A stretch of 64,000 nucleotides of DNA from Micropruina glycogenica (GTDB taxonomy: Bacteria > Actinomycetota > Actinomycetes > Propionibacteriales > Propionibacteriaceae). The position numbers and the translations under genes were made by a program. Location: positions 992,001-1,056,000 of the forward strand of contig NZ_LT985188.1 in NCBI RefSeq assembly GCF_900289045.1, given 5' to 3'. The notes beneath the pieces were generated by a model, which worked only from the letters and a program-made list of their open reading frames with translations, was not told the DNA's origin and did not search any database. Positions 1 through 64,000 of this stretch are shown piece after piece; within the stretch, counting starts at the first letter, position 1; every line of letters begins with the position of its first letter.

Positions 1-1031
1 GTCTGCTCGAGGGCATCTTCGGCATCGACCAGGCCGACCACCTGATCACCGAGAACGCGCTGCGCACGCCTCAGCTGCGGCTGGCCAAGAGCGGCTCGGT
101 GCTGCCCGAAGCGCGATTCACCAAACACGCCACGATCGCGGGCAAGCCGCTCACCGGCCTGGTCGACGCCCGCAAGGTGCTCGACGAGTTCGCAGACGGC
201 GCCACCATCGTGTTTCAGGGGCTGCAGCGCTACTGGCAGCCGCTGCGCGAGCTCGTCCGAGGGCTCGAAGAGCAGTTGGGGCACCCCTGCCAGGCCAACG
301 CCTACCTGACCCCGCCGGGTTCGCAGGGCTTCGCGCTGCATTCAGACACCCACGACGTGTTCGTGTTTCAGACGTTCGGGGCCAAGCAGTGGGAGGTGCA
401 TGACGCCGAGGGCGTCCATCAGGTCGACATGGTGCCCGGCGTGTCGATGTACCTGCCCACCGGCACCCCGCACGCGGCCCGCACGCAGGCCACCGCCTCG
501 CTGCACGTCACGGTGGGCATTAACCGTTACGTGTGGCGCGACCTGCTCAAACGCGTCGTCGACCCCTTGCTGGCGGCCGCGGACGACCCGCTACCGGCGG
601 CTCTGTTCGACGACCCCGAGGCCCTGGCCGCCGCCCTTCGCGACCGGTTGGCGACCTTCGCCGACGCCGTGCGTGACGCCGACGCGGCGGGCGTGGTCGC
701 CACCCACGAACGTGCCTTCGCCACCGGACGGCAGCCGCTGCTCGGCGGCGCGCTACTCGACGTGCTGAACGCGCCCGGCATCGACGACGACACCCTGCTG
801 CGCCGACGGGCGGGCAGCACGTGCCTGCTGCGTCCGGCGGGGGAGCGGCTGCATCTACTGCTGGGCGATCGCCGGGTCACCGTGCCGGCTCGCATCGAAC
901 CGGCGGTGCGCGAGTTGTTGGCCCACGACGAGCTGCGGCCGCGTGACCTGCACGACCACCTCGACGCGGCGGGCGCGATCGTGCTGACCCGGCGGATGGT
1001 GCGCGAAGGACTGCTGGAAGTCGTCCGATGA
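1..1031 (+). CDS. JmjC/cupin-domain oxygenase (RoxA-like), 5' end outside window
   Basis: The reading frame is already open at base 3, so the true start lies upstream of the window; the first internal Met-like codon at 99 is not the start. The visible part reads as a cupin_4/JmjC Fe(II)- and 2-oxoglutarate-dependent oxygenase. The metal-binding HxD lies in LHSDTHDVFVFQ (about bases 336-371), and a distal histidine is in GTPHAA near base 470. After the barrel comes a long helical region and a winged-helix-like C-terminus, as in ribosomal-protein hydroxylases of the RoxA/YcfD family. The stop overlaps the next start (ATGA), which suggests translational coupling. The substrate cannot be read from sequence. 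Confidence 0.8.
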   Translation, partial: LLEGIFGIDQADHLITENALRTPQLRLAKSGSVLPEARFTKHATIAGKPLTGLVDARKVLDEFADGATIVFQGLQRYWQPLRELVRGLEEQLGHPCQANAYLTPPGSQGFALHSDTHDVFVFQTFGAKQWEVHDAEGVHQVDMVPGVSMYLPTGTPHAARTQATASLHVTVGINRYVWRDLLKRVVDPLLAAADDPLPAALFDDPEALAAALRDRLATFADAVRDADAAGVVATHERAFATGRQPLLGGALLDVLNAPGIDDDTLLRRRAGSTCLLRPAGERLHLLLGDRRVTVPARIEPAVRELLAHDELRPRDLHDHLDAAGAIVLTRRMVREGLLEVVR

Positions 1032-1909
1032 CCGTGCGCTGCTCGGTGGCGAGTGAGCAGCGCGGCGAACCCCTGGCCGGCACGGCCTCGACGGTGCGGC
1101 ACTTTCTGCTGCTGGAGGACCCGGGCCCGTGGGGGCCCGAGATTCTGCGCAGCCAACGCCTGCCGGGGCCGGTGCGTGAGCCGCTGCTGCACTGGCATCG
1201 CGAGTTGGGGGTGCGTCCGCTGCTGATTCGCCGGCCGGGCCGCTACCTCACCGGGCCCCGTCGCGTGTTCGTGATCAACGCCCGCTACGGGTGGTGCGAG
1301 ACCACGACGGTCGACAACCTGGCCGAGGTGGCTCAGTTCGACCTCGACGGCATCGTCGGCGGGGCGGGTGTGGGGCTGAGCGCGCACCACGAGCCGGTGC
1401 TGCTGGTGTGCACCCACGGCCGGCACGACGCCTGCTGCGCCGAGCGTGGCCGTCCGCTGGCTGCGGCCATCGCCGCCCGGTGGCCCGATCTCACCTGGGA
1501 GAGCTCGCACCTGGGCGGTGACCGGTTCGCCGCCAACCTGCTGGTGATGCCGCAGGCGCACAGTTACGGACGGCTGACCCCCGACGAGGCCCCCGACGTG
1601 GTGGCCGACCACCTCGCCGGCCTGTTGACCCTGCCGCACTACCGCGGGCACTGCACGGTGCCCTGGCCCGAGCAGGCCGCGGAGCACGCGCTGCGCGAGC
1701 GCCTCGGTTTGCGCGAGGTGGACGCCGTGCGGGTGCAGCGGCTGCGCCGCGACGGCACCCTGTTCTCGGTGACGCTGTCGGCCGAGGGTCGCACCTACCG
1801 GGTGGACGTGCGGCATCAGGCTCGTCCGCCCGAATTGCTCACCTGCCACAGCACGGTGCCGTCCGGAGCGGTGAACTACGACCTGGTGGCGCTCACGCGG
1901 CTCAACTGA
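1028..1909 (+). CDS. Sucrase/ferredoxin-like (thioredoxin-fold Fe-S) protein
   Basis: This 293-residue protein matches the sucrase/ferredoxin-like family, which has a thioredoxin-like fold expected to carry a [2Fe-2S] cluster. The signature CTHGRHDACCAERG sits at about residues 128-141, and a second conserved block, SSHLGGDRFAANLL, follows about 30 residues later. Its ATG overlaps the stop of the upstream JmjC gene, so the two are probably co-transcribed. No signal peptide or membrane segment is seen, so it should be cytoplasmic. The precise reaction is unknown for most of this family; the name sucrase is historical. Confidence 0.8.
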   Translation: MTVRCSVASEQRGEPLAGTASTVRHFLLLEDPGPWGPEILRSQRLPGPVREPLLHWHRELGVRPLLIRRPGRYLTGPRRVFVINARYGWCETTTVDNLAEVAQFDLDGIVGGAGVGLSAHHEPVLLVCTHGRHDACCAERGRPLAAAIAARWPDLTWESSHLGGDRFAANLLVMPQAHSYGRLTPDEAPDVVADHLAGLLTLPHYRGHCTVPWPEQAAEHALRERLGLREVDAVRVQRLRRDGTLFSVTLSAEGRTYRVDVRHQARPPELLTCHSTVPSGAVNYDLVALTRLN

Positions 1910-1911
1910 CC

Positions 1912-1998
1912 TGGCGCGAGTTGGGGACGGTTCCTATAGCGCGCCACATCGGTCCGCACCACTAGATGTGGGGGTGGCGCGAGTTAGGAACCGTCCCC
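1912..1998. repeat. Inverted repeat with GGGGACGGTTCC arms
   Basis: A 13-base arm at 1923-1935 (GGGGACGGTTCCT) is the exact reverse complement of 1986-1998. Each arm is preceded by the direct repeat TGGCGCGAGTT (1912-1922 and 1975-1985). It lies between two convergent genes. The core motif recurs at 7079-7125 and 16100-16119, so it is a dispersed repeat that may also act as a terminator. Confidence 0.7.
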
Positions 1999-2000
1999 AC

Positions 2001-2807
2001 TCAGCGCCACTCGCCGTCCGTCGGCACGATCAACGGCGTTCCCGAGACGGGGTCGGGCATCACCACGCAGTTCAGTTCGAACACCTCGCGCACCAGGTGT
2101 TCGGTCAACACCTCGGACGGCGCGCCGGTCGCGATCACCTCACCGGCCTTGAGCACGATCAGGTGAGTGGCGTAGCGGGCCGCCTGGTTGAGGTCGTGCA
2201 GCACCGCCACGATGGTGGTGCCGGCCCGATGCAGGCGGGCGAACAGGTCGAGCATCTCGATCTGGTGGGTGAGATCGAGGTAGGTGGTCGGCTCGTCCAG
2301 CAGCAGAATCGGCGTCTGCTGGGCGATCGCCATGGCCGCCCACACCCGCTGCCGCTGGCCCCCCGACAGCTCGGCCACCTCACGGGTGGCCAGTTCGGCC
2401 ACGTTGGTGGCCGTCATCGCGTCGCGGACTGCGGCCTCGTCTGCGTCGGTCCACTGCCGCACCAGCTTCTGATAAGGGAATCGGCCACGGCTCACCAGGT
2501 CGACCACCGTGATGCCCTCGGGCGCGATGGACGACTGCGGCAACAGCCCCACGGTGCGCGCGAACTCTTTGGGCTTGAACGACGCCAACGACCGGCCGTC
2601 CAACGTGACCTCACCCGCGGCGGGCCGCAGCAGCCGCGACAGCGAGCGCAGCAGAGTGGATTTGCCGCAGGCGTTCGGGCCGATGATCACGGTGAACTCG
2701 TCGCCCGGCACGTCGACGCTCAACCCGGTGCTCACCACGCGCTGGTCGTAGCGCAGCGTGACGGACTCGGCGCGCAGCCGGCCGGGGGACGGGATCGATG
2801 CGCTCAT
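2001..2807 (-). CDS. Iron-siderophore ABC transporter ATP-binding protein (FecE/FepC-like)
   Basis: This 268-residue ABC ATPase should power ferric-siderophore import with the two permeases transcribed just before it. Walker A is GPNACGKST, the signature motif is LSGGQRQR and Walker B is ILLLDEPTTYLD. The spacing and the H-loop (VLHDLNQAARY) are those of the FecE/BtuD group. I place the start at the ATG at 2807, which overlaps the upstream permease stop (ATGA). The same frame stays open far upstream, but that is antisense-like shadow of the permease gene. It is the last gene of a three-gene operon. Confidence 0.92.
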   Translation of the reverse strand: MSASIPSPGRLRAESVTLRYDQRVVSTGLSVDVPGDEFTVIIGPNACGKSTLLRSLSRLLRPAAGEVTLDGRSLASFKPKEFARTVGLLPQSSIAPEGITVVDLVSRGRFPYQKLVRQWTDADEAAVRDAMTATNVAELATREVAELSGGQRQRVWAAMAIAQQTPILLLDEPTTYLDLTHQIEMLDLFARLHRAGTTIVAVLHDLNQAARYATHLIVLKAGEVIATGAPSEVLTEHLVREVFELNCVVMPDPVSGTPLIVPTDGEWR

Positions 2808-3862
2808 GTGCGACGCCTCGCTTCTTGAATCAGCAGGGTGAGCAGGTAGAAGCCGCCCAGCACGACGGTGACGATGCCCACCGGCACGTCGACGGGCAGG
2901 GTGTGTTGTGCGATCAGGTCGGCGCTGAGCAGCAGCAGCGCCCCGATGAACGCCGACCCGGCGATCGGAATGCCGGCGCTGCCCGCCAGTCGGCGGGCCA
3001 CCTGCGGCGCGGCCAGCGCCACGAAGGCGATCGGCCCCGTCGCAGCGGTCACGATCGCCACCAGGGCCACCGCGAACAGCACCAGCCCGAGGCGCGACCG
3101 TTCGACGTCGACGCCGTGTGCCGCAGCCGCGTCGTCGCCCAATTCGAGCTGCCGCAACTGCGGCACCAGCAGCAGCCCGGGCAGACACACCGCCAGGGCG
3201 ATCACGGCGGGCAGCAACGTGCCCCAGTTCATCAACGACAGCGACCCCGCGCCCCAGATGGACGCCGCCATCGCTACTTCTTCTTGCGCCCGCAGCAGCA
3301 GAAACAGGTTCACCGACTGAAGCATCGCCGTCACGGCGATGCCCACGATGATCAGCCGAAAGCCCTGCATGCCGCGCCGGTAGGCCAGCAGGTAGACCAC
3401 GACGGCCGTCGCCAGGCCGCCCACCAGGGCACCCAGCGACAGCGACACCGCGCCGGTGCCGATCACGGTCAACGCGATCAGGGCCCCGGTGTAGGCGCCG
3501 GTGGCGAAGCCGATCACGTCGGGCGAGCCCAGCGGGTTGCGGGTCAGCGACTGAAAGATCGCGCCCGAGATCGCCAGCGCGCCGCCGAACACCACCGCCC
3601 CCAGCACCCGCGGCAGCCGCCAGTCGCGCACGACGGTGGTGATGAAGCCGCCGTCGGTGGCGAACAGCGCCTGCACCACCTCGGCGGGCGAGAGCGGCAG
3701 GTCGCCGAAGCCGAGTGCGACAACGGCCAGCGCCAGCGTCAGCAGCACCGACGCCACCGCCACCACCACGCCGCGGCGCGGCACCCAGCCGCCGATCAGG
3801 GGCACCGGCAGCGATTCGGACCGCGGGTCGAGCGACGTCCGGTCGGCTAGCTCGGCGCTCAC
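2804..3862 (-). CDS. Iron-siderophore ABC transporter permease (FecD-like)
   Basis: This 352-residue integral membrane protein of the FecCD/BtuC family should form one half of the transport channel. The family signature is visible as SLTRNPLGSPDVIGFATGAY, and about nine to ten hydrophobic helices follow an N-terminal cytosolic stretch of about 30 residues. It overlaps the preceding permease by 4 bases and the ATPase by 4 bases, so translation of the three is coupled. The divergent binding-protein gene completes the importer. The siderophore type cannot be inferred. Confidence 0.9.
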   Translation of the reverse strand: MSAELADRTSLDPRSESLPVPLIGGWVPRRGVVVAVASVLLTLALAVVALGFGDLPLSPAEVVQALFATDGGFITTVVRDWRLPRVLGAVVFGGALAISGAIFQSLTRNPLGSPDVIGFATGAYTGALIALTVIGTGAVSLSLGALVGGLATAVVVYLLAYRRGMQGFRLIIVGIAVTAMLQSVNLFLLLRAQEEVAMAASIWGAGSLSLMNWGTLLPAVIALAVCLPGLLLVPQLRQLELGDDAAAAHGVDVERSRLGLVLFAVALVAIVTAATGPIAFVALAAPQVARRLAGSAGIPIAGSAFIGALLLLSADLIAQHTLPVDVPVGIVTVVLGGFYLLTLLIQEARRRT

Positions 3863-4923
3863 AGTTCACTCGCCCTGCGCCGCCGCACCAGCACGATCAG
3901 CACGGGCGCGCCGATCAGGGCGGTCACGATGCCCGCCGGCAACTCGCCGGGCGGCATCACCACCCGGCCCGCCACGTCGGCGAGCAGCAGCAGCACGGGC
4001 GCGGCCAGCACCGAGTGGGCGATGATCCAGCGCTGGTCGGGCCCCACGATCCAACGCACGGCGTGCGGCACCATCAGCCCGACGAACGAGATCGGCCCCG
4101 CCAGGGCGGTGGCGCTGCCGGCCAGCAGCATGACGGCCAACACCGCGAACACCCGGGTGCGCACCACGCGGGCGCCCAGGGCGGACGCCAGGTCGTCACC
4201 CAGGGCGATGGCGTTGAGAGACGACCCGATGGCCAGCGCGACACCAAGCCCGAGCAGCACCAGCGGCCCGGCCCACGTGAGCAGACCCACGTCGCGGTCG
4301 AGCAGCGAGCCCGACTGCCACGCCGTCATGCCGGCGAACCGCGCACGATCGGTCAGCACGATGGCACTGGTGATGCCGGCGAGCACAGCCCCCAGTGCGA
4401 CACCGGCCAGAATGAGCCGCACCGGGCTGCCGCCATCTGCGCCCAGCGACCCGATGGCGTACACCAGCACCGACGCGCCGAACGCTCCGGCGTAGGCGAG
4501 CGCCAGGGTGCCGAACGAGCCGGTGACGCCCGCCAGACCGGTGCCGATCGCCATCGCGAACGCCGCGCCCGCGTTGACGCCCAGAATGCCCGGGTCGGCC
4601 AGCGGGTTACGGGTGACGGCCTGAATCAGGGCACCCGACACACCCAACGCGGCACCGGCGACCAGCCCGATCAGTGTGCGCGGCACGCGCAGGTCGTTGA
4701 TCACCGACGCGTTGGCGCCGGTGTCGTTGCCCAGCAGAATCTGCAGCACCTCGGCCGGGGGAATGGCCCGCGTGCCGACCGCGAGGCTGGCCAGTACGGC
4801 CGCGGCCAGGGCCACCAGCAGCACCACGAAACCGCCTGCGCGGGCCGCTGGACTCGGTGTTTCGCGCGTCCCTTCGGTGGCGAGGCTCGGTCGCGGACGC
4901 ACAGAGGTCACGCGCGTGATCAT
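3859..4923 (-). CDS. Iron-siderophore ABC transporter permease (FecC-like)
   Basis: This 354-residue FecCD-family permease is paralogous to its neighbour and has the signature AVTRNPLADPGILGVNAGAA. It is the first gene of the leftward iron-uptake operon. The chosen ATG at 4923 lies inside the iron-box palindrome, with no Shine-Dalgarno sequence possible between box and start. Either the mRNA is leaderless, or translation begins slightly downstream (for example GTG at 4911). DtxR/IdeR binding here would directly block transcription initiation. Confidence 0.9.
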   Translation of the reverse strand: MITRVTSVRPRPSLATEGTRETPSPAARAGGFVVLLVALAAAVLASLAVGTRAIPPAEVLQILLGNDTGANASVINDLRVPRTLIGLVAGAALGVSGALIQAVTRNPLADPGILGVNAGAAFAMAIGTGLAGVTGSFGTLALAYAGAFGASVLVYAIGSLGADGGSPVRLILAGVALGAVLAGITSAIVLTDRARFAGMTAWQSGSLLDRDVGLLTWAGPLVLLGLGVALAIGSSLNAIALGDDLASALGARVVRTRVFAVLAVMLLAGSATALAGPISFVGLMVPHAVRWIVGPDQRWIIAHSVLAAPVLLLLADVAGRVVMPPGELPAGIVTALIGAPVLIVLVRRRRASEL

Positions 4924-4940
4924 AGGCTAGCCTTACCTAA
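4922..4940. promoter_or_regulatory. DtxR/IdeR-type iron box
   Basis: The 19 bases ATAGGCTAGCCTTACCTAA match 15 of 19 positions of the known consensus TTAGGTTAGGCTAACCTAA. The site lies in the 53-base gap between the divergent permease operon and the binding-protein gene, so a single repressor site could control both. Repression by Fe(II)-loaded DtxR/IdeR is established for such boxes in actinobacteria; binding here is inference. Confidence 0.8.
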
Positions 4941-4976
4941 AATCTGCAACCGCAGCCTGCCGAGCAAAGGATTTTC

Positions 4977-5981
4977 ATGCGTTTTCGCGCTCTCGCCGCC
5001 GCAATCGTGGCAACTCTCGCAGCGGGCCTGGCCGCCTGCTCGTCCGGGCCGGCCGCCACGTCGGCGGCGCCGGCATCGTCCGGTTCGGCGTCGGCGCCGG
5101 CCGATTCGGCCTTTCCGGCCACCGTCGCCACCAAGTTCGGCGGCGTCACGATCAACGCCAAGCCCACCCGGGTGGTGGCGCTGGGCTGGGGCGACGCCGA
5201 GACCGCGCTGGCGCTCGGCGTACAGCCGGTGGGCGCGTCCGACTGGCTCGGCTTCGGCGGTGAGGGCGTCGGGCCGTGGGCCAAGGGGCTGTACAGCACC
5301 GCGCCCACGCTGATCGGCACCATGGAGCCCGAGTACGAGAAGATCGCCGCGCTCAAGCCCGACCTGATTCTCGACGTGAAGGGCTCCGGCGACCAGGCGC
5401 GCTACGAACGGCTGAAGAGCATCGCCACCACCGTCGGCGTGCCCGCCGGCGGCGACAGTTACCTGACCAACGCGACCCAGCAGATGACGATGATCGCCAC
5501 CGCCCTGGGCGAGAAGGCGAAGGGCGAGGAACTGCTCAAGCAGGTCACGGACGCCTTCGCTTCCGCCGCGGCCGCCCACCCCGACTGGAAGGGCAAGACG
5601 ATGAGCGCCGTCACCAAGACCGCCGAAGGCTGGGGCGCCTACATCGAGGGCAGCGAGCGGGTCACGTTCATGCAGAACCTCGGCTTCGTGCAGAACCCGC
5701 GGATCGCCGCGTCGAAGGCCAACGCCACCGGATTCTCGGTCACCCTGTCGCCCGAGAACCTCGACCAGGCCGACGCCGACGTGATCGTCGCCTTCCCGAT
5801 CTTCATCAAAACCGATCAGCTCACCGGCGACGCGGCCTGGAAGGCGATTCCCGCCGTGAAGGACGGCCGGGCCGTGGTGATCGACGGCGACCTGGCGTCC
5901 GCCTACTCGTTGGGCACCACGTTGGCCACCACCTACGCCATCGACCAGTTGGTGCCCAAGCTCGAGTCCGTACTCAAGTAA
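4977..5981 (+). CDS. Iron-siderophore ABC transporter substrate-binding lipoprotein
   Basis: This 334-residue class III (FecB/FhuD-type) binding protein has an N-terminal signal peptide ending in the lipobox LAAC, with lipidation expected at Cys21. A low-complexity Ser/Ala/Pro linker follows, then the helical-backbone binding fold, with motifs such as RVVALGWGDAETALALG and EYEKIAALKPDLIL. An AAAGGA ribosome site lies 5 bases before the ATG. It is divergent from the permease/ATPase operon across the iron box, consistent with iron-repressed expression. It would deliver the ferric siderophore to the permeases at the outer face of the membrane. Confidence 0.92.
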   Translation: MRFRALAAAIVATLAAGLAACSSGPAATSAAPASSGSASAPADSAFPATVATKFGGVTINAKPTRVVALGWGDAETALALGVQPVGASDWLGFGGEGVGPWAKGLYSTAPTLIGTMEPEYEKIAALKPDLILDVKGSGDQARYERLKSIATTVGVPAGGDSYLTNATQQMTMIATALGEKAKGEELLKQVTDAFASAAAAHPDWKGKTMSAVTKTAEGWGAYIEGSERVTFMQNLGFVQNPRIAASKANATGFSVTLSPENLDQADADVIVAFPIFIKTDQLTGDAAWKAIPAVKDGRAVVIDGDLASAYSLGTTLATTYAIDQLVPKLESVLK

Positions 5982-6053
5982 CCCCGCACGCCTGCTGCGG
6001 CGCTCGGGCGGGTCTGCTTGCCGTCCGGGCGCCGAGCCGGGAGAGTCCTACCC

Positions 6054-7079
6054 ATGAAGTTCCTGTTTCTGGGCGCGGGCGCGATCGGCACCTACGTGGG
6101 CGGCAGCCTGGCCGCCGCGGGTGACGAGGTGACGTTCATCGAACGTCCAGAAACCGCGGCCGTGATCGCCGAGCACGGGCTCAAGGTGCACACCGCCGAC
6201 ACCACCCGCGTCGTGCGCGACGTCACCGTGCATGGCAGTGCCGCAGAGGCGCTGGCCCACGGGCCCTACGACATCGGCGTGTTCGCGCTGAAGTCGTTCG
6301 ACACCCAGACCGCCCTCGACGAGCTGCTGGCCACCGGGTACGAGGTGCCCACCATCTTGTCGTTGCAGAACGGCGTCGACAACGAACCGACCATCGCGGC
6401 CACCCTGGGTGCCGACAAGGTGATCGCCGGCACGGTCGCCACCGCCGTCAGCAAGCCGGGCGTGGGTGAGGTGGTCGAAGAGAAGCACCGCGGCATCGGC
6501 GTGGCCCTTGGCCACCCACTCGCTCAGCCGCTGGTCGAGGCACTCGACCGCGCGGGCCTCTCGGGCAAGGCGTTCGACGACGCGCCGTCGATGAAGTGGT
6601 CGAAGCTGCTCACCAACCTCACCGGCAACGCGACCTCGGCGATTCTGGACGAAACCGTCGCCGAACTCTTCGCCGACAAGCGCAGTTACACCATCGAAGT
6701 GGCCGTGCTGGCCGAATGTCTGGCGGTCATGAAGGCCAAGGGTTACCGGGTGGTCGACCTACCGGGTACCCCGGTGCGCGCCCTCGCGTGGGCCACCAAG
6801 CTGCCACGCTTCATCGCCCAGCCGGCCCTCACCAAAGCCCTGGGCGCCGGCCGCGGCGACAAGATGCCCAGCTTTCACATCGACCTGCACGGTGGCCGCG
6901 GCCGCACCGAGGTCAGCTTTCTCAACGGCGCCGTCGCACGCGGCGGCGAACAGGCGGGTGTGCCCACCCCCGTCAACGCGCTGCTCACCGACACCCTCGA
7001 AGCACTCAGCGCCGGCGAACTGCCGCTGGATGCCTACCGGCACGACCCGGACGCCCTGCTGGCGCGCCTGGCCCGCTGA
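6054..7079 (+). CDS. panE: 2-dehydropantoate 2-reductase (ketopantoate reductase)
   Basis: This 341-residue ApbA/PanE-family enzyme should reduce ketopantoate to pantoate with NADPH, for pantothenate and coenzyme A synthesis. The N-terminal Rossmann loop is FLGAGAIGTYVG (residues 4-15), and the family block LSLQNGVDNE follows near residue 105. The helical C-terminal domain carries WSKLLTNLTGNA. I chose the ATG at 6054, preceded by a GGGAGAG ribosome site; an alternative upstream frame start lacks support. PanE-like paralogues of other specificity exist, so the substrate is probable rather than certain. Confidence 0.82.
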   Translation: MKFLFLGAGAIGTYVGGSLAAAGDEVTFIERPETAAVIAEHGLKVHTADTTRVVRDVTVHGSAAEALAHGPYDIGVFALKSFDTQTALDELLATGYEVPTILSLQNGVDNEPTIAATLGADKVIAGTVATAVSKPGVGEVVEEKHRGIGVALGHPLAQPLVEALDRAGLSGKAFDDAPSMKWSKLLTNLTGNATSAILDETVAELFADKRSYTIEVAVLAECLAVMKAKGYRVVDLPGTPVRALAWATKLPRFIAQPALTKALGAGRGDKMPSFHIDLHGGRGRTEVSFLNGAVARGGEQAGVPTPVNALLTDTLEALSAGELPLDAYRHDPDALLARLAR

Positions 7080-7125
7080 ACCGAAGGAACCGTCCCCTGA
7101 ACCAACGGGGACGGTTCCTTCGGTT
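7079..7125. terminator. Perfect 19-bp hairpin between convergent genes
   Basis: Bases 7079-7097 are the exact reverse complement of 7107-7125, with a 9-base loop. The arms contain the repeat core GGGGACGGTTCC and overlap the last bases of the stop codons of both flanking convergent genes. It is probably a bidirectional terminator, although no T-tract is evident. Confidence 0.75.
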
Positions 7126-8039
7126 CACGCGTTCAACGCCAGCGCCGCGACGATCCGCTCCGCCGGCCCGCCCAGGTTGAGCAGGTCGGCCAGTTCGGCG
7201 AACACCTCGGGCTTGGCCGGTTCGGTGGGCAGCAGCAGGTCGGCCTCGGTGACGTCCAAAGGTACGTCGGTGCGCACCCGCACCACTTCGCGCGCCGGCC
7301 CCAGGTAGTCGATGCCGGCGCTGAGCCGAGCGGTGAGGGCGGGGGAGAGCTTCTTGGCCGAGGCCGCCGCCAGCACCCCCTCGAGGTCGCCGTGGTCGGC
7401 GATCAGCTTCGCCGCGGTCTTCTCGCCGATGCCGGCGACACCCGGTAGTCCGTCCGAGGCGTCGCCGCGCAGCGTGGCGAAGTCGGCGTAGCCGGCGCCC
7501 CCGATGCCGTACTTGGCCACCAGTGCGGTCTCGTCGAACACCTCGTGGTTGCGGACGCCCTTCACCACCGACAGCACGCGCACCGAGCGGGCGTCGTCGA
7601 CGAGTTGAAACAGGTCGCGGTCACCGGTGATCACCTCGACCGGCATGGACGAACGCGCCGCCAGGGTGGCGATGACGTCATCGGCCTCGAACCCATCGGC
7701 GCCCACCACGGCGATGCCGAGCGCGTCCAGCACGGCCAGGATCAGCGGCACCTGCGGCGTCAGTTCGTCGGGCACCACTTCGACGTCGCCGGCCAGCACC
7801 CGGTGCGCCTTGTACGTCGGCACCAGTTCGACCCGCCAAGCCGGACGCCACGAGTTGTCCCAGCAGGCGGCCGCGTGGGTGGGTCGGTAGTCGGTGATGA
7901 ACCTGGCCATGAAATCGAGCAGGCCGCGCACGGCATTGACGCTCTGCCCGTCCTGCGCCCGAAGGCTGCCTGGCAAGCCGAAAAAAGCCCTGAAGTACAG
8001 CGATGCCGTGTCGAAAAGTTGCAGATTCGGCCGGTTCAT
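7125..8039 (-). CDS. 5'-3' exonuclease (PolA N-terminal/FEN-like family)
   Basis: This stand-alone protein of about 304 residues resembles the 5'-nuclease domain of DNA polymerase I. Metal-binding acidic motifs are visible: FDTASLYFRAFF near the N-terminus, FEADDVIATLA in the middle and EVITGDRDLFQLV shortly after. A helix-hairpin-helix-like GLPGVAGIGEKTAAKL follows. No polymerase domain is attached, so it is likely a flap or RNA-primer nuclease paralogue used in repair or replication. The start is the ATG at 8039, or the in-frame GTG at 8045. It is divergent from the AsnC-type regulator only 25 bases away. Confidence 0.87.
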   Translation of the reverse strand: MNRPNLQLFDTASLYFRAFFGLPGSLRAQDGQSVNAVRGLLDFMARFITDYRPTHAAACWDNSWRPAWRVELVPTYKAHRVLAGDVEVVPDELTPQVPLILAVLDALGIAVVGADGFEADDVIATLAARSSMPVEVITGDRDLFQLVDDARSVRVLSVVKGVRNHEVFDETALVAKYGIGGAGYADFATLRGDASDGLPGVAGIGEKTAAKLIADHGDLEGVLAAASAKKLSPALTARLSAGIDYLGPAREVVRVRTDVPLDVTEADLLLPTEPAKPEVFAELADLLNLGGPAERIVAALALNA

Positions 8040-8052
8040 CCGCACATAGTGA

Positions 8053-8058
8053 CACGAT
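8053..8058 (+). promoter_or_regulatory. Putative -10 element (CACGAT), leaderless start
   Basis: CACGAT ends 6 bases before the ATG at 8065 and no ribosome site is present. The predicted transcript would begin at the start codon. The same spacing recurs at about a dozen genes in this window. Confidence 0.45.
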
Positions 8059-8064
8059 TACGTC

Positions 8065-8502
8065 ATGGAGAGCACGGACCGCCAGATACTCACGTTGCTG
8101 GCCAAGGACGGGCGCATGTCGTACACCGACATCGGCCGCGAAACGGGCCTCTCGACCAGCGCTGCCCAGCAACGGGTGCGCCGGTTGGAGCAGCGCGGGC
8201 TGATCACCGGTTACCGCGCCGAGATCAGCGCCGAGGCATTGGGCCTTGTGCTGACGGCTTTCATCGCGTTGAAGGGCTCGGACCCCGCCACCGACGACCA
8301 GATTCCCGAGCGGCTCGCGCACCTGAACAACATCGTGTCGTGCTACTCCGTGGCCGGCGACGCCAGCTACATACTCATCGTGCAGGTCGAAACCCCGGCC
8401 GAGCTCGAGGCGCTGCTTGCGCAGATTCGCATCGCCGCCGGAGTGTCGACGCTGACCACGCTGGTGCTGTCGGTGCCGTACCGCGACCGGGTCGTGCTCT
8501 GA
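8065..8502 (+). CDS. Lrp/AsnC-family transcriptional regulator
   Basis: This 145-residue regulator has an N-terminal AsnC-type helix-turn-helix (residues 2-50, with LLAKDGRMSYTDIGRETGLS and VRRLEQRGLITGY). A C-terminal RAM/AsnC ligand-binding domain follows, containing VAGDASYILIVQV. Length and layout are typical of the family, which senses amino acids or related metabolites as octamers. It is divergent from the exonuclease gene and 28 bases upstream of lnt. The target genes are unknown. Confidence 0.9.
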   Translation: MESTDRQILTLLAKDGRMSYTDIGRETGLSTSAAQQRVRRLEQRGLITGYRAEISAEALGLVLTAFIALKGSDPATDDQIPERLAHLNNIVSCYSVAGDASYILIVQVETPAELEALLAQIRIAAGVSTLTTLVLSVPYRDRVVL

Positions 8503-8518
8503 GGTCCGCGGCGCTGGG

Positions 8519-8524
8519 TAGCAT
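8519..8524 (+). promoter_or_regulatory. Putative -10 element (TAGCAT) for leaderless lnt
   Basis: TAGCAT lies 6 bases before the GTG start at 8531, the spacing expected when transcription begins at the start codon. No Shine-Dalgarno sequence is seen. Confidence 0.5.
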
Positions 8525-8530
8525 TCCTGG

Positions 8531-10102
8531 GTGACCGACCGCCTGCACGCCCTGCCGTGGTGGGTGCGCGGTTCACTGGCCGGCCTGACCGGCGCGACCG
8601 CCTCGCTCGGCTTCGCCCCTGTGGGTTGGTGGCCGGTGCTGATCGGTTGTGTCGCGGCCTTCTCACTGCTCGCCATCACCGCTCCCGGCTGGCGGCAGGC
8701 CGCCCTCACGGGCCTGTGTTACGGGCTGGGCCTGTACCTGATCGCTATTCGCTGGCTCAGCGTGATCTTCACCGAGGCGATGCTCGGCCTGGCCGGTCTC
8801 GAAGCCGTCTTTCTGGCCGGTCTGGCCCTACTGCTTCGGTTGGCCGGACGCTCCCGCTACTGGCCCCAGCTGGCCGCCGGCTGCTGGGTGCTCACCGAGT
8901 ACACGTTCTCGAATCAGCCGTTCGGCGGCTTTCCCTGGTTGCGCCTGGGCTACACGGTGATCGACTCGCCGCTGGCCGGTGTGCTGCCACTGGTCGGCGT
9001 TCCGGGGGCGACGTTCGCCGTCGCCCTGGTGGCCCAGCTGCTGGCCTGGACGGTGCTGAGCGCGCAGGGCCTGCGGCGTCGAGCGCTGGGTCTGGGCACC
9101 GCCGTCGTCGTGCTGCTCAGCGGCACGTTGGGGCTGCTGGTGCCGGCCGGCACCGAGACCGGCACCGTCTCGGTGGGCTACGTGCAGGGCAACGCGCCCG
9201 GCGGGGGCGTGTACGGTTTGGGCGCCCCGCGCACCCTGACCCGCAACCACGTGGCCGAAACCGAGCGCTTGGCCGCCAAGATAGCCGCCGGTGAGGTGGC
9301 CAGGCCCGACTTCGTGGTCTGGCCCGAGAACGGCACCGACATGGACCCGTTCACAGACACCCTGACGAATCAACTGGTCAAACAGGCCGTGGCTGCGGTG
9401 AACGTACCCATTCTGATCGGCACCATCACCGACGGACCCGGCCCCAACGAGCGGCAGACCGCCGCGATCGTGTGGGATCCCGTCACCGGCGCTCAGGCCC
9501 GCTACGACAAGCGCAACCTGGTGCCTTTCGGCGAATGGGTGCCGTTGCGTGGTCTGCTCGAACCGCTCTTTCCGGTGGTCGCCTACGTGGGCGCCCAATC
9601 GATACCCGGCACAGGGCCGGGCGTGCTGAACGTCCAGCTGCCCGACCGCACCGTCGCGGTCGGCGACCTGATCTGCTACGAGGTCGCCTACGACGCCACC
9701 GTGCACGACACGGTGCTCGGGGGTGCGCAGATCAACGTGGTGCAGAGCAGCAACGCCATGTACGTGGGCACCACGCAGGTGCCGCAGCAGTTCGCGATCA
9801 CCCGCACCCGGGCGGCTGAACTGCGCCGAGACGTGCTGGTCGTCACCACCACCGGCACCTCGGGGCTGATCAGGCCGGACGGCTCGGTGGCGTTCACGCT
9901 GCCCGAGTTTCAGCCGGCCTCGGGTGTGGTCGAACTGCCTCTGCGCAGCGGACTCACGCCCGCGGTATGGCTGTCGGGTTGGCTCGAACTGGGCGGCAGC
10001 CTGATCACCGTGGCCGCTCTCGCACTCCTGGTGGTTCGTGGCCGGCGACGTGAACCGGTGCGGCAGAATGGTTCGGACGACCCGATTCAGGAGACCCCGT
10101 GA
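8531..10102 (+). CDS. lnt: Apolipoprotein N-acyltransferase
   Basis: This 523-residue membrane enzyme N-acylates the lipid-modified cysteine of lipoproteins, the last step after Lgt and LspA. About six N-terminal membrane helices are followed by an extracellular nitrilase-fold domain and a final helix. The catalytic triad is visible: Glu in VWPENGTD, Lys in YDKRNLVPFGEWVP and Cys in GDLICYEVAYD. The GTG start at 8531 follows a -10-like TAGCAT. The next gene, ppm, overlaps by 4 bases. In mycobacteria the two functions can be fused in one protein; here they are separate. Confidence 0.93.
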   Translation: MTDRLHALPWWVRGSLAGLTGATASLGFAPVGWWPVLIGCVAAFSLLAITAPGWRQAALTGLCYGLGLYLIAIRWLSVIFTEAMLGLAGLEAVFLAGLALLLRLAGRSRYWPQLAAGCWVLTEYTFSNQPFGGFPWLRLGYTVIDSPLAGVLPLVGVPGATFAVALVAQLLAWTVLSAQGLRRRALGLGTAVVVLLSGTLGLLVPAGTETGTVSVGYVQGNAPGGGVYGLGAPRTLTRNHVAETERLAAKIAAGEVARPDFVVWPENGTDMDPFTDTLTNQLVKQAVAAVNVPILIGTITDGPGPNERQTAAIVWDPVTGAQARYDKRNLVPFGEWVPLRGLLEPLFPVVAYVGAQSIPGTGPGVLNVQLPDRTVAVGDLICYEVAYDATVHDTVLGGAQINVVQSSNAMYVGTTQVPQQFAITRTRAAELRRDVLVVTTTGTSGLIRPDGSVAFTLPEFQPASGVVELPLRSGLTPAVWLSGWLELGGSLITVAALALLVVRGRRREPVRQNGSDDPIQETP

Positions 10103-11190
10103 CGCAACCCGCGAGCAACACCGCTACCACGCCCGACTGGGCCGAACTGGGCGCGGTGCTCGTCATCATTCCCACCTACAACGAGGCCGAGAACATCGGC
10201 CCGATCGTGGCCCGCCTGCGCGCGGCGGTGCCCGATGCCGACGTGTTGATCGCCGACGACAACTCACCCGACGGCACCGGACGGCTCGCCGACGACCTGG
10301 CCGCCGCCGACGATCACGTGCATGTGCTGCACCGCAAGGCCAAAGAGGGCCTCGGCGCCACGTACGTGGCGTCGTTCCGCTGGGGTCTGGAGCGTGGTTA
10401 CGGCGTGCTGGTCGAGCACGACGCCGACGGCTCGCACCAGCCCGAGCAACTGCCCAGCATGCTGCGGGCGCTGCGCACCGCCGACATGGTGAAGGGTTCG
10501 CGCTGGGTGCAGGGCGGATCGGTGGTCAACTGGCCGTGGCACCGCAAGCTGCTCAGCCAGGGCGGCTCGCTGTGGTCGCGCACCCTTCTCGGCCTGCCGA
10601 TCAAGGACGTCACCGGCGGCTTCACCGCCTTTCGCGCCGACACCCTGCGCGGTATCGGCTTGGACGGCATCGAGTCGGCCGGCTACGCCTTTCAGGTCGA
10701 CCTGGCCCGCCGGGCGGTCGAGCACGGCTACACCGTCGCCGAGGTGCCGATCGAGTTCATCGAGCGCCAGCGCGGCGATTCGAAGATGAGCGGCGGCATC
10801 GTGGCCGAGGCCATGCTGCTGACCACCCGCTGGGGGCTGGCCAAGCGCACCCACCAGTTCGCCGACTGGCTGGGCTACGCCAAAGACAACGCCACCCTGG
10901 CCGGCGAGGTGGGCGACAAGGTGGGCCCCGGTGTGGCCAAGTACGCCGAGCAGGCCCAGCACGTCGCCCACGACGTCACCGACAAGGTCGTCGCCGAGGC
11001 CCAGCGGCTCAGCCGCGAGGTGTCGAAGCTGGCCGCGGAGGCGTCCGACCAGCTCGGCCCCGAGGTCGAGAAGTACGCCGCGCAGGCCAGCCACGCGGTG
11101 GCCGAACTGACCGAACGCATCAAGGCTCGGGTCGCCGACACGTCGAAGGGTGGCCCGCAGGGGTCCAACCCGAAGGACAGCGACGCGTGA
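10099..11190 (+). CDS. ppm1: Polyprenol monophosphomannose synthase with helical tail
   Basis: This 363-residue protein has a GT2-family catalytic domain (residues 1-250) that should transfer mannose from GDP-mannose to polyprenyl phosphate, supplying lipoglycan and protein mannosylation. Motifs are VIIPTYNEAENI, ADDNSPDGTG and LVEHDADGSHQPEQ. Unlike a minimal enzyme of about 260 residues, it carries a charged Ala-rich tail of about 100 residues. Two related blocks in the tail, GVAKYAEQAQH and EVEKYAAQASH, suggest a duplicated amphipathic helix. Its GTG overlaps the end of lnt and its stop overlaps the start of fxsA, so the three form an operon. Confidence 0.9.
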   Translation: MTQPASNTATTPDWAELGAVLVIIPTYNEAENIGPIVARLRAAVPDADVLIADDNSPDGTGRLADDLAAADDHVHVLHRKAKEGLGATYVASFRWGLERGYGVLVEHDADGSHQPEQLPSMLRALRTADMVKGSRWVQGGSVVNWPWHRKLLSQGGSLWSRTLLGLPIKDVTGGFTAFRADTLRGIGLDGIESAGYAFQVDLARRAVEHGYTVAEVPIEFIERQRGDSKMSGGIVAEAMLLTTRWGLAKRTHQFADWLGYAKDNATLAGEVGDKVGPGVAKYAEQAQHVAHDVTDKVVAEAQRLSREVSKLAAEASDQLGPEVEKYAAQASHAVAELTERIKARVADTSKGGPQGSNPKDSDA

Positions 11191-11735
11191 CCACCCCGCA
11201 GCAGCCCCGCGCGCGCCGGCCCTGGCTGGCGCCGCTGCTCCTGGTGTTCTTCATCACCGTTCCGATCATCGAGGTGTGGCTGCTGGTCGCTGTGGGTCAG
11301 CGCATCGGGGCCCTGCCCACCATCGGGTTGCTGATCGCCGAGGCGTTTCTCGGTGCGTGGCTGATGCGGCGCGAAGGGTCGAAGACGTGGCGGGCGCTCA
11401 ACACCGCGATCACGACCGGCAAGCTGCCCACGGGCGAAATGCTTGACGCCGTGCTGGTGATGGTCGGCGGCGTCATGCTGATGCTGCCCGGCTTCTTCAC
11501 CGACATCTTCGGGCTGATCTTTCTGCTGCCGTTCACCCGGCCGATCGCCCGCAACCTGCTGCACCTGTTCATCGCCCGCCGAGCGGCACGCTCGGGCCTC
11601 GATTTGGACGTCATGCGGGCCAAGGTCGAGCGCGACACCCTGATTCGTGGCGAGACCGTGCCCGACGACGCGCCGCGCAAGGATCCTGAGCCCCCGTCGG
11701 ATCAGATCGTGATCAAGGGCGAGATCGAACCCTGA
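11187..11735 (+). CDS. fxsA: FxsA family membrane protein
   Basis: This 182-residue protein of the FxsA family (known from E. coli for relieving phage-T7 exclusion) has three to four hydrophobic helices. The family blocks are PIIEVWLLVAVGQRIG, GAWLMRREGSKTW and LPGFFTDIFGLIFLLP. The charged C-terminus is cytosolic. I chose the GTG at 11187, which overlaps the ppm stop; the frame continues upstream only as shadow of ppm. The lnt/ppm-fxsA-rbpA neighbourhood is, as I recall, conserved in mycobacteria. Its molecular role is unclear. Confidence 0.88.
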   Translation: MTTPQQPRARRPWLAPLLLVFFITVPIIEVWLLVAVGQRIGALPTIGLLIAEAFLGAWLMRREGSKTWRALNTAITTGKLPTGEMLDAVLVMVGGVMLMLPGFFTDIFGLIFLLPFTRPIARNLLHLFIARRAARSGLDLDVMRAKVERDTLIRGETVPDDAPRKDPEPPSDQIVIKGEIEP

Positions 11736-11772
11736 GCGACCCGTCGGTCGAGCTTGTCCAGACCCATTCCCG

Positions 11773-11849
11773 CGCGAGATTGCGTCCGATTTGGGGGGCC
11801 GCTCGCCTCAGTACGCGTGACTGCCCCTCAACTCGGACGCAATCTCGCG
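11773..11849. repeat. 17-bp perfect inverted repeat (TCTCGCG-type palindrome)
   Basis: CGCGAGATTGCGTCCGA at 11773-11789 is the exact reverse complement of 11833-11849, with a 43-base spacer. It is the first of three repeat units in the 428-base gene-free stretch 11736-12163, after fxsA. No coding potential is seen. It could form a long hairpin or be a miniature mobile-type element. Confidence 0.65.
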
Positions 11850-11900
11850 AGGGTTTGCTCAACCCTGGCTTCTGCGGGGCTCGTCAGCACCCAACTTCTC

Positions 11901-12005
11901 TGTCATCCCGGCGGACGCGGGCATCTCGTACGGGGCTGGCCCGCGATTGCGCGTTCCGTCCTGTGGCATGGCAGTGCGGAGATTCCGGCGTTCGCCGGAA
12001 TGACG
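11901..12005. repeat. REP-like pair, head-to-head
   Basis: A degenerate copy beginning GTCATCCCGGCG near 11903 is followed, in opposite orientation, by a perfect REP unit at 11979-12005 (GAGATTCCGGCG, TTCG loop, CGCCGGAATGACG reading). The two halves flank about 45 bases. The unit recurs at least nine more times in this window, always outside genes or just touching stop codons. Confidence 0.7.
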
Positions 12006-12024
12006 GTAGACCTGCACGTGTCAA

Positions 12025-12128
12025 GCGGAGCGGGGGCGCCCCTGTCAGGGTGTGGTCGGGCGTTTGCGCACTGCGAGGCGCTAGCCGAGCAGTTCAGCAG
12101 GGGCGGGACAGGGGCGCCTCCGCTCCGC
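12025..12128. repeat. 104-bp element with 22-bp terminal inverted repeats (copy 1)
   Basis: The ends GCGGAGCGGGGGCGCCCCTG... (12025-12046) and 12107-12128 are inverted repeats matching at 21 of 22 positions. The 60-base core is almost identical to the second copy at 62769-62870. It lies between fxsA and rbpA. This looks like a miniature inverted-repeat element or a mobile structured RNA; no protein is convincing on either strand. Confidence 0.75.
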
Positions 12129-12163
12129 GGCAACAGAACGCAACCAAGCGACCAGCGGGAGCC

Positions 12164-12496
12164 TCAGTCGTTGCCGCGGATCTCGTCCAAACGTTCGGCG
12201 AGCAGTTCCTCGAGCTCTTCGATCGAGCGGCGCTCGCGCAGCATGTCCCAGTGGGTGCGGGGCGGTTTGACCTCTTTCGCCTCGGGTTCGACGCCGTCCG
12301 ACCGGCGCGCCACGGCACCGCAGCGCGGGCATTCCCACGCGGTGGGCAACTCGGCCTCTTCGGCGAAGGTGATCGAGAAATGATGGCCCTTGGGGCAGTC
12401 GAAACCGATGTCTTGACGGGCTGCGAACTCGACTCCCGCGCCGTCGGCGAAGCTCTTCGAGCCCAACCCGGACCCGCGCAACGATCGTTCAGCCAT
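12164..12496 (-). CDS. rbpA: RNA polymerase-binding protein RbpA
   Basis: This 110-residue protein matches actinobacterial RbpA, which binds RNA polymerase and group 1/2 sigma factors and stabilises the open promoter complex. The N-terminus MAERSLRGSGLGSKSF is characteristic. The core domain carries DCPKGHHF and WECPRCG, which could bind zinc. The basic linker and the sigma-interaction segment (THWDMLRERRSIEELEELL) are intact. It stands alone, with repeats downstream and a convergent fxsA. Confidence 0.95.
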   Translation of the reverse strand: MAERSLRGSGLGSKSFADGAGVEFAARQDIGFDCPKGHHFSITFAEEAELPTAWECPRCGAVARRSDGVEPEAKEVKPPRTHWDMLRERRSIEELEELLAERLDEIRGND

Positions 12497-12568
12497 GCCT
12501 CTCCCTCCGCCGGACGGCCGGGGTGACGGCCGTACCGTCCCCCAAGCTACTCCGTGTGACCAAGCGGT

Positions 12569-13918
12569 TCACAAGACCTTGGGTAACACGTTTCCGGCCT
12601 CGAGTATTCCCTTGCGCATGTCGACCCTGGTCAGTAACAGCCCGCCGACAAGGAAGAACACCACCAGAGCGAGAATCGCGAGACGGTAGCTCTGGCTGAA
12701 CTGAAAGACCAGTGCGAAGCTCAGCGTGCCCAGCCAACTCGTGCCCCGTTCCATCGCCTGATAGAAGCTGAAGTATTCGGCCTCGCGGCCCTTGGGCACC
12801 AGTTGTGAATACATCGACCGGCTCAGCGCCTGCGTGCCGCCCATCACCAGGCCGATCGCGGCCCCCAATGCCAGCAACGCGACGAACACCCCCGCCGGCA
12901 GAAAGAACGCCACGGCCACCACGGCGAACCAGATCACGATGCCGATCAGCACGGTGCGTTTGGCGCCCAGCACACCGGCCACCCGTCCGAACAGCAAGGC
13001 ACCGCCGAACGCGACGAACTGGGTGAGCAGAAACGTGATCATCACCTGCGAGGTCGACATCTGCAGTTCCGACTGCGCGTACAGGCTCGACTGGCCGATC
13101 ACGGTCTGAATGCCGTCGTTGTAGAACAGGTAGGCGGCCAGAAACAGCAGCGTCTGCGGGTAGTTGCGCAGGTCGGCGAAGGTGTTGGCCAGTTGGCGCA
13201 CCGGGTTGGTGCGCACCGTTGCTCGCGCCTGCAGACCGTCCAGGGCGCGGGGTGGCAGCGACCGCAGCCCGATCACCGGAATCAGCGTGAACAGCCCCCA
13301 CCACAGCCCCGCCGACAACAGGCTCAGCCTGATCGCCAGCCCGTAACTGATGCCCAGCGACTCATACGCGGTCATCGTCACCAGGTTGATCGCCAGCAGC
13401 AGCCCACCGCCCAGGTAGCCCAACGCCCAGCCGCGACTCGACACCCGGTCGCGGTCGTCGGGTTGGGCGATGCGCACCAGAATGCCGTCGTAGATCACCT
13501 GGGACGCCCCGACGCACACGTTGGCGACGATCATCAGCACCGCGCCGAGCTGCCAGTTGGTGTCGGCCACGAAGAACATCGCGGATGCCGCTGCAGCGCC
13601 CACCCAGGCCAGGCCCCCCAGCCACCACTGCGGGTGCTTCGACCGGTCGGCGATCACGCCGATGATCAGCAGCGCGACCAGGCTGAGGATCGTCGAGATG
13701 GTGACCAGAAAGGGGTGTACAGCACCCGGCAGCACAGCGAAGCCGAGCAGGTTCACCGGCGTGCTGCACACCTCGCCTGCGGACAGGTCGGGGCAGGCGG
13801 CCCGCGTGGCGATGCTGGTGAGGTAGGGCCCCAGAATCACCGTGGCGGTCGTGGTGACGTAGGCGGAGTTGGCCCAGTCGTACCAGTACCAGGCGCGCTG
13901 CTGCCGGGTGCTCTTCAT
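12569..13918 (-). CDS. MFS transporter, UMF1/Atg22-like family
   Basis: This 449-residue membrane protein has about twelve hydrophobic helices. The N-terminal block AWYWYDWANSAYVTTTATVILGP is abbreviated here as WYDWANSAY plus TATVILGP, which marks the UMF1 group related to vacuolar Atg22 effluxers. A conserved RVSSRGWALGYLGGGLLL lies between helices 4 and 5. I chose the ATG at 13918, which overlaps the upstream glycerophosphodiesterase gene by 4 bases. Bacterial members are of unknown substrate. The coupling with a phosphodiesterase might hint at export or uptake of a lipid-derived solute, but this is inference. Confidence 0.85.
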   Translation of the reverse strand: MKSTRQQRAWYWYDWANSAYVTTTATVILGPYLTSIATRAACPDLSAGEVCSTPVNLLGFAVLPGAVHPFLVTISTILSLVALLIIGVIADRSKHPQWWLGGLAWVGAAAASAMFFVADTNWQLGAVLMIVANVCVGASQVIYDGILVRIAQPDDRDRVSSRGWALGYLGGGLLLAINLVTMTAYESLGISYGLAIRLSLLSAGLWWGLFTLIPVIGLRSLPPRALDGLQARATVRTNPVRQLANTFADLRNYPQTLLFLAAYLFYNDGIQTVIGQSSLYAQSELQMSTSQVMITFLLTQFVAFGGALLFGRVAGVLGAKRTVLIGIVIWFAVVAVAFFLPAGVFVALLALGAAIGLVMGGTQALSRSMYSQLVPKGREAEYFSFYQAMERGTSWLGTLSFALVFQFSQSYRLAILALVVFFLVGGLLLTRVDMRKGILEAGNVLPKVL

Positions 13919-14766
13919 CGGTTTCCTTCCCACAGGTCGCGCTCGATCAGCACGTCGCGCAACACGTCGATGCGGTCGCTGACCAGGCCGTCGACACCGA
14001 GGTCGATCAGCCGGTGCATCTCCTTGGCCTCGTTGACGGTCCAGACGTGCACGACCCGGCCCGCTTGGTGCGCCGAGCGGACGAGGCCGCGAGTCACCAC
14101 CGGCAACCGGTCGTGCCAGGCCCGCACCGGTATCTGCAGCGCCACACCGGGGGAGCGGACGAGCCGGCGCACGCCGGGCGCGTACGCGCGCAGGGCGATG
14201 CCGGGCGCTCCGACGCTGGTGGCCACCCGTCGTCCGGCCAGTCGACGAAAGGCGCTGAGGCGGGCCTGCGAGAACGACCCGACGCACACCCGGTCGTGCG
14301 CCCGATGCGCGTCGATCGCACGGGCCAGGGGTTCGACGGCCCGGGCCACCTTCAGGTCGATGTTGAACCGGGCCTCGGGCAGGGTCTCGAACAGTTCGTC
14401 CATGGTGACGATCGGGTCGGTGCCGGCCACCCGCAACCTGCTCAGTTCGTGCCAGGGCAGGGCTTCGGGCGCGCCCCGGCCGTCGGTGACGCGATCGAGA
14501 GTGTTGTCGTGAAAACTGAACAACACCCCGTCCGACGAGGTGTGCACGTCGGTCTCGAGGTAGCGGTAGCCGTACTCGACGGCGCTCCGAAAGGCGTGCA
14601 GGGTGTTCTCGCGGGGCTGGTCGTCGGGGCAGAGGTAGCCGCCCCGGTGGGCCAGTGCGGCGAACCGGGTGTCGAAGTAGCGGTAGTCGCCGGCCTGCAC
14701 GCGCCCCAGTATGCGCGAGGGCACGGACGCTGTCACGCATGGTGCGCAGCGGGTGTTCCGGTTCAT
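13915..14766 (-). CDS. Glycerophosphodiester phosphodiesterase
   Basis: This GDPD-family TIM-barrel enzyme hydrolyses glycerophosphodiesters to glycerol 3-phosphate and an alcohol. The catalytic and metal residues are in AHRGG, PRENTLHAF, LETDVHTSSDG and FHDNTLDR. The start is uncertain: ATG at 14766 gives 283 residues, whereas GTG at 14700 (just before QAGDYRYF) is closer to the domain, and the frame is open to 14799. No signal peptide is obvious. It is the first gene of a two-gene unit with the MFS gene. Confidence 0.85.
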   Translation of the reverse strand: MNRNTRCAPCVTASVPSRILGRVQAGDYRYFDTRFAALAHRGGYLCPDDQPRENTLHAFRSAVEYGYRYLETDVHTSSDGVLFSFHDNTLDRVTDGRGAPEALPWHELSRLRVAGTDPIVTMDELFETLPEARFNIDLKVARAVEPLARAIDAHRAHDRVCVGSFSQARLSAFRRLAGRRVATSVGAPGIALRAYAPGVRRLVRSPGVALQIPVRAWHDRLPVVTRGLVRSAHQAGRVVHVWTVNEAKEMHRLIDLGVDGLVSDRIDVLRDVLIERDLWEGNR

Positions 14767-14769
14767 AAT
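14764..14769 (+). promoter_or_regulatory. Putative -10 element (CATAAT), leaderless start
   Basis: CATAAT ends 7 bases before the ATG at 14777 and there is no ribosome site. It overlaps the proposed start region of the divergent phosphodiesterase gene. Confidence 0.5.
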
Positions 14770-14776
14770 CGGTGCC

Positions 14777-15157
14777 ATGACGGACACCTCAGCACCCATT
14801 CGTCAGGCCCTGCGCGACGCGCTTCCGGGGGCCATGAAAGCGCGCGACACCCCGAGTCGCAACGCGATTCGATCGGCTCTCGCGGCCATCGAGAACGCCG
14901 AGGCCGTCTCGGTCGAGCAGCCAAGTGCCGGCGGTGGCTCGCTCGTCACCAGCGAACACGTCGCGGGCACGTCCGTCGGGGTGGGTGCGGCCGAGGCGCC
15001 GCGCCGCGAACTCGACGAGGAGCACGCGCTCGAGATCGTCAGTGCCGAGCGTGACGAACGGCTGTCGGCGGCCGCCGAACTTCGTGCCGCCGGCCAGGAG
15101 CAGCGAGCGGCCGACCTCGAAGCGGAGGCGGCCGCGTTGGACGCCTTCTTGTGCTGA
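14777..15157 (+). CDS. GatB/YqeY domain-containing protein
   Basis: This 126-residue protein corresponds to the YqeY family, a helical domain related to the C-terminus of the GatB amidotransferase subunit. Typical features are the N-terminal IRQALRDALPGAMKARDTPSRNAIRSAL and the charged second half with ERDERLSAAAELRAAG; I abbreviate the first as RNAIRSALAAIE. The middle contains an inserted Gly/Ser/Ala-rich stretch. It may assist tRNA-dependent amidation, but most members are uncharacterised. The ATG at 14777 follows a -10-like CATAAT. Confidence 0.8.
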   Translation: MTDTSAPIRQALRDALPGAMKARDTPSRNAIRSALAAIENAEAVSVEQPSAGGGSLVTSEHVAGTSVGVGAAEAPRRELDEEHALEIVSAERDERLSAAAELRAAGQEQRAADLEAEAAALDAFLC

Positions 15158-15225
15158 CTAGGCGACTCGGCGGCTGCCCCTGACCGGTGAGTGCACGAGT
15201 TTTCGGTTGCGGCTCGGCTGGGCCA

Positions 15226-15231
15226 GACTAT
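15226..15231 (+). promoter_or_regulatory. Putative -10 element (GACTAT) for leaderless pdxY
   Basis: GACTAT lies 6 bases before the GTG at 15238. No ribosome site is present. This supports that GTG over an upstream in-frame GTG at 15187. Confidence 0.45.
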
Positions 15232-15237
15232 GGGCTC

Positions 15238-16092
15238 GTGACTACGATCCTTTCGATCCAGTCGTCTGTCGCCTACGGCCACGTGGGCAACAGCGCGGCA
15301 ACCTTTCCCCTCATGCGCTCGGGCATCGAGGTGTGGCCGGTGCTCACCGTCCACTTCTCGAACCACACAGGCTACGGTGAATGGCGCGGGCCGCTGCTTG
15401 CCGCGTCAGAAGTGGCCGAGGTGATCCGGGGCATCGACGAGCGTGACGTGCTGGGCCGGGTGGACGCCGTGCTGTCGGGCTATCAGGGTGCCGAAGAGGT
15501 TGGTGCGGTGGTGCTCGACGCCGTCGAGCTGGTGAAGCAGCGCAGCCCTAAGGCCATCTACTGCTGCGACCCGGTGATGGGCGACGTGGGCCGAGGCTTC
15601 TTCGTGCGGCCGGGCATTCCCGAGTTCATGCGCGACCGGGTGGTGCCGAAGGCCGATATCGTCACCCCCAACCACTTCGAGCTCGACTTTCTCACCGGCC
15701 ACGAAAGCCACACCCTCGATGCGGTGATCGACGCCGCCCACGCCCTGCGCGTCAGGGGACCCGAGACCGTGTTGGTCACCTCAGTGGTGGTCGACGGCAC
15801 CGCCGACGACGAGTTGACCATGCTGGCCGTCACCGGCGAAGGGGCCTGGCAGGTGGTCACCCCCCGGCTCGACCGCATCTTCACGGGCTCGGGCGACCTC
15901 ACCGCGGCCATGTTCCTGGCCAACTACCTGCGCAGCGGCTCGGCCGCAGAGGCGGTCGGACAGACCGGCGACATCGTCTACTCGGTGCTGAAACAGACCA
16001 GCGAATCGGGGCTCAGCGAACTGCAACTCGTGGCCGCGCAAGACGAGATCGTCTCTCCGACCTACCACTTCGACGTCACCCAGGTGCGCTGA
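15238..16092 (+). CDS. pdxY: Pyridoxal kinase
   Basis: This 284-residue ribokinase-fold enzyme phosphorylates pyridoxal (and probably related vitamers) in the B6 salvage pathway. It begins with ILSIQSSVAYGHVGNSAA, the PdxY/PdxK signature, and carries YCCDPVMGD, IVTPNHFELDFLTG and the GxGD-like anion-hole motif FTGSGDLTAA. The length matches the E. coli enzyme. The GTG at 15238 fits both length and the -10-like element. A palindromic hairpin follows the stop. Confidence 0.93.
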   Translation: MTTILSIQSSVAYGHVGNSAATFPLMRSGIEVWPVLTVHFSNHTGYGEWRGPLLAASEVAEVIRGIDERDVLGRVDAVLSGYQGAEEVGAVVLDAVELVKQRSPKAIYCCDPVMGDVGRGFFVRPGIPEFMRDRVVPKADIVTPNHFELDFLTGHESHTLDAVIDAAHALRVRGPETVLVTSVVVDGTADDELTMLAVTGEGAWQVVTPRLDRIFTGSGDLTAAMFLANYLRSGSAAEAVGQTGDIVYSVLKQTSESGLSELQLVAAQDEIVSPTYHFDVTQVR

Positions 16093-16099
16093 CCCAGAA

Positions 16100-16119
16100 T
16101 CAGGGGACGGTTCCCCTGA
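16100..16119. terminator. Hairpin TCAGGGG/CCCCTGA
   Basis: A 7-bp perfect stem with loop ACGGTT lies between convergent pdxY and map. The sequence contains the GGGGACGGTTCC repeat core found at 1923 and 7107. It probably terminates both genes. Confidence 0.6.
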
Positions 16120-16134
16120 ACCGCGCGGCGTCGG

Positions 16135-16902
16135 TTACCGCGCCGTCATCACGATCGGGTCGCCGTCGGTGATGGCGATGGTGTGCTCACTGTGCGCCGT
16201 GCGTGAACCGTCGGCGCTGCGAATGGTCCAGCCATCGGGGTCCATCACGATCTGATCGGTGCCGGCCATCAGCCACGGCTCGATGGCGATCACCAACCCC
16301 GGGCGAAGCGCGAAGCCCCGGCCGGCACGGCCGTCGTTCGAAATGTGCGGGTCACCGTGCATGGTGCGGCCCACCCCGTGGCCACCGAACTGGGTGTTGA
16401 CGCCGTAACCGTATTCGCGGGCCGTCGCCCCGATGGCGGCGCTCAGGTCGCCGACCTTCTTGCCCGGACGGGCCACCTCGATGGCCCTTGCCAGCGCCAC
16501 CTCGGTGGCCTCGATCAGCTTCAGGTCCTCATCGCGCGGGGTGCCCACCACCACGCTGAGCGCCGAGTCGCACACCCACCCGTCGACGCTCACGGCGAAG
16601 TCGAAGCTGACCAGGTCGCCGTCGCGCAGCTTGTACGTGTGGGGCAGCCCGTGCAGCACGGCGTCGTTGACGCTGGTGCACAGCACCTTGCCGAACGGCC
16701 CGCGGCCGAACGACGGCGCGTAGTCGATGTAGCACGAGGTGGCGCCGCGCTCACGAATCATGTCGTGTGCGAGCGCGTCCAGGTCGAGCAGGTCGACCCC
16801 GACGGCGGCGACCTCAGCAAGCGCGGTCAACACCTGCGCCACGAACGCCCCGGCTGGACGCATCTCGGTCAGTTGAGCGGGGGAGAGCAACTCGATCGGC
16901 AC
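16135..16902 (-). CDS. map: Type I methionine aminopeptidase
   Basis: This 255-residue enzyme removes the initiator methionine from nascent proteins. The dinuclear-metal ligands are present: two Asp in SFDFA and VCDSALS, His in GGHGVGRTMHGDPHI, and Glu in IAIEPWL and SEHTIAI. I chose the GTG at 16902 (VPIELLSPAQL) because it matches family length and has a TAGGCT -10 seven bases upstream; the longer frame to 16995 adds an unlikely Cys-rich leader. It is convergent with pdxY. Confidence 0.92.
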   Translation of the reverse strand: MPIELLSPAQLTEMRPAGAFVAQVLTALAEVAAVGVDLLDLDALAHDMIRERGATSCYIDYAPSFGRGPFGKVLCTSVNDAVLHGLPHTYKLRDGDLVSFDFAVSVDGWVCDSALSVVVGTPRDEDLKLIEATEVALARAIEVARPGKKVGDLSAAIGATAREYGYGVNTQFGGHGVGRTMHGDPHISNDGRAGRGFALRPGLVIAIEPWLMAGTDQIVMDPDGWTIRSADGSRTAHSEHTIAITDGDPIVMTAR

Positions 16903-16909
16903 GCGCAGC

Positions 16910-16915
16910 AGCCTA
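16910..16915 (-). promoter_or_regulatory. Putative -10 element (TAGGCT) for leaderless map
   Basis: Read on the minus strand, TAGGCT is followed by 7 bases and then the GTG at 16902. This fits the TANNNT consensus and a start-codon transcription start. A TTGGTT lies 15 bases further upstream as a possible -35. Confidence 0.55.
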
Positions 16916-17032
16916 GTGGTGCGTTCTGCCAACCAAGTCACCTTCGCGGCGCATGGGCAGGCAACCCGCGGCGTTGCACTCAGTCGAGATACCACCCGGT
17001 ATTGCGGTGTGCGCCGGAATGATGGGGGCCGC

Positions 17033-18571
17033 TCAGTCGCGAAACACCTCGATGTGGGCGCCCAGTGCGTTGAGCCGGTTGGGCAGGTCTTCGTAGCCCC
17101 GGTTGATCACGTACACGTCGCGCAGCACCGACGTGCCGCGAGCCGCCAGTGCCGCCAGCAGCAGACACACCGCGGGCCGCAGCGCCGGGGGACAGATGAT
17201 CTCTTGCCCGCGCCACCGGGTGGGGCCGGTGACGATGATGCGGTGCGGGTCGAGCAACTGCACCTGAGCACCCAGCTTGGTGAGTTCGACCAGGTGAATG
17301 GCGCGGTTCTCATACACCCAGTCGTGAATCATGGTCTGCCCGTCGGCGACCGCGGCGATCACCGCGAAGAACGGAAGATTGTCGATGTTCAGCCCGGGGA
17401 ACGGCATCGGGTGAATCTTGTCTGAGTTCGCGTGCAGCTTCGACGGGTACACGGTGATGTCGACCAGCCGGGTGCGTCCGTTCTGGGCCGGGTATTCGGG
17501 CGACAGGTCGTAGCGCAGCCCCATCTCGGCCAGAATCGCCAACTCGATCTCGAGAAACTCGATCGGGCAGCGCTGAACGGTGAGCTCAGATCCCGTGACG
17601 ATCGCGGCGGTGAGCAGGCTCATCGCCTCGATCGGGTCTTCGGACGGCGCGAACGACACGTCCGCGTCGATCACGGCCAGGCCGCGCACCCGCAGGGTGG
17701 TGCTGCCGATGCCGTCGATGCTCACCCCGAGTTCCTGCAAGAAGAAGCACAGGTCTTGCACCATGTAGTTGCTGCTGGCGTTACGGATCACGGTTTCGCC
17801 CGGGTGGCGGGCGGCCGCCATGAGGGCGTTCTCGGTGACCGTGTCGCCGCGTTCGGTGAGCGTGATCGAGCGGGGCGCGAACGGCTCGAGCGGGTCGACG
17901 TGGGCGTGGTAGGAGCCCTCGGTGGCCTTGATGTCGAGGCCGAACTGGCGCAGCGCGTGCAGGTGCGGGGTCACTGTGCGGGTGCCCAGGTTGCAACCGC
18001 CGGCGTACGGCAACTCGAACAGCAGCTCGTCGTGCAGCAGTGGGCCGAGAAACATGATGATCGAGCGGGTGCGGCGGGCGGCGTCCTCGTCCATGTGATC
18101 GAGGCGCAACCGCCCCGGACGCACGAGCTCGAGCTCGCTCTTGTCGGGCGACCAGGTGGCCCGCACGCCGATGCTGGTGAGCACCTCGAGAATGCGGTTG
18201 ACCTCTTCGATCTGCGCGATGCCCCGCAGCACCGTGCGACCCCGGTTGAGCAGCGAGGCGCACAACAGTGCCACCGCCGCGTTCTTGGACGAGCGCACGT
18301 CGATCGCCCCCGACAGCTTGGTTTCGCCGCGAATGCGCAGGTGCAGGGCGGCGCCGGCTGGCTCCGGCTGCTCGAGGGCCTCGGCGATGCGGTTGACCAA
18401 CTCGATCGACAGCTGGCGGTTGCCCTCTTCGACGTCGTTGATGGTTTCGGGCGAGGTGCCCAACTCGTCGGCCAGTTCCTGCTGGGTGAGACCGCGCTGC
18501 CGACGCGCGTCGCGAATGAGGTAGCCGACACGGGTTGGGGAGAGCTCTGCCACCCGGGCAGCATAAGCCAT
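17033..18571 (-). CDS. murA: UDP-GlcNAc 1-carboxyvinyltransferase with N-terminal XRE helix-turn-helix
   Basis: This 512-residue protein joins two domains. Residues 12-70 form an XRE/Cro helix-turn-helix (RRQRGLTQQELADELGTSPE). Residues 75-510 form an EPSP-synthase-like MurA domain, which transfers enolpyruvate to UDP-GlcNAc in the first committed step of peptidoglycan synthesis. The catalytic cysteine is at residue 193 in GGCNLGTR, and the conserved Lys-Asn pair is in SSKNAAVAL. A stand-alone MurA is only about 420 residues. The ATG at 18571 gives an intact helix-turn-helix. The fusion suggests autoregulation or an architectural role; whether this is the housekeeping MurA cannot be decided here. 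Confidence 0.87.
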   Translation of the reverse strand: MAYAARVAELSPTRVGYLIRDARRQRGLTQQELADELGTSPETINDVEEGNRQLSIELVNRIAEALEQPEPAGAALHLRIRGETKLSGAIDVRSSKNAAVALLCASLLNRGRTVLRGIAQIEEVNRILEVLTSIGVRATWSPDKSELELVRPGRLRLDHMDEDAARRTRSIIMFLGPLLHDELLFELPYAGGCNLGTRTVTPHLHALRQFGLDIKATEGSYHAHVDPLEPFAPRSITLTERGDTVTENALMAAARHPGETVIRNASSNYMVQDLCFFLQELGVSIDGIGSTTLRVRGLAVIDADVSFAPSEDPIEAMSLLTAAIVTGSELTVQRCPIEFLEIELAILAEMGLRYDLSPEYPAQNGRTRLVDITVYPSKLHANSDKIHPMPFPGLNIDNLPFFAVIAAVADGQTMIHDWVYENRAIHLVELTKLGAQVQLLDPHRIIVTGPTRWRGQEIICPPALRPAVCLLLAALAARGTSVLRDVYVINRGYEDLPNRLNALGAHIEVFRD

Positions 18572-18667
18572 GCGCCGGCGGCGGTTCGGCCACCCTCAGG
18601 CCACTAGGGGTGTCACCGCCAGGCGGACGCGGACGGGCACGGGCTGAAAACTCACCGGTTCACCCAC

Positions 18668-18673
18668 TAGGGT
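18668..18673 (+). promoter_or_regulatory. Putative -10 element (TAGGGT) for leaderless lpd
   Basis: TAGGGT is followed by GCTGCGT and the ATG at 18681. The pattern nearly duplicates that of map (TAGGCT, GCTGCGC, GTG). It supports the ATG over the in-frame GTG at 18672. Confidence 0.55.
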
Positions 18674-18680
18674 GCTGCGT

Positions 18681-20078
18681 ATGAGCGCACACTACGACGT
18701 CGTTGTCCTGGGCGCCGGTCCGGGCGGCTATGTGGCTGCCATCAGGGCCGCGCAGCTTGGCCAGAAGGTGGCCATCATCGAGAAGCAATGGTGGGGCGGT
18801 GTGTGCCTCAACGTGGGCTGCATTCCCACCAAGTCGTTGCTTCGCAACGCCGAACTGGCCCACATCTTCACCCACGACAAAGACCTGTTCGGCATCGAGG
18901 GCGAGGTCACCTTCAACTTCGGCAAGGCGTTCACCCGCAGCCGCGACGTGAGCAACCGCATGGTCGGCGGCATTCACTACCTGATGAAGAAGAACAAGAT
19001 CACCGAGTACAACGGGTGGGGCACGATCGTCGACGCCAAGTCGATCGAGGTGAAGACCGACACCGGCACCGAGGTGGTCACCTTCGACAACCTCATTCTC
19101 GCCACCGGCTCGACCACCCGCATGATTCCCGGAACGTCGCGCAGCGAGCGGGTGTTCACCTACGAAGAGCAGATTCTGTCTGACAACCTGCCCGAGTCGA
19201 TCATCATCTGCGGTTCGGGCGCCATCGGCACCGAGTTCGCCTACGTGCTCGCCAACTACGGCGTCAAGGTCACCATCGTCGAGTTTCTCGACCGCATGGT
19301 GCCGCTCGAAGACCCCGAGATCTCGCGTGAACTGGCCAAGGCCTACAAGAAGATGGGCGTCGAGGTGCTCACCTCAACCAAGGTCGAGGCGATCGAAGAC
19401 ACCGGCTCGGGCGTCAAGGTGACCGTCAGCCCCGCCAAGGGCGGTGACCAGAAGGTGCTCGAGGCCGACCGGGTGCTGCAGTCCATCGGCTTCGCGCCCC
19501 GCACCGAGGGCTACGGGCTCGACAAGCTGGGCCTCGAACTCACCGAGCGCGGTGCGATCAAGATCGACGACTACATGCGCACCAACGTGCCGGGCGTCTA
19601 CGCCATCGGCGACGTCACCATGAAGCTCGCGCTCGCCCACGTGGCCGAGGCGCAGGGTGTGGTGGCCGCCGAGACCATCGCCGGCGCCGAGACCATGCCG
19701 ATCAACTACGACATGATTCCCCGAGCCACCTACTGCCAGCCGCAGATCGGTTCGTTCGGCTACACCGAAGAGCAGGCCAAAGAGCGCGGGTACGACGTCA
19801 AGGTGTCGAAGTTCCCCTTCAGCGCCAACGGCAAGGCGTGGGGCCTGGGCGACGCGACCGGCTTCGTCAAGCTGGTGGCCGACGCCGAGCACAACGAGAT
19901 CCTGGGCGCACACATGATCGGCCCCGACGTCACCGAGTTGCTGCCCGAGTTGACCCTGGCCCAGCAGTGGGACCTGACCGCCGACGAAGTCGGACGCAAC
20001 GTGCACGCGCACCCGACACTGTCCGAGGCGCTGAAAGAGGCCGTGGAGGGCATCTCGGGGCACATGATCAACTTCTGA
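18681..20078 (+). CDS. lpdA: Dihydrolipoyl dehydrogenase (E3)
   Basis: This 465-residue flavoenzyme reoxidises dihydrolipoamide in the 2-oxo-acid dehydrogenase and glycine-cleavage complexes. The FAD-binding [17 protein letters not shown] is at the N-terminus. The redox disulfide is in [16 protein letters not shown], the NAD-binding loop is [11 protein letters not shown], and the C-terminal active-site base is in VHAHPTLSE. All key residues are intact. No E1 or E2 gene is adjacent, so it is probably the shared E3. Transcription is predicted to be leaderless. A strong hairpin lies about 180 bases downstream. Confidence 0.95.
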
Positions 20079-20106
20079 GCTGGGGCGCGTCCGCACAACC
20101 GATGCC

Positions 20107-20164
20107 GGCACCAGTGTCTGGTGCCCTGTTCGTGATCTGGTGCCGTGTTATTGCACGGCACCAG
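20107..20164. repeat. Two adjacent hairpins built on GGCACCAG
   Basis: GGCACCAG at 20107-20114 pairs with 20118-20125 over a 3-base loop. CTGGTGCCGTG at 20137-20147 pairs perfectly with 20154-20164. The same 8-base word thus occurs four times in 58 bases. It lies downstream of lpd and may be a terminator, an attenuator-like structure or a repeat remnant. Confidence 0.6.
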
Positions 20165-20253
20165 TTCGGTTTCACGGTAGTTCGGACGGATGTCGGCATC
20201 GGTTGATCGTCACCAGCGAGACCCACCGCTGGCACTCACTCTCAGGGAGCGTG

Positions 20254-20294
20254 CGGACGGGCCGCCGAGAAACTGTTCTCGGCAGGCCCGTCCG
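20254..20294. terminator. Strong hairpin between lpd and formamidase
   Basis: The 18-19 base arms at 20254-20271 and 20276-20294 form a stem with a single bulge and a 4-base loop (ACTG). The hairpin ends 11 bases before the stop of the convergent formamidase gene. It is probably a terminator for the leftward gene and possibly for lpd. Confidence 0.7.
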
Positions 20295-20305
20295 TTGTAG
20301 TCAGA

Positions 20306-21556
20306 TCACGCGGACGCCTTCGGGGCACCCATGCCCGGATCGATCTGGTACGGCCCCGCCGCCGACGGCCTCACGTCGAAGTCGAAGATCGCGGTGGGAA
20401 TGTAGACCGTCGAGCACGAGTTCGGAATGTCGACCACGCCCGAGAGCCGCCCCTCGATCGGTGCCGAACCCAGCAGCAGGTAGGCCTGCTCGGGCGCGTA
20501 GCCGAACTTGGTCAGGTAGTCGATGGCGTGCAGGCAGGCCCGCTGGTACGACAGGTGCGAATCGAGGTAGCGCTGCTCGCCACCCAGCGTCACCGACGTG
20601 CCCGAGAACGCGATCCACTCGCTGTACTGGGGGTCGACGTTGCCGGGAATGAAGATGGCGTTCTCGGACACACCGTAGGTGTCCATGCCGCCCTTGATCA
20701 GATCGACCCGCAGATCGACGAAGCCGCCCATCTCGATGGCGCCGCAGAACGTGATCTCGCCGTCGCCCTGCGAGAAGTGCAGGTCGCCCAGTGACAGGTT
20801 CGCGCCGTCCACGAACACCGGGTAGAACACCCGCGTGCCCTTGCTGAGGTTCTTGATGTCTTGATTGCCGCCGTTCTCGCGCGGGGGAGCGGTGCGAGCG
20901 GCCTCGCCGCCGACCCGACCCCATTCGCCGCGGTCGAGTCCGCCCAGAATGGCGTGCTCGGCCTCGGGCGGCAGCGCCAGCGGCGGCACCCGGTCGGGGT
21001 CGGTGGCGATCAGCGCACCTTCGCGCTGGTTCCACTTCGCCAAGAGCGCAGCCGACGGCGCGGTGCCCATCAGGCCGGGATGGATCAGGCCGGTGTAGCT
21101 GACGCCCGGCACGTGACGAGAGGTGGCGACCTGGCCGCTGAAGTCCCAGATCGCCTTGTAGGCGTCGGGGAACTGTTCGGTGAGAAAGCCGCCGCCGTTG
21201 CGGGTCGCGAAGATGCCGGTGTAGCCCCAGCCCTGGCCGGCCAGCGGGCCCTCTTCTTGCGGAATCGGGCCGACGTCGAGAATGTCGACGATCAGCAGGT
21301 CGCCGGGCTTGGCGCCCTCGACGGCGAACGGGCCGCTGAGGGTGTGCACGGTGAGCAGGGGAGCGTCCAGGATGTCTTGCGCCGAGTCGTCGTTCTTGAT
21401 CGCCCCGTCGAACCATTCGCGGCAGTCGACCCGAAAGCTGTCACCGGGTTTGACCGTGGCCACCGGCGGAATCTCGGGGTGCCATCGGTTGTGGCCGAGT
21501 TTCTCTTGTTCGGTGAACTTCTTGGACGAGTCCAGAGGAAAGATGTTCTCCGGCAT
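20306..21556 (-). CDS. fmdA: Formamidase/acetamidase
   Basis: This 416-residue FmdA/AmdA-family amidohydrolase should hydrolyse formamide (or acetamide) to ammonia and the acid. Diagnostic segments include GHNRWHPEIPP, PGDLLIVDILDVGP, FPGVSYTGLIHPG-like HVPGVSYTGLIHPG, and EMGGFVDLRVDLI. Its length equals that of Methylophilus-type formamidase (about 400). An FmdB-type zinc-ribbon protein is encoded 140 bases upstream on the same strand, an association well known for fmdA. No amide or urea transporter lies alongside. It may feed ammonia to GltBD, encoded elsewhere in this window. Confidence 0.93.
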   Translation of the reverse strand: MPENIFPLDSSKKFTEQEKLGHNRWHPEIPPVATVKPGDSFRVDCREWFDGAIKNDDSAQDILDAPLLTVHTLSGPFAVEGAKPGDLLIVDILDVGPIPQEEGPLAGQGWGYTGIFATRNGGGFLTEQFPDAYKAIWDFSGQVATSRHVPGVSYTGLIHPGLMGTAPSAALLAKWNQREGALIATDPDRVPPLALPPEAEHAILGGLDRGEWGRVGGEAARTAPPRENGGNQDIKNLSKGTRVFYPVFVDGANLSLGDLHFSQGDGEITFCGAIEMGGFVDLRVDLIKGGMDTYGVSENAIFIPGNVDPQYSEWIAFSGTSVTLGGEQRYLDSHLSYQRACLHAIDYLTKFGYAPEQAYLLLGSAPIEGRLSGVVDIPNSCSTVYIPTAIFDFDVRPSAAGPYQIDPGMGAPKASA

Positions 21557-21696
21557 GGTTGGGGCTCCTTACTGGTAGGGGGTACTGCGGGCTGAAGGGG
21601 TACTGCGAAACAGGGTGCGAACAAGAGGGGACGAGGAACGTCGGGGGTGCACGAGTGGGTCGGCTGACCCGTCCCGCCGCCGGCGGGACCTGCCCA

Positions 21697-21984
21697 TCAG
21701 GGCCGCGGCAGCTTCGCGTGCAAAGGGTTGTGGGTCACCCGCTGGGTGCGGGTGCGTCCAGACTTGGGCAGGCTGGTGACCACGGGGGGCTCGTGCGCAG
21801 AGCGCGCGGCCGAATCGATCACCCGAAAGGCCGACGTGCCCGCCGCCGACAGGTGCGGCGTGGTGATCACCCTGGTCGCCTCGGCGCCGCACTCGCGGCA
21901 CACGGTCTGCGCGGGTACCTCTGCCATGCGAAACGTGGCATCGAACAGGCACCCGGCCTCGCAGCGAAAGCTGTACGTGGGCAT
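21697..21984 (-). CDS. fmdB: FmdB family zinc-ribbon protein
   Basis: This 95-residue protein begins with PTYSFRCEAGCLFDATF and has a second pair, VCRECG. Together they form the four-cysteine zinc ribbon of the FmdB (CxxC_CxxC) family of putative regulators. The first pair is CEAGC rather than the usual CxxC. The C-terminal half is basic and of low complexity. I chose the ATG at 21984; an in-frame GTG at 21996 is also possible. It probably belongs to the fmdA transcription unit. A GC-rich hairpin (21672-21688) in the gap could attenuate fmdA. Confidence 0.75.
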   Translation of the reverse strand: MPTYSFRCEAGCLFDATFRMAEVPAQTVCRECGAEATRVITTPHLSAAGTSAFRVIDSAARSAHEPPVVTSLPKSGRTRTQRVTHNPLHAKLPRP

Positions 21985-22245
21985 GAACTCAGCCACCTCT
22001 CGGGGTCGGGCTCGGCGCCGATGGAGCCACGCATCGCCACTTTGCCATGCACCCAGCCGGCGCGCTTGGCCAGGTTCGTGACGCTATCGCCCGAGGCCGT
22101 GAGCGTCAACGGTTGGGCCCCGAACCGTGGGCCGGGCTGGTGCGTGGGGCACCTCAGCGGTAGTCGAACCGGACGCCGGGTGAACGGTTGGTGACGATCG
22201 GCAGAATCGCCCGCGGGTGAGCTTCGGGTGCGGTGCCGGTGTTGG

Positions 22246-22251
22246 CACAAT
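22246..22251 (+). promoter_or_regulatory. Putative -10 element (CACAAT), leaderless start
   Basis: TGGCACAAT precedes the ATG at 22258 with 6 bases between. The same 9 bases with the same spacing precede the LuxR-type gene at 34178. The rest of the 273-base divergent gap (21985-22257) shows nothing I can identify. Confidence 0.5.
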
Positions 22252-22257
22252 GGGCTG

Positions 22258-23253
22258 ATGCCTTCCCGCTACCGCTTCACCGTGCTCGCCCTCGCGCTGG
22301 TGGCGGCGTTGAGCGGCTGCAGCTCGGCGAACCCGTCGGCGCCGGCCTCGACCCCGGCCGGCAGCGCGTCGAGCTCTGCACAGCCCAGCGCGTCCACCCC
22401 GGCGAGCATCAGCCCCACCCCGTCGCCGTCCACGAGCTCGCAGCCACCGGCCGCGAGCGAGCTGCCGCGAGGTGGACGTGAGGTGTTCCCGACCTATCGG
22501 CTGTTCGGCTACTCGGGTTACCCCGGTGCCCCGGGCCAGGGACGGCTCGGCATCGGTTCGCTCGACGCGCGGATGGCCGAGATCGAGAAGCGCGGCAAGT
22601 CGTGGACGGGGGGCCGCAAGCTGCTGCCGGTCATGGAGTTGATCGCGGTCACCGTGCACGCCAGCCCCGGCAAGGACGGAATGTACCGCACGCGAGCGCC
22701 CGAGGCGGTGATCAAGCGCTGGCACGACGCAGCGGTGAAGCACAAGGCGATGCTGCTGCTCAACATCCAGCCCGGCCGGGCCGACTTCATCGACGAGGTG
22801 AAGCACTTCGAGAAGTGGCTCAAATACCCTGACGTGGGCGTGGCGCTCGACCCCGAATGGGCGGTCAACAAGGGCCAGATTCCGGGCCGGTCGTTCGGCA
22901 GCACCACCGGTGCCGAACTCGACCAGGTGTCGCGGTATCTGTCGCAGGTGGTCGAGGCGAACAACCTGCCCGAGAAGGTGATGCTGTTTCACCAGCTGCA
23001 CGTAACCATCGTGAAGAGCCCGAAGGCGCTCAAGCAACACCCGGGTGTGGTGCCGATCAACTCCGTCGACGGCATCGGCTCGCCGGCGCAGAAGATCGCC
23101 ACCTACAAGGGCGTGATGAAGACCCGGCCCAGCTACGTGCACGCCGGCTTCAAGATCTTCTTCAAAGAAGACGTGGCCACCGGCAAGCGGCTGATCACGG
23201 CCAAGGACGCGCTGTCGCTGAAACCGCAGCCGGAGTACATCCTGTTCGAATGA
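22258..23253 (+). CDS. Putative lipoprotein of unknown function
   Basis: This 331-residue exported protein has a signal peptide ending in the lipobox LSGC (Cys21). About 60 residues of Ser/Pro/Ala-rich, surface-type linker follow. The folded domain of about 250 residues contains YSGYPGAPGQGRLGIGSL, LLPVMELIAVTVHASPGKDG and VALDPEWAV, and has the feel of a TIM-barrel or glycosidase-like fold with conserved His and Asp/Glu. Similar domains occur in mycobacterial-type lipoproteins of unknown role. I do not assign a function. The gene is monocistronic, convergent with the following MFS gene. Confidence 0.75.
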   Translation: MPSRYRFTVLALALVAALSGCSSANPSAPASTPAGSASSSAQPSASTPASISPTPSPSTSSQPPAASELPRGGREVFPTYRLFGYSGYPGAPGQGRLGIGSLDARMAEIEKRGKSWTGGRKLLPVMELIAVTVHASPGKDGMYRTRAPEAVIKRWHDAAVKHKAMLLLNIQPGRADFIDEVKHFEKWLKYPDVGVALDPEWAVNKGQIPGRSFGSTTGAELDQVSRYLSQVVEANNLPEKVMLFHQLHVTIVKSPKALKQHPGVVPINSVDGIGSPAQKIATYKGVMKTRPSYVHAGFKIFFKEDVATGKRLITAKDALSLKPQPEYILFE

Positions 23254-23263
23254 GTCGGCGGCC

Positions 23264-24625
23264 TCAGGCGGGGTCGTCGCGTGCGCGGCGGGATCGTCGG
23301 GCTGCCGCCAGCACGGTGGCAGCCAGTGCGACACCGGCCAATACGACGAACACCAACTGCAGTGCGCCCACCGGCGTCCAACCCTGACCGTGCAGCGCCG
23401 AGTAGAGGCCGCCGGCGAGCATCGCCACCCATGCCGTCGCCGCCGTTTCGGCGAAGGCGATCAGCGTGCCGACGGTCGCGGCCGGTCGGCCGGTCGAGAA
23501 GGGTTCTGAGCTGAGCAGGGGATAGGCGGCACCCATGCCCACGCCGCCCAGCACGGCCCCGGCGATCGTCGTTGTGACTCCTGCTCCGCCACCGACCATC
23601 AGGGCCGCGATCACCAGCAGGCAGGCGAACAGCACCAGGCCCGGGCCCAGCACCGCACGATCAGGACGGGCTTTCGGCTGCGGTTCGAGACCCACGAGCG
23701 ACCAGGCCAGCAGGCCGCCGGTCAGGGCCGCCGACGACACCAACACGGTTGAGCCGAGACCCTCGATGATGGTCAGCGAGAGCAGCTCGTAGACACCGAA
23801 GAACGCCGCGCACAGCAACGCGAACGCCAGCAGCGGCCGGGCCTCGCCCGGCATTCCCCGCACGAGGAACACCGCGATGGCGACACCGCCGGCGACGATG
23901 CCGCACAGCAGCGCGACCAGGCCCAGGCCGGACGGGCTGGCCGACCCCCACGAACCGATCCCGAGCGCGACCGCAACGCCGACGCCGACCCGGGCGCTGA
24001 CCGTGGTGGGCTCGGCTTGGGGGCGCCAGGGGAGTGCGCCGACGGTGAGACCGATCAGGGTGCGTCCGATCACCACCAGCACCGCGGGCCAGCCGATCGC
24101 CCAGCGCCAGCCCACCCAGTCGGTGATCACGGCGTTGAGCGGCGGGCCGAGCACCGACGGCAGCAGCCAGATCAGCGCGTACAGCCCGAACACCCGCGGC
24201 CGTTCGTGCTCGTCGAACAGGGCTCCGATCGCGCCGACGCCGAAACCGGCGAGCAGCCCGGCGGCGATGCCGCGCACCACCGTTCCGGCCAGCACCCAGC
24301 CCATGGTGGGTGCGAACACCGCCAACGCGGCGCCGACCACGTACAGCGCGGTGGCCACCACGAGCACCCGCAGCGGCGGAACGCGCTGCAGAATCGGCGC
24401 CGTGAACGACAGCATCAACACCGCAGCCACCGAACCGGCGGCCAGCGTGGCGCCGAACAGGGCGAAGCCGTCCAGGTCGCGCGCCATCACCGGCAGTACG
24501 GTGCTGTAGGCGATGCCCTGCATGGCACCGGCGAACTCGGTGAGCAGCAGGGCCATCAAGAACCGTCCGCGGCGTCCGTGCAGCACGGCCGCCAACCCGG
24601 TGTGCCGACTTACGGAGTCATGCAT
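23264..24625 (-). CDS. MFS transporter
   Basis: This 453-residue membrane protein has about fourteen hydrophobic segments. Its N-terminal half carries LVVATALYVVGAALAVFAPT and a motif C-like region, suggesting a drug:H+ antiporter-type exporter. I chose the ATG at 24625, 4 bases inside the preceding acetyltransferase frame; the frame is open much further upstream only as shadow of that gene. It overlaps the acetyltransferase by 8 bases, so the two are likely co-expressed. The substrate is unknown. Confidence 0.83.
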   Translation of the reverse strand: MHDSVSRHTGLAAVLHGRRGRFLMALLLTEFAGAMQGIAYSTVLPVMARDLDGFALFGATLAAGSVAAVLMLSFTAPILQRVPPLRVLVVATALYVVGAALAVFAPTMGWVLAGTVVRGIAAGLLAGFGVGAIGALFDEHERPRVFGLYALIWLLPSVLGPPLNAVITDWVGWRWAIGWPAVLVVIGRTLIGLTVGALPWRPQAEPTTVSARVGVGVAVALGIGSWGSASPSGLGLVALLCGIVAGGVAIAVFLVRGMPGEARPLLAFALLCAAFFGVYELLSLTIIEGLGSTVLVSSAALTGGLLAWSLVGLEPQPKARPDRAVLGPGLVLFACLLVIAALMVGGGAGVTTTIAGAVLGGVGMGAAYPLLSSEPFSTGRPAATVGTLIAFAETAATAWVAMLAGGLYSALHGQGWTPVGALQLVFVVLAGVALAATVLAAARRSRRARDDPA

Positions 24626-25076
24626 CGAACCAGTGTTCGAATGATGGGTGGTTCGCGTAGTCGGTGCCGTAGTCCGCGCGGTAACCGAGGTGCTGATAGA
24701 AGGCGATGGACGACGGCGCCGCCTGCCACTCGAGGTGTTTGACCTGCCGGCTGCGGCACCAGACCACGATGGCTCGATGCAGGCGCCGGCCCAGGCCGCT
24801 CTGACGATGGTCTTCGCGCACGAACAGGTCGTGTAGCCGCGCGGTGGTCCATGAGTGCCGCAGCGTCGGCCCGTAGTCCTGGGCGTGCGCGTAGCCGACC
24901 AGCACGCCGTCATGGTCGGCCACCACGACGCAGTGACGCGGGTCGGCGACCAGTGCGGCGATGCGTTCGGCGTGCGAGGCCAGCGATTGGGGGTCGGCGG
25001 TGAAGAGGCCGAAGTCGGCGGCCAATTGGGCCATTTCAGCGACGTCATCGTCGGTCGCGCGGCGAATCGCCAGCAT
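24618..25076 (-). CDS. GNAT family N-acetyltransferase
   Basis: This 152-residue protein has the GNAT fold: IRRATDDDVAEMAQLAADFG at the N-terminus, VVVADHDGVLVGYA in the central strands, and the acetyl-CoA loop REDHRQSGLGRRLHR. The C-terminal FYQHLGYRADYG is the usual splayed strand. It is the first gene of a two-gene unit with an MFS exporter, a pairing common for self-protection against small amines or antibiotics. No substrate can be read from sequence. Confidence 0.87.
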   Translation of the reverse strand: MLAIRRATDDDVAEMAQLAADFGLFTADPQSLASHAERIAALVADPRHCVVVADHDGVLVGYAHAQDYGPTLRHSWTTARLHDLFVREDHRQSGLGRRLHRAIVVWCRSRQVKHLEWQAAPSSIAFYQHLGYRADYGTDYANHPSFEHWFDA

Positions 25077-25367
25077 GCGATCAGCCTAGCGGCCCGGTGG
25101 AACCAGGGGTGCCTGAATCAAGCCGTACTCGACCTACGGCGAACGCCTCGAAAGACCGTCGTCCAACGCGAAACGATTTGTCCGATAAGCAGCATTATGT
25201 CAACACGCGCGAACGGGCACGACCCCTGTCATGGCTGCCCAAGGTGGGCGCGGGCAGTTCTCCCCTGCCTGCGAGGTCGTCCCGTACGCCGTCCGGCTGG
25301 CAAACTGGCAACCCTGGCAGACTGACCCGAAACCGTCCAGTTCGAACGCTGAGACAAGGATCACCCC

Positions 25368-25958
25368 ATGAGCGCGAACCAACCTCCCGAGAACAGCCCG
25401 CAGCAGGGCGGCAACCCGCAGAACGTGCCCGGTGCAACTCCCGAGCAGGGTGTTCCGCAGCAGCCGGTGCCCGGCCAACCCGGCGCGAATCCTGCTGGTG
25501 AAGCCCCGCAGTACGGCGCTCCCGGTGCCCCGCAGTACGGCGCTCAGCCCCAAGGCGCTCCCCATGTGGGCCCCGACGGCCAGCCGCTGCCACCAGGCGC
25601 CTACCCGCCGGCGGGCGGCTTTCAGCCTCCGGCTGCAGCACCGGCCAAGAACAACAACCTCAAGCGCATCATCACCTCGGTTGCCGTGATCGCCATCTCG
25701 CTGATCGTGGTGTTCGTGGTACGCGGCTTCAGCCAGATCAAGGTCGACGACTGCGTCAAGCAGGTCGGCACCGACCGGGTCGAGAAGGTCGACTGCACCA
25801 GTTCGGAGGCCAAGTTCAAGGTGCTGGGCATCAAAGAGGGCGTCAGCCAGGCGGGCGCGCGTCTGAACGCCTGCGACGCCTGGCCCGATGCGACCAGTAT
25901 CTACTGGACCGGCCGCACCTCGGCCAGCGGCACCGCCTATTGCCTCAAGGGGCTGTGA
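25368..25958 (+). CDS. Membrane-anchored Pro/Gln-rich protein (LppU/SCO3897-like)
   Basis: This 196-residue protein has a disordered N-terminal half of about 95 residues, rich in Pro, Gln, Gly and Ala, with QYGAPGAPQYGAQPQGAP-type repeats. One membrane helix follows (about residues 102-123, IITSVAVIAISLIVVFVV). A small extracellular domain of about 70 residues with four cysteines comes last, ending in GTAYCLKGL. The arrangement matches LppU/SCO3897-like proteins of actinobacteria, whose function is unknown. The 291-base gap upstream (25077-25367) shows no gene. Confidence 0.75.
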   Translation: MSANQPPENSPQQGGNPQNVPGATPEQGVPQQPVPGQPGANPAGEAPQYGAPGAPQYGAQPQGAPHVGPDGQPLPPGAYPPAGGFQPPAAAPAKNNNLKRIITSVAVIAISLIVVFVVRGFSQIKVDDCVKQVGTDRVEKVDCTSSEAKFKVLGIKEGVSQAGARLNACDAWPDATSIYWTGRTSASGTAYCLKGL

Positions 25959-26002
25959 GCGGCTTGCGCTCGTGAGCCTGGCGGCTCTGCCAGACTTGGC
26001 CG

Positions 26003-26659
26003 GTGCAACCCGGCATCGTGCTGATCAGCGACCCGCGTGTCACCAGCACGCCGGTGATCGACAACGGTGACCCCCTGGTCGACCTGCGCGGCCTGGCCAG
26101 GGTGCGCATCGACACTCGCAAGAGCGACGTGTCGAACGCGTGGCACCTGGCCCGTCGCGGTCTGGCCGACCGATTGGCTGCCGCAGCCCTCGCCCTGCCG
26201 GACGGCCTCGACCTGCTGATCGTCGAGGCGTACCGCTCCCCTGCCCGCCAACTGCACTACTGGAACCACTACTGCGCGCAGTTGCACGACCACTACCCCG
26301 ATCTCTCCCCCGAGTTGCTGTACGACCTGGCCAGCCGATGGGTCGCTCCGCCCGACGTGGCTCCGCACAGCACCGGCGGAGCGGTCGACCTCACCCTCTG
26401 CGACGCCGCCGGCGTCGAACTCGACCTCGGCACCCCGCTGGACGCCACACCCGAACAGAGCGACGGCGCCTGCTACACCGACGCGCCACTCCCCCAGCTG
26501 GCGGCCGCCAACCGTGCCGTGCTCGTGCACGTGCTGCGTGCAGCCGGACTGGTGAACTACCCCACCGAGTGGTGGCACTGGTCGTACGGCGAGCGCTACT
26601 GGGCCTTCAGCGCCGGTGCCGACCACGCCGTCTACGGCCCCATCGAGGCGCTGGAATAA
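26003..26659 (+). CDS. D-alanyl-D-alanine dipeptidase (VanX/DdpX-like)
   Basis: This 218-residue M15D zinc peptidase should cleave D-Ala-D-Ala. The zinc ligands are visible in the SxHxxGxAxD-type motif PHSTGGAVDLTL and in EWWHWSYG, and the catalytic arginine is in VEAYRSPARQ. There is no signal peptide, so it acts in the cytoplasm, as for VanX and DdpX. No vanH or vanA genes are nearby, so a role in cell-wall dipeptide recycling is more likely than vancomycin resistance. The GTG at 26003 has CAGACT six bases upstream. Confidence 0.87.
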   Translation: MQPGIVLISDPRVTSTPVIDNGDPLVDLRGLARVRIDTRKSDVSNAWHLARRGLADRLAAAALALPDGLDLLIVEAYRSPARQLHYWNHYCAQLHDHYPDLSPELLYDLASRWVAPPDVAPHSTGGAVDLTLCDAAGVELDLGTPLDATPEQSDGACYTDAPLPQLAAANRAVLVHVLRAAGLVNYPTEWWHWSYGERYWAFSAGADHAVYGPIEALE

Positions 26660-26670
26660 CCACGCCTGAA

Positions 26671-26689
26671 AGTTGTTGAAACGACAACT
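26671..26689. promoter_or_regulatory. Palindromic operator, MarR-like
   Basis: AGTTGTTGAAACGACAACT has 6-base arms AGTTGT/ACAACT and partial symmetry inside. It lies 16 bases upstream of the ATG of the flavin oxidoreductase gene, just before an AGGAG ribosome site. AGTTG-type palindromes are typical of MarR/OhrR regulators. No such regulator is encoded in this window. Confidence 0.5.
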
Positions 26690-26704
26690 AAATCAGGAGT
26701 GATG

Positions 26705-27724
26705 ATGACCAAGAAGATCGGCTTTCTGTCGTTCGGCCACTACCGCGACGTGGCCGGCTCGCGGGTGCGCACCGCCGGTGACTCGCTGCGGCAGCACATC
26801 GACCTCGCAGTGGCCGCCGAGGCGGCCGGCCTCGACGGTGCGTGGGTGCGGGTGCATCACTTCGACCACAGCCTGGGCGCGCCGTTCCCGCTGCTGTCGG
26901 CGATGGCCGCGCGCACGTCGACCATCGACGTGGGCACGGGCGTGGTCGACCTGCGCTACGAGAACCCGCTGTACATGGCCGAAGAGGCCGGCGCCACCGA
27001 CCTGATCAGCGCCGGACGACTGCAACTCGGCATCAGCCGCGGATCGCCCGAGCCGGCTGCCGACGGGCAGGCCCGGTTCGGCTACGAGTTGGCCGAGGGT
27101 CAGGACTGGTCGTCGCTGGCGCGGGGACGGGCCGAGGTGTTCCGCAACGCGATCGCCGGACGTCCGGTGGCCCGCTCGCAGCGGGCTCTGGCGCGCGGCG
27201 GCGAGGCGGACCTGCCGATTCAGCCGCTGTCGCCCGGGCTACCCAACCGCATCTGGTGGGGTGCGGCCACCCAGGCTTCGGGACGGTGGGCCGGCGAGCA
27301 GGGGTACAACCTGCTGTCGAGCACGCTGCTGCTGGCCGACGACGGACGGCCGTTTCACATTCAGCAGGCCGATCAGGTGCGGGCCTACCGGGCGGCACTG
27401 GCCGAATCGGGGCTGACCACCGGCGGGCAGGCCGCGGTCACTCGCAGCGCCTTTCCCATCACCACCGACGAAGACAACGCGTTCTTCGGCCTCGATCGGG
27501 GCGGCACCGACTCGGCCGGCATTCTCGACGGGTTGCCCGCCCGTTCGGGCCCCACGTTCGCCGGCAGCATCGACGAGGTGGCGTCCGCGCTGGCCGCCGA
27601 CCAGGCGGTGCAGGCGGCCGACTACGTGCTGTTCGCGCTGCCGTCGATGTTGGGCGTCGACTACAACGCCCATCTGTTCGAGAACCTGGCCGCGGTGGCC
27701 CGTGAGCTGGGCTGGAAGGAGTGA
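26705..27724 (+). CDS. LLM class flavin-dependent oxidoreductase
   Basis: This 339-residue protein of the bacterial luciferase-like monooxygenase superfamily uses FMN or F420. It shows the TIM-barrel blocks AEAAGLDGAWVRVHHF, STIDVGTGVVDLRYENPLYMAEEA and LQLGISRGSPEP. AGGAG lies 5 bases before the ATG at 26705, which I prefer over the ATG at 26702 and the GTG at 26699. The palindrome immediately upstream suggests that expression is repressed by a regulator encoded elsewhere. The substrate is unknown. A small TPR gene follows 5 bases later, so the two are co-transcribed. Confidence 0.88.
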   Translation: MTKKIGFLSFGHYRDVAGSRVRTAGDSLRQHIDLAVAAEAAGLDGAWVRVHHFDHSLGAPFPLLSAMAARTSTIDVGTGVVDLRYENPLYMAEEAGATDLISAGRLQLGISRGSPEPAADGQARFGYELAEGQDWSSLARGRAEVFRNAIAGRPVARSQRALARGGEADLPIQPLSPGLPNRIWWGAATQASGRWAGEQGYNLLSSTLLLADDGRPFHIQQADQVRAYRAALAESGLTTGGQAAVTRSAFPITTDEDNAFFGLDRGGTDSAGILDGLPARSGPTFAGSIDEVASALAADQAVQAADYVLFALPSMLGVDYNAHLFENLAAVARELGWKE

Positions 27725-27729
27725 GAAAG

Positions 27730-28089
27730 ATGACCACCACGACCGACATCACCCTGTACGACTGGCAGGCGGCCCTGCTCGCCTTCAACACCCGCGACTA
27801 CCGCACGGCGGTGCAGCGCTTCGAGAAGGTGCTCGAGGCTCAGCCGGGCCACACCGATGCGCGTGAGTACCTGGCGCGGACGTACTACCTGCGGGCGTCG
27901 CTGCCGCTGGCCGAACGCGAGGCCCGCACGATTCTCGAGGCCGACCCGACCAACGAGTACGTCACCCTGCTGCTGGCCAGGGTGCTCGAACGGCAGAGCC
28001 GCCACGACGAGGCGGCAGCCGTGCGCAAGGTGCTGGTCGCCCTGACCGGCGACGAGCGGCACGGCCCGACCCATCAGGCGCTGGCCTGA
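27730..28089 (+). CDS. Tetratricopeptide-repeat protein
   Basis: This 119-residue cytosolic protein consists of about three helical TPR-like units: ALLAFNTRDYRTAVQRFEKVLEAQP, abbreviated as YRTAVQRFEKVLEAQPGH, then AREYLARTYYLRASLPLAERE, abbreviated as LARTYYLRASLPLAE, then TLLLARVLERQSRHDEAA. It directly follows the flavin oxidoreductase gene (5-base gap) and probably serves as a protein-protein adaptor. Short TPR proteins of this type are common in actinobacteria and have no defined role. It is convergent with the following flavoprotein gene. Confidence 0.8.
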   Translation: MTTTTDITLYDWQAALLAFNTRDYRTAVQRFEKVLEAQPGHTDAREYLARTYYLRASLPLAEREARTILEADPTNEYVTLLLARVLERQSRHDEAAAVRKVLVALTGDERHGPTHQALA

Positions 28090-28113
28090 CCAGCGACAGG
28101 TCGGCCAACGGTC

Positions 28114-29448
28114 TCAGTCGAGGGACGCTTCGAGCAGCCGCAGCCACACCTCACTGGCGGTCGGAAAGCTCGGCACCGCATGCCACAACTGGTCGAGCGT
28201 CATGCGGCCGACCACGGCGACCGTGGCGGCGTGCACCAGTTCGGCGACCTCGGGCCCCACGAAGGTGGCGCCCAGCAGCCGTCCGTCACCGGCCACCACC
28301 AGCCGCGCCTTGCCCTCGGGGTGGTCGACCAGCAGGTTGACCCCTGAGGCCGAGGTGATCGGCACGTCCAGCGCGTAGGCGCCGGGTTCGTCGGCCCGGG
28401 CCTGCTCCAGCGTCGGGCCGACCGCGGCCACCTCGGGGTCGGTGAAGATCACCTGCGGCACCGGAATGTGACCCGGTGCCGACGGCACCGGAACGCCCAG
28501 CATCTCGTCGCGCAACCGCCCGCCGAGCAGCCGGGCGCGGTACTTGCCCCAATGGGTCAGCGCCGGCTCGCCCGACACGTCGCCCACCAGGTGCAACCAG
28601 GCGGGACGCTCTTGGCCCGGCAACGCCTCGGTGTTCAGTCGTCGTCCGGTGGCGACCAGCACTTCGTCGAACTCTTCCCACTGGTCGTCGCCCTGCAGCC
28701 GGACGGGGCCTCCGTGCAGCCGTCCGAGCCCGTCGTTGAGGTCGCCCGGACGCTCGGCGGCACCCACGCTCACGCCCAGCCGCACGTCGATGCCCTGGCG
28801 ACGCAGACCCTCGAGCACGAGGTCGGCGGCGAAGGGCTCCACCCGATCGAGCAGCGTGCGGCGCACGAACATGGTGACCGAACTGCCCAGCGCCGCCAGC
28901 CAGGTCGCCGCCTCGCAGGCCACCACTCCCCCGCCGACGATGGCCAGCCGCTCGGGTATGTCGACCACTCCGGTGGCGTCACGGTTGGTCCACGGGCTCA
29001 CCGGCGCGAAGGCGTCGGGAATGGCCGGCGAACTGCCGGTGGCGACCACCACGGCGTGCCGGGCCGTGAGCGTGCGATCGCCCACGCTCACCTGACGCTC
29101 GCCGGTGACCCGGCCCTCGCCGCGCACCACGTCGATGCCGACCGATTCGGCCCAGCCGGCGCCGCCACTGTCGTCGTAGTTGCTCACCCAGTAGTCGCGG
29201 CGGGCCAACAGCGCGTCGGGGTCGATCCTCGTGGGCCGCAGCCCCTGCAGGTCGGCACTGACGGCGGCAACGGTCGGGGGTCGCAGCAGTGCCTTACTGG
29301 GAATGCAGGCGTAGAACGAGCACTCGCCGCCCACCAGTTCACGCTCGACCAGGCAGGCGGTGCGGTCGGTGCCCCGCACCGCGTACTGGGCCGCGTTCTC
29401 GCCCACCGGGCCGGCACCGATCACGATCACGTCGTATTCGTCGGTCAT
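28114..29448 (-). CDS. Class I pyridine nucleotide-disulfide oxidoreductase
   Basis: This 444-residue flavoprotein is related to mercuric reductase and dihydrolipoamide dehydrogenase. It has the FAD motif VIGAGPVGENAAQYAV, the redox-active pair in GGECSFYACIPSKALLRP (C-x4-C), the NAD-binding GGGVVACEAATWLAALG and the C-terminal dimer domain ending FPTASEVW. The usual active-site HPT-type base is replaced by FPTASE, as in several orphan members. It lacks the N-terminal HMA domain of many MerA proteins. I chose the ATG at 29448; longer frames are not supported. Physiological substrate unknown; a thiol- or quinone-type reductase is plausible. Confidence 0.83.
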   Translation of the reverse strand: MTDEYDVIVIGAGPVGENAAQYAVRGTDRTACLVERELVGGECSFYACIPSKALLRPPTVAAVSADLQGLRPTRIDPDALLARRDYWVSNYDDSGGAGWAESVGIDVVRGEGRVTGERQVSVGDRTLTARHAVVVATGSSPAIPDAFAPVSPWTNRDATGVVDIPERLAIVGGGVVACEAATWLAALGSSVTMFVRRTLLDRVEPFAADLVLEGLRRQGIDVRLGVSVGAAERPGDLNDGLGRLHGGPVRLQGDDQWEEFDEVLVATGRRLNTEALPGQERPAWLHLVGDVSGEPALTHWGKYRARLLGGRLRDEMLGVPVPSAPGHIPVPQVIFTDPEVAAVGPTLEQARADEPGAYALDVPITSASGVNLLVDHPEGKARLVVAGDGRLLGATFVGPEVAELVHAATVAVVGRMTLDQLWHAVPSFPTASEVWLRLLEASLD

Positions 29449-29511
29449 GGCGCCATGCTGGTGCGCCACGGCACCGACCGCAAGCGTTCGACGACGTCCA
29501 GGTGAACATGC

Positions 29512-29547
29512 GAAGCGGCCGGCACCCCACAGGGTGCCGGCCGCTTC
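29512..29547. terminator. Perfect 16-bp hairpin terminator
   Basis: Bases 29512-29527 are the exact reverse complement of 29532-29547 with the loop CACA. The hairpin begins 11 bases after the stop of the leftward glsB-like gene and precedes the flavoprotein gene on the same strand, so it should separate the two transcripts. Confidence 0.8.
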
Positions 29548-29557
29548 GACCAACGGG

Positions 29558-29821
29558 TCAGGCTGATCGACGGCCGGTGACCATGCCGACGATCCAGAGC
29601 AGCAGCACCGCCCCACCGATGGCGGTGAGCATGCTGAAGATCCAGCCCCCGCCGCCCACGCCGAAGGCGGTGAGAATCCACCCGCCGAGCAGGCCGCCGA
29701 CGATGCCGACGATGATGTTCATCACGATGCCCATCGAGGCATCGGTCTTCATGATCTTGCTAGCGATCCAGCCGGCGATGCCGCCGAAAATGATCCAACC
29801 CAGAAATCCCCAACTCGGCAT
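29558..29821 (-). CDS. GlsB/YeaQ/YmgE family stress-response membrane protein
   Basis: This 87-residue protein (transglycosylase-associated protein family) consists of three glycine-rich membrane helices. Key segments are WIIFGGIAGWIASKIM, IVGIVGGLLGGWIL and IGGAVLLLWIVGMVTGR. Members are often induced by envelope or general stress. AAGGAGCAATGAC lies just before the ATG. The gene is a single unit bounded by a hairpin terminator. Its function is not defined biochemically. Confidence 0.92.
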   Translation of the reverse strand: MPSWGFLGWIIFGGIAGWIASKIMKTDASMGIVMNIIVGIVGGLLGGWILTAFGVGGGGWIFSMLTAIGGAVLLLWIVGMVTGRRSA

Positions 29822-29984
29822 GTCATTGCTCCTTGTCTAGAGGTCGATGTAGCGGTTCAACTGTAGGTCGGGCAGTGCCTCAAACGCCGTAGGGGATGCC
29901 CTGGGTCGTCCACTCAACCCTTTGGGGTGCACTCTCGGGGTACTGGACGGGACAAGGTTCAGGGTGCACACTTAATGAGTGTCG

Positions 29985-30650
29985 ATGAAGCCTGATGACT
30001 TAAGCATCTGGGCGGTGGTGACCGCCGACCAGCGCAACAGCCGTCGCTCGGTCGATCGGGTACCAGAGGCTCTGGAGGCCCTGCAGTCCGCCGTGGGCGA
30101 CCGGTTTCGGCTCACCTTCGAGCGAACCGCCGGTGATGAAGTGCAGGGCCTGACCGGCGACCCGGGCGCGGTGGTGGACGCCGTGCTCACCCTGACCAGA
30201 CTTCCCGACTGGCACCTCGGCATCGGCCTGGGGTCGGTGGAACTGCCGCTGCCGGGCTCGACCCGTGAGGCGCGCGGCCCGGCCTACCTGGCCGCCCGGG
30301 CCGCGGTCGAGCAGGCCCGCAGCGCCCCCGCGCATCTGCGGCTGCTCGGCCCCGAGACCACGGACGCCGGAACTGTCGGTGCCGGCTTCTATGGTGAAGA
30401 CGTGGTGCAGCAGGCCGAGTCGGCCCTGGTGCTGTTGCGCGCACTGGTCAGCCGACGCACCCCCGAGGGTTGGGAGATCATGGACGTTCTGAACGAAACC
30501 GGTAGCGGAGCCGCAGCATCGGCCCGATTGGGCATCAGCCCGTCCGCGGTGTCGCAACGGGCGACGCGCTCAGCCAGGCGCGAAAGCGAGCTCGGTGCCG
30601 AGCTGTGCCGCCGGCTGCTCGCGCGGGCCATGGGTGTGGCGGCGTCATGA
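29985..30650 (+). CDS. SatD-like protein with C-terminal helix-turn-helix
   Basis: This protein of about 221 residues begins with SIWAVVTADQRNSR, resembling the VITADVVxSR start of SatD-family proteins (first described in a streptococcal acid-tolerance operon). A nucleotide-cyclase-like or ferredoxin-like core may follow (FERTAGDEVQGLTGDPGAVV). The C-terminus contains a helix-turn-helix, ASARLGISPSAVSQRATRSARR. I use the ATG at 29985 because CTTAAT lies 8 bases upstream; GTG at 29979 is an alternative. The stop overlaps the next start (ATGA), so it is coupled to a membrane-protein gene. SatD assignment is moderate. Confidence 0.65.
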   Translation: MKPDDLSIWAVVTADQRNSRRSVDRVPEALEALQSAVGDRFRLTFERTAGDEVQGLTGDPGAVVDAVLTLTRLPDWHLGIGLGSVELPLPGSTREARGPAYLAARAAVEQARSAPAHLRLLGPETTDAGTVGAGFYGEDVVQQAESALVLLRALVSRRTPEGWEIMDVLNETGSGAAASARLGISPSAVSQRATRSARRESELGAELCRRLLARAMGVAAS

Positions 30651-31069
30651 CCGTGCTGCTGGTGATCGCGAAGATCGTCATCGTGCTCGCGCTGGGGGCC
30701 GTTGCGGTGCTGCTGGGCGGTCGAGCCGTCACCCGGGTCTTTCGGCTGGCCGAGCGCACCCGGGCCACCGAGTTGCCCGAGCAGAACGGTGCACTCGAAA
30801 CCGTGGCGCCGCTCACCTACGCCGCCACCTACCTGCGTGGTGGCGAATGGATCGGCTACCTCGAACGACTGGCCGTGTTCGGGGCACTGCTGGTGGGCTT
30901 TCCCGAAGGAATCGCCGTCGCCATGGTGGTCAAGAGCTTCGCGCGCTACCCCGAAATCAAGGCCAGCAGTACCGGTGCCGCCGAACGGTTCATCATCGGC
31001 ACCTTCGTCAGCGTGCTGTTCGCCAGCGCCTGTGCCCTGGCGGCGGCATGGTTGATTCGGCTGTTCTGA
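30647..31069 (+). CDS. Small membrane protein of a SatD-linked module
   Basis: This 140-residue protein has about four hydrophobic helices. It carries GGEWIGYLERLAVFGALL, AVAMVVKSFARYPEI and AAERFIIGTFVSVLFASACA. Charged Glu/Arg residues inside or next to helices (WIGYLER, AERFIIGT) look conserved-type and functional. Its start overlaps the SatD-like gene by 4 bases and its end overlaps the HD-domain gene by 22, so the three are one operon. I do not know its function; a membrane partner of the SatD-like protein is the natural inference. Confidence 0.65.
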   Translation: MTVLLVIAKIVIVLALGAVAVLLGGRAVTRVFRLAERTRATELPEQNGALETVAPLTYAATYLRGGEWIGYLERLAVFGALLVGFPEGIAVAMVVKSFARYPEIKASSTGAAERFIIGTFVSVLFASACALAAAWLIRLF

Positions 31070-31635
31070 GCCGGCTCGGCTGGCCGCTGCCGGGGCATCA
31101 GGCACTCGCCGCCGACCTGCTCGCCCGGTGGTCCGAGCCGCACCGCAGCTATCACGACCTGCGGCACCTGGGCGAGTGCATCGAGGCTTGCGAGTCGCTG
31201 GGCGGCGGCCGCGCCGAAGCCCTGGGCCTGTGGTTCCACGACGCCGTGCACACCGGCAACCCCGGGCCCGACGAGGCCGCCTCGGCGGCACTTGCCGACC
31301 ACCTGCTCACTCCCCTGCTGTCTGCGCCTGACGTGGCCGAGGTCGTCCGGCTGGTGCTGGTGACCGAGCACCACGTGGTGCCACCCCACGATCACCCCGC
31401 CGCCATCGTCAGTGACGCCGACCTGTGGGTGCTGGGTGCCGACGCCGCCCGGTACGCCGAATCGGTGGCCGACCTGAAGGCCGAGTGCGGTCTGGGTGCA
31501 CAGGCGTGGGCGGTGACGCGCCGTGGGCAGTTGCTCCGTCGCCTGGCTGCGCCGATCTATGCCACCGAGCGGGGACGGCTGCGCGAACCCGCGGCCCGGC
31601 GCAACCTCACCGCCGAACTGGCGGGCCTGCGATGA
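31048..31635 (+). CDS. HD-superfamily metal-dependent phosphohydrolase
   Basis: This 195-residue protein has the HD-domain ligands in SYHDLRHLGECIEA and LWFHDAVHTG, a TEHHV block and a distal Asp in VSDADLWVLG. It resembles the predicted metal-dependent HD proteins (about 200 residues) of bacteria that are uncharacterised but probably act on nucleotides. The ATG at 31048 overlaps the end of the preceding membrane-protein gene. A later start in the same frame cannot be excluded. Context (SatD-like protein, membrane protein, HD hydrolase) suggests a small signalling or stress module. Confidence 0.8.
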   Translation: MVDSAVLSRLGWPLPGHQALAADLLARWSEPHRSYHDLRHLGECIEACESLGGGRAEALGLWFHDAVHTGNPGPDEAASAALADHLLTPLLSAPDVAEVVRLVLVTEHHVVPPHDHPAAIVSDADLWVLGADAARYAESVADLKAECGLGAQAWAVTRRGQLLRRLAAPIYATERGRLREPAARRNLTAELAGLR

Positions 31636-31705
31636 CGCCGATGATTTGGCGGGGCCGCGGGCACAGCCGTAGCGTGAACCCTTCGCCACGACGAAGGGGG
31701 GTGCC

Positions 31706-33163
31706 ATGGCCCAGCCGACCACAGCGACCGTCGACCAGCACTGGCTGAGTGCACGCGACCGCTCGGTGATCGCCATTCTGCTCGTCTCGACGTTCGTGGT
31801 GATCCTCAACGAGACCGCCCTCAACGTGGCGCTGACCTCGATCATGGCCGACTTGGCTGTCGACGAACGTGACGTGCAGTGGCTGACCACCGCCTTTCTG
31901 CTCACCATGGCCGTGGTGATTCCGATCACCGGCTGGCTGCTCGAACGCATCCCCACCCGATCGGCGTTTCTGCTGGCCCTGATTCTGTTCACCACCGGCA
32001 CGCTCATCTGCGCAGTGGCGCCCGTGTTCGGCCTGGTGCTGGCCGGACGCATCGTGCAGGCCAGCGGCACGGCCGTCATGCTGCCGCTGCTGATGACCAC
32101 CGTCATGCAGTTGGTGCCGCCCGCCCACCGCGGCGCGATCATGGGCAACATCTCGATGGTCATCTCGGTCGCTCCGGCCATCGGCCCGACGATGGCCGGC
32201 CTGGTGCTGCACGTCACCACCTGGCGCGGCGTGTTCGGCCTGATGGTGCCGATCGGGTTGATCATGCTGGCCATCGGCGCGTGGCGCATGGTCACCGTCA
32301 ACGAGCCGATGCGGGTGCCGCTCGACGCCTGGTCGGTGCCGCTCACGGTGCTGGGCTTCGGCGGCCTGGTCTACGGGCTCAGCCTGATCGGCGACGCCAC
32401 CGTGCCGCGGGTCGAGTTGATCGCCTCGTTCGTGGTGGGGGCACTCGCCTTGGCGGCATTTCTGTGGCGCCAGCTCGCCCTGGCCCGCGCCGGCCGTGGG
32501 CCTCTGCTCGACCTGCGCGTCTTTCAGCAGTCGGCCTTCACCGTCAGCGTGATCGTGATGGCGCTGGCCATGATGGCGCTGTTCGGAACCATCATCATTC
32601 TGCCCCTGATTCTGCAGCGGGCGCTGCACCTCGACCCGCTCACGGTCGGGCTGATGCTGCTACCCGGCGGTCTGTTGATGGGGCTGCTCGGCCCGGTGAC
32701 CGGACGGCTGTTCGACCGCGTCGGCCCGCGGCCGTTGATGCTGCCCGCCAGCGTGGTGATCGCTGGAGTGTTCTGGCTGCTGTCGACCATTCAGCTCAGC
32801 ACGCCGTGGTGGCTCGTGGTGGCGGCGCACATGGCGATGAGCGCCTCGTTCGCCTTCATGTTCACTCCCCTGTTCACCATCGCCCTCGGCTCGCTGCCCA
32901 AAGACCTGTATTCGCACGGCTCAGCCGTCGTGGGCACCGTGCAGCAGGTCGCCGGCGCGTTCGGTACGGCGGTGTTCGTCACCGCCATGGCGTCACAGTC
33001 GGCGGCGGCGCAGGCGTCCGGCACCCCGGTCGAGGCAGCTCTGCTGATCGGCTCACGGGTGGCGTTTCTGGGGGCGGGCGCGGTGTGGACGCTGGCGATC
33101 ATCGCCACCCTGTTCATCAGGGCGCCCGAATTGAGCGGCGACGAGCCGACGATGCACCACTGA
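31706..33163 (+). CDS. DHA2-family MFS multidrug efflux transporter
   Basis: This 485-residue protein has fourteen predicted membrane helices, as expected for the EmrB/QacA (DHA2) family. Signature pieces include VILNETALNVALTSIMADL, WLTTAFLLTMAVVIPITG and the motif-C-like IGPTMAGLVLHV. AAGGGG lies close to the ATG, and a hairpin-like CCCTTCG...CGAAGGG sits at 31679-31698 in the leader. No regulator is adjacent, although a LuxR-type gene lies 1 kb downstream. Exported compounds cannot be predicted. Confidence 0.9.
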   Translation: MAQPTTATVDQHWLSARDRSVIAILLVSTFVVILNETALNVALTSIMADLAVDERDVQWLTTAFLLTMAVVIPITGWLLERIPTRSAFLLALILFTTGTLICAVAPVFGLVLAGRIVQASGTAVMLPLLMTTVMQLVPPAHRGAIMGNISMVISVAPAIGPTMAGLVLHVTTWRGVFGLMVPIGLIMLAIGAWRMVTVNEPMRVPLDAWSVPLTVLGFGGLVYGLSLIGDATVPRVELIASFVVGALALAAFLWRQLALARAGRGPLLDLRVFQQSAFTVSVIVMALAMMALFGTIIILPLILQRALHLDPLTVGLMLLPGGLLMGLLGPVTGRLFDRVGPRPLMLPASVVIAGVFWLLSTIQLSTPWWLVVAAHMAMSASFAFMFTPLFTIALGSLPKDLYSHGSAVVGTVQQVAGAFGTAVFVTAMASQSAAAQASGTPVEAALLIGSRVAFLGAGAVWTLAIIATLFIRAPELSGDEPTMHH

Positions 33164-33241
33164 ATCGAGCGGTGAAACCGCTTGCCGTTGGGTTCTCGAC
33201 CGTAACCTGACGAATCGCTGGTGGGGGCGGCGCGATTGGTG

Positions 33242-33247
33242 CACGAT
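33242..33247 (+). promoter_or_regulatory. Putative -10 element (CACGAT) for leaderless ppk2
   Basis: CACGAT ends 7 bases before the ATG at 33255. The same hexamer precedes the AsnC-type gene. No ribosome site is visible. Confidence 0.45.
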
Positions 33248-33254
33248 TGCCCTC

Positions 33255-34103
33255 ATGGCGAAACCTGCGAAGCTCGACAACGAGATGTACGAGGCCGAAC
33301 TGCACCGGTTGCAGGCCGAACTGGTCGAGATGCAGGAATGGGTCAAGCAAGAGAACAAACGCCTCGTGGTGATCTTCGAAGGACGCGACGCCGCCGGCAA
33401 GGGCGGCGCCATCAAACGCATCACCGAGTACCTCAACCCCCGCATCGCCCAAGTGGTCGCACTGCCGGCGCCGACCGAGCGGCAACAGACTCAGTGGTAC
33501 TTTCAGCGCTACATTCAGCACCTGCCCTCGGCCGGCCAGATCAAGCTCTTCGACCGCTCGTGGTACAACCGCGCCGGCGTCGAACGGGTGATGGGCTACT
33601 GCACCGCCGAGGAACATCGCCGCTTTCTGCGCCAGTGCCCGATCTTCGAGCGCATGCTGATGGAAGACGGCATCTTGCTGCGCAAGTACTGGTTCTCGGT
33701 GTCTGACAAGCAACAGGAGAAGCGGTTCAAGTCGCGGCTCACCGACCCGATGCGGCGATGGAAGCTCTCGCCCACCGACCTGGAGTCGCTGACCCGGTGG
33801 GAGGACTACTCACGGGCCAAGGACGAGATGTTCGTGCACACCGACATTCCCGAGGCGCGCTGGAACGTCGTCGAGAGCGAAGACAAGAAGCGGGCGCGCA
33901 TCAACATGATCGCCCACCTGCTGTCGTCCATTCCCTACGAGAAGGTCGAGCGCACCCAACTGAAGCTGCCCAAGCGGCCGGCTTCGACCGGCTATCAGCG
34001 CACCGATCGCAACCTGCAGTACGAGGTGCCCGATCACGCCGCCGGCCTGACCAAAGAAGACGGCGCAGTGGTCTATGTCGACCCCGAAGATGACGACAGC
34101 TGA
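33255..34103 (+). CDS. ppk2: Polyphosphate kinase 2 (PPK2)
   Basis: This 282-residue enzyme of the single-domain PPK2 family transfers phosphate between polyphosphate and nucleotides, typically making GTP or ATP from polyphosphate. Walker A is FEGRDAAGKGGAIKRI, the lid region contains LPSAGQIKLFDRSWYNRAGVER (abbreviated FDRSWYNRAGVERVMG), and the C-terminus holds the family block WNVVESEDKKRARINMIAHLL, here cited as WNVVESEDKKRARIN. The length and motif spacing are typical of class I. It is monocistronic and probably leaderless. Polyphosphate storage fits with the PPi-dependent phosphofructokinase encoded 3 kb downstream. Confidence 0.93.
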   Translation: MAKPAKLDNEMYEAELHRLQAELVEMQEWVKQENKRLVVIFEGRDAAGKGGAIKRITEYLNPRIAQVVALPAPTERQQTQWYFQRYIQHLPSAGQIKLFDRSWYNRAGVERVMGYCTAEEHRRFLRQCPIFERMLMEDGILLRKYWFSVSDKQQEKRFKSRLTDPMRRWKLSPTDLESLTRWEDYSRAKDEMFVHTDIPEARWNVVESEDKKRARINMIAHLLSSIPYEKVERTQLKLPKRPASTGYQRTDRNLQYEVPDHAAGLTKEDGAVVYVDPEDDDS

Positions 34104-34165
34104 GCGGTAGGTAACATCGCACCCTATGGGTCACCTCACCCTGCCCTTTTGGGTGGTGCGAGTGG

Positions 34166-34171
34166 CACAAT
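34166..34171 (+). promoter_or_regulatory. Putative -10 element (CACAAT), leaderless start
   Basis: TGGCACAAT is followed by 6 bases and the GTG at 34178, as at 22246. Confidence 0.5.
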
Positions 34172-34177
34172 GTCTCG

Positions 34178-34837
34178 GTGCAGACTAAACGTCCGATTCG
34201 GGTGGCGCTGGTCAACGACTACGAGGTCGTGGTCGCGGGGTTGAACCAGATGTTCGCCAACTACACCGACCGCATCGAGGTCGTGAAACTCATCGCCAAC
34301 CGCGAGGTGCGTGAACGGGTCGACATCGCACTCTACGACAGCTTCGGCCAGACCGCACCCGAGGCCGACTCCGTCGAGCGCGTGCTGCGCAACCCCCTGG
34401 TGAAGCGCACCGTCGTCTACACCTGGAACTTCCAGCCCGCACGGGTGAACCAAGCCACCCACGAGGGTGCATCCGGCTACCTGTCCAAGACGCTGCCCGC
34501 CCGTGAGTTGGTGGACGCCCTGGAGCAGGTGCACGCCGGCAAGTTGGTGGTCAGCCCCGTCCCCAGGGCGGCGAACCCGACCGGCGGCAACTGGCCCGGC
34601 CGTGAAGAGGGCCTGTCGTACCGCGAGAGCGAAGTGATCGCGCTGATCACCGAAGGTCTGTCGAACGCCGAGATCGCCACGACGATGTACCTCAGCCCGA
34701 ACTCGGTCAAGAGCTACATTCGCTCGGCCTACCGCAAGATCGGCGTGGCCCGGCGCTCGCAGGCAGTGGCGTGGGGCATGCGGCACGGCTTTGCCGCCGA
34801 CCACCTGCGCCTCGACCCCGACGACGTACCCGCCTGA
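34178..34837 (+). CDS. LuxR/NarL-family response regulator
   Basis: This 219-residue protein has an N-terminal receiver-like domain (residues 1-125) and a C-terminal LuxR helix-turn-helix (residues 148-205: LSYRESEVIALITEGLSNAE, LSPNSVKSYIRSAYRKIG). The receiver keeps the acidic residue in ALYDSFGQ, the switch Thr in VYTWNF and the Lys in YLSKTLP. Its first acidic pair is reduced to VNDYEVV, so phosphorylation is plausible but not certain. No sensor kinase is adjacent, making this an orphan regulator. It starts with GTG and is probably leaderless. Targets are unknown. Confidence 0.87.
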   Translation: MQTKRPIRVALVNDYEVVVAGLNQMFANYTDRIEVVKLIANREVRERVDIALYDSFGQTAPEADSVERVLRNPLVKRTVVYTWNFQPARVNQATHEGASGYLSKTLPARELVDALEQVHAGKLVVSPVPRAANPTGGNWPGREEGLSYRESEVIALITEGLSNAEIATTMYLSPNSVKSYIRSAYRKIGVARRSQAVAWGMRHGFAADHLRLDPDDVPA

Positions 34838-34847
34838 TCACCTCGAT

Positions 34848-34887
34848 GGTCGAGCTCGTCGAGACGTCCGTCTCGAATGGCTCGACC
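34848..34887. terminator. Nested hairpin between convergent genes (GGTCGAGC repeat)
   Basis: GGTCGAGC (34848-34855) pairs with 34880-34887, and inside it CGAGAC (34860-34865) pairs with GTCTCG (34870-34875). The sequence is a variant of the GTCTCGACGAGCTCGACC word that makes up the tandem repeats at 62523-62738. It probably ends both convergent transcripts. Confidence 0.6.
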
Positions 34888-34897
34888 GACCAGCCGC

Positions 34898-35521
34898 TCA
34901 GCCCTCGAACAGTTCAGGATCGCCAGACCCGCGCCGAATGATCTCGACCTCGTCGCCGGTCAGGTCGATCACCGTGGTCGGTTCGGTGCCGCAATCGCCC
35001 GAGTCGAGCACCGCGTCGAGGGCGTGCCCGATCTCGTCGTTGACCGTCCAGCCGTCCGACATCGGCTCGTCATGCCCGGGCAGCAGCAGGGTGCTCGACA
35101 TCAACGGTTCGCCCAGCTCGTTCAGCAGCGCCAGCGCGGTGACGTGATCGGGAATGCGCACCCCCACGGTGCGCCGCTTGGGTTGCAGCATCACCCGGGG
35201 CGCCTCGCGGGTGGCCTGCAGAATGAACGTGGAGCCGCCCGGCGTGGCCGCCTTGATGGCCCGAAACACGTCGTTGCCCATCTGCACGTAATGCCCCAGT
35301 TGGGCGAAGTCGCTGCACACCAGGGTGAAGTTGTGCCGGGCGTCCAACTGGCGCAGGGCGCGAATGCGGTCGAGGCCCGCCCGGTTGCCCAGCATGCAGC
35401 CCAACGCATAACCCGAGTCGGTGGGGTAGGCGATCAACCCGCCGTCACGCAGAATCGTCGCCACCTGCCCCAGCGCGCGCGCTTGGGGGTTGTCGGGGTG
35501 CACGTCGAAGTACCGGGCCAT
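34898..35521 (-). CDS. Sua5/YciO/YrdC family protein (threonylcarbamoyl-AMP synthase-like)
   Basis: This 207-residue protein has the YrdC fold: GGLIAYPTDSGYALGCMLGN (phosphate/ATP pocket), FTLVCSDFAQLGHYVQMGND and a C-terminal ADP-ribose-like pocket with VIDLTGDEVEIIRRGSGD. The pattern and length are closer to the YciO branch than to full-length Sua5, so it may be a paralogue and not the essential t6A enzyme. The ATG at 35521 is preferred; a GTG lies one codon upstream. It is convergent with the LuxR gene and divergent from malY. Confidence 0.87.
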   Translation of the reverse strand: MARYFDVHPDNPQARALGQVATILRDGGLIAYPTDSGYALGCMLGNRAGLDRIRALRQLDARHNFTLVCSDFAQLGHYVQMGNDVFRAIKAATPGGSTFILQATREAPRVMLQPKRRTVGVRIPDHVTALALLNELGEPLMSSTLLLPGHDEPMSDGWTVNDEIGHALDAVLDSGDCGTEPTTVIDLTGDEVEIIRRGSGDPELFEG

Positions 35522-35574
35522 CACAACACACGCTTTCTGGTCGAGACCGGCAACCCTGGGGCCGCACGAGCCGC

Positions 35575-35580
35575 AAGAAT
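35575..35580 (+). promoter_or_regulatory. Putative -10 element (AAGAAT), leaderless start
   Basis: AAGAAT ends 6 bases before the ATG at 35587, in the 65-base divergent gap. No ribosome site is seen. Confidence 0.4.
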
Positions 35581-35586
35581 GCGGCC

Positions 35587-36723
35587 ATGACGATCTTCTC
35601 GCTCACCGAGGCGGAATTGCGGCAACGACGCAGCCTGAAGTGGCGCACGTACGACTCCGACGTGCTGCCGCTGTGGGTGGCCGAGATGGACGCCGCGGTG
35701 CAGCCGGCCGTGCGCGCCGAACTCGACGCCGCGCTCGACCGTGGCGACACCGGCTACCCGTGGGGCACCGAGTACGCCGACGCGTACCGAGCCTCGGCGG
35801 CGACGCGGTGGGGTCTCGAGCTCGACCCGACGCAGGTGCGTCGGGGCGGTGACGTGATGAACGAAGTGCTGTGCGTGCTCGAGACCGTGACCAACCCCGG
35901 CGACGGCATCGTGATCACCGCCCCGGTCTACCCGCCGTTCTGGCAGGTCACCAGCGGCTACCGGCGGCACACGGTTGCGGTCGACCTGACCCCCGAGGGC
36001 CGGCTCGACCTGGCCGCCCTCGAACGGGCCTTCGCGGCCGACGACGTGACGGCCTTTCTGCTCTGCTCGCCGCACAACCCCACCGGCACCGTGCACACCG
36101 CCGACGAACTGGCCGCGGTCGCCGCGCTGTGTTCGGCCCACGGGGTGCGGCTGGTGGTCGACGAGATCCACGCGTGGCTGGTCGATCCGGGCACCACGTT
36201 CGTGCCCGTGCTGAGCCTGCCCGAGGCCCGTGATGCCGTGGTGGCGATCTCGGCCGGCAAGGCATGGAACCTGGCCGCGTTCAAGGCTGGTCTCTACGTC
36301 GGCGGCGAAGGTGCGTTGAACCTGCTCGACCACCTGCCGCCGCTCGCCACCCAGAGCACCGGGCACCTGGGTGCGCTCGCCCACGCCGCGGCCCTGCGGC
36401 ACGAGCAAGCCTGGGTCGACCAGATGTGCGTCGAGGTGGCCGCCAACAAGCAACTGCTCAGCGATCTGCTGCACGCGCTGCTGCCGTCGGCGGAGTACCG
36501 TCCCGGGCCCGGCACGTACCTGGCCTTCGTCGACTGCACCGCCCTGGGGCTGGCGAACCCGGCGCGGCACTTCGAGCAGGTCGGCAAGGTGGCGTTCTCG
36601 CCCGGTCGGGCCTTCTCACCAGCGCACGATCAATGGGTGCGCATCAACCTGGCCACGTCGCCGGCGATCATCACCCAAGCCGTCGAGCGCATGGCCGCAT
36701 CGCTTCGTCAGCCGAACAACTGA
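35587..36723 (+). CDS. MalY/PatB-type PLP-dependent C-S lyase (aminotransferase class I/II fold)
   Basis: This 378-residue enzyme resembles cystathionine beta-lyase PatB/MalY, which splits cystathionine or cysteine conjugates. The N-terminus RSLKWRTYDSDVLPLWVAEMD is characteristic (cited in part, LPLWVAEMD). The PLP pocket shows LCSPHNPTGTVH and VDEIHAWLV, and the Schiff-base lysine is in AISAGKAWNLAAFK. It could make homocysteine for methionine synthesis or release thiols. Its last 16 bases overlap the convergent TadE-like gene. Confidence 0.9.
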   Translation: MTIFSLTEAELRQRRSLKWRTYDSDVLPLWVAEMDAAVQPAVRAELDAALDRGDTGYPWGTEYADAYRASAATRWGLELDPTQVRRGGDVMNEVLCVLETVTNPGDGIVITAPVYPPFWQVTSGYRRHTVAVDLTPEGRLDLAALERAFAADDVTAFLLCSPHNPTGTVHTADELAAVAALCSAHGVRLVVDEIHAWLVDPGTTFVPVLSLPEARDAVVAISAGKAWNLAAFKAGLYVGGEGALNLLDHLPPLATQSTGHLGALAHAAALRHEQAWVDQMCVEVAANKQLLSDLLHALLPSAEYRPGPGTYLAFVDCTALGLANPARHFEQVGKVAFSPGRAFSPAHDQWVRINLATSPAIITQAVERMAASLRQPNN

Positions 36724-37112
36724 GCCGTGGCGCTGCCGTGCCCCTGCACGGTGCGAATGCCGATCAGGCTCAGAAAGACGGTGTCGACCTCGACCGCGGT
36801 AGTGACCTGCACGCTGCCGTCCGAGGCCAGCGACGCCGTGCCGCGCATACCGGTCTCGTCGGCGATCACCCGCTTGGCGGCGGCGACCGCTGCACCACCA
36901 TCGGGACGCCGTCCGGCCTGACGTTGCGCAGCGGTGGTGTCGACGGCGGCCCGGGCCGCCGCCGCGGCGGCGAGTTCGGCGCGGCGGTCGGCCGCGCTCT
37001 TGCGCCCACCGTCGACCACCAGGCCGGTGACGAGCAGCAGGGCGACCACCACCACGACCAGAAACGACGACAACGCCTGGCCGCGTTCGCTGCGGGTGGT
37101 GCCGGGGTGCAT
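36708..37112 (-). CDS. TadE/TadG-like pilus-assembly or secreted membrane-anchored protein
   Basis: This 134-residue protein begins with RSERGQALSSFLVVVVVALLLVTGLVVDGGR (cited in part, SERGQALSSFLVVVVV). This is the TadE-type N-terminus: a short charged segment with a conserved Glu/Gly-Gln motif followed by one hydrophobic helix. An Ala/Arg-rich helix and a small beta-rich extracytoplasmic domain follow. I use the ATG at 37112. No other tad genes are visible in the window, so it may be an orphan or the edge of a scattered system. Convergent overlap of 16 bases with malY. Confidence 0.7.
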   Translation of the reverse strand: MHPGTTRSERGQALSSFLVVVVVALLLVTGLVVDGGRKSAADRRAELAAAAAARAAVDTTAAQRQAGRRPDGGAAVAAAKRVIADETGMRGTASLASDGSVQVTTAVEVDTVFLSLIGIRTVQGHGSATAQLFG

Positions 37113-37257
37113 CTGGTCAGTCTGCCTCGGAAGGCGTCGCCGTGGGGCGTTGTCCACAGGCGAATGCGCGCCACGCGCTGACATTCGGGCTTTGCTTCCA
37201 CGGGCCGGGATCGGGCAATAGGGTGATGGTGTCAATCCCCCGATGAGAGGCTCACTC

Positions 37258-38484
37258 ATGGTTCAGAAGGTCGCCCTGCTCACCGCCGGTGGTTTCGCAC
37301 CGTGCCTGTCGTCGGCGATCGGCGGTCTGATTCAGCGCTACACCGAGGTGGCACCGGACGTCGAGATCATCGCCTACAAGTACGGGTATCAGGGTCTGCT
37401 CACCGGCGACTACCTCGAGGTCACCCCCGCCGTCCGCGAAAAAGCGCATCTGCTGCACCTGTACGGCGGCTCGCCGATCGGCAACAGCCGCGTCAAGCTC
37501 ACCAACGCCAAAGACCTGGTGCGCCGTGGCCTGGTGGCCGAGGGCGACGATCCGCTCAAGGTGGCCGCCGACCAGTTGGTGGCCGACGGTGTGGACGTGC
37601 TGCACACCATCGGTGGCGACGACACCAACACCACCGCGGCCGATCTGGCGGCGTACCTGGCGAAGCACGACTATGGACTCACCGTGGTGGGGCTGCCCAA
37701 GACCATCGACAACGACGTCATTCCGATTCGGCAGTCGCTGGGCGCCGACACCGCGGCCGAAATGGGTGCGCGGTTCTCGCGCAACGTGCTGGCCGAGCAC
37801 AACGCGGGCACCCGCATTCTGATCGTCCATGAGGTGATGGGACGCAACTGCGGCTGGCTGACCGCTGCCACCGCCCGCAAGTACCGCGACTGGCTGACCG
37901 ACGCCGAGTGGCTGCCCGAGATCGGCCTGGACGCCAAGGCGTGGGACGTGCACGCGGTGTTCGTGCCCGAGGCGGTTATCGACATCGAGGAGGAGGCGGT
38001 TCGGCTCAAGCAGGTGATGGACACCGTCGGCAACGTGACGATCTTCATCTCTGAGGGCGCCGGCGTCGAGAGCATCGTCGCCGAGATGGAGAAGGCCGGC
38101 GAAGAAGTCGCACGCGACGCGTTCGGCCACATTCGCCTCGAGCGAATCAACCCCGGCGCATGGTTCGCCAAGCAGTTCGCCGAGATGCTCGGTGCCGAGA
38201 AGATCCTGGTGCAGAAGTCGGGCTACTACTCGCGTTCGGCCGCGGCCAACGCCTTCGACCTCGACCTGATTCACTCGATGACCGACCTTGCCGTCGATTC
38301 GGCGCTGCGCGGCGAGTCGGGCGTGATCGGCAACGACGAAGAGAACGGCGACGTGCTCACCGCAATCGCGTTCGACCGCATCAAGGGCGGCAAGCCGTTC
38401 GACATCGGCCAGGACTGGTACCTCGACATGCTGTCGGCGATCGGTCAGCCGGCACCCGTCGCGGCGCCGCCGGCCGAACACTGA
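37258..38484 (+). CDS. pfp: Pyrophosphate-dependent 6-phosphofructokinase
   Basis: This 408-residue glycolytic enzyme interconverts fructose 6-phosphate and fructose 1,6-bisphosphate. The two residues that mark PPi use are present: the second Asp in GGDDTNTT (residues 119-126) and Lys in PKTIDND (residues 147-153), where ATP enzymes have Gly. The rest, including MGRNCGWLTAATA and QKSGYYSRSAAAN, closely resembles the propionibacterial PPi-PFK as I remember it. The reaction is reversible and spares ATP. A GAGAGG ribosome site precedes the ATG at 37258, and TAGGGT near 37219 may be a -10. Confidence 0.93.
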   Translation: MVQKVALLTAGGFAPCLSSAIGGLIQRYTEVAPDVEIIAYKYGYQGLLTGDYLEVTPAVREKAHLLHLYGGSPIGNSRVKLTNAKDLVRRGLVAEGDDPLKVAADQLVADGVDVLHTIGGDDTNTTAADLAAYLAKHDYGLTVVGLPKTIDNDVIPIRQSLGADTAAEMGARFSRNVLAEHNAGTRILIVHEVMGRNCGWLTAATARKYRDWLTDAEWLPEIGLDAKAWDVHAVFVPEAVIDIEEEAVRLKQVMDTVGNVTIFISEGAGVESIVAEMEKAGEEVARDAFGHIRLERINPGAWFAKQFAEMLGAEKILVQKSGYYSRSAAANAFDLDLIHSMTDLAVDSALRGESGVIGNDEENGDVLTAIAFDRIKGGKPFDIGQDWYLDMLSAIGQPAPVAAPPAEH

Positions 38485-38489
38485 GCAGC

Positions 38490-38508
38490 CGAGTGCAGTA
38501 ATTTGCTG
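38490..38508. terminator. Hairpin GTGCAG/CTGCAC after pfp
   Basis: A 6-bp stem with a 7-base loop starts 5 bases after the stop codon. It is a weak terminator candidate. A REP pair follows at 38546. Confidence 0.45.
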
Positions 38509-38545
38509 CACGGGGAGCCGACTTCGCCGGGATGGCGACGTACCC

Positions 38546-38617
38546 CGTCATCCCGGCGCAGGCCGGGATCTCACCACACATTCGCCGCATGAGATCCCGA
38601 CTTTCGTCGGGATGACG
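38546..38617. repeat. Head-to-head pair of REP-like palindromes
   Basis: CGTCATCCCGGC...GGGATCTCA (38546-38572) faces TGAGATCCCGAC...GGGATGACG (38590-38617) across 17 bases. Each half is itself a hairpin (CCCGGCGCAGGCCGGG and CCCGACTTTCGTCGGG). This two-unit arrangement resembles a BIME. It fills most of the 168-base gap between pfp and the CHAD gene. Confidence 0.75.
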
Positions 38618-38652
38618 AGAAGCCCGTCCGCTCTTCCCGCGATCTGTGCTGG

Positions 38653-39504
38653 TCAGGTGAGGGCCGCCGCCAACGCCTCGCGCCCAAGGGCCAGAGCCTC
38701 GTCGCGACTTTGTAACTCGACCAGCACCAGTTCGAGGTAGGTGTCGGCCGGCTCCCCCGCCTCACGTGCCCGGACGGCTGCTGTGGCCAGATAACTCTCG
38801 GCCACCACCGTGTCCTGAAACTCGCCCAGCGCCTCGGTGACCGCCTCCCACGCCCTCAAGAGTTGTTCACCGTGATCGCCCAACACCGGTACCAGGGCCT
38901 CGGAGCAGTACCGGGCCGCCTTGGCCGCCTTGCGCACCTCGTGCCACCGGTGCGCGTCGTCGCCGATCTCTGCCGCCCGGGCCTCGAGACGTCGGACGCG
39001 CTCGATGGCGCCGTCGAGCAGGTCGACAAGTCGGTCGCGCGTGGCCCGCCGTCCGTCTTTGCGCAGCGGCGGGTCGGCGACGAAGTCGGCCAGATTGGCC
39101 CGCAGCGCGGCGTACCGTTCGGTGCCCATCGACTCGACCAGCGAACGGTGCGCATGCTCGTGGGTGGCGTCCAGGGCGTCGCCCAACCGCCGCCGCACGG
39201 GGCCCGCGATCTCGGCGTCGTCGAGGTCGTTCACGCGTGTCAGCAGCCGCTCTTTCAGCACTTCGGCATCACGCGGCGCGCCGAGGTGATCGGCGTGCCA
39301 GGCAAGTTCATTGCGCAGCCCACGCAGCCGACCCTTCGTGAACAGAGGTGCGAACGTGCGCAGCGCGCTACGCGCCCGCCGGGTCGCCACCCGGCTGCGA
39401 TGCACGGCGTCGGGTGCATCGACCAGCACGTCGTCGGCCCGGTCGGCGATCACGCCGGCCTGCGTGCGCAGGTAGTCGAGCACCGAGTCGCTCGGCCTAC
39501 TCAC
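38653..39504 (-). CDS. CHAD domain-containing protein
   Basis: This 283-residue helical protein belongs to the CHAD (conserved histidine alpha-helical) family, which binds polyphosphate. The conserved pieces VHRSRVATRRARSALRTF, LAWHADHLGAPRDAEVL and WHEVRKAAKAARYCSEAL are all visible, and the surface is strongly basic. I chose the GTG at 39504 (SRPSDSVLDYL), which overlaps the upstream membrane-protein gene by 8 bases. The longer frame to 39597 is shadow. There is no attached CYTH phosphatase domain. It might localise to polyphosphate granules, in line with PPK2 in this window. Confidence 0.9.
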   Translation of the reverse strand: MSRPSDSVLDYLRTQAGVIADRADDVLVDAPDAVHRSRVATRRARSALRTFAPLFTKGRLRGLRNELAWHADHLGAPRDAEVLKERLLTRVNDLDDAEIAGPVRRRLGDALDATHEHAHRSLVESMGTERYAALRANLADFVADPPLRKDGRRATRDRLVDLLDGAIERVRRLEARAAEIGDDAHRWHEVRKAAKAARYCSEALVPVLGDHGEQLLRAWEAVTEALGEFQDTVVAESYLATAAVRAREAGEPADTYLELVLVELQSRDEALALGREALAAALT

Positions 39505-40165
39505 GAACGCTGCCCGCCTCGTCGGCCCGCACTTCTTCGGTGCGCACCACGCCCAGGTCGTCGATGACTTCCTGCGGCGCTTGCGGCCCTTCGACATGAC
39601 GGCCCCTGCGCCGATTGCGGGGCTCGCGGGGCGCAGCCTCGTCGTCGGGGCCGAGCGCCGAGCCCAGCAGAATCGGAGTCACGGCGGCGAACGCCCACAC
39701 CGCCAGCGCCGAGGGCGACCGCAGCATCAAGCCGATCGGCACCAGGTCGCCGGGCTTGGCTGTGGCCAGCCGTTCGTCGAACGAGGTGCCGCCCAGCAAC
39801 TGGCCGAGTTGCCAGCAGACCACACCGGCCAGCGCTCCCAAGCCGCCGGCCAGAAAGGCCGACACCCAACCCAGGTGCTTGAAGCGACGCCAGGTGAACA
39901 CGCCGATCACCGCGCCGAACACCACGCCGAGCACCACGTACCAGGCGTCCGCACCGAAGATGTCGGTCAAGCCTCGCTCGCTCATCGAAGCTGAGCCGTC
40001 GGCCTGCACTAGATAGCTGGGCGGTTGGACCACCAGCCGCCAGACGACGGCTGCCACGATGCCGACCACCAGTGCCGCCACCGCGAACATCGACGCCGAC
40101 CACGGGTCGCGGTGATGCGCGCGCTTGGTGGGCTCGACCGTTGTCGGCGAACTGGGACTGGTCAC
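39497..40165 (-). CDS. Four-helix membrane protein of unknown function
   Basis: This 222-residue protein has four hydrophobic segments (around residues 26-46, 74-90, 100-123 and 152-172) and charged ends. The region after helix 1, PPSYLVQADGSASMSERGL, and the GLGALAGVVCWQLGQLLG helix are reminiscent of small actinobacterial membrane proteins of the DUF2567 type; this is a weak resemblance. The C-terminal 50 residues are hydrophilic and acidic/basic. It is coupled to the CHAD gene downstream by an 8-base overlap. No function is assigned. Confidence 0.7.
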   Translation of the reverse strand: MTSPSSPTTVEPTKRAHHRDPWSASMFAVAALVVGIVAAVVWRLVVQPPSYLVQADGSASMSERGLTDIFGADAWYVVLGVVFGAVIGVFTWRRFKHLGWVSAFLAGGLGALAGVVCWQLGQLLGGTSFDERLATAKPGDLVPIGLMLRSPSALAVWAFAAVTPILLGSALGPDDEAAPREPRNRRRGRHVEGPQAPQEVIDDLGVVRTEEVRADEAGSVRE

Positions 40166-40193
40166 CCGCTCAGCGTAGTGGGCTCTGACAGCC

Positions 40194-43100
40194 CTACACG
40201 CAGGACGGCCCGAGCAGGGCCTTCAGGTCGGCCATCAGGGGCGGTGACGGCATCACCCGCAGGGTTTCTTCGAGCTTCCACACCGTGGTGCGGTTGCTCG
40301 ACGTGGTCAGCCGCACCCGCACCTCGGTGGCGCCCGGGTGGTTGGTCAGCACCGTGCGCAACTGCTGCACCACCGCCGGCGTGCAGCGGGCCGCGGGCAG
40401 TGAGATGACGACCGGCCCGGTCGGGCCCTCGGACACGTCGGGGAAACTCACATCGGTGCCCCGCAGCTCGACGCCCTCGTCTTTGCCGACCAGCTTGCCC
40501 TTGATGCGCACGATGGTGTCGGTGGCCAGCTGCAGCGCCACCAGCTGGTAGGCCTTGGGAAACAGCAGCACCTCGATCGAGGCCTCCAGGTCTTCGACCG
40601 TGACGATCGCCCACAGGTCGCCGGTCTTGGTCTGCTTGCGGGTGACCTGGGTGATCATGCCGGCGATCGAGGTGGTGATGTCGCGCGGCCCGTCCTCGGC
40701 CACCAGAGCGCCGATCGAGTGGTCGCGGTTCGCCAACAGCACGTGTTCGAGGCCGAGCAGCGGGTGGTCAGACACGTACAGCCCGAGCATTTCGCGCTCG
40801 AACGCGAGCCGAACGCGCTTGTCCCACTCGTCCACCTGCGGAATCGGGCTGCTGACCAGCGCCTCGCCGTCGCCGGCGTCGCCGAACAGGTCGTCCTGGC
40901 CGTTGGCCTGGTTGCGTTTGAGGTCGATGACCTCGTCGACCTTCTGCTCGTAGCACTCCATGAGCGAGCGCCGGGTGTGGCCCAGGGAGTCGAACGCGCC
41001 GGCCTTGATCAGCGACTCGATCACCCGCTTGTTGCACACCACGAGCGGAACGTTGCTCAAGAACTCGTTGAAGTCGTGCGCCTTACCGTGCTCGTCGCGC
41101 CCGGCGACGATGCCGTTCACCACGTTGTCGCCCACGTTGCGAATGGCGCCCAACCCGTAGCGAATGTCGGTGCCCACCGGGGTGAACATGCCGTCGGACT
41201 CGTTGACGTCGGGCGGCAACACCTTGATGCCCATGCGCCGGCACTCGGCCAGGTAGACCGCCGACTTGTCCTTGTCGTCCTTCACCGACTGCAGCAACGC
41301 CGCCATGTATTCGGCCGGGTAGTTGGCCTTGAGGTAGGCGGTCCAGTACGAGATCAGCCCATAGGCGGCGGTGTGGGCCTTGTTGAACGCGTAGTCCGAG
41401 AAGGGCACCAGAATGTCCCACAACGACTTGATCGCGCCGGCTGAGTAGCCGTTGGCGGTCATGCCCGCGGCGAAGCGGTCGTACTCCTTTTCGAGCACTT
41501 CCTTCTTCTTCTTGCCCATCGCCCGGCGCAGTTCGTCTGCGGCACCGAGGGTGTAGTTGGCCACCTTCACCGCGATCTGCTGCACCTGCTCCTGATAGAC
41601 GATCAGGCCGTAGGTGAGGTCGAGGATCTCGGCCAGCGGTTCGGCCAGCTCGGGGTGGATCGCGGTGATCGGCTGCTTGCCGGTCTTGCGCAGCGCGTAG
41701 TTGGTGTGGCTGTTGGCCCCCATCGGGCCCGGCCGGTACAGCGCGAGTGCGGCCGAGATGTCTTCGAAGTTGTCGGGCTGCATCTGCCGCAGCAGCACCC
41801 GCATGCCGCCGCCGTCCAACTGAAAGATGCCGAGCGTGTCACCCGTGGCCAGCAGTTGGTAGGTGGACGGGTCGGTGGGGTTCTTGCTCAGCGCGTCCAG
41901 ATCGAGGTCGACGCCGCGGTTGGCCTTCACGTTGGCGAGCGCGTCGTCGAGAATGGTCAGGTTGCGCAGGCCCAGGAAGTCCATCTTGACCAGGCCGAGC
42001 GCCTCGCAGCTCGGGTAGTCGAACTGGGTGATGATCTGACCGTCGGCCTCGCGCTTCATGACCGGAATCACGTCGAGCAGCGGTGCCGAGCTCATGATCA
42101 CGCCGGCGGCGTGCACGCCCCACTGGCGCTTCAGGCCCTCGATGCCGCGGGCCGTGTCGACCACCTCTTGTACCTCGGGGTCGCTCTCGTACAACGCCCT
42201 GAACTCGCCGCCCTCGGCGTAGCGGGCGTGCTGGGGGTTGAACACCTCGGGCAGCGGCACGTCCTTGCCCATCACCGGCGGCGTGTAGGCCTTGGTGATC
42301 TTCTCACCCAGGCCGAACGGCTTGCCCAGGACACGTCCGGCGTCTTTGATGGCCTGCTTGGCCTTGATGGTGCCGTAGGTGACGATCTGACACACGTGGT
42401 CGTCGCCGTACTTCTCGGTGACGTAACGGATCACCTCACCGCGTCGGCGCTCGTCGAAGTCGATGTCGAAGTCGGGCATGGACGGACGTTCGGGGTTGAG
42501 GAACCGCTCGAAGATCAGCCCGTGCGGCACCGGATCCAAGTCGGTGATGCGCAGGGCGTAGGCGCACATCGAACCGGCGCCCGAGCCGCGTCCGGGGCCC
42601 ACCCTGATGCCGTTGTTCTTGGCCCAGTTGATGAAGTCGGCCACCACCAGGAAGTAGCCGCAGTTGTGCACCGCGATGCCTTCAGCCACATAGGTGTGGT
42701 CACCGCTCACTGTCAGATTGTGCACGGTGCCCTGATACGCCTGACGCGCTGTGGCCCTCACACGTACCCACCAACGGCCGTCGACGTGGCGGGCGTTGTA
42801 CGGGGCCTTGGTGCGCGTGGGAATCCACTGAACCTTCCAGGTCTTCTGACTCGGGCTTCTGTCCACTACCGCCCATTGCCCGATGGACAGCAGCAACGAA
42901 CGGAGTTGTCTGGCCAGCACGTCGTTGACAGTCGTGATTCCAACGCGAGTCCGGTCAGCGTGACCGTCGCCCTCGAGCCACCCGGAGATGAACGACCTGA
43001 TGCCGCTTTCCGGAAGAGATGAAATCCACGGGTGGAGCTTCTTGTTGCGAACCCCGCAGCCAACCAGTTCTTGCAGCAGAAGTGCCAATGGATGGTTGGT

Positions 43101-44822
43101 CAGCATCACTGTGACACCCTGATGGTTCGGGGCGCAGTCGCTTGCTTTGGAATACAGACGAGGCTCGCCCAACTTGAGGGATTCGATCGTTTGCATGAGG
43201 CGGCTGACCGCCGGTTCATCTCGATGAAGAGTCCATCCGATCTGTCCCGGGCTCGTCGGTGCGCTCGGATCAACCAGGTGACCCTCGGCCACCCACAGAC
43301 CGATGAGCCACATGAGGTCGGCTGACCACTCAACCAGGCAGGGCAGGCTCCCGCTCGCCGGGCGGGGCGAGCGCACGTCACTCGTGCACATCCGCGTGAA
43401 CGACTGGTCTTCGCCATGAGACAGTGTCCAGCCCCGGGCAACGGCTGCGGCTTCAAGATCAAACGGCGCATAGGTGGGAGGCTCCGCCTGAGGTAGCAGC
43501 AGCCAGTCCCCGGGCTGCACCTGCGATGCCGGCACCCAGCCCTTGGAGTCGACCAAGAACGGATGCTCAGCAGTGGCTCGCACTTCGTTCGTCTGGCCGA
43601 AGGGGTGGATGACGCAAATCTCTTCGTCAACGACCCGCGAAATTACGTCTTCGACCACGGCCGGGCGGCCCTTGAGGTTCCAGGTGCTGACCGACGTGAT
43701 CTCATCACCTACACGAATCGACTCGATCGGCCGCCACGTGCCGTCACCCAGCAACACCTGGGTGCCGGGAGGGAAGCAGTACCCCTTGTCGGTAATGACT
43801 TTGGTCTCGAACTCGGCCTGCTCGGTGGCGTAGCTGGGCACGCCTTCGGGAAAGCGCACCTCGAGCCCGTGGCGCACTTCTTTGGCGAACCACGACTCTT
43901 CGGTTTCGCCGGCTGGCACCGGAAATTGCGCCATGTAGGTGCCGGTGCCCTCGTCGAAGTGGGTTTCGCAGCGTTCGGCGATGGCCAGGGTGTTGTCGCA
44001 CGCCTCGGGCAGTTCGGCCCAGATGCGGCGCATCTCGGCCGGGCTCTTGAGGTAGTAGCCGTTGCCGTCGAACTTGAACCGGTTGGGGGTGTCGCGGTTC
44101 GAGCCCGACGACACGCACAGCAGCGTGTCGTGCGCCTCGGCGTCGTCGGCGTGCACGTAGTGCAGGTCGTTGGTGGCCACCAGCGGCAGCTTGAGGTCTT
44201 TGGCTATGCGCAGCAGGTCGTGCCGCACGCGGCGCTCGATGGCGAGTCCGTGGTCCATCAACTCGACGTAGAAGTTGCCGGCGCCGAAGATGTCGCGAAA
44301 CTCGGCCGCCGAGGCCAGCGCCTGGTCGTACTGGCCCAGACGCAGGTAGGTCTGCACCTCGCCCGAGGGGCACCCGGTGGTGCCGATCAGCCCCGACTTG
44401 TACTCGTGCAGCAGTTCGCGGTCGGCGCGTGGCTTGTAGAAGAAGCCCTCCAGCGAACTGCGCGAGCTGAGCCGAAACAGGTTGTGCATGCCGGCCGAGT
44501 TCTCGGCCCAGATGGTCATGTGGGTGTAGGCGCCCTTCGACGCCACGTCGTCGCCGGTGCCGTCGCCGAACTGCACCCGCTTGCGCTCGCCGCGGGGAGT
44601 CTTGGGTGTGAGGTAGGCCTCGAGGCCGATGATCGGCTTGACCGCGCTGCCCTTGGCCACCTTGTACCACTCGTAGGCGCCGAACAGGTTGCCGTGGTCG
44701 GTCACCGCCAGCGCCGACATGCCCATCTGCTCGCAGCCCTTGACCAGGTCTTTGAGTCGTGCGGCGCCGTCGAGCATCGAGTACTCGCTGTGGCAGTGCA
44801 GATGCACGAACCCATCGGCCAT
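40194..44822 (-). CDS. dnaE: DNA polymerase III alpha subunit, intein-containing precursor
   Basis: The 1542-residue precursor encodes the replicative polymerase. The PHP domain starts at residue 7 (HLHCHSEYS, TDHGN), and the polymerase core includes VGPGRGSGAGS and the catalytic Asp residues in PDFDIDFDE and later VKMDFLGLRNL. Helix-hairpin-helix, OB-fold (TTSIAGMITQVTRKQTKTGD, cited in full at 20) and C-terminal regions are complete. The frame is interrupted in phase by an intein at residues 349-720, between KGY and CGYFLVVADFI. After splicing the protein is 1170 residues, normal for DnaE1. The start is the ATG at 44822 (MADGFVHLHCH). Confidence 0.96.
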   Translation of the reverse strand: MADGFVHLHCHSEYSMLDGAARLKDLVKGCEQMGMSALAVTDHGNLFGAYEWYKVAKGSAVKPIIGLEAYLTPKTPRGERKRVQFGDGTGDDVASKGAYTHMTIWAENSAGMHNLFRLSSRSSLEGFFYKPRADRELLHEYKSGLIGTTGCPSGEVQTYLRLGQYDQALASAAEFRDIFGAGNFYVELMDHGLAIERRVRHDLLRIAKDLKLPLVATNDLHYVHADDAEAHDTLLCVSSGSNRDTPNRFKFDGNGYYLKSPAEMRRIWAELPEACDNTLAIAERCETHFDEGTGTYMAQFPVPAGETEESWFAKEVRHGLEVRFPEGVPSYATEQAEFETKVITDKGYCFPPGTQVLLGDGTWRPIESIRVGDEITSVSTWNLKGRPAVVEDVISRVVDEEICVIHPFGQTNEVRATAEHPFLVDSKGWVPASQVQPGDWLLLPQAEPPTYAPFDLEAAAVARGWTLSHGEDQSFTRMCTSDVRSPRPASGSLPCLVEWSADLMWLIGLWVAEGHLVDPSAPTSPGQIGWTLHRDEPAVSRLMQTIESLKLGEPRLYSKASDCAPNHQGVTVMLTNHPLALLLQELVGCGVRNKKLHPWISSLPESGIRSFISGWLEGDGHADRTRVGITTVNDVLARQLRSLLLSIGQWAVVDRSPSQKTWKVQWIPTRTKAPYNARHVDGRWWVRVRATARQAYQGTVHNLTVSGDHTYVAEGIAVHNCGYFLVVADFINWAKNNGIRVGPGRGSGAGSMCAYALRITDLDPVPHGLIFERFLNPERPSMPDFDIDFDERRRGEVIRYVTEKYGDDHVCQIVTYGTIKAKQAIKDAGRVLGKPFGLGEKITKAYTPPVMGKDVPLPEVFNPQHARYAEGGEFRALYESDPEVQEVVDTARGIEGLKRQWGVHAAGVIMSSAPLLDVIPVMKREADGQIITQFDYPSCEALGLVKMDFLGLRNLTILDDALANVKANRGVDLDLDALSKNPTDPSTYQLLATGDTLGIFQLDGGGMRVLLRQMQPDNFEDISAALALYRPGPMGANSHTNYALRKTGKQPITAIHPELAEPLAEILDLTYGLIVYQEQVQQIAVKVANYTLGAADELRRAMGKKKKEVLEKEYDRFAAGMTANGYSAGAIKSLWDILVPFSDYAFNKAHTAAYGLISYWTAYLKANYPAEYMAALLQSVKDDKDKSAVYLAECRRMGIKVLPPDVNESDGMFTPVGTDIRYGLGAIRNVGDNVVNGIVAGRDEHGKAHDFNEFLSNVPLVVCNKRVIESLIKAGAFDSLGHTRRSLMECYEQKVDEVIDLKRNQANGQDDLFGDAGDGEALVSSPIPQVDEWDKRVRLAFEREMLGLYVSDHPLLGLEHVLLANRDHSIGALVAEDGPRDITTSIAGMITQVTRKQTKTGDLWAIVTVEDLEASIEVLLFPKAYQLVALQLATDTIVRIKGKLVGKDEGVELRGTDVSFPDVSEGPTGPVVISLPAARCTPAVVQQLRTVLTNHPGATEVRVRLTTSSNRTTVWKLEETLRVMPSPPLMADLKALLGPSCV
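42663..43778 (-). mobile_element. Intein with LAGLIDADG homing endonuclease in DnaE
   Basis: The 372-residue insertion starts at Cys349 of the precursor (CFPPGTQVLLGDGTWRPIES, block A). It has the block B motif ATAEHPFLV (intein residues 68-76), block F VHNLTVSGDHTYV (352-364) and ends in AVHN, followed by Cys+1. Thus all splicing nucleophiles (Cys1, Asn372, Cys+1, the penultimate His and the block-B His) are present. The two DOD endonuclease helices are LIGLWVAEG (158-166) and FISGWLEGDG (263-272), both with their acidic residue. The DNA is visibly less GC-rich than the flanks, supporting horizontal arrival. Confidence 0.95.
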
Positions 44823-45028
44823 CGGGTGTTTCGACCTCCAAAGACGTGGTGGACGCACGGCGGATCGCCAGGGGGAAGTCCAGCGGAGAGCCCCACCCTA
44901 ACCCCACGTCCGACAGGTTCCAGGCGACACTCGCGACGACGGTCGTCCGGTCGGCGTGTCGCACCGCCCGAGAAATCGACCTTACTGATCCAGCCGACCC
45001 AGGGCTCGGAGCTACCGACGAGAGGAGG

Positions 45029-45394
45029 CTATCCAGTGTCCTGATCCAACCCCCTGTCTTCCCAGGTGGCGTAGCTTCCGCCGTCCCACGTCCACTCCAC
45101 GCGCCCATTGCAGCTACGTCCGAGTGCGATCGCACCCGCTGTGGACAGGTACGCGCCATTCCGTCGCGCCTCGGGTCGCCTGAGAACATCGGCCAACTCG
45201 GCACGGGTCCCAGACAGAACGTGACCAGTCCACCCGGCGATCTCGGCGGTTGTGAGGCCGCCCGGATCCACGAGAAAAAGTCCGATGTGCTTGCCCGTCA
45301 AAGCGCCCCCAAAGTCGGTAGTGCGTTCAGCCCAAGTGATACGCAGTGCTTTCGAAGTACCTACAAATGGGCACGCTGGCCACCCTGCACGCAT
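45029..45394 (-). pseudogene. Internally deleted GIY-YIG/DUF4357 protein remnant
   Basis: The frame joins two ends of a longer protein family. The first part, KHIGLFLVDPGGLTTAEIAG followed by WTGHVLSGTRAELADVLRRP, matches the N-terminus of GIY-YIG/DUF4357 proteins (about 300 residues). It then jumps after RRNGAYL to STAGAIALGRSCNGRVEW and GGSYATWEDRGLD, which match their C-terminal DUF4357 domain. The catalytic GIY-YIG core in between is missing, in frame. The start may be the ATG at 45394 or, more like the family, the TTG at 45301. It sits 25 bases after the beta-lactamase-family gene. It could be a remnant or a small retained protein. Confidence 0.5.
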
Positions 45395-45419
45395 TGGCGA
45401 GGCGACAAGGGCTACCCGT

Positions 45420-46673
45420 TCAGTCGACCACCGCCGCGGTGGCTGCCGCGACCATGCGCAGGTTGTGCGGCAGCGCACCGTCGAAGCCCGGGGTGCTCAT
45501 GGTCATGATCACCGTGTCGAGCCGCGGGTTGTTGACGAACTTGGTGCTGAAGAAGCCCTGCCACGAGTACGCGCCCGGCCCGCCCAGGTAGTGGATCGAA
45601 CCGGCGGGCGCATTCTCACCCTGCTGAATGTCGACCATGTAGCCCCACTTGTTCTGGGTCAGTTGCCAGTTGGTGAGCTCGCCGATCTGGTTGATGGTCA
45701 TCAGCCGCACCGACGCAGGGCTGAGCACCCGCACACCGTCCAACTCGCCACCGTTGAGCAGCATCTGGGCGAACCTGAAGTAGTCGGCGGTGGTGCCGTG
45801 CAGGCCGCCCGCGCCGCTGAACAGGGTCTTGTCGTGGCTGAACGTGTACTGCGGGCCCAGCATGCCCAGCCCCAACGGCGAGGCCTCGGTCTGCTTCTCG
45901 TCGCGGCCGGCCCAATACACCGCAGCGATGCGGTGCCATTGGTTTTCGGGCGGAAAGAACCAGATCTCGTTCATGCCCAGCGGCGTGAAGATGTTGTCAC
46001 GCAGGTAGCTGTCGAAGTCCTGGCCCGACACCACCTCGACCAGCCGGCACAACACGTCGACGCTGTTGTTGGAGTAGTCGAACATGGTGCCCGGGTCGGC
46101 GATCAGCGGCAGTGAGGCGATCAGCTCGACGTTGCGCTCCAGCGTGGTGGGCGGGGTGTTCAGGTCGTCGACCAGGCCGGCCTCGTGGTACAGCTTCGGC
46201 ACCACGTGATAGATCGGCGGCTCGAACAGGCCGTGCCACCAGGTGTTGGTCATGCCCGCGGTCATGGTGAGCAGGTCGTGAATGGTGATCGGACGCTCGG
46301 CGGTGCGCAACTGGGTGACCGCCCAGTCCTTCACCACCGCCACCTTGGTGTCGGCGAAGGCGGGCAGGTAGGTGGCGATCGGTTCGTGCAGCGCGATCAG
46401 GCCGCGTTCGAACAGTTGCAGCACGGCGACGGCGGCTACCACCTTGGTCATCGAGGCGAGCCGAAAGATCGAGTCGGTGGCCATCTCGACGCCCTCGTCG
46501 GCCTTGCCGAACGCCTTGAAGTAGCAGACCTTGCCGTGCCTGGCCATCAGCACCACCGAGCCCTGGTAGGCGTTCTCGGCCAGGTAGCGGCGCTGCAGGG
46601 CGTCGATGTTGGCCAGGTAGTCGGCGCTGACGCCGACCTCGGCGGGGTCGACCTGGGTGTACGCGGCAGTCAT
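45420..46673 (-). CDS. Serine hydrolase of the beta-lactamase (class C/EstB) family
   Basis: This 417-residue protein has the penicillin-binding fold. The catalytic SMTK is at residues 74-77, the tyrosine motif is YSN in MFDYSNNSVDVLCRL, and the third motif appears as GGPGAYSWQG instead of KTG, as in esterases. There is no signal peptide, so it is cytoplasmic and more likely an esterase or peptidase than a drug-resistance enzyme. The ribosome site GAGAGGA precedes the ATG at 46673. It is followed on the same strand by the GIY-YIG remnant. Confidence 0.88.
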   Translation of the reverse strand: MTAAYTQVDPAEVGVSADYLANIDALQRRYLAENAYQGSVVLMARHGKVCYFKAFGKADEGVEMATDSIFRLASMTKVVAAVAVLQLFERGLIALHEPIATYLPAFADTKVAVVKDWAVTQLRTAERPITIHDLLTMTAGMTNTWWHGLFEPPIYHVVPKLYHEAGLVDDLNTPPTTLERNVELIASLPLIADPGTMFDYSNNSVDVLCRLVEVVSGQDFDSYLRDNIFTPLGMNEIWFFPPENQWHRIAAVYWAGRDEKQTEASPLGLGMLGPQYTFSHDKTLFSGAGGLHGTTADYFRFAQMLLNGGELDGVRVLSPASVRLMTINQIGELTNWQLTQNKWGYMVDIQQGENAPAGSIHYLGGPGAYSWQGFFSTKFVNNPRLDTVIMTMSTPGFDGALPHNLRMVAAATAAVVD

Positions 46674-46748
46674 CGCAGATCCTCTCTGGGGTCCGGCCAC
46701 CCGCGCAGTCACCTCGTTGTGCTGCCCGGCCGGAACAACGCTTCGAGA

Positions 46749-47467
46749 CTATGCCGCGGCGTCGTCCGCCGAAAGCACCCGTCCGTGGTCGCCGTCGACG
46801 ATCACGCGGGCGCCGGTCGTGAGCGCGGTGGTGCCGTCGCCAGTGCCCATCACCGCCGGAATGCCGTACTCGCGGGCCACGATCGCCGCGTGCGACGCCA
46901 GTCCCCCGTGGTCGACCACCACGGCCGAGGCCCGGGTGAACAGCGGCGTCCAGGCCGGGTTGGTGGCCGGGCAGACGAGCACCTCGCCGGGCTGCAGGTC
47001 GCTGAACTCGGCCGGCCCGCGAATGACTCGGACGGCTCCCGCGGCCCGTCCCCCGCCCCCGGCCGCGCCGGTGACCAGAGCCTCGGCGTCGTCGCGGCGC
47101 GGGTACAGGGTGGTCGTGGCGATCAGCGAGACCCGGCGAGTCGCTGCCAGGCAGCCTTGCGCCGCTCGACGCTGGCCCGCAGGGCAGCACCCCCGGACGG
47201 CGTCGCACCCGGGTCGGGCAGCGCCTGCAGTTCGGGCCAGGTGAGAAACCACACGTCGTCGGCGGTGTCGATCAGCTGCGCCGCGGCCAGTCGCCGGCCC
47301 GCTTCGAGCACCGCGTGGCGCACCGGCGGCATCGCCCGGCTGCGTTCGAAATGGGTGTCTTCGCGCACCTGAACGCCCGCGGATGCACGCGTGACCAGCC
47401 GCCGCACCGCGTTCTCGGCGCGCAGCCTGCGCACCAGCGGGTCTGCGAGCAGCGTCGCCAGGCGCAA
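46749..47467 (-). pseudogene. PEP-utilising enzyme remnant, 5'-truncated and frameshifted
   Basis: Two frames together encode the C-terminal third of a PEP-utilising phosphotransferase (PEP synthase/rifampin phosphotransferase-like). The upstream frame (47467 to 47123) reads VREDTHFERSRAMPPVRHAV and DDVWFLTWPELQALP. It then runs into a stop near 47123, while another frame continues TTTLYPRRDDAEALVTGAAG and the mobile phosphohistidine domain DHGGLASHAAIVAREYGIPAV. The shift is at about 47125-47135. The N-terminal ATP-grasp domain is absent, and a REP unit lies directly upstream. It is therefore a decayed gene; a sequencing error would repair only the frameshift. Confidence 0.75.
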
Positions 47468-47500
47468 CCGTTCAGACGTGACTGACGCGGCGGGCTACGG

Positions 47501-47527
47501 GGGATCCCTGCCTTCGCCGGGATGACG
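47501..47527. repeat. REP-like unit (partly degenerate)
   Basis: GGGATCCCTGCCTTCGCCGGGATGACG resembles the REP units elsewhere; it is 27 bases, so I quote only the ends GGGATCCC and GGGATGACG. It borders the truncated end of the PEP-enzyme remnant. Confidence 0.6.
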
Positions 47528-47568
47528 GAGACCCCCATCTCGACGCATGCACGCACCTCGTTCGCGGC

Positions 47569-48714
47569 CTACTGGCCGAGACCGTCCAGCGCCTGTTCGA
47601 GATCGGCCCAGAGGTCGTCCACCGATTCCAGCCCGACAGAGAGGCGCACCAGGTTCTTGGGCACTGTTTCGGGCTCGCCCGGTATGCGCCGGCGCCGCTC
47701 GATGAGCGATTCGACTCCGCCCAAACTGGTGGCCGGCACCCAGAGCCGCACCCCTTGCACCAGCTCGTCCGCCGCATGCACGCCACCGGCCAGCTCGATC
47801 GACAGCATGGCGCCGAAGCCGCGCATCTGGGCCCTGGCGCGTTCGTGACCGGGGTCGCTGGCCAGGCCCGGGTAGCGCACCAGGCTGATGGCGGGGTGTT
47901 CGTGCAGGCGTTTCGCCAGCACGCCGGCGGTGGCCTGTTGGCGCTCGACGCGCACCGCCAGGGTGCGTAGGCCGCGCAGGGCCAGCCAGGCCTCCATCGG
48001 GCCCAGAATCGCGCCGTGCAGCCCCCGGTAGGAGCGCAGCTGCTGCAGCAGTGCCTCGTCGGCGGCCACCAGCACGCCCAGAACCACGTCGGAATGCCCG
48101 GCCAGGTACTTGGTGCCCGAGTGCATCACCACCGACGCTCCGAGCGCCAGCGGGTTCTGCAGCAGCGGCGTGGCGAAGGTGTTGTCGACCGCGACCTTCG
48201 CGCCGGCCGCCCGGGCCGCCTCGCACAGCGCCGGCAGGTCGGCCACCTGCAGCAGCGGGTTGGTCGGCGACTCCATGATCAGCCAATCGGCGCCGGGCAG
48301 TTCGGCGACCACAGCGTCGGTGTCGCTGATGTCGACCAGGGTGAGCGAGAACCGTCCAGCTGTGGACAACTGGCCGGCCAGCGACAGCATCGAGCCGTAG
48401 CACGAGTCGGCCATCACCACCCGGCCGCCGGCGGGCACCAGGTCGAAGAGCGCCGCGCCGGCACCCATGCCTGAGGCGAAGCACAGTGCCGTGCCGCCTT
48501 CCAGAGCGCCGACGGCGGCTTCGAGGTCGCGCCAGTTCGCGTTGTTCATGCGTGTATAGACGCCTGCATCGGTGCCGCCGAACGGCTCCCACGAGCGGTA
48601 GGTGCTGGTGAGTTCGATCGCCGGGCTCACCGGCGCCCCCGCCTCATGCGGGGGACGTCCCGCCACCACCGCCATCGTCTCGACCGACCAGGGTTGCCCA
48701 CTCATGGTGTTCAT
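47569..48714 (-). CDS. Transsulfuration PLP enzyme (cystathionine gamma-synthase/lyase family)
   Basis: This 381-residue Cys/Met-metabolism enzyme of fold type I has the PLP-binding lysine in MHSGTKYLAGHSD, the family pieces TSTYRSWEPF and YTRMNNANWRDLEAAVGALEGG (first 10 residues typical), and the C-terminal SLGGVESLIERR. It could act as cystathionine gamma-synthase, gamma-lyase or methionine gamma-lyase; the sequence alone does not decide. The ATG at 48714 is chosen over one at 48705, and the longer frame to 48888 is repeat sequence. The gene is framed on both sides by REP units. Confidence 0.85.
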   Translation of the reverse strand: MNTMSGQPWSVETMAVVAGRPPHEAGAPVSPAIELTSTYRSWEPFGGTDAGVYTRMNNANWRDLEAAVGALEGGTALCFASGMGAGAALFDLVPAGGRVVMADSCYGSMLSLAGQLSTAGRFSLTLVDISDTDAVVAELPGADWLIMESPTNPLLQVADLPALCEAARAAGAKVAVDNTFATPLLQNPLALGASVVMHSGTKYLAGHSDVVLGVLVAADEALLQQLRSYRGLHGAILGPMEAWLALRGLRTLAVRVERQQATAGVLAKRLHEHPAISLVRYPGLASDPGHERARAQMRGFGAMLSIELAGGVHAADELVQGVRLWVPATSLGGVESLIERRRRIPGEPETVPKNLVRLSVGLESVDDLWADLEQALDGLGQ

Positions 48715-48765
48715 CGAAGCAGAAGCGGACGGCACTGGTGGCGCTCGCTCGATGGGCGGCAGTTT

Positions 48766-48910
48766 GAGATCCCGGCGTGCGCCGGGATGACGGTTGGCGG
48801 GAGTGGCCCGGGCTCGATGGGCGACGGTCTTGAGATTCGCGTGTGCACCGTCGGAAACGGCGACCGGAAGACGAGCCTCACCCGTCATCCCGGCGAAGGC
48901 CGGGATCTCA
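48766..48910. repeat. Pair of REP-like units, tail-to-tail
   Basis: A unit at 48766-48793 (GAGATCCCGGCG, GCGCCGGGATGACG) and an inverted one at 48883-48910 enclose about 90 bases. The second covers the stop codon of the following leftward gene (TGA within TGAGATC). This is the whole 193-base gap. Confidence 0.7.
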
Positions 48911-49891
48911 TCTGTGATCGACGGACTCTCCGTCCCACCAGCGCAGCACCCGCAGCGCGTACAGCGTGAGCCAGGGCGACGGCCGCCCCACCGGCACGTC
49001 GATCACGAACCACTCCTGGCCGGGCAGGTGGTCTTCCTGCAGCCAGGTGCCGTCAGCTTGCCGTCGGCCCCGAACCATCTCGACCGCCTCGGCCAGCCGT
49101 GGGTCGGGCGCGGTGCCGTGCAACTCGGACGCCCGGCGGAAGTAGTCGAGTGCCACCAGCACGTTGTAGCGCCAGCGGAAGGGGTACCCGAACCGGGTGG
49201 CCCACGGCCCGACCTGCTCGCCGGTACTGGCCCGGTTGAGCAGGTGACGCTCCAGCAGGTACTGCTCGCCGCGAGCCCTGATCGCGCTGATGCCCTCGTC
49301 GGCGTCGTGGTGCGCCTGGCGGTAGCGCAGCCCTTCGAGCGCGTTCAGCGTGGAGTGGAACGACGACCGCGTCGAGCCCTCCACCCATTCGCAGTTCCAG
49401 CCGCCGTCGGCGAGCTGATGATCGGCGAACCAGCGCACCAGGCCCGAGACGTCCGCGCCCAGCCAGGTGCCGGTGGCAAGGGTGAAGCCGTTGATGCAGG
49501 CGTCGACCTCACCGGCCCAGTACGGCAGGTCGTCGTAGTCCCAGCGACAGTTGCGGTCGAGCTTCTCGGCCGTGCCGGCCAGCGCCGCCGCGTCCAGACC
49601 CCACTCGCGCAGGGTCTTCAGCGACCACGTGGTGGCCGTCCACGGCTGCCCCTGTTGGCCTTTCACCCAGGCGGTCGGGTGGCCGGCTGCTGGAAAGTAC
49701 GAGCCGCCCGCCCATTGCCCGTCGGGGTCTTGTTCGGCCAGCAGTGCGACGCCCATGCCCTCGGTGGCGACTAACGTGCGAGTGGCGCGCCAGGTGCCTT
49801 CGTCAGCACCCAGCAGGTCGCGCTGCACCTGCCAGCGCAGCGCCGGATCGGTATCCAGCAGCCATCGGGTCAGCTCGTCGGTGTGTTCCAT
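48908..49891 (-). CDS. Alpha/alpha-toroid protein, squalene/terpene-cyclase-like fold
   Basis: This 327-residue protein consists of helical repeats with Trp/Gly-rich turns typical of QW-type toroids: DPDGQWAGGSYFPA, ADGGWNCEWVEG, YPFRWRYNVLVALDYF and RQADGTWLQEDH. The DxDD motif of class II terpene cyclases is not evident, so cyclase activity is doubtful. Similar proteins in actinobacteria are annotated as hypothetical or squalene cyclase. I chose the ATG at 49891 (MEHTDELTRWLL). Cytosolic; function unknown. Confidence 0.7.
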   Translation of the reverse strand: MEHTDELTRWLLDTDPALRWQVQRDLLGADEGTWRATRTLVATEGMGVALLAEQDPDGQWAGGSYFPAAGHPTAWVKGQQGQPWTATTWSLKTLREWGLDAAALAGTAEKLDRNCRWDYDDLPYWAGEVDACINGFTLATGTWLGADVSGLVRWFADHQLADGGWNCEWVEGSTRSSFHSTLNALEGLRYRQAHHDADEGISAIRARGEQYLLERHLLNRASTGEQVGPWATRFGYPFRWRYNVLVALDYFRRASELHGTAPDPRLAEAVEMVRGRRQADGTWLQEDHLPGQEWFVIDVPVGRPSPWLTLYALRVLRWWDGESVDHR

Positions 49892-49930
49892 GCCCGCACG
49901 GTAGGAGGAATTGCGGACGTTGACCATCCG

Positions 49931-50458
49931 CTACAGCAGTTCGACCAGCCTGCGCAGCGTGTTCAGGTTGCGCCCGGTGACCAGCCGTGGCCTGACCAGG
50001 GCGGGCAGCTTCGCCGCGAGCTTGGAGCGTCCGATGCCGTCGACGAAGTCGACCCACACCTCGTGCCCGGCCACCTTCAGCCGTTCGTTGCCGGGCACCT
50101 GCGCCAGCCGGTCCGCCAGCCCGGCGGGCGCGGCACCGTCGAGGAAGTTGATCACCACATGGGCGCCGTCGCCGTCGGGAAACGGGTTGGCGTCCAGCAG
50201 TTTCTGCAGCTGAGTCTTGCTGCGTAGCAGCACCTCGACGGTGAAGCCCGCATCGGCCGCGATCGCCTGTTCGAGCCGTTTGCGCACCCGTTGCTCGGTA
50301 CCGGTGGCGGTGAACACCACGTTGCCCCAGGCCAGCAGGGTGGTCACGTCGGTGAACCCGGCGTCGAGCGCCGACTTCTTGAGCGCCGCCGACTTGAGTG
50401 TGCGGCCACCGACGTTCACCGCCCGCAGCAGACCCGCCCAGCGCTTGCCCTCGCTCAT
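49931..50458 (-). CDS. DUF1697 domain-containing protein
   Basis: This 175-residue protein is a DUF1697 member. The N-terminal block WAGLLRAVNVGGRTLKSAAL, the GFTDVTTLLAWGNVVF segment and the C-terminal KLPALVRPRLVTGRNLNTLRRL (ending in the usual RNWNTxxKL-like RNLNTLRRL) are typical. Members are small cytosolic alpha/beta proteins of unknown function. The ATG at 50458 is the chosen start. It is divergent from the following hypothetical gene. Confidence 0.9.
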   Translation of the reverse strand: MSEGKRWAGLLRAVNVGGRTLKSAALKKSALDAGFTDVTTLLAWGNVVFTATGTEQRVRKRLEQAIAADAGFTVEVLLRSKTQLQKLLDANPFPDGDGAHVVINFLDGAAPAGLADRLAQVPGNERLKVAGHEVWVDFVDGIGRSKLAAKLPALVRPRLVTGRNLNTLRRLVELL

Positions 50459-50542
50459 GGACTCATCGTGAAGGATGGCGCCGACCGATTTCCAGGGTTT
50501 GCCGTCGACGGCGGGCAGTGGTTCCATCGAAGGGGAGGTGCG

Positions 50543-51421
50543 ATGACGGTCGAGACCAGCAGCGGCGTGCTGCCCGAGCGTGCGTGGCGTCCGCTGGCCG
50601 AGGCGCATGGTGCGCGGGTGAGCGCGTGGACGCAGCCGTACCTGGATCGTCGCTCGCGGGGCGTGGCCCACCCGGTGGACGACTTTTTGTGGACGTACTA
50701 CTCCTACCGACCCAAGGCGCTGCTCACCTGGCACCCGGGTTGGGGCATCGCCTTGGCCGACGATGTCGACGAGGTCGCCGCCGTTCGCGGCTACGTGGTG
50801 GCCGGCGACCGTGCCTTCATCGACCCCGACCTGCCCCTGCGTCGCGCCGACCAGGTGCACCAGATTCGCGACCTGCTGGTGGCAACGGACGGGCGCCCGC
50901 CGGCGTTGGCCTGCTTCGGACTGCACGAGTGGGCGATGGTGTACCGGCAGCGGCCCGACCAGGTGCGGCACAACCGGGTGCCGCTGCGGCTGGGCAACGC
51001 CGGCAGCGACGAGGTGGTCGAGAGCCACCGCATCATGTGCAGCCACTACGACGCCTACCGGTTCTTCACCCCCGAGGCGGTCGACCTCAACACGAAGCGG
51101 CCCACGTTCGACACCCGGGCGCGCAACGAGCAGCCCGGCTGCCTGCACGCCGGCATGGACGTCTACAAGTGGGCCTACAAGCTCGCGCCCTTCACCTCGG
51201 CCGAACTGATCGCCGACTGCTTCGCGCTGGCTCGCGAGATTCGCGAACTCGACATGCGCGCCTCGCCCTACGACCTGCGCGAGTGGGGCTACTCCCCCGT
51301 CGCCATCGAAACCGCTGCCGGCAAGGCTGAATATGTGGCGGCGCAGCGAGTGTTCGCGACTCGGGCGGGTGAACTGCGGCGGCGTTTGATCGACGTGGCC
51401 GATGCGGTGCTGGCAGGCTGA
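50543..51421 (+). CDS. Conserved actinobacterial protein, often named 3-methyladenine DNA glycosylase
   Basis: This 292-residue soluble protein contains HPVDDFLWTYYSYRPKALLT, WHPGWG, CFGLHEWAMVY, CSHYDAYRFFTP and GCLHAGMDVYKWAYKL. I recall this pattern in actinobacterial proteins labelled as 3-methyladenine DNA glycosylase, but none of the standard helix-hairpin-helix or Aag glycosylase motifs is visible, so that name should be treated with caution. The many conserved His, Tyr and Asp residues suggest an enzyme. The start at 50543 is supported by AGGGGAGG. It is monocistronic. Confidence 0.7.
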   Translation: MTVETSSGVLPERAWRPLAEAHGARVSAWTQPYLDRRSRGVAHPVDDFLWTYYSYRPKALLTWHPGWGIALADDVDEVAAVRGYVVAGDRAFIDPDLPLRRADQVHQIRDLLVATDGRPPALACFGLHEWAMVYRQRPDQVRHNRVPLRLGNAGSDEVVESHRIMCSHYDAYRFFTPEAVDLNTKRPTFDTRARNEQPGCLHAGMDVYKWAYKLAPFTSAELIADCFALAREIRELDMRASPYDLREWGYSPVAIETAAGKAEYVAAQRVFATRAGELRRRLIDVADAVLAG

Positions 51422-51469
51422 CGGTGCACGGTGGGCCGAGCGCCGTCCTTCGCTCGTGGGTCACGTGGT

Positions 51470-51496
51470 GAGATTCCGGCGTTCGCCGGAATGACG
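51470..51496. repeat. REP-like unit
   Basis: A perfect unit with stem TCCGGCG/CGCCGGA and loop TTCG lies between two convergent genes, 49 bases after one stop and 5 bases before the other. It could serve as a terminator. Confidence 0.7.
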
Positions 51497-51501
51497 GGTG
51501 G

Positions 51502-53087
51502 TCAGCGAAACAGGTCGGCCTCGACCACGTCGCGCCGGCTGCGTCCGGAGTCTGGGGTGGCCGGCAGGGCGAAGGAGCTGAACTGGTACCCGCGCTGCAA
51601 CAGCGAACTGGTGCGCAACGCCTTGCTACGGCCGAATTGCGGACGCTCCACCTCGGGTCGCTGCAGTTCGACGGCGCCGATCTTGAGCGAGCGGGCGGTC
51701 GGCATCAGCACCAGCAGCACCCCGACCGCGAGCAGGGTGGCGCGAATCGCGTCGCTCTCGGGCGGCGGCAGCAGGTTGAACAGCGCCACGACCAACACCG
51801 CGACGCCCACCAGCGCGAACCCGGCCGACTGCCAGCGGCCCCGCCGCACGTAACTGTCGTGCGAGTCGAGCAACAGCTCCAGCCGCCTGGCCTCGTCGTT
51901 GTCGCGCCGATGCCGCAGGTTGTGCCACCACAGCGCCACGCCCGAGCGCGGCACCCCGCAGCAGGGGTGAGCGATGGTGCGCAGGTGCGCGAGCAGGTGG
52001 CGGGCCGCGCCGCGGAGCCCCCCGTCGCGGCGCAGCCCCAGCCGGTCGAGTTCCTCCTGGCCGGTGATGCACGCGTGCACGCCGCGCCGGCAGACCTCTT
52101 CGAACAGCCGCGGCGACAGCGGCTCGGAGCCCACGGGGCCGTCCGAGGTGCCGGTTTCGAGGTACCGGCGGGTCGACAGGTGCAGGTCGGCGGCCGTTCG
52201 GTAGTCGAGGGCGGCCTGAATGAGTTGCTGAGCGCTCTCGGCCGACCGGTCGTCGGCCTCGGTGTTCGCACCGCGGGCCAGAGCACCTTCGAACTCGCAC
52301 TCGGCCTTGAGCACCCGGGCCAGCAGATGGTCGGGCATGGCGGCGGTACAGGCCAGTGCGTCGGTGAGGGCGCCGCGGTGGTCACCGCTGAACAGGGCGG
52401 CCTGGGCCTGCAGCACCCGCAGGTCCATGTCGTGGCGGCGGGTGGTCAGCACCTGCTCCAGCATTGAGCTCGCGTCGGCGTCCCGGCCCGTGCGCAGGGC
52501 GAGCACGGCGGCCAGCACGCTGGTCCACCACGGCTCGTCGGCCGTCAGCGGTTCGCTGAGCAGCCGTTCGGCCAGCCGGTCGTCGCCGGCCAGCAGCGCC
52601 AGCCGCAGCTTGGGGCCGAGGTCGAGGTCGTCGCCCGACCGGGCCAACAACGCCCGGGCGACCGTCTGGCCACGCAACCGGGCGCTGCGCAGGTAGAGCC
52701 CGTCGGCCGGTCGATCAGCCGCAGGCCCTGGTCGTCGTCGCCGGGCGGCAGCACCACGGTGCACAACAGCGCGGCCCAGGCCTCGGTGGCCAGCGTGCGG
52801 TCGGGCAGGCCGTGGGAGGGTCGAGCGGCGGCGAGTTCGCTGAACGTCTGCGAGGCCCACAGCAGAAAGGTCGCGTTGCCGGCGAAGCGGTCGACGTGGC
52901 GGGCAAGCGCAGCCGCGGCGGCGTCGGGATCGGTGGCGAGCAGGGTCTCGACCTCGGCCTGGGCGGCAGCCGGCGCCGGACGCGTCCGACGCGGCCTGGC
53001 CGGCTTGTCGAAGCCGGAGAGGTGATCGGCCCACAGTGCTGCGGGCACAGTGGGGTCGGCCTCGGTGGTCTTGAGCAATGCGGCCAT
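51502..53087 (-). pseudogene. Helical-repeat membrane protein with a frameshift
   Basis: Coding starts at the ATG at 53087 (MAALLKTTEADPTVPAALW, with GGGGGAG just upstream). It runs in one frame to LRLIDRP near 52716, then continues in another as DGLYLRSARLRG down to the stop at 51502. Adding one C in the run at 52709-52716 would restore a single protein of about 528 residues. The N-terminal two-thirds look like TPR/SEL1-type helices (for example VLAAVLALRTGRDADASSML). Two membrane helices near the C-terminus (ALVGVAVLVVALFNLL; AVGVLLVLMPTA) anchor it. Function is unknown. The break may be a real mutation, a sequencing error or recoding. Confidence 0.62.
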
Positions 53088-53353
53088 CGGCTCCCCCTTT
53101 CGGTAATCAGGAGCGCGCAGGCAGCCGTCAGGTGCATCGCCTCCCGAAATGCTGGGAGCAGTGTCGCGGTGCTGGCGGGGTGCGATCAATGGGCGAAATT
53201 GCGCACACGGCGTGCGACACCTGACAGCCGTCGAGGGTCGGGGGTCCCAACCGGCTCCCCCACCCCCGGGGAGTGCCGGGATCTCCCAACCGGACCCGAC
53301 GCCTCAGTGACAGCGACGCCGGGCCGAGGGACTGGCTCTCGGCGCGGGTGGGG

Positions 53354-53450
53354 ACATTCCGGCGTTCGCCGGAATGACGGAGCACGCGGCGATCGGTACC
53401 TCGGGTTGCTTGGTGCGGGTTGGGAGATGACTCCGTTCGCCGGAATGACG
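53354..53450. repeat. Two REP-like units in a gene-free stretch
   Basis: A unit at 53354-53379 is followed by a degenerate one at 53424-53450 in the same orientation. The surrounding gene-free stretch 53088-53474 (387 bases) shows no other structure I can name; short frames there are not gene-like. Confidence 0.6.
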
Positions 53451-53474
53451 ATGAGCGCCGAAATGACGTGACCC

Positions 53475-54050
53475 TCAGTCGTCGACCAACTCTGCCGTCG
53501 CGACCTCTTCGGGCGAGGGCCCCTTGATGTAGCTGGTCGCCGTCAGTCTTCCCTCACGTGAGACGAAGGTGTCGGCGGCCATCGCAATGTCGGTGTTCTG
53601 GCAGCTGACGCCGAGCCAGGTGCCGTCGGCGAGCTTCACCAGCGTGGCGCTGATCACCCCGCGGCGGGGGTCGACCGGCTGACGGTCGGGATCGACCTGG
53701 CCGCTGATCTGCCATTGTGCCGCCACCACAGCGGCGTCGTCGCCGAGGAAGCGCTGGGTCACCTTGCTGATGCTGATCGTCGCATTGGCGAAGGCGTGCT
53801 GAAAGCCGAACTGCTGCGCCTTCACGATCGAATGGCGACCGGTCCACCATAACCCGACGACGTTGATGAAATCGGCGTCCTCGACGAACAGCCGGCCGAT
53901 CGCCTCGGCGTCCTTGGCGTCCCAGGCGCGGATGTACTCGTGCACCAGCTGGATCGGTTCGGTCAACGGGTTCTTCGCAGGCGTCTGGTCGGGGAACGGC
54001 AGGGGCGTCATCGCCACCGCCTTCTTCAGCAGCTTCTTCAGCTTGGGCAT
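53475..54050 (-). CDS. SgcJ/EcaC (SnoaL-like, DUF4440) family protein
   Basis: This 191-residue protein has a cone-shaped NTF2-like domain of about 125 residues: VHEYIRAWDAKDAEAIGRLF, DADFINVVGLWWTGRHSI and VVAAQWQISGQVDPDR. This pattern matches the SgcJ/EcaC family. A basic N-terminal helix KLKKLLKKAV precedes it; it is not a clear signal peptide. GGAGG lies 4 bases before the ATG at 54050. No function can be assigned, as the fold is used for many small-molecule reactions. Confidence 0.83.
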   Translation of the reverse strand: MPKLKKLLKKAVAMTPLPFPDQTPAKNPLTEPIQLVHEYIRAWDAKDAEAIGRLFVEDADFINVVGLWWTGRHSIVKAQQFGFQHAFANATISISKVTQRFLGDDAAVVAAQWQISGQVDPDRQPVDPRRGVISATLVKLADGTWLGVSCQNTDIAMAADTFVSREGRLTATSYIKGPSPEEVATAELVDD

Positions 54051-54160
54051 GGGGCCTCCGGTTGCGTGGCATGGGCGTGAAGCGTGCCCCTGGCGCAACA
54101 TGGTGACAGCCGCCCGATCACGGCGCAATCGGGGCGGCTGCCGGTTGGATCGGCCGAGTT

Positions 54161-55633
54161 TCAGACCATCATCGGACGTTCGGTGGGCAGAATCGGCTTG
54201 GGCAGCCGCGACTTGCCCTGCAGGTAGGCGTCGACGCCGTTCGCGCACGAGCGGCCTTCGGCGATCGCCCACACGATCAGCGACTGGCCACGCCCCGCGT
54301 CTCCGCAGACGAACACGCCCGGCACCGACGTGGCGTAGTTCTCGTCGCGCGCGACGTTGCCGCGCGGGTCGAGATCGACACCCAGTTGCTCAACCAGGCC
54401 CGCCTTCTCGGGGCCGACGAAGCCCATGGCCAGCAGCACCAGCTCGGCCGGAATCTCGCGCTCGGTGCCGGGCACCGGCTCGAACCGTCCGTTGTTGAAG
54501 CTGACCTCGCTCAACCGCAGCGTCTTGACCTTGCCGTTCTCGTCGCCGACGAACTCGCTGGTCGACACCGCGTACACGCGGTCGCCGGCTTCTTCGTGCG
54601 CCGAACTGATGCGGAACGTCATCGGGTACGTCGGCCATGGCTGGTTCGCCGGACGATGCTCGGGCGGCCTCGGCAGAATCTCGAGTTGAGTGACCGAGGC
54701 GGCCCCCTGCCGGGTGGACGTGCCCAGGCAGTCCGCGCCCGTGTCGCCGCCGCCGATGATCACCACGTGCTTGCCGGTGGCCGTGATCTGGTTCTCGACC
54801 TCTTTGCCCACCGCGACCCGGTTGGCCTGCGGCAGGAACTCCATGGCCTGGTGAATGCCGTCGAGTTCGCGGCCCGGCACCGGCAGGTCGCGGGCCACCG
54901 TCGAGCCGATCGCCAGCACCACCGCGTCGAACCGCTCGAGCAGGTCGTGGCCGGAATGGTCGCCGTCGCCGCCGATGCGGCGGCCCGGCTTGAACACGGT
55001 TCCCTCCAGGCGCATCTGCTTGAGCCGGCGGTCGAGCACCGCCTTCTCCATCTTGAACTCGGGAATGCCGTAGCGCAGCAGGCCGCCGATGGCGTCGGCC
55101 CGCTCGTAGACGACCACGGTGTGCCCGGCACGGGTCAACTGCTGGGCCGCGGCGAGCCCGGCCGGGCCCGAGCCGATCACGGCCACGGTCTTGCCGGTGT
55201 GCCACTCGGGGGTGACGGCGGTGACGCGCCGGTCGCTCCACGCCCGGTCGATGATGGCCACCTCGACGTTCTTGATGGTCACCGGCTCGCGGTTGATGCC
55301 CACCACGCACGCGGTTTCACACGGGGCCGGGCAGAGCCGTCCGGTGAACTCGGGAAAGTTGTTGGTGGCGTGCAGCCGGTCGGTCGCGCCGCGCCAGTCG
55401 TCACGCCACACCAGGTCGTTCCACTCGGGAATCAGGTTGCCCAGCGGGCAGCCCTGGTGGCAGAACGGAATGCCGCAGTCCATGCAGCGTCCGGCCTGCT
55501 TGGTGATGATCGGCAACACCGCCTTGCCGGGCGACTCTGGGTAGACCTCGTGCCAGTCGTGCACACGCTCGGCCACTGGACGGCGCGAGGCCACCTCGCG
55601 CGGCGTCGTCATGAAACCTTTGGGGTCAGCCAT
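54161..55633 (-). CDS. gltD: Glutamate synthase small subunit
   Basis: This 490-residue subunit passes electrons from NADPH through FAD and two [4Fe-4S] clusters to GltB, which makes two glutamates from glutamine and 2-oxoglutarate. The N-terminal ferredoxin-like cysteines are in [17 protein letters not shown] and CPAPCETAC. The FAD loop is [15 protein letters not shown] and the NADPH loop [12 protein letters not shown]. Length and motifs are normal. It overlaps gltB by 8 bases and is translated after it. Confidence 0.96.
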
Positions 55634-58600
55634 GCGCGGCCTCCATCATCATCGCGGTGGTTGCCTCTTCGTCGAGCCCGGCCTCTTCGGCCTCTTCACG
55701 TGCGGCCACGACCCGGGCGTAGTCGCGCGGCATCACCACGGTGAACCGCGCAGCCAGATCGGCCTCGTCGAGCAGCCGCTGCGCGACCGCAGAACCGGTT
55801 TCTTCGTGATGCTTGACCAGCAGCTCGCGAATGCGCGCCACCTGGGCCTCGGACGGCTCCAGCGGGTCGACCATCTCGGTGTTCAGCCGGCCCCGGTCGA
55901 GGTCGAGCACGAACGCGACGCCACCCGACATGCCGGCGGCGAAGTTGCGTCCGGTGCCACCGAGAACCATGGCCTCACCACCGGTCATGTACTCGCAGCC
56001 GTGATCACCCACGCCCTCGACCACCGCGGTGGCACCCGAGTTGCGCACGCAGAACCGCTCGCCGGCCTTGCCCCGAATGTAGAGCTCACCCGAGGTGGCG
56101 CCGTAGGCGATCACATTGCCGGCGATGATGTGCTCCTCGGCCACGAACGCGGCGTCGTCGGCGGGCCGCACGATCAGCCGGCCACCCGACAGGCCCTTGC
56201 CGAAGTAGTCGTTGGTGTCGCCGACCAGCCGCAGCGTGATGCCCGCCGGCAGAAATGCGCCGAAGCTCTGCCCCGCCGTACCCCGCAGAGTGAGGTCGAT
56301 GGTGTTTTCGGGCAGGCCCTTGCCGCGGGTGGCCTTGGTGACCTCGTGGCCCAGAATCGTGCCCACCGTGCGGTCGACGTTGCGCACCGCCAGGTCGGCG
56401 CGCACCAGTTCACCCTCGGTGAGGGCCGGTTGGGCCAGCTCGATCAGCTTGACGTCGAGCTTGGTGTCGAGGCCGTGGTCCTGGTGCGTGATCCGGTGCA
56501 GCGGCCCGTCGGTGTCGACCCAGTGCAGAATCGGTTCCAGGTCGAGGCCCCGCGCCTTCCAGTGGTCGATCGCCTGCCGGGCCTGCAGCACCTCGACGTG
56601 GCCGACGGCCTCTTCGATCGAGCGGAAGCCCAGCGCGGCCAGCAGTTCGCGCACCTCTTCGGCTATGTACTCGAAGAAGGTCACCACGTACTCGGCCTGG
56701 CCGGAGTACTTGGCCCGCAGCTCAGGGTTCTGGGTGGCGACGCCGACCGGGCAGGTGTCGAGGTGGCAGACCCGCATCATGACGCAGCCCGACACCACCA
56801 GCGGCGCGGTGGCGAAGCCGAACTCCTCAGCACCCAGCAGGGCGCCGATCACCACGTCGCGGCCGGTCTTGAGCTGGCCGTCGACCTGCACCACGATGCG
56901 GTCGCGCAGGCCGTTGATCAGCAGCGTCTGCTGGGTTTCGGCCAGGCCGAGCTCCCACGGGCCGCCGGCGTGCTTGAGCGAGGTGAGCGGCGCCGCGCCG
57001 GTGCCGCCGTCGTGACCCGAGATCAGCACCACGTCGGCCTTCGCCTTGCTCACGCCGGCGGCGACCGTGCCGACGCCCACCTCGGCGACCAGCTTCACGT
57101 GCACCCGGGCGACGGGGTTGGCGCACTTCAGGTCGTGGATCAGCTGTTTCAGGTCTTCGATCGAGTAGATGTCGTGGTGCGGCGGCGGGCTGATCAGGCC
57201 GACGCCCGGCGTCGAGTGCCGGGTCTTGGCCACCCACGGGTACACCTTCTGGCCGGGCAGCTGGCCCCCCTCGCCGGGCTTGGCGCCCTGCGCCATCTTG
57301 ATCTGAATGTCGGTCGAGTTGGTCAGGTAGTCCGACGTCACCCCGAACCGTCCGGACGCCACCTGCTTGATCGCCGAGCGGCGCTCGGGGTCGTACAGCC
57401 GGTCGACGTCTTCGCCGCCCTCGCCGGTGTTCGACTTGCCGCCGAGCCGGTTCATGGCGATCGCCAGGGTCTGGTGCGCCTCGAGCGAGATCGAGCCGTA
57501 CGACATGGCTCCGGTCGAGAACCGCTTGACGATCTCGCTGACCGGTTCGACCTGATCGATCGGCACCGGCTTGCGGTCTGAGCTGAACTCGAGCAGGCCG
57601 CGCAGGGTCATCAGCCGCTTGGCCTGGTCGTTGACCCGTTCGGTGTAGGCCTTGAAGATGTCGTAGCGCTTGGCCCGGGTGGCGTGCTGCAGCCGGAACA
57701 CCGTCTCGGGGTCGAACAGGTGCGGTTCGCCCTCGCGGCGCCACTGGTACTCACCGCCCACGTTGAGCGTGCGGTGCGGCAGCGTGATGCGGTCGGGCGG
57801 GTAGGCCACGGCGTGCCGCGCGGCGATGCCGCGGGCGATCTCGTCGAGACCGATGCCTTCGATGCGGCTGGTGGTGCCGGTGAAGTAGGCGTCGACGAAC
57901 TCGGAACTCAGCCCGAGCGCCTCGAAGATCTGCGCGCCGGTGTAGCTGGCGATGGTCGAAACGCCCATCTTGCTCATCACCTTGAGCACGCCCTTGCCCA
58001 GCGCCTTGCGCACGTTGGCCACGGCCTTGTCGGGCTCGACCTTGACCAGCCATTCACGGCGGGCCAGGTCTTCGGCCGACTCGAACGCCAGGTAGGGGTT
58101 GACCGCGGCCGCGCCGAAGCCGACCAGCAGCGCCACGTGGTGCACCTCGCGCACGTCACCGGCCTCGACGATCAGGCCCACCTGGGTGCGCATCTTCTCG
58201 CGCACCAGGTGCTGGTGCACCGCGGCGGTGAGCAGCAAGGACGGAATCGGCGCCAGGTCGGCGTTGCTGTGCCGGTCGCTGAGAATGATGGTGCGGCAGC
58301 CGCGTTCGATCGACGCCGTGACCTCGGCACACAACTCGGCCAGCTTGTTCTTCAGGCCCTCGGCACCGTCCTCGACCGGGTAGAGGCCGCGCACGACGTG
58401 GGTGTCGTACTCGGGCATGCCGCCGTCGCGGTTGATGCGCACCAGCTTGGCCAGTTGGTCTGAATCGAGCACCGGGTAGCCGATCACGATGTGCTTGCAC
58501 GAGTCCGGCCCGGGCTGCAGCAGGTTGCCCTCGGGGCCGAAGGTCGAACTGAGCGAGGTGACCAGCTCTTCGCGAATGGCGTCCAGTGGCGGGTTGGTCA

Positions 58601-60146
58601 CCTGCGCGAACAACTGGGCGAAGTAGTCGAACAGCAGCCGGGGGCGGTCGCTGAGCACTGCGAGCGGCGTGTCGGTGCCCATCGACCCGATCGGCTCGGC
58701 GCCGCTGTTGGCCATCGGCGCCAGAATGATCTTGAGCTCTTCGTGGGTGTAGCCGAACACCTGCTGGCGGCGCAGCACCGAGGCGGCGCTGTGCACCACG
58801 TGCTGGCGGTCGGGCAGCTCGTCCAGATCGATGCGGCCCGCCTCGAGCCACTCGGCGTAGGGGTGTTCGGCGGACAGCGACGACTTGATCTCGTCGTCGT
58901 CGATCAGCCGGTGCTCGGCCATGTCGACCAGCAGCATGCGGCCCGGCTGCAACCGGCCCTTGGCGATCACCTTGCTCTGCGGAATGTCGATCACGCCGGC
59001 TTCTGAGGCGAACACCACCAGGCCGTCGTCGCTGACCCAGTACCGGCCCGGACGAAGCCCGTTGCGGTCGAGCGTGGCGCCGATCAGGGTGCCGTCGGTG
59101 AAGCAGACGGCCGCCGGGCCGTCCCAGGGCTCCATGAGTGAGGAGTGGAACGAGTAGAAGGCCTTGCGGGCCGGGTCCATCTCGATGTTGTTCTCCCAGG
59201 GCTCCGGGATCATCATCATCACCGCGTGCGGCAGCGACCGGCCGCCTAGATGCAGCAGTTCGAGCACCTCGTCGAACGACGCCGAGTCGGAGCCGCCCTC
59301 GGTGCAGATCGGGAACAGCCGCTCGAAGTCGCCGGGAATCAGGTCGCTGGCCAGTAGGGCCTCACGCGCGCGCATCCAGTTGCGGTTGCCCTTGACGGTG
59401 TTGATCTCGCCGTTGTGGGCGATCAACCGGTAGGGGTGCGACAGCTCCCAGGCGGGGAAGGTGTTGGTCGAGAATCGCGAGTGCACCAGGGCCATGGCCG
59501 AGGCGGCGCGCTCGTCAGTGAGGTCGGGAAAGACCTCGGCCAACTGCTGCGTGGTGAGCATGCCCTTGTACACGGTGGTGCGCGCCGACAACGAGGCGAA
59601 GTAGACGCCCGCCTCGCCGCGGGCACGCTGGCGCAGCGGGTAGGCGAGACGGTCGAGATCGATGCCCGCCTGGTTGCCGGGAGCGGTGAGGAACAACTGC
59701 TCGAAGATCGGCATCACGTCGCGCGAGATCGGGCTGAGGGTGTTGTCACGGGTGGGCACCGAACGCCAGCCCAGCACGTCCAGGCCCTCTTCGATGGCGA
59801 TGTATTCGATGGTGCGCTTGGCCTGGGCGCGCTTCACCGGCGACTGGGGCAGAAACGCCATACCCATCGCGTAGTGCCCGGCCTCGGGCAGGTCGAAGTC
59901 GACGACGGCGCGGAACAGCGCGTCGGGCACCTGAAGCAGCATGCCGGCGCCGTCACCGGCGAACTCGTCGGCACCGGTGGCGCCGCGGTGGTCGAGATTC
60001 TCCAGGGCGGTCAGGCCTTTGGCCACGATGTCGTGGCTGGCCTCACCGCTCAACTGGGCGACGAAGGCCACACCGCAGGCGTCGTGCTCGAACGAGGGGT
60101 CGTACAGGCCTTCCGCTGGCCGAGCGGGCATGGTGGGTAGAGCCAT
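55626..60146 (-). CDS. gltB: Glutamate synthase large subunit
   Basis: This 1506-residue precursor contains the class II glutaminase domain (nucleophile Cys24 in [12 protein letters not shown], exposed after propeptide removal), a central domain, the FMN-binding synthase domain and the C-terminal GXGXG beta-helix. The [3Fe-4S] cysteines lie in [15 protein letters not shown] after [15 protein letters not shown] precedes the ATG at 60146. The longer frame to 60239 lacks support. It heads the gltBD operon. The 199-base divergent gap upstream should hold its promoter and any nitrogen control. Confidence 0.96.
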
Positions 60147-60332
60147 AGGGGTTCTCCTCATCTTCCGGCGTGGACGTCGGGGGCCGGAGGTGCCGAAGCG
60201 TTCGCCGTCCGGCGCCAACGCTGCACGCGGTGGCAGCATACAGAACCGCCCATTGCGGGCAGGTTACGGGTGCTTGCATGGTGGACGACGCGAACCGGGT
60301 CTCGGCTCTCGACTCCATCGGGCGCCCAACCT

Positions 60333-60338
60333 AACCTG
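60333..60338 (+). promoter_or_regulatory. Putative -10 element (TAACCT), leaderless start
   Basis: TAACCT ends 7 bases before the ATG at 60346 with no ribosome site between, as at map, lpd, ppk2 and others. Confidence 0.5.
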
Positions 60339-60345
60339 TGCCGCA

Positions 60346-61391
60346 TGGCAGAGCAGCAATGGCAGCGGTTGGTGGACAGTGTCGAAGGCGCCTTCAGCCT
60401 CGAAGTACCCGCGGGGTGGCAGGGGGACGTCCGGACGCTGCGGGTGGGACAGCTGACCCGACGGGCCGTGCGGGCCGTGTCGCCGGACGGGTCGGTGCGG
60501 CTCAGCCTGCACGACCCGGATCTGCCGGCGTTCTATGAGCCGTCGTCGGGAATGTTCGTCACACCCGGTGTTCATCAGTTGATGCCCTTCGTGCCGGCCG
60601 AGACGTTTCTGCCGCAGTACCTGCAGCAGCGGTTCGGCGCTGCGCCGGGCTTCACGATCGGGGCAGTCGTCGACGAGCCCGACCTGGTGCGCGACACCGT
60701 GCAACGGGCGGCCCAACGCGGCTTTCAGGTGCGTCCCACGGCTGCGTCGGCCGAGTTCAGCTTCACCGACCAGGGCCGCCCGGTGGCGGCGCTGATGATG
60801 TGCTCCACCACGTCGTTCGGACCCACCTGGGCGGCCGACGTGTTCGCGGTTTTCGCCGTGGGCGGCAGCCGTCCCGATCGTGCGCTGCTGCTGCACGCGC
60901 TGCTGTCGGAGCGCACCGATGCCCAGTGGCAGGCCGGCGAGAACCAGTTGTTCGCCAACCAACAGGCGATCAACGCCCAGCAGAGCCAGCAGTGGATGAA
61001 CGTGATGACTCAGGGCCACAACCAACGCATGGGTGACATCGCCGCTGCGGGTATGGCCAACACGGCGATGCACAACGACCGCATGGCCATGGGGCAGGCC
61101 GCCACCGATGCCTACCTCGATCGGTTGAACCAACCGGTGGCCGGCGTCGGCGACGGCGTCGGGGCACCGGGGCTCGATCAGCAGCACCAGAGCATCAACG
61201 CCATACGCGAAGAAGAGACGGTGCGCACGGCGTCGGGCGACGACGTGCAGGTCGAAGCCGGCGCCGACCGCTACTTCGTGGACGAGCGCAACCGCACCTG
61301 GGTGGGCGCCCAGGGGAACGTGCAGGCCAACGACTTCACGGCGGCGGGCTTGAATCCCGACGACTACCAAGAGGGCCAGATCCGCCGCTGA
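60346..61391 (+). CDS. Soluble protein of unknown function with Gln/Met-rich coiled segment
   Basis: This 348-residue cytosolic protein has three visible parts. Residues 1-200 form a folded alpha/beta region (for example FSLEVPAGWQGDVRTL, which recalls PsbP/DcrB-like folds in lipoproteins but without a signal peptide). Residues 200-265 form a Gln/Asn/Met-rich helical stretch (ANQQAINAQQSQQWMNVMTQ). Residues 280-348 form a compact acidic C-terminal domain with RYFVDERNRTWVGAQG. I do not recognise the family. The ATG at 60346 is backed by a -10-like element. It is divergent from gltB and convergent with lgt. Confidence 0.7.
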
Positions 61392-61402
61392 CCGGTCGTC
61401 GG

Positions 61403-62386
61403 TCAGTCGGTATCTGCGGGCGCCTTCTGATCGTCCGTTTCGACTTCGGCAGGCGGGACGCCGTCGGGCTCGGCCGACGAGTCTGCGTCCAGCTCAGCGT
61501 CACCGGTCTCGGGCTCGTCCGTCTCGTCGAGTGGGGCTTCGCGACCTGGCAGGTAGACCGACTCTTCGCGTCCGGGCTTGAACTTCACCAGCCAGACCAG
61601 AATCGCCACCCCGGCGAGGCAGATCAGCGCCGCGACGAACTGGTTGAACCTGATCGAGCCGAAGGTGTCGTAGCTGAAGTCGAGCCGAATGCCCTCGGTG
61701 AAGAACCGGCCGAAGCCGTACAGCGCGACGTAGAGCGCGAACACCTTGCCGCGACCCAGCCGGAAGCGCCGGTCGGCCCAGAGCAGCACCCCGGCCACCA
61801 GCAGGTTCCACAGCGACTCGTACAGAAACGTCGGGTGAAAGGTCGAATACTGCTCGTAGCCGGGCACCCGGTGCGCCGCATCGATCTCGAGCCCCCAGGG
61901 CAGGTCGGTGGGCAGGCCGTAGAGCTCTTGGTTGAACCAGTTGCCGAACCGGCCCAGCGCTTGGCCCACCGCGATGCCGGGCGCCAGCGAGTCGGCCAAC
62001 GACGAGAACCGCACGCCCCCCCGCCGGCACATCAGCCACGCCGCCAGCGCACCGCCGCCGATGGCGCCGTAGATGGCGATGCCGCCCTCCCAGATGCGAA
62101 ACACGCTCCACGGGTCGATGCCCGGGCCGAAGTAGTCGCCCAGGTGGGTGAGCACGTGATAGATGCGAGCCCCGACGATGCCGACCGGAATGGCCACCAG
62201 CACGATCGTTTCGAACTGGTCGGGCGAACCGCCGCGGGCCTGCCAGCGACGGTTGCCGATCATCCAGGCCGCGATCATGCCCGTGATCAGGCACAACGCG
62301 TAGATGTGCAGGTAGAACGGGCCGATCTGCCAGCCGCTGATCGGCGGGGACGGAATGGACAACAGCACCCGCCCATACTGCCCCAT
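61403..62386 (-). CDS. lgt: Prolipoprotein diacylglyceryl transferase
   Basis: This 327-residue membrane enzyme adds diacylglycerol to the lipobox cysteine of prolipoproteins, the first step of the pathway completed by Lnt (also in this window). About seven membrane helices are visible. The Lgt signature GRFGNWFNQELYGLPTDLPW and the upstream HVLTHLGDYF and GGIAIYGAIGGG blocks are intact. A hydrophilic acidic tail of about 60 residues follows the last helix, as in other actinobacteria. The start is at 62386; 62345 and nearby alternatives are less likely. Confidence 0.95.
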   Translation of the reverse strand: MGQYGRVLLSIPSPPISGWQIGPFYLHIYALCLITGMIAAWMIGNRRWQARGGSPDQFETIVLVAIPVGIVGARIYHVLTHLGDYFGPGIDPWSVFRIWEGGIAIYGAIGGGALAAWLMCRRGGVRFSSLADSLAPGIAVGQALGRFGNWFNQELYGLPTDLPWGLEIDAAHRVPGYEQYSTFHPTFLYESLWNLLVAGVLLWADRRFRLGRGKVFALYVALYGFGRFFTEGIRLDFSYDTFGSIRFNQFVAALICLAGVAILVWLVKFKPGREESVYLPGREAPLDETDEPETGDAELDADSSAEPDGVPPAEVETDDQKAPADTD

Positions 62387-62449
62387 CGGCGAAACCCACC
62401 TGGACGTGCCCGCGGTGGAGAATGCAGTGACTGTGCGAGCGGGTCGGGA

Positions 62450-62476
62450 GAGATTCCGGCGTTCGCCGGAATGACG
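62450..62476. repeat. REP-like unit
   Basis: A perfect unit (TCCGGCG, TTCG loop, CGCCGGA, then ATGACG) lies upstream of lgt. It is the first element in the 755-base gene-free stretch 62387-63141. Confidence 0.7.
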
Positions 62477-62522
62477 AGAACTGCGGGTGCTCCCTTGTAG
62501 AACCGTCCGGGGTCTCGACAGC

Positions 62523-62738
62523 TCGTCAACCCGGCGAACGCCGGGATCTCTCGACGGGCCGTCCGGGGTCCCGACGAGCTCGACCAGCGACCCTCGTCAT
62601 CCTGGCGAACGCCGGGATCTCTCGACGGGCCGTCCGTAGGTCTCGACGAGCTCGACCAGCGCTCTTCGTCATCCTGGCGAACGCCGGGATCTCTCGACTG
62701 GCCGTCCGGGGTCTCGACGAGCTCGACCAGCGCGCTCT
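62523..62738. repeat. Three tandem 71-73 bp repeats containing REP halves
   Basis: Units at 62523-62593, 62594-62665 and 62666-62738 each read TCGTCATCCTGGCGAACGCC then GGGATCTCTCGAC, GGCCGTCC, and GTCTCGACGAGCTCGACCAG. They differ at only a few bases. A short fourth fragment follows. Each unit joins a REP half to the GTCTCGACGAGCTCGACC word seen as a hairpin at 34848. No frame through it is gene-like. Confidence 0.8.
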
Positions 62739-62768
62739 TCGTCTCGCCGAGCTGATCGGACCTTGAAA

Positions 62769-62870
62769 GCGGAGCGGGGGCGCCCCTGTCAGGGTGTGGT
62801 CGGGCGTTTGCGCACTGCGAGGCGCTGGCCGAGCAGTCCCGCAAGGGCGGGACAGGGCCCCCCGCTCCGC
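62769..62870. repeat. 102-bp element with terminal inverted repeats (copy 2)
   Basis: The left end (62769-62790) is identical to that of copy 1 at 12025. The right end (62851-62870) is 2 bases shorter than in copy 1, and the core differs at only a few positions. It directly precedes the presumed left end of the IS110-type element. Confidence 0.75.
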
Positions 62871-62894
62871 GGCAATCGAAGCGACCACCGAGAG

Positions 62895-64000
62895 GTCTCG
62901 ACGTAGAGGATGTAAGTGCCTCCCGGCAAGGGGGCGTGTGACCCTGGTCTCGACTGGCGTACCCCCGGAAGGGGTCTGCCTTGGGTTTGATCCGTCCACG
63001 ACCCTCTTGCCGTGGGGTGACCTGCGAGAGCGCCGGTCGAAGGCCTTGCATGACTTCATATGAGCCTGGTCAGCCTCATCAACGTCTTGTCTGCTCGGCC
63101 TCCGACCGGCGTGCCCACCATCAGGAAGGCATTCCACCATCATGACAACAACCACCACTGGCCGCGACACCTCGGTCGTCGCGGGAGTCGACACACACAA
63201 GGACACCCACCACGTTGCCGTGCTCGCCGTCGGCACCGGTGCCCGGCTCGGGGACCTGAAGGTTCCCGCGACCCCGGCAGGCTACGACCAACTCCTCAGT
63301 TTCGTCGCGTCGTTCGGCGCGATCAGGTTGATCGGTATCGAGGGCACAAGCTCCTACGGTGCCGGCCTTGCCCGGTCCCTGGCTACGGCAGGGGTGTCGA
63401 TTCGTGAGGTGATCCGCCCCAAACGCGCTCAACGGCGGCGCGGGAAGTCGGACCCGATCGACGCCTACGCTGCCGCGGCGCAGGCCCTAGCCGAACCCGA
63501 GACCCTGCCGGTCGCGAAAACCAACGACGGGCCGGTCGAGCAGATCCGGGTACTCATGGCGGTCCGCCGCTCCGCGATGAAGGCCCGCGTCGCCGCGCAC
63601 CGACAAATCACCTGCCTGCTGATCACCGCACCAGAGGCCCTCAAAGCCCGCTTCACCGACCTGACCGGCAACCGCCTGATCGACACCCTCGCCACCACCC
63701 GGCCCGGACCCGCAACCACCAGCGTGTCCGCCGCGACCGGGCAAGCGTTACGCCGCCTCGCCCGCCGCCACCAGAACCTCACCGCCGAGATCGACGAGAT
63801 CGACACCGAACTACACACCCTGACCATCCAGGCCGCACCCACGATGCTCGCCACCAAGGGCTACGGCGTGATCACCACCGCGACCCTGCTGATCAGCGCG
63901 GGCGACAACCCCGACCGGCTACGCACCGAAGCATCCTTCGCCGCGCTCTGCGGTGCCGCACCGATCCCCGCCAGCTCCGGCAAAACCACCCGGCACCGCC
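62895..64000 (+). mobile_element. IS110-family insertion element, 3' part outside window
   Basis: A transposase gene of the DEDD/IS110 type begins at 63142 and runs off the window. The roughly 250 bases before it (from about 62895, boundary uncertain) are non-coding. They contain stem-loops such as ACCCC/GGGGT (62961-62975) and CCACG/CGTGG (about 62996-63015). In IS110 elements the non-coding left end encodes the bridge RNA that guides recombination, so this region is the place to look. IS110 elements lack long terminal inverted repeats, so I cannot fix the exact left end. Confidence 0.7.
63142..64000 (+). CDS. IS110-family transposase (DEDD recombinase), 3'-truncated by window
   Basis: From the ATG at 63142 the frame is open to the window end (286 codons). 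The N-terminal RuvC-like DEDD domain shows GVDTHKDTHHVAV, GIEGTSSYGAGLA and KSDPIDAYAAAAQ. The C-terminal transposase_20 domain begins with LATKGYGVITTATLLISAGD and reaches FAALCGAAPIPASSGKT, which includes the conserved serine region used for strand exchange. About 100 residues are missing beyond the window. Such enzymes use a bridge RNA to choose donor and target. The intact frame suggests an active or recent element. Confidence 0.92.
   Translation, partial: MTTTTTGRDTSVVAGVDTHKDTHHVAVLAVGTGARLGDLKVPATPAGYDQLLSFVASFGAIRLIGIEGTSSYGAGLARSLATAGVSIREVIRPKRAQRRRGKSDPIDAYAAAAQALAEPETLPVAKTNDGPVEQIRVLMAVRRSAMKARVAAHRQITCLLITAPEALKARFTDLTGNRLIDTLATTRPGPATTSVSAATGQALRRLARRHQNLTAEIDEIDTELHTLTIQAAPTMLATKGYGVITTATLLISAGDNPDRLRTEASFAALCGAAPIPASSGKTTRHR

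Follow-up and report, generated by a model that had tools for sequence, protein, structure and literature searches.

A predicted class 1 intein with a LAGLIDADG endonuclease in the dnaE gene of Micropruina glycogenica, followed by a cysteine that is unusual at this site within the family

Inteins are usually described from sites at which the host protein conserves the Cys, Ser or Thr needed for splicing. In the window, the 64,000-nt stretch of Micropruina glycogenica DNA analysed here, the polymerase gene dnaE holds an insertion followed by a Cys, a residue that is unusual at this DnaE position within the family. The locus is a bacterial case for two questions: does an intein carry its nucleophile in with it or depend on alleles that are already permissive, and do empty sites preserve a record of earlier occupation?

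The dnaE precursor frame (40194-44858, minus strand) has a GTG start and encodes 1554 aa; residues are numbered here from MADGFVHLHC, which begins at residue 13 of this frame. The insert occupies exactly 42663-43778 on the minus strand, in frame, with 372 codons. It starts at Cys349 and ends in HN, the extein picks up again at Cys721, and without the insert DnaE has 1170 aa. A preliminary description of this DNA had placed the insertion between these residues, and its borders were confirmed to the base. The insertion is not due to chance, because four genomes of the same genus (G001, G002, G004 and G005) show dnaE without it. The earlier impression of a lower GC content also held, with 62.4% in the insert vs 66.0% in the extein and a GC3 of 0.734 vs approximately 0.927, the minimum GC3 among extein stretches of insert length being 0.898. 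The features are as follows.

43779..44822, minus strand: N-extein, residues 1-348 from MADG, PHP domain included (frame, profiles)
43779..43838, minus strand: last 20 N-extein codons, with Thr at -5; tract compared between alleles (allele comparison)
42663..43778, minus strand: intein, Cys1 to Asn372, 372 codons (residues, family profiles)
43485..43778, minus strand: N-terminal splicing part, residues 1-98 (profiles, alignment; border set by us)
43563..43574, minus strand: block B TAEH, residues 69-72 (T69, E71 and H72 invariant in 3/3 copies)
42813..43343, minus strand: LAGLIDADG endonuclease part, approximately residues 146-322 (LAGLIDADG_3 at 260-318, PI-PkoII at 148-304; borders set by us)
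43281..43307, minus strand: first DOD motif LIGLWVAEG, residues 158-166, acidic E165 (invariant in 3/3 copies)
42963..42992, minus strand: second DOD motif FISGWLEGDG, residues 263-272, acidic D271 (D271 invariant in 3/3 copies)
42663..42812, minus strand: C-terminal splicing part, residues 323-372, with the HN end (profiles, alignment; border set by us)
42660..42662, minus strand: Cys+1 codon TGC, first of the C-extein and presumed nucleophile for splicing (alignment, +1 comparison)
40194..42662, minus strand: C-extein and stop codon, beginning with CGYFLVVADF shortly before VGPGRGSGAGS (frame, profiles, structure alignment)

Searched alone, the insert matched the Pfam profile Intein_splicing with 42.0 bits (cut-off 35.8) over residues 18-372, both ends being spanned, and LAGLIDADG_3 with 31.3 bits (cut-off 22.5) over residues 260-318. 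Among the NCBIfam profiles, intein_Cterm scored above its cut-off and intein_Nterm narrowly below (23.4 vs 24.5), and comparison with solved structures aligned PI-PkoII to insert residues 148-304. Cys1, T69, H72, E165, K246, D271 and the terminal HN are invariant in all three full-length copies that were found. As in class 1 inteins, these copies (3/3) combine Cys1, a block B TxxH and an HN followed by Cys, the insertion is precise and in frame, and the site is empty in relatives; as in LAGLIDADG endonucleases, two DOD motifs with acidic E165 and D271 are present (3/3). Profiles and copies thereby bear out the splicing residues (Cys1, TAEH, HN, Cys+1) and the endonuclease with both acidic DOD residues that the preliminary description had read from the window. 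By these signatures the insert is a canonical class 1 intein carrying an endonuclease of the two-motif LAGLIDADG type, and it is predicted to splice and to cut. It is the single match of the Intein_splicing profile in its own genome. An AlphaFold2 model of the intein built from two rows (window and L061) was set aside at a mean pLDDT of 42.

Structure alignment placed the insertion shortly before the GS motif of DnaE, residue 2 of the C-extein probe aligning with residue 353 of 5lew, 401 of 3e0d and 339 of 2hnh, in agreement with the earlier assignment ahead of VGPGRGSGAGS. In the 3.84-Mb genome the C-extein probe gave one further match, 35% alike, which we infer to be DnaE2-like. Since this other match is just 35% alike, the split gene is the sole DnaE1-type copy found, and splicing of the DnaE precursor is therefore very likely, given that the splicing residues are present and that the whole polymerase is needed. 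Between the window genome and the second carrier of the genus (G003), dN/dS amounted to 0.09 in the C-extein (first 400 codons) and to 0.15 in the N-extein.

Full-length copies were found in two of the six genus genomes, the window's own (G000) and G003, and in 3/197 genomes of the family, the third (G517) belonging to a second genus in which 1/13 genomes carries one. The preliminary description had proposed a comparison with dnaE of close relatives, and four of the six genus genomes indeed have an empty site: the dnaE frame is uninterrupted in G001, G002 and G004, and in G005 it runs through the site until the contig ends. In the family search 24/197 genomes gave any match, the remaining 21 being partial and at most 46% identical. 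The order search (E limit 1e-12) returned full-length copies in 2/391 genomes and any match in 11/391; G003 is not among them and was presumably unsampled there, and G596 gave a 30% match over residues 1-341. Of 396 genomes in the phylum search only the window's own held a full-length copy, any match occurring in 49 and the others being at most 48% identical and mostly partial. Named genome contigs yielded one relative, on a Propionibacteriaceae MAG contig, which is the G517 copy itself. A donor was not found among phage, plasmid and viral-contig matches, which are 20-38% alike and in many cases partial, and the PHROGs search gave partial matches to two families of unknown function. A literature search on inteins, DnaE, actinobacteria and Propionibacteriaceae, covering few subscription journals, listed no report of the element.

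Several candidates were rejected. The pattern HN[C/S/T] before GYF, which also admits Trp, Arg and stop codons, matched 18/396 phylum genomes, and only the window locus continues into the GS motif. Among the stronger dnaE matches, which were those listed, G401, with a long frame (1478 aa), was excluded as a carrier by a continuous KGYAGYF at the site, and G421 and G468 by the lack of an insert there. Separately, the partial matches to approximately the first 100 residues among L034-L060 of the family sit for the most part in long frames, often of close to 2000 aa; these matches may be Hint domains of large proteins and not inteins.

Beyond the preliminary description, the comparison of alleles revealed that Cys+1 is unusual at this DnaE site and that the flank is changed. 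A DNA pattern matched 108/197 family genomes, each match being assumed to lie within dnaE, while the other 89, including the three carriers, stand outside this tally of empty sites. At these 108 sites the +1 residue is Ala in 49, Thr in 22, Pro in 19, Ser in 9, Asn in 5, Cys in 3 and Gly in 1. Cys+1 occurs at 3/3 occupied vs 3/108 empty sites, the latter belonging to two genomes of the window's genus (G001, G005) and to G532 of the G517 genus. Except for G004, all Ser and Thr residues at empty +1 positions fall into the genus g264, in which the family search found no full-length intein copy; a permissive +1 residue alone does not decide carriage, because these g264 sites lack such a copy.

The sequence preceding the site was compared in 44 rows, 7 Cys/Ser alleles (occupied or empty) vs 37 others, with G401, G492, G536 and G497 left out, G005 and G532 cut by contig ends and g264 represented by one row (G583); these tests ignore kinship, and five of the seven Cys/Ser alleles form one clade. 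A small residue (Thr, Ser or Ala, a grouping chosen post hoc with the data already seen) stands at -5 in 7/7 Cys/Ser alleles vs 2/37 others, the two exceptions being G583 (Thr+1, no intein) and G468 (Ala+1). This association would be expected if the Cys/Ser alleles were naive, with +1 and -5 covarying structurally, the intein living only on pre-existing alleles and the empty Cys sites never having been occupied, an explanation to which we give somewhat less than an even chance. A small -5 residue would accommodate Cys, Ser or Thr at +1, the exception G583 itself has Thr+1 without an intein, and Ser or Thr at +1 is found in the empty sites of g264. Moreover, the -5 letters vary by lineage (T, S, A), a pattern that one imported haplotype would not produce.

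The third codon positions argue against such naive alleles. In the last ten N-extein codons GC3 is at most 0.8 for 6/7 Cys/Ser alleles (0.50 in G004 and G532, 0.70 in G003 and G005, 0.80 in G517 and G000) vs 4/37 others (G552 0.50, G448 0.70, G423 and G496 0.80); the seventh, G001, is without the low-GC3 tract (0.90), as a naive allele should be. Relative to background, the 7 Cys/Ser alleles had a lower GC3 in these ten codons than the 37 others did (one-sided rank test, kinship ignored, p=0.0001), and the same test gave p=0.0006 for the last twenty codons and p=0.09 for codons 21-40 before the site. Over the last 20 codons, third-position differences were in excess of background (p<0.05) in 8/11 Cys/Ser pairs, which are not independent, vs 0/15 other pairs, hand-picked from close relatives with one further pair skipped as too short, kinship again being ignored. 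No significant excess was present in G001-G003 (p=0.078) or in G517-G488, which includes the change from Ala to Cys at +1 and differed at 6/20 third positions (background 0.20, p=0.21). When 656 allele pairs with a background below 0.40 were computed, the largest left-flank excesses among the pairs listed mostly involved G003, G004, G005 or G532, and naive pairs such as G002-G496 and G421-G496 also showed a large excess there. On inspection, third-position differences after the site showed no clear excess. In the window genome no flank import was seen, because its flank resembles that of the empty, Cys-bearing G001 (3/20 third positions different, background 0.24, p=0.88).

Taken together, two accounts of the flank remain, import of a short flank from the donor at homing, with scars, and a permissive allele with a compensating -5 change. 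The low-GC3 tract speaks for the former; the varied -5 letters, the Thr+1 allele of G583 and the clean G001 flank speak for the latter. On the former account the intein would have entered with a short donor flank and later been lost precisely while the flank stayed, so that the empty sites of G004, G005 and G532, each with Cys+1 or Ser+1, a small -5 residue and low GC3, would be scars of past occupation. We regard this as possible but doubtful. If it holds, site alleles record a cycle of gain and loss in genomes that are now without the intein.

An intein that splices while its endonuclease is dead or dying could have been inherited vertically in the genus and lost repeatedly, in G001, G004 and G005, and an intein-bearing ancestor would account for the Cys+1 common to G000, G001, G003 and G005, which lie in one clade. 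Nevertheless, E165, D271, Lys246 and the open frame are kept in 3/3 copies, the inteins within the genus are as distant as those between genera, and the nearest sister of G517, G488, has Ala and no intein, which together make this explanation improbable. Pairwise intein identities are 72.0, 70.4 and 70.9%, whereas the exteins (N-extein and first 400 C-extein residues) are 91-95% identical between G000 and G003 and 76-83% between G000 and G517. Strict vertical descent fits these values badly because the inteins are equidistant although the G000 and G003 exteins are 91-95% alike; with even rates this model does not yield equal intein distances. Across the three pairs pS of the intein is 0.59-0.75 and pN 0.21-0.23, synonymous differences being near saturation, which makes dates, dN/dS and ratios rough, and strong codon bias may compress extein pS. 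In every pair pS exceeds pN, for splicing and endonuclease sequence alike. GC3 is always lower in the intein than in the extein (0.734/0.926, 0.712/0.951 and 0.857/0.961 in the three carriers). In a quick dnaE tree of 43 rows, to which G532 was added afterwards and from which G401, G492 and G536 (Ala+1) are absent because they failed a motif filter, the intein-bearing G517 (Cys) groups as sister with the empty G488 (Ala) at an SH-aLRT of 99, and a clade comprising G000, G001, G003, G004 and G005 excludes the Ala-bearing G002. Three intein copies are too few for a rooted intein tree, and their distances point to at least one likely horizontal arrival among the three carriers.

In the C-extein of G517 (L099), 50-residue windows at approximately residues 250-350 past the site are 60-66% identical to G478, and elsewhere 74-96%. 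This could be a mosaic gene; because the divergence peaks so far beyond the site, we did not take it as flank import.

A non-splicing, Hint-like domain that forms a permanent part of DnaE is a highly improbable reading, for although splicing is here deduced from sequence, the splicing residues are conserved in 3/3 copies, the site is empty in relatives and the sole DnaE1-type polymerase found would have to carry the domain just ahead of its GS motif.

We consider it very probable that the insert is a class 1 DnaE intein with a full-length endonuclease which is horizontally mobile and brings or needs a changed flank. The DnaE precursor would be translated whole; Cys1 and Cys+1 would then perform the acyl shift and transesterification, and cyclisation of Asn372 would release the joined 1170-residue polymerase, these steps being the established mechanism of class 1 inteins. 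The endonuclease is predicted to cut other dnaE alleles at their empty site, and repair of these alleles would copy the element in, and the intein distances support its presumed horizontal movement between species of the family. As the usual +1 residue is Ala, Thr or Pro, productive insertion at an Ala or Pro site would need an altered +1, either through co-conversion of the donor flank or on a pre-existing Cys or Ser allele.

Among known systems, PI-PkoII and PI-SceI are LAGLIDADG class 1 inteins that likewise have terminal splicing blocks and a central endonuclease part; sequence matches of their structures to the dnaE insert are weak but aligned, similarity being low (E-values 9.5e-5 to 0.05 in a single-sequence search), and their host genes are other than dnaE. 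Cyanobacterial DnaE inteins share the host protein, and differ in being split, without endonuclease and at another DnaE site. The preliminary description had drawn this distinction, and it stands: FSDYAFNKAHTAAYG, which we take to be the region interrupted by the cyanobacterial split intein, is uninterrupted in the window DnaE. Another large intein was observed near the dnaE N-terminus in genomes from two further families within the phylum (G033, L004; G398, L009), following KPVIG or NPIIG and ending in HN before C-E-A-Y or C-E-L-Y, which we read as a second dnaE site within the PHP domain. Like the window intein these are large and have an endonuclease-like part, the likeness (33% for G033 over residues 145-367, 31% for G398 over 144-372) lying in the endonuclease and C-terminal parts. 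The principle of +1 co-conversion is not new, because it has already been inferred for the haloarchaeal MCM-d intein: in that system most empty sites have Pro after the site, which is non-permissive, and occupied sites have Ser, and the authors infer a few invasions by co-conversion, with a change from Pro to Ser being required (PMC10643990). MCM-d concerns an archaeal helicase and a change from Pro to Ser, whereas the present case concerns a bacterial polymerase, a change from Ala to Cys in the G517 lineage and a linked difference at -5.
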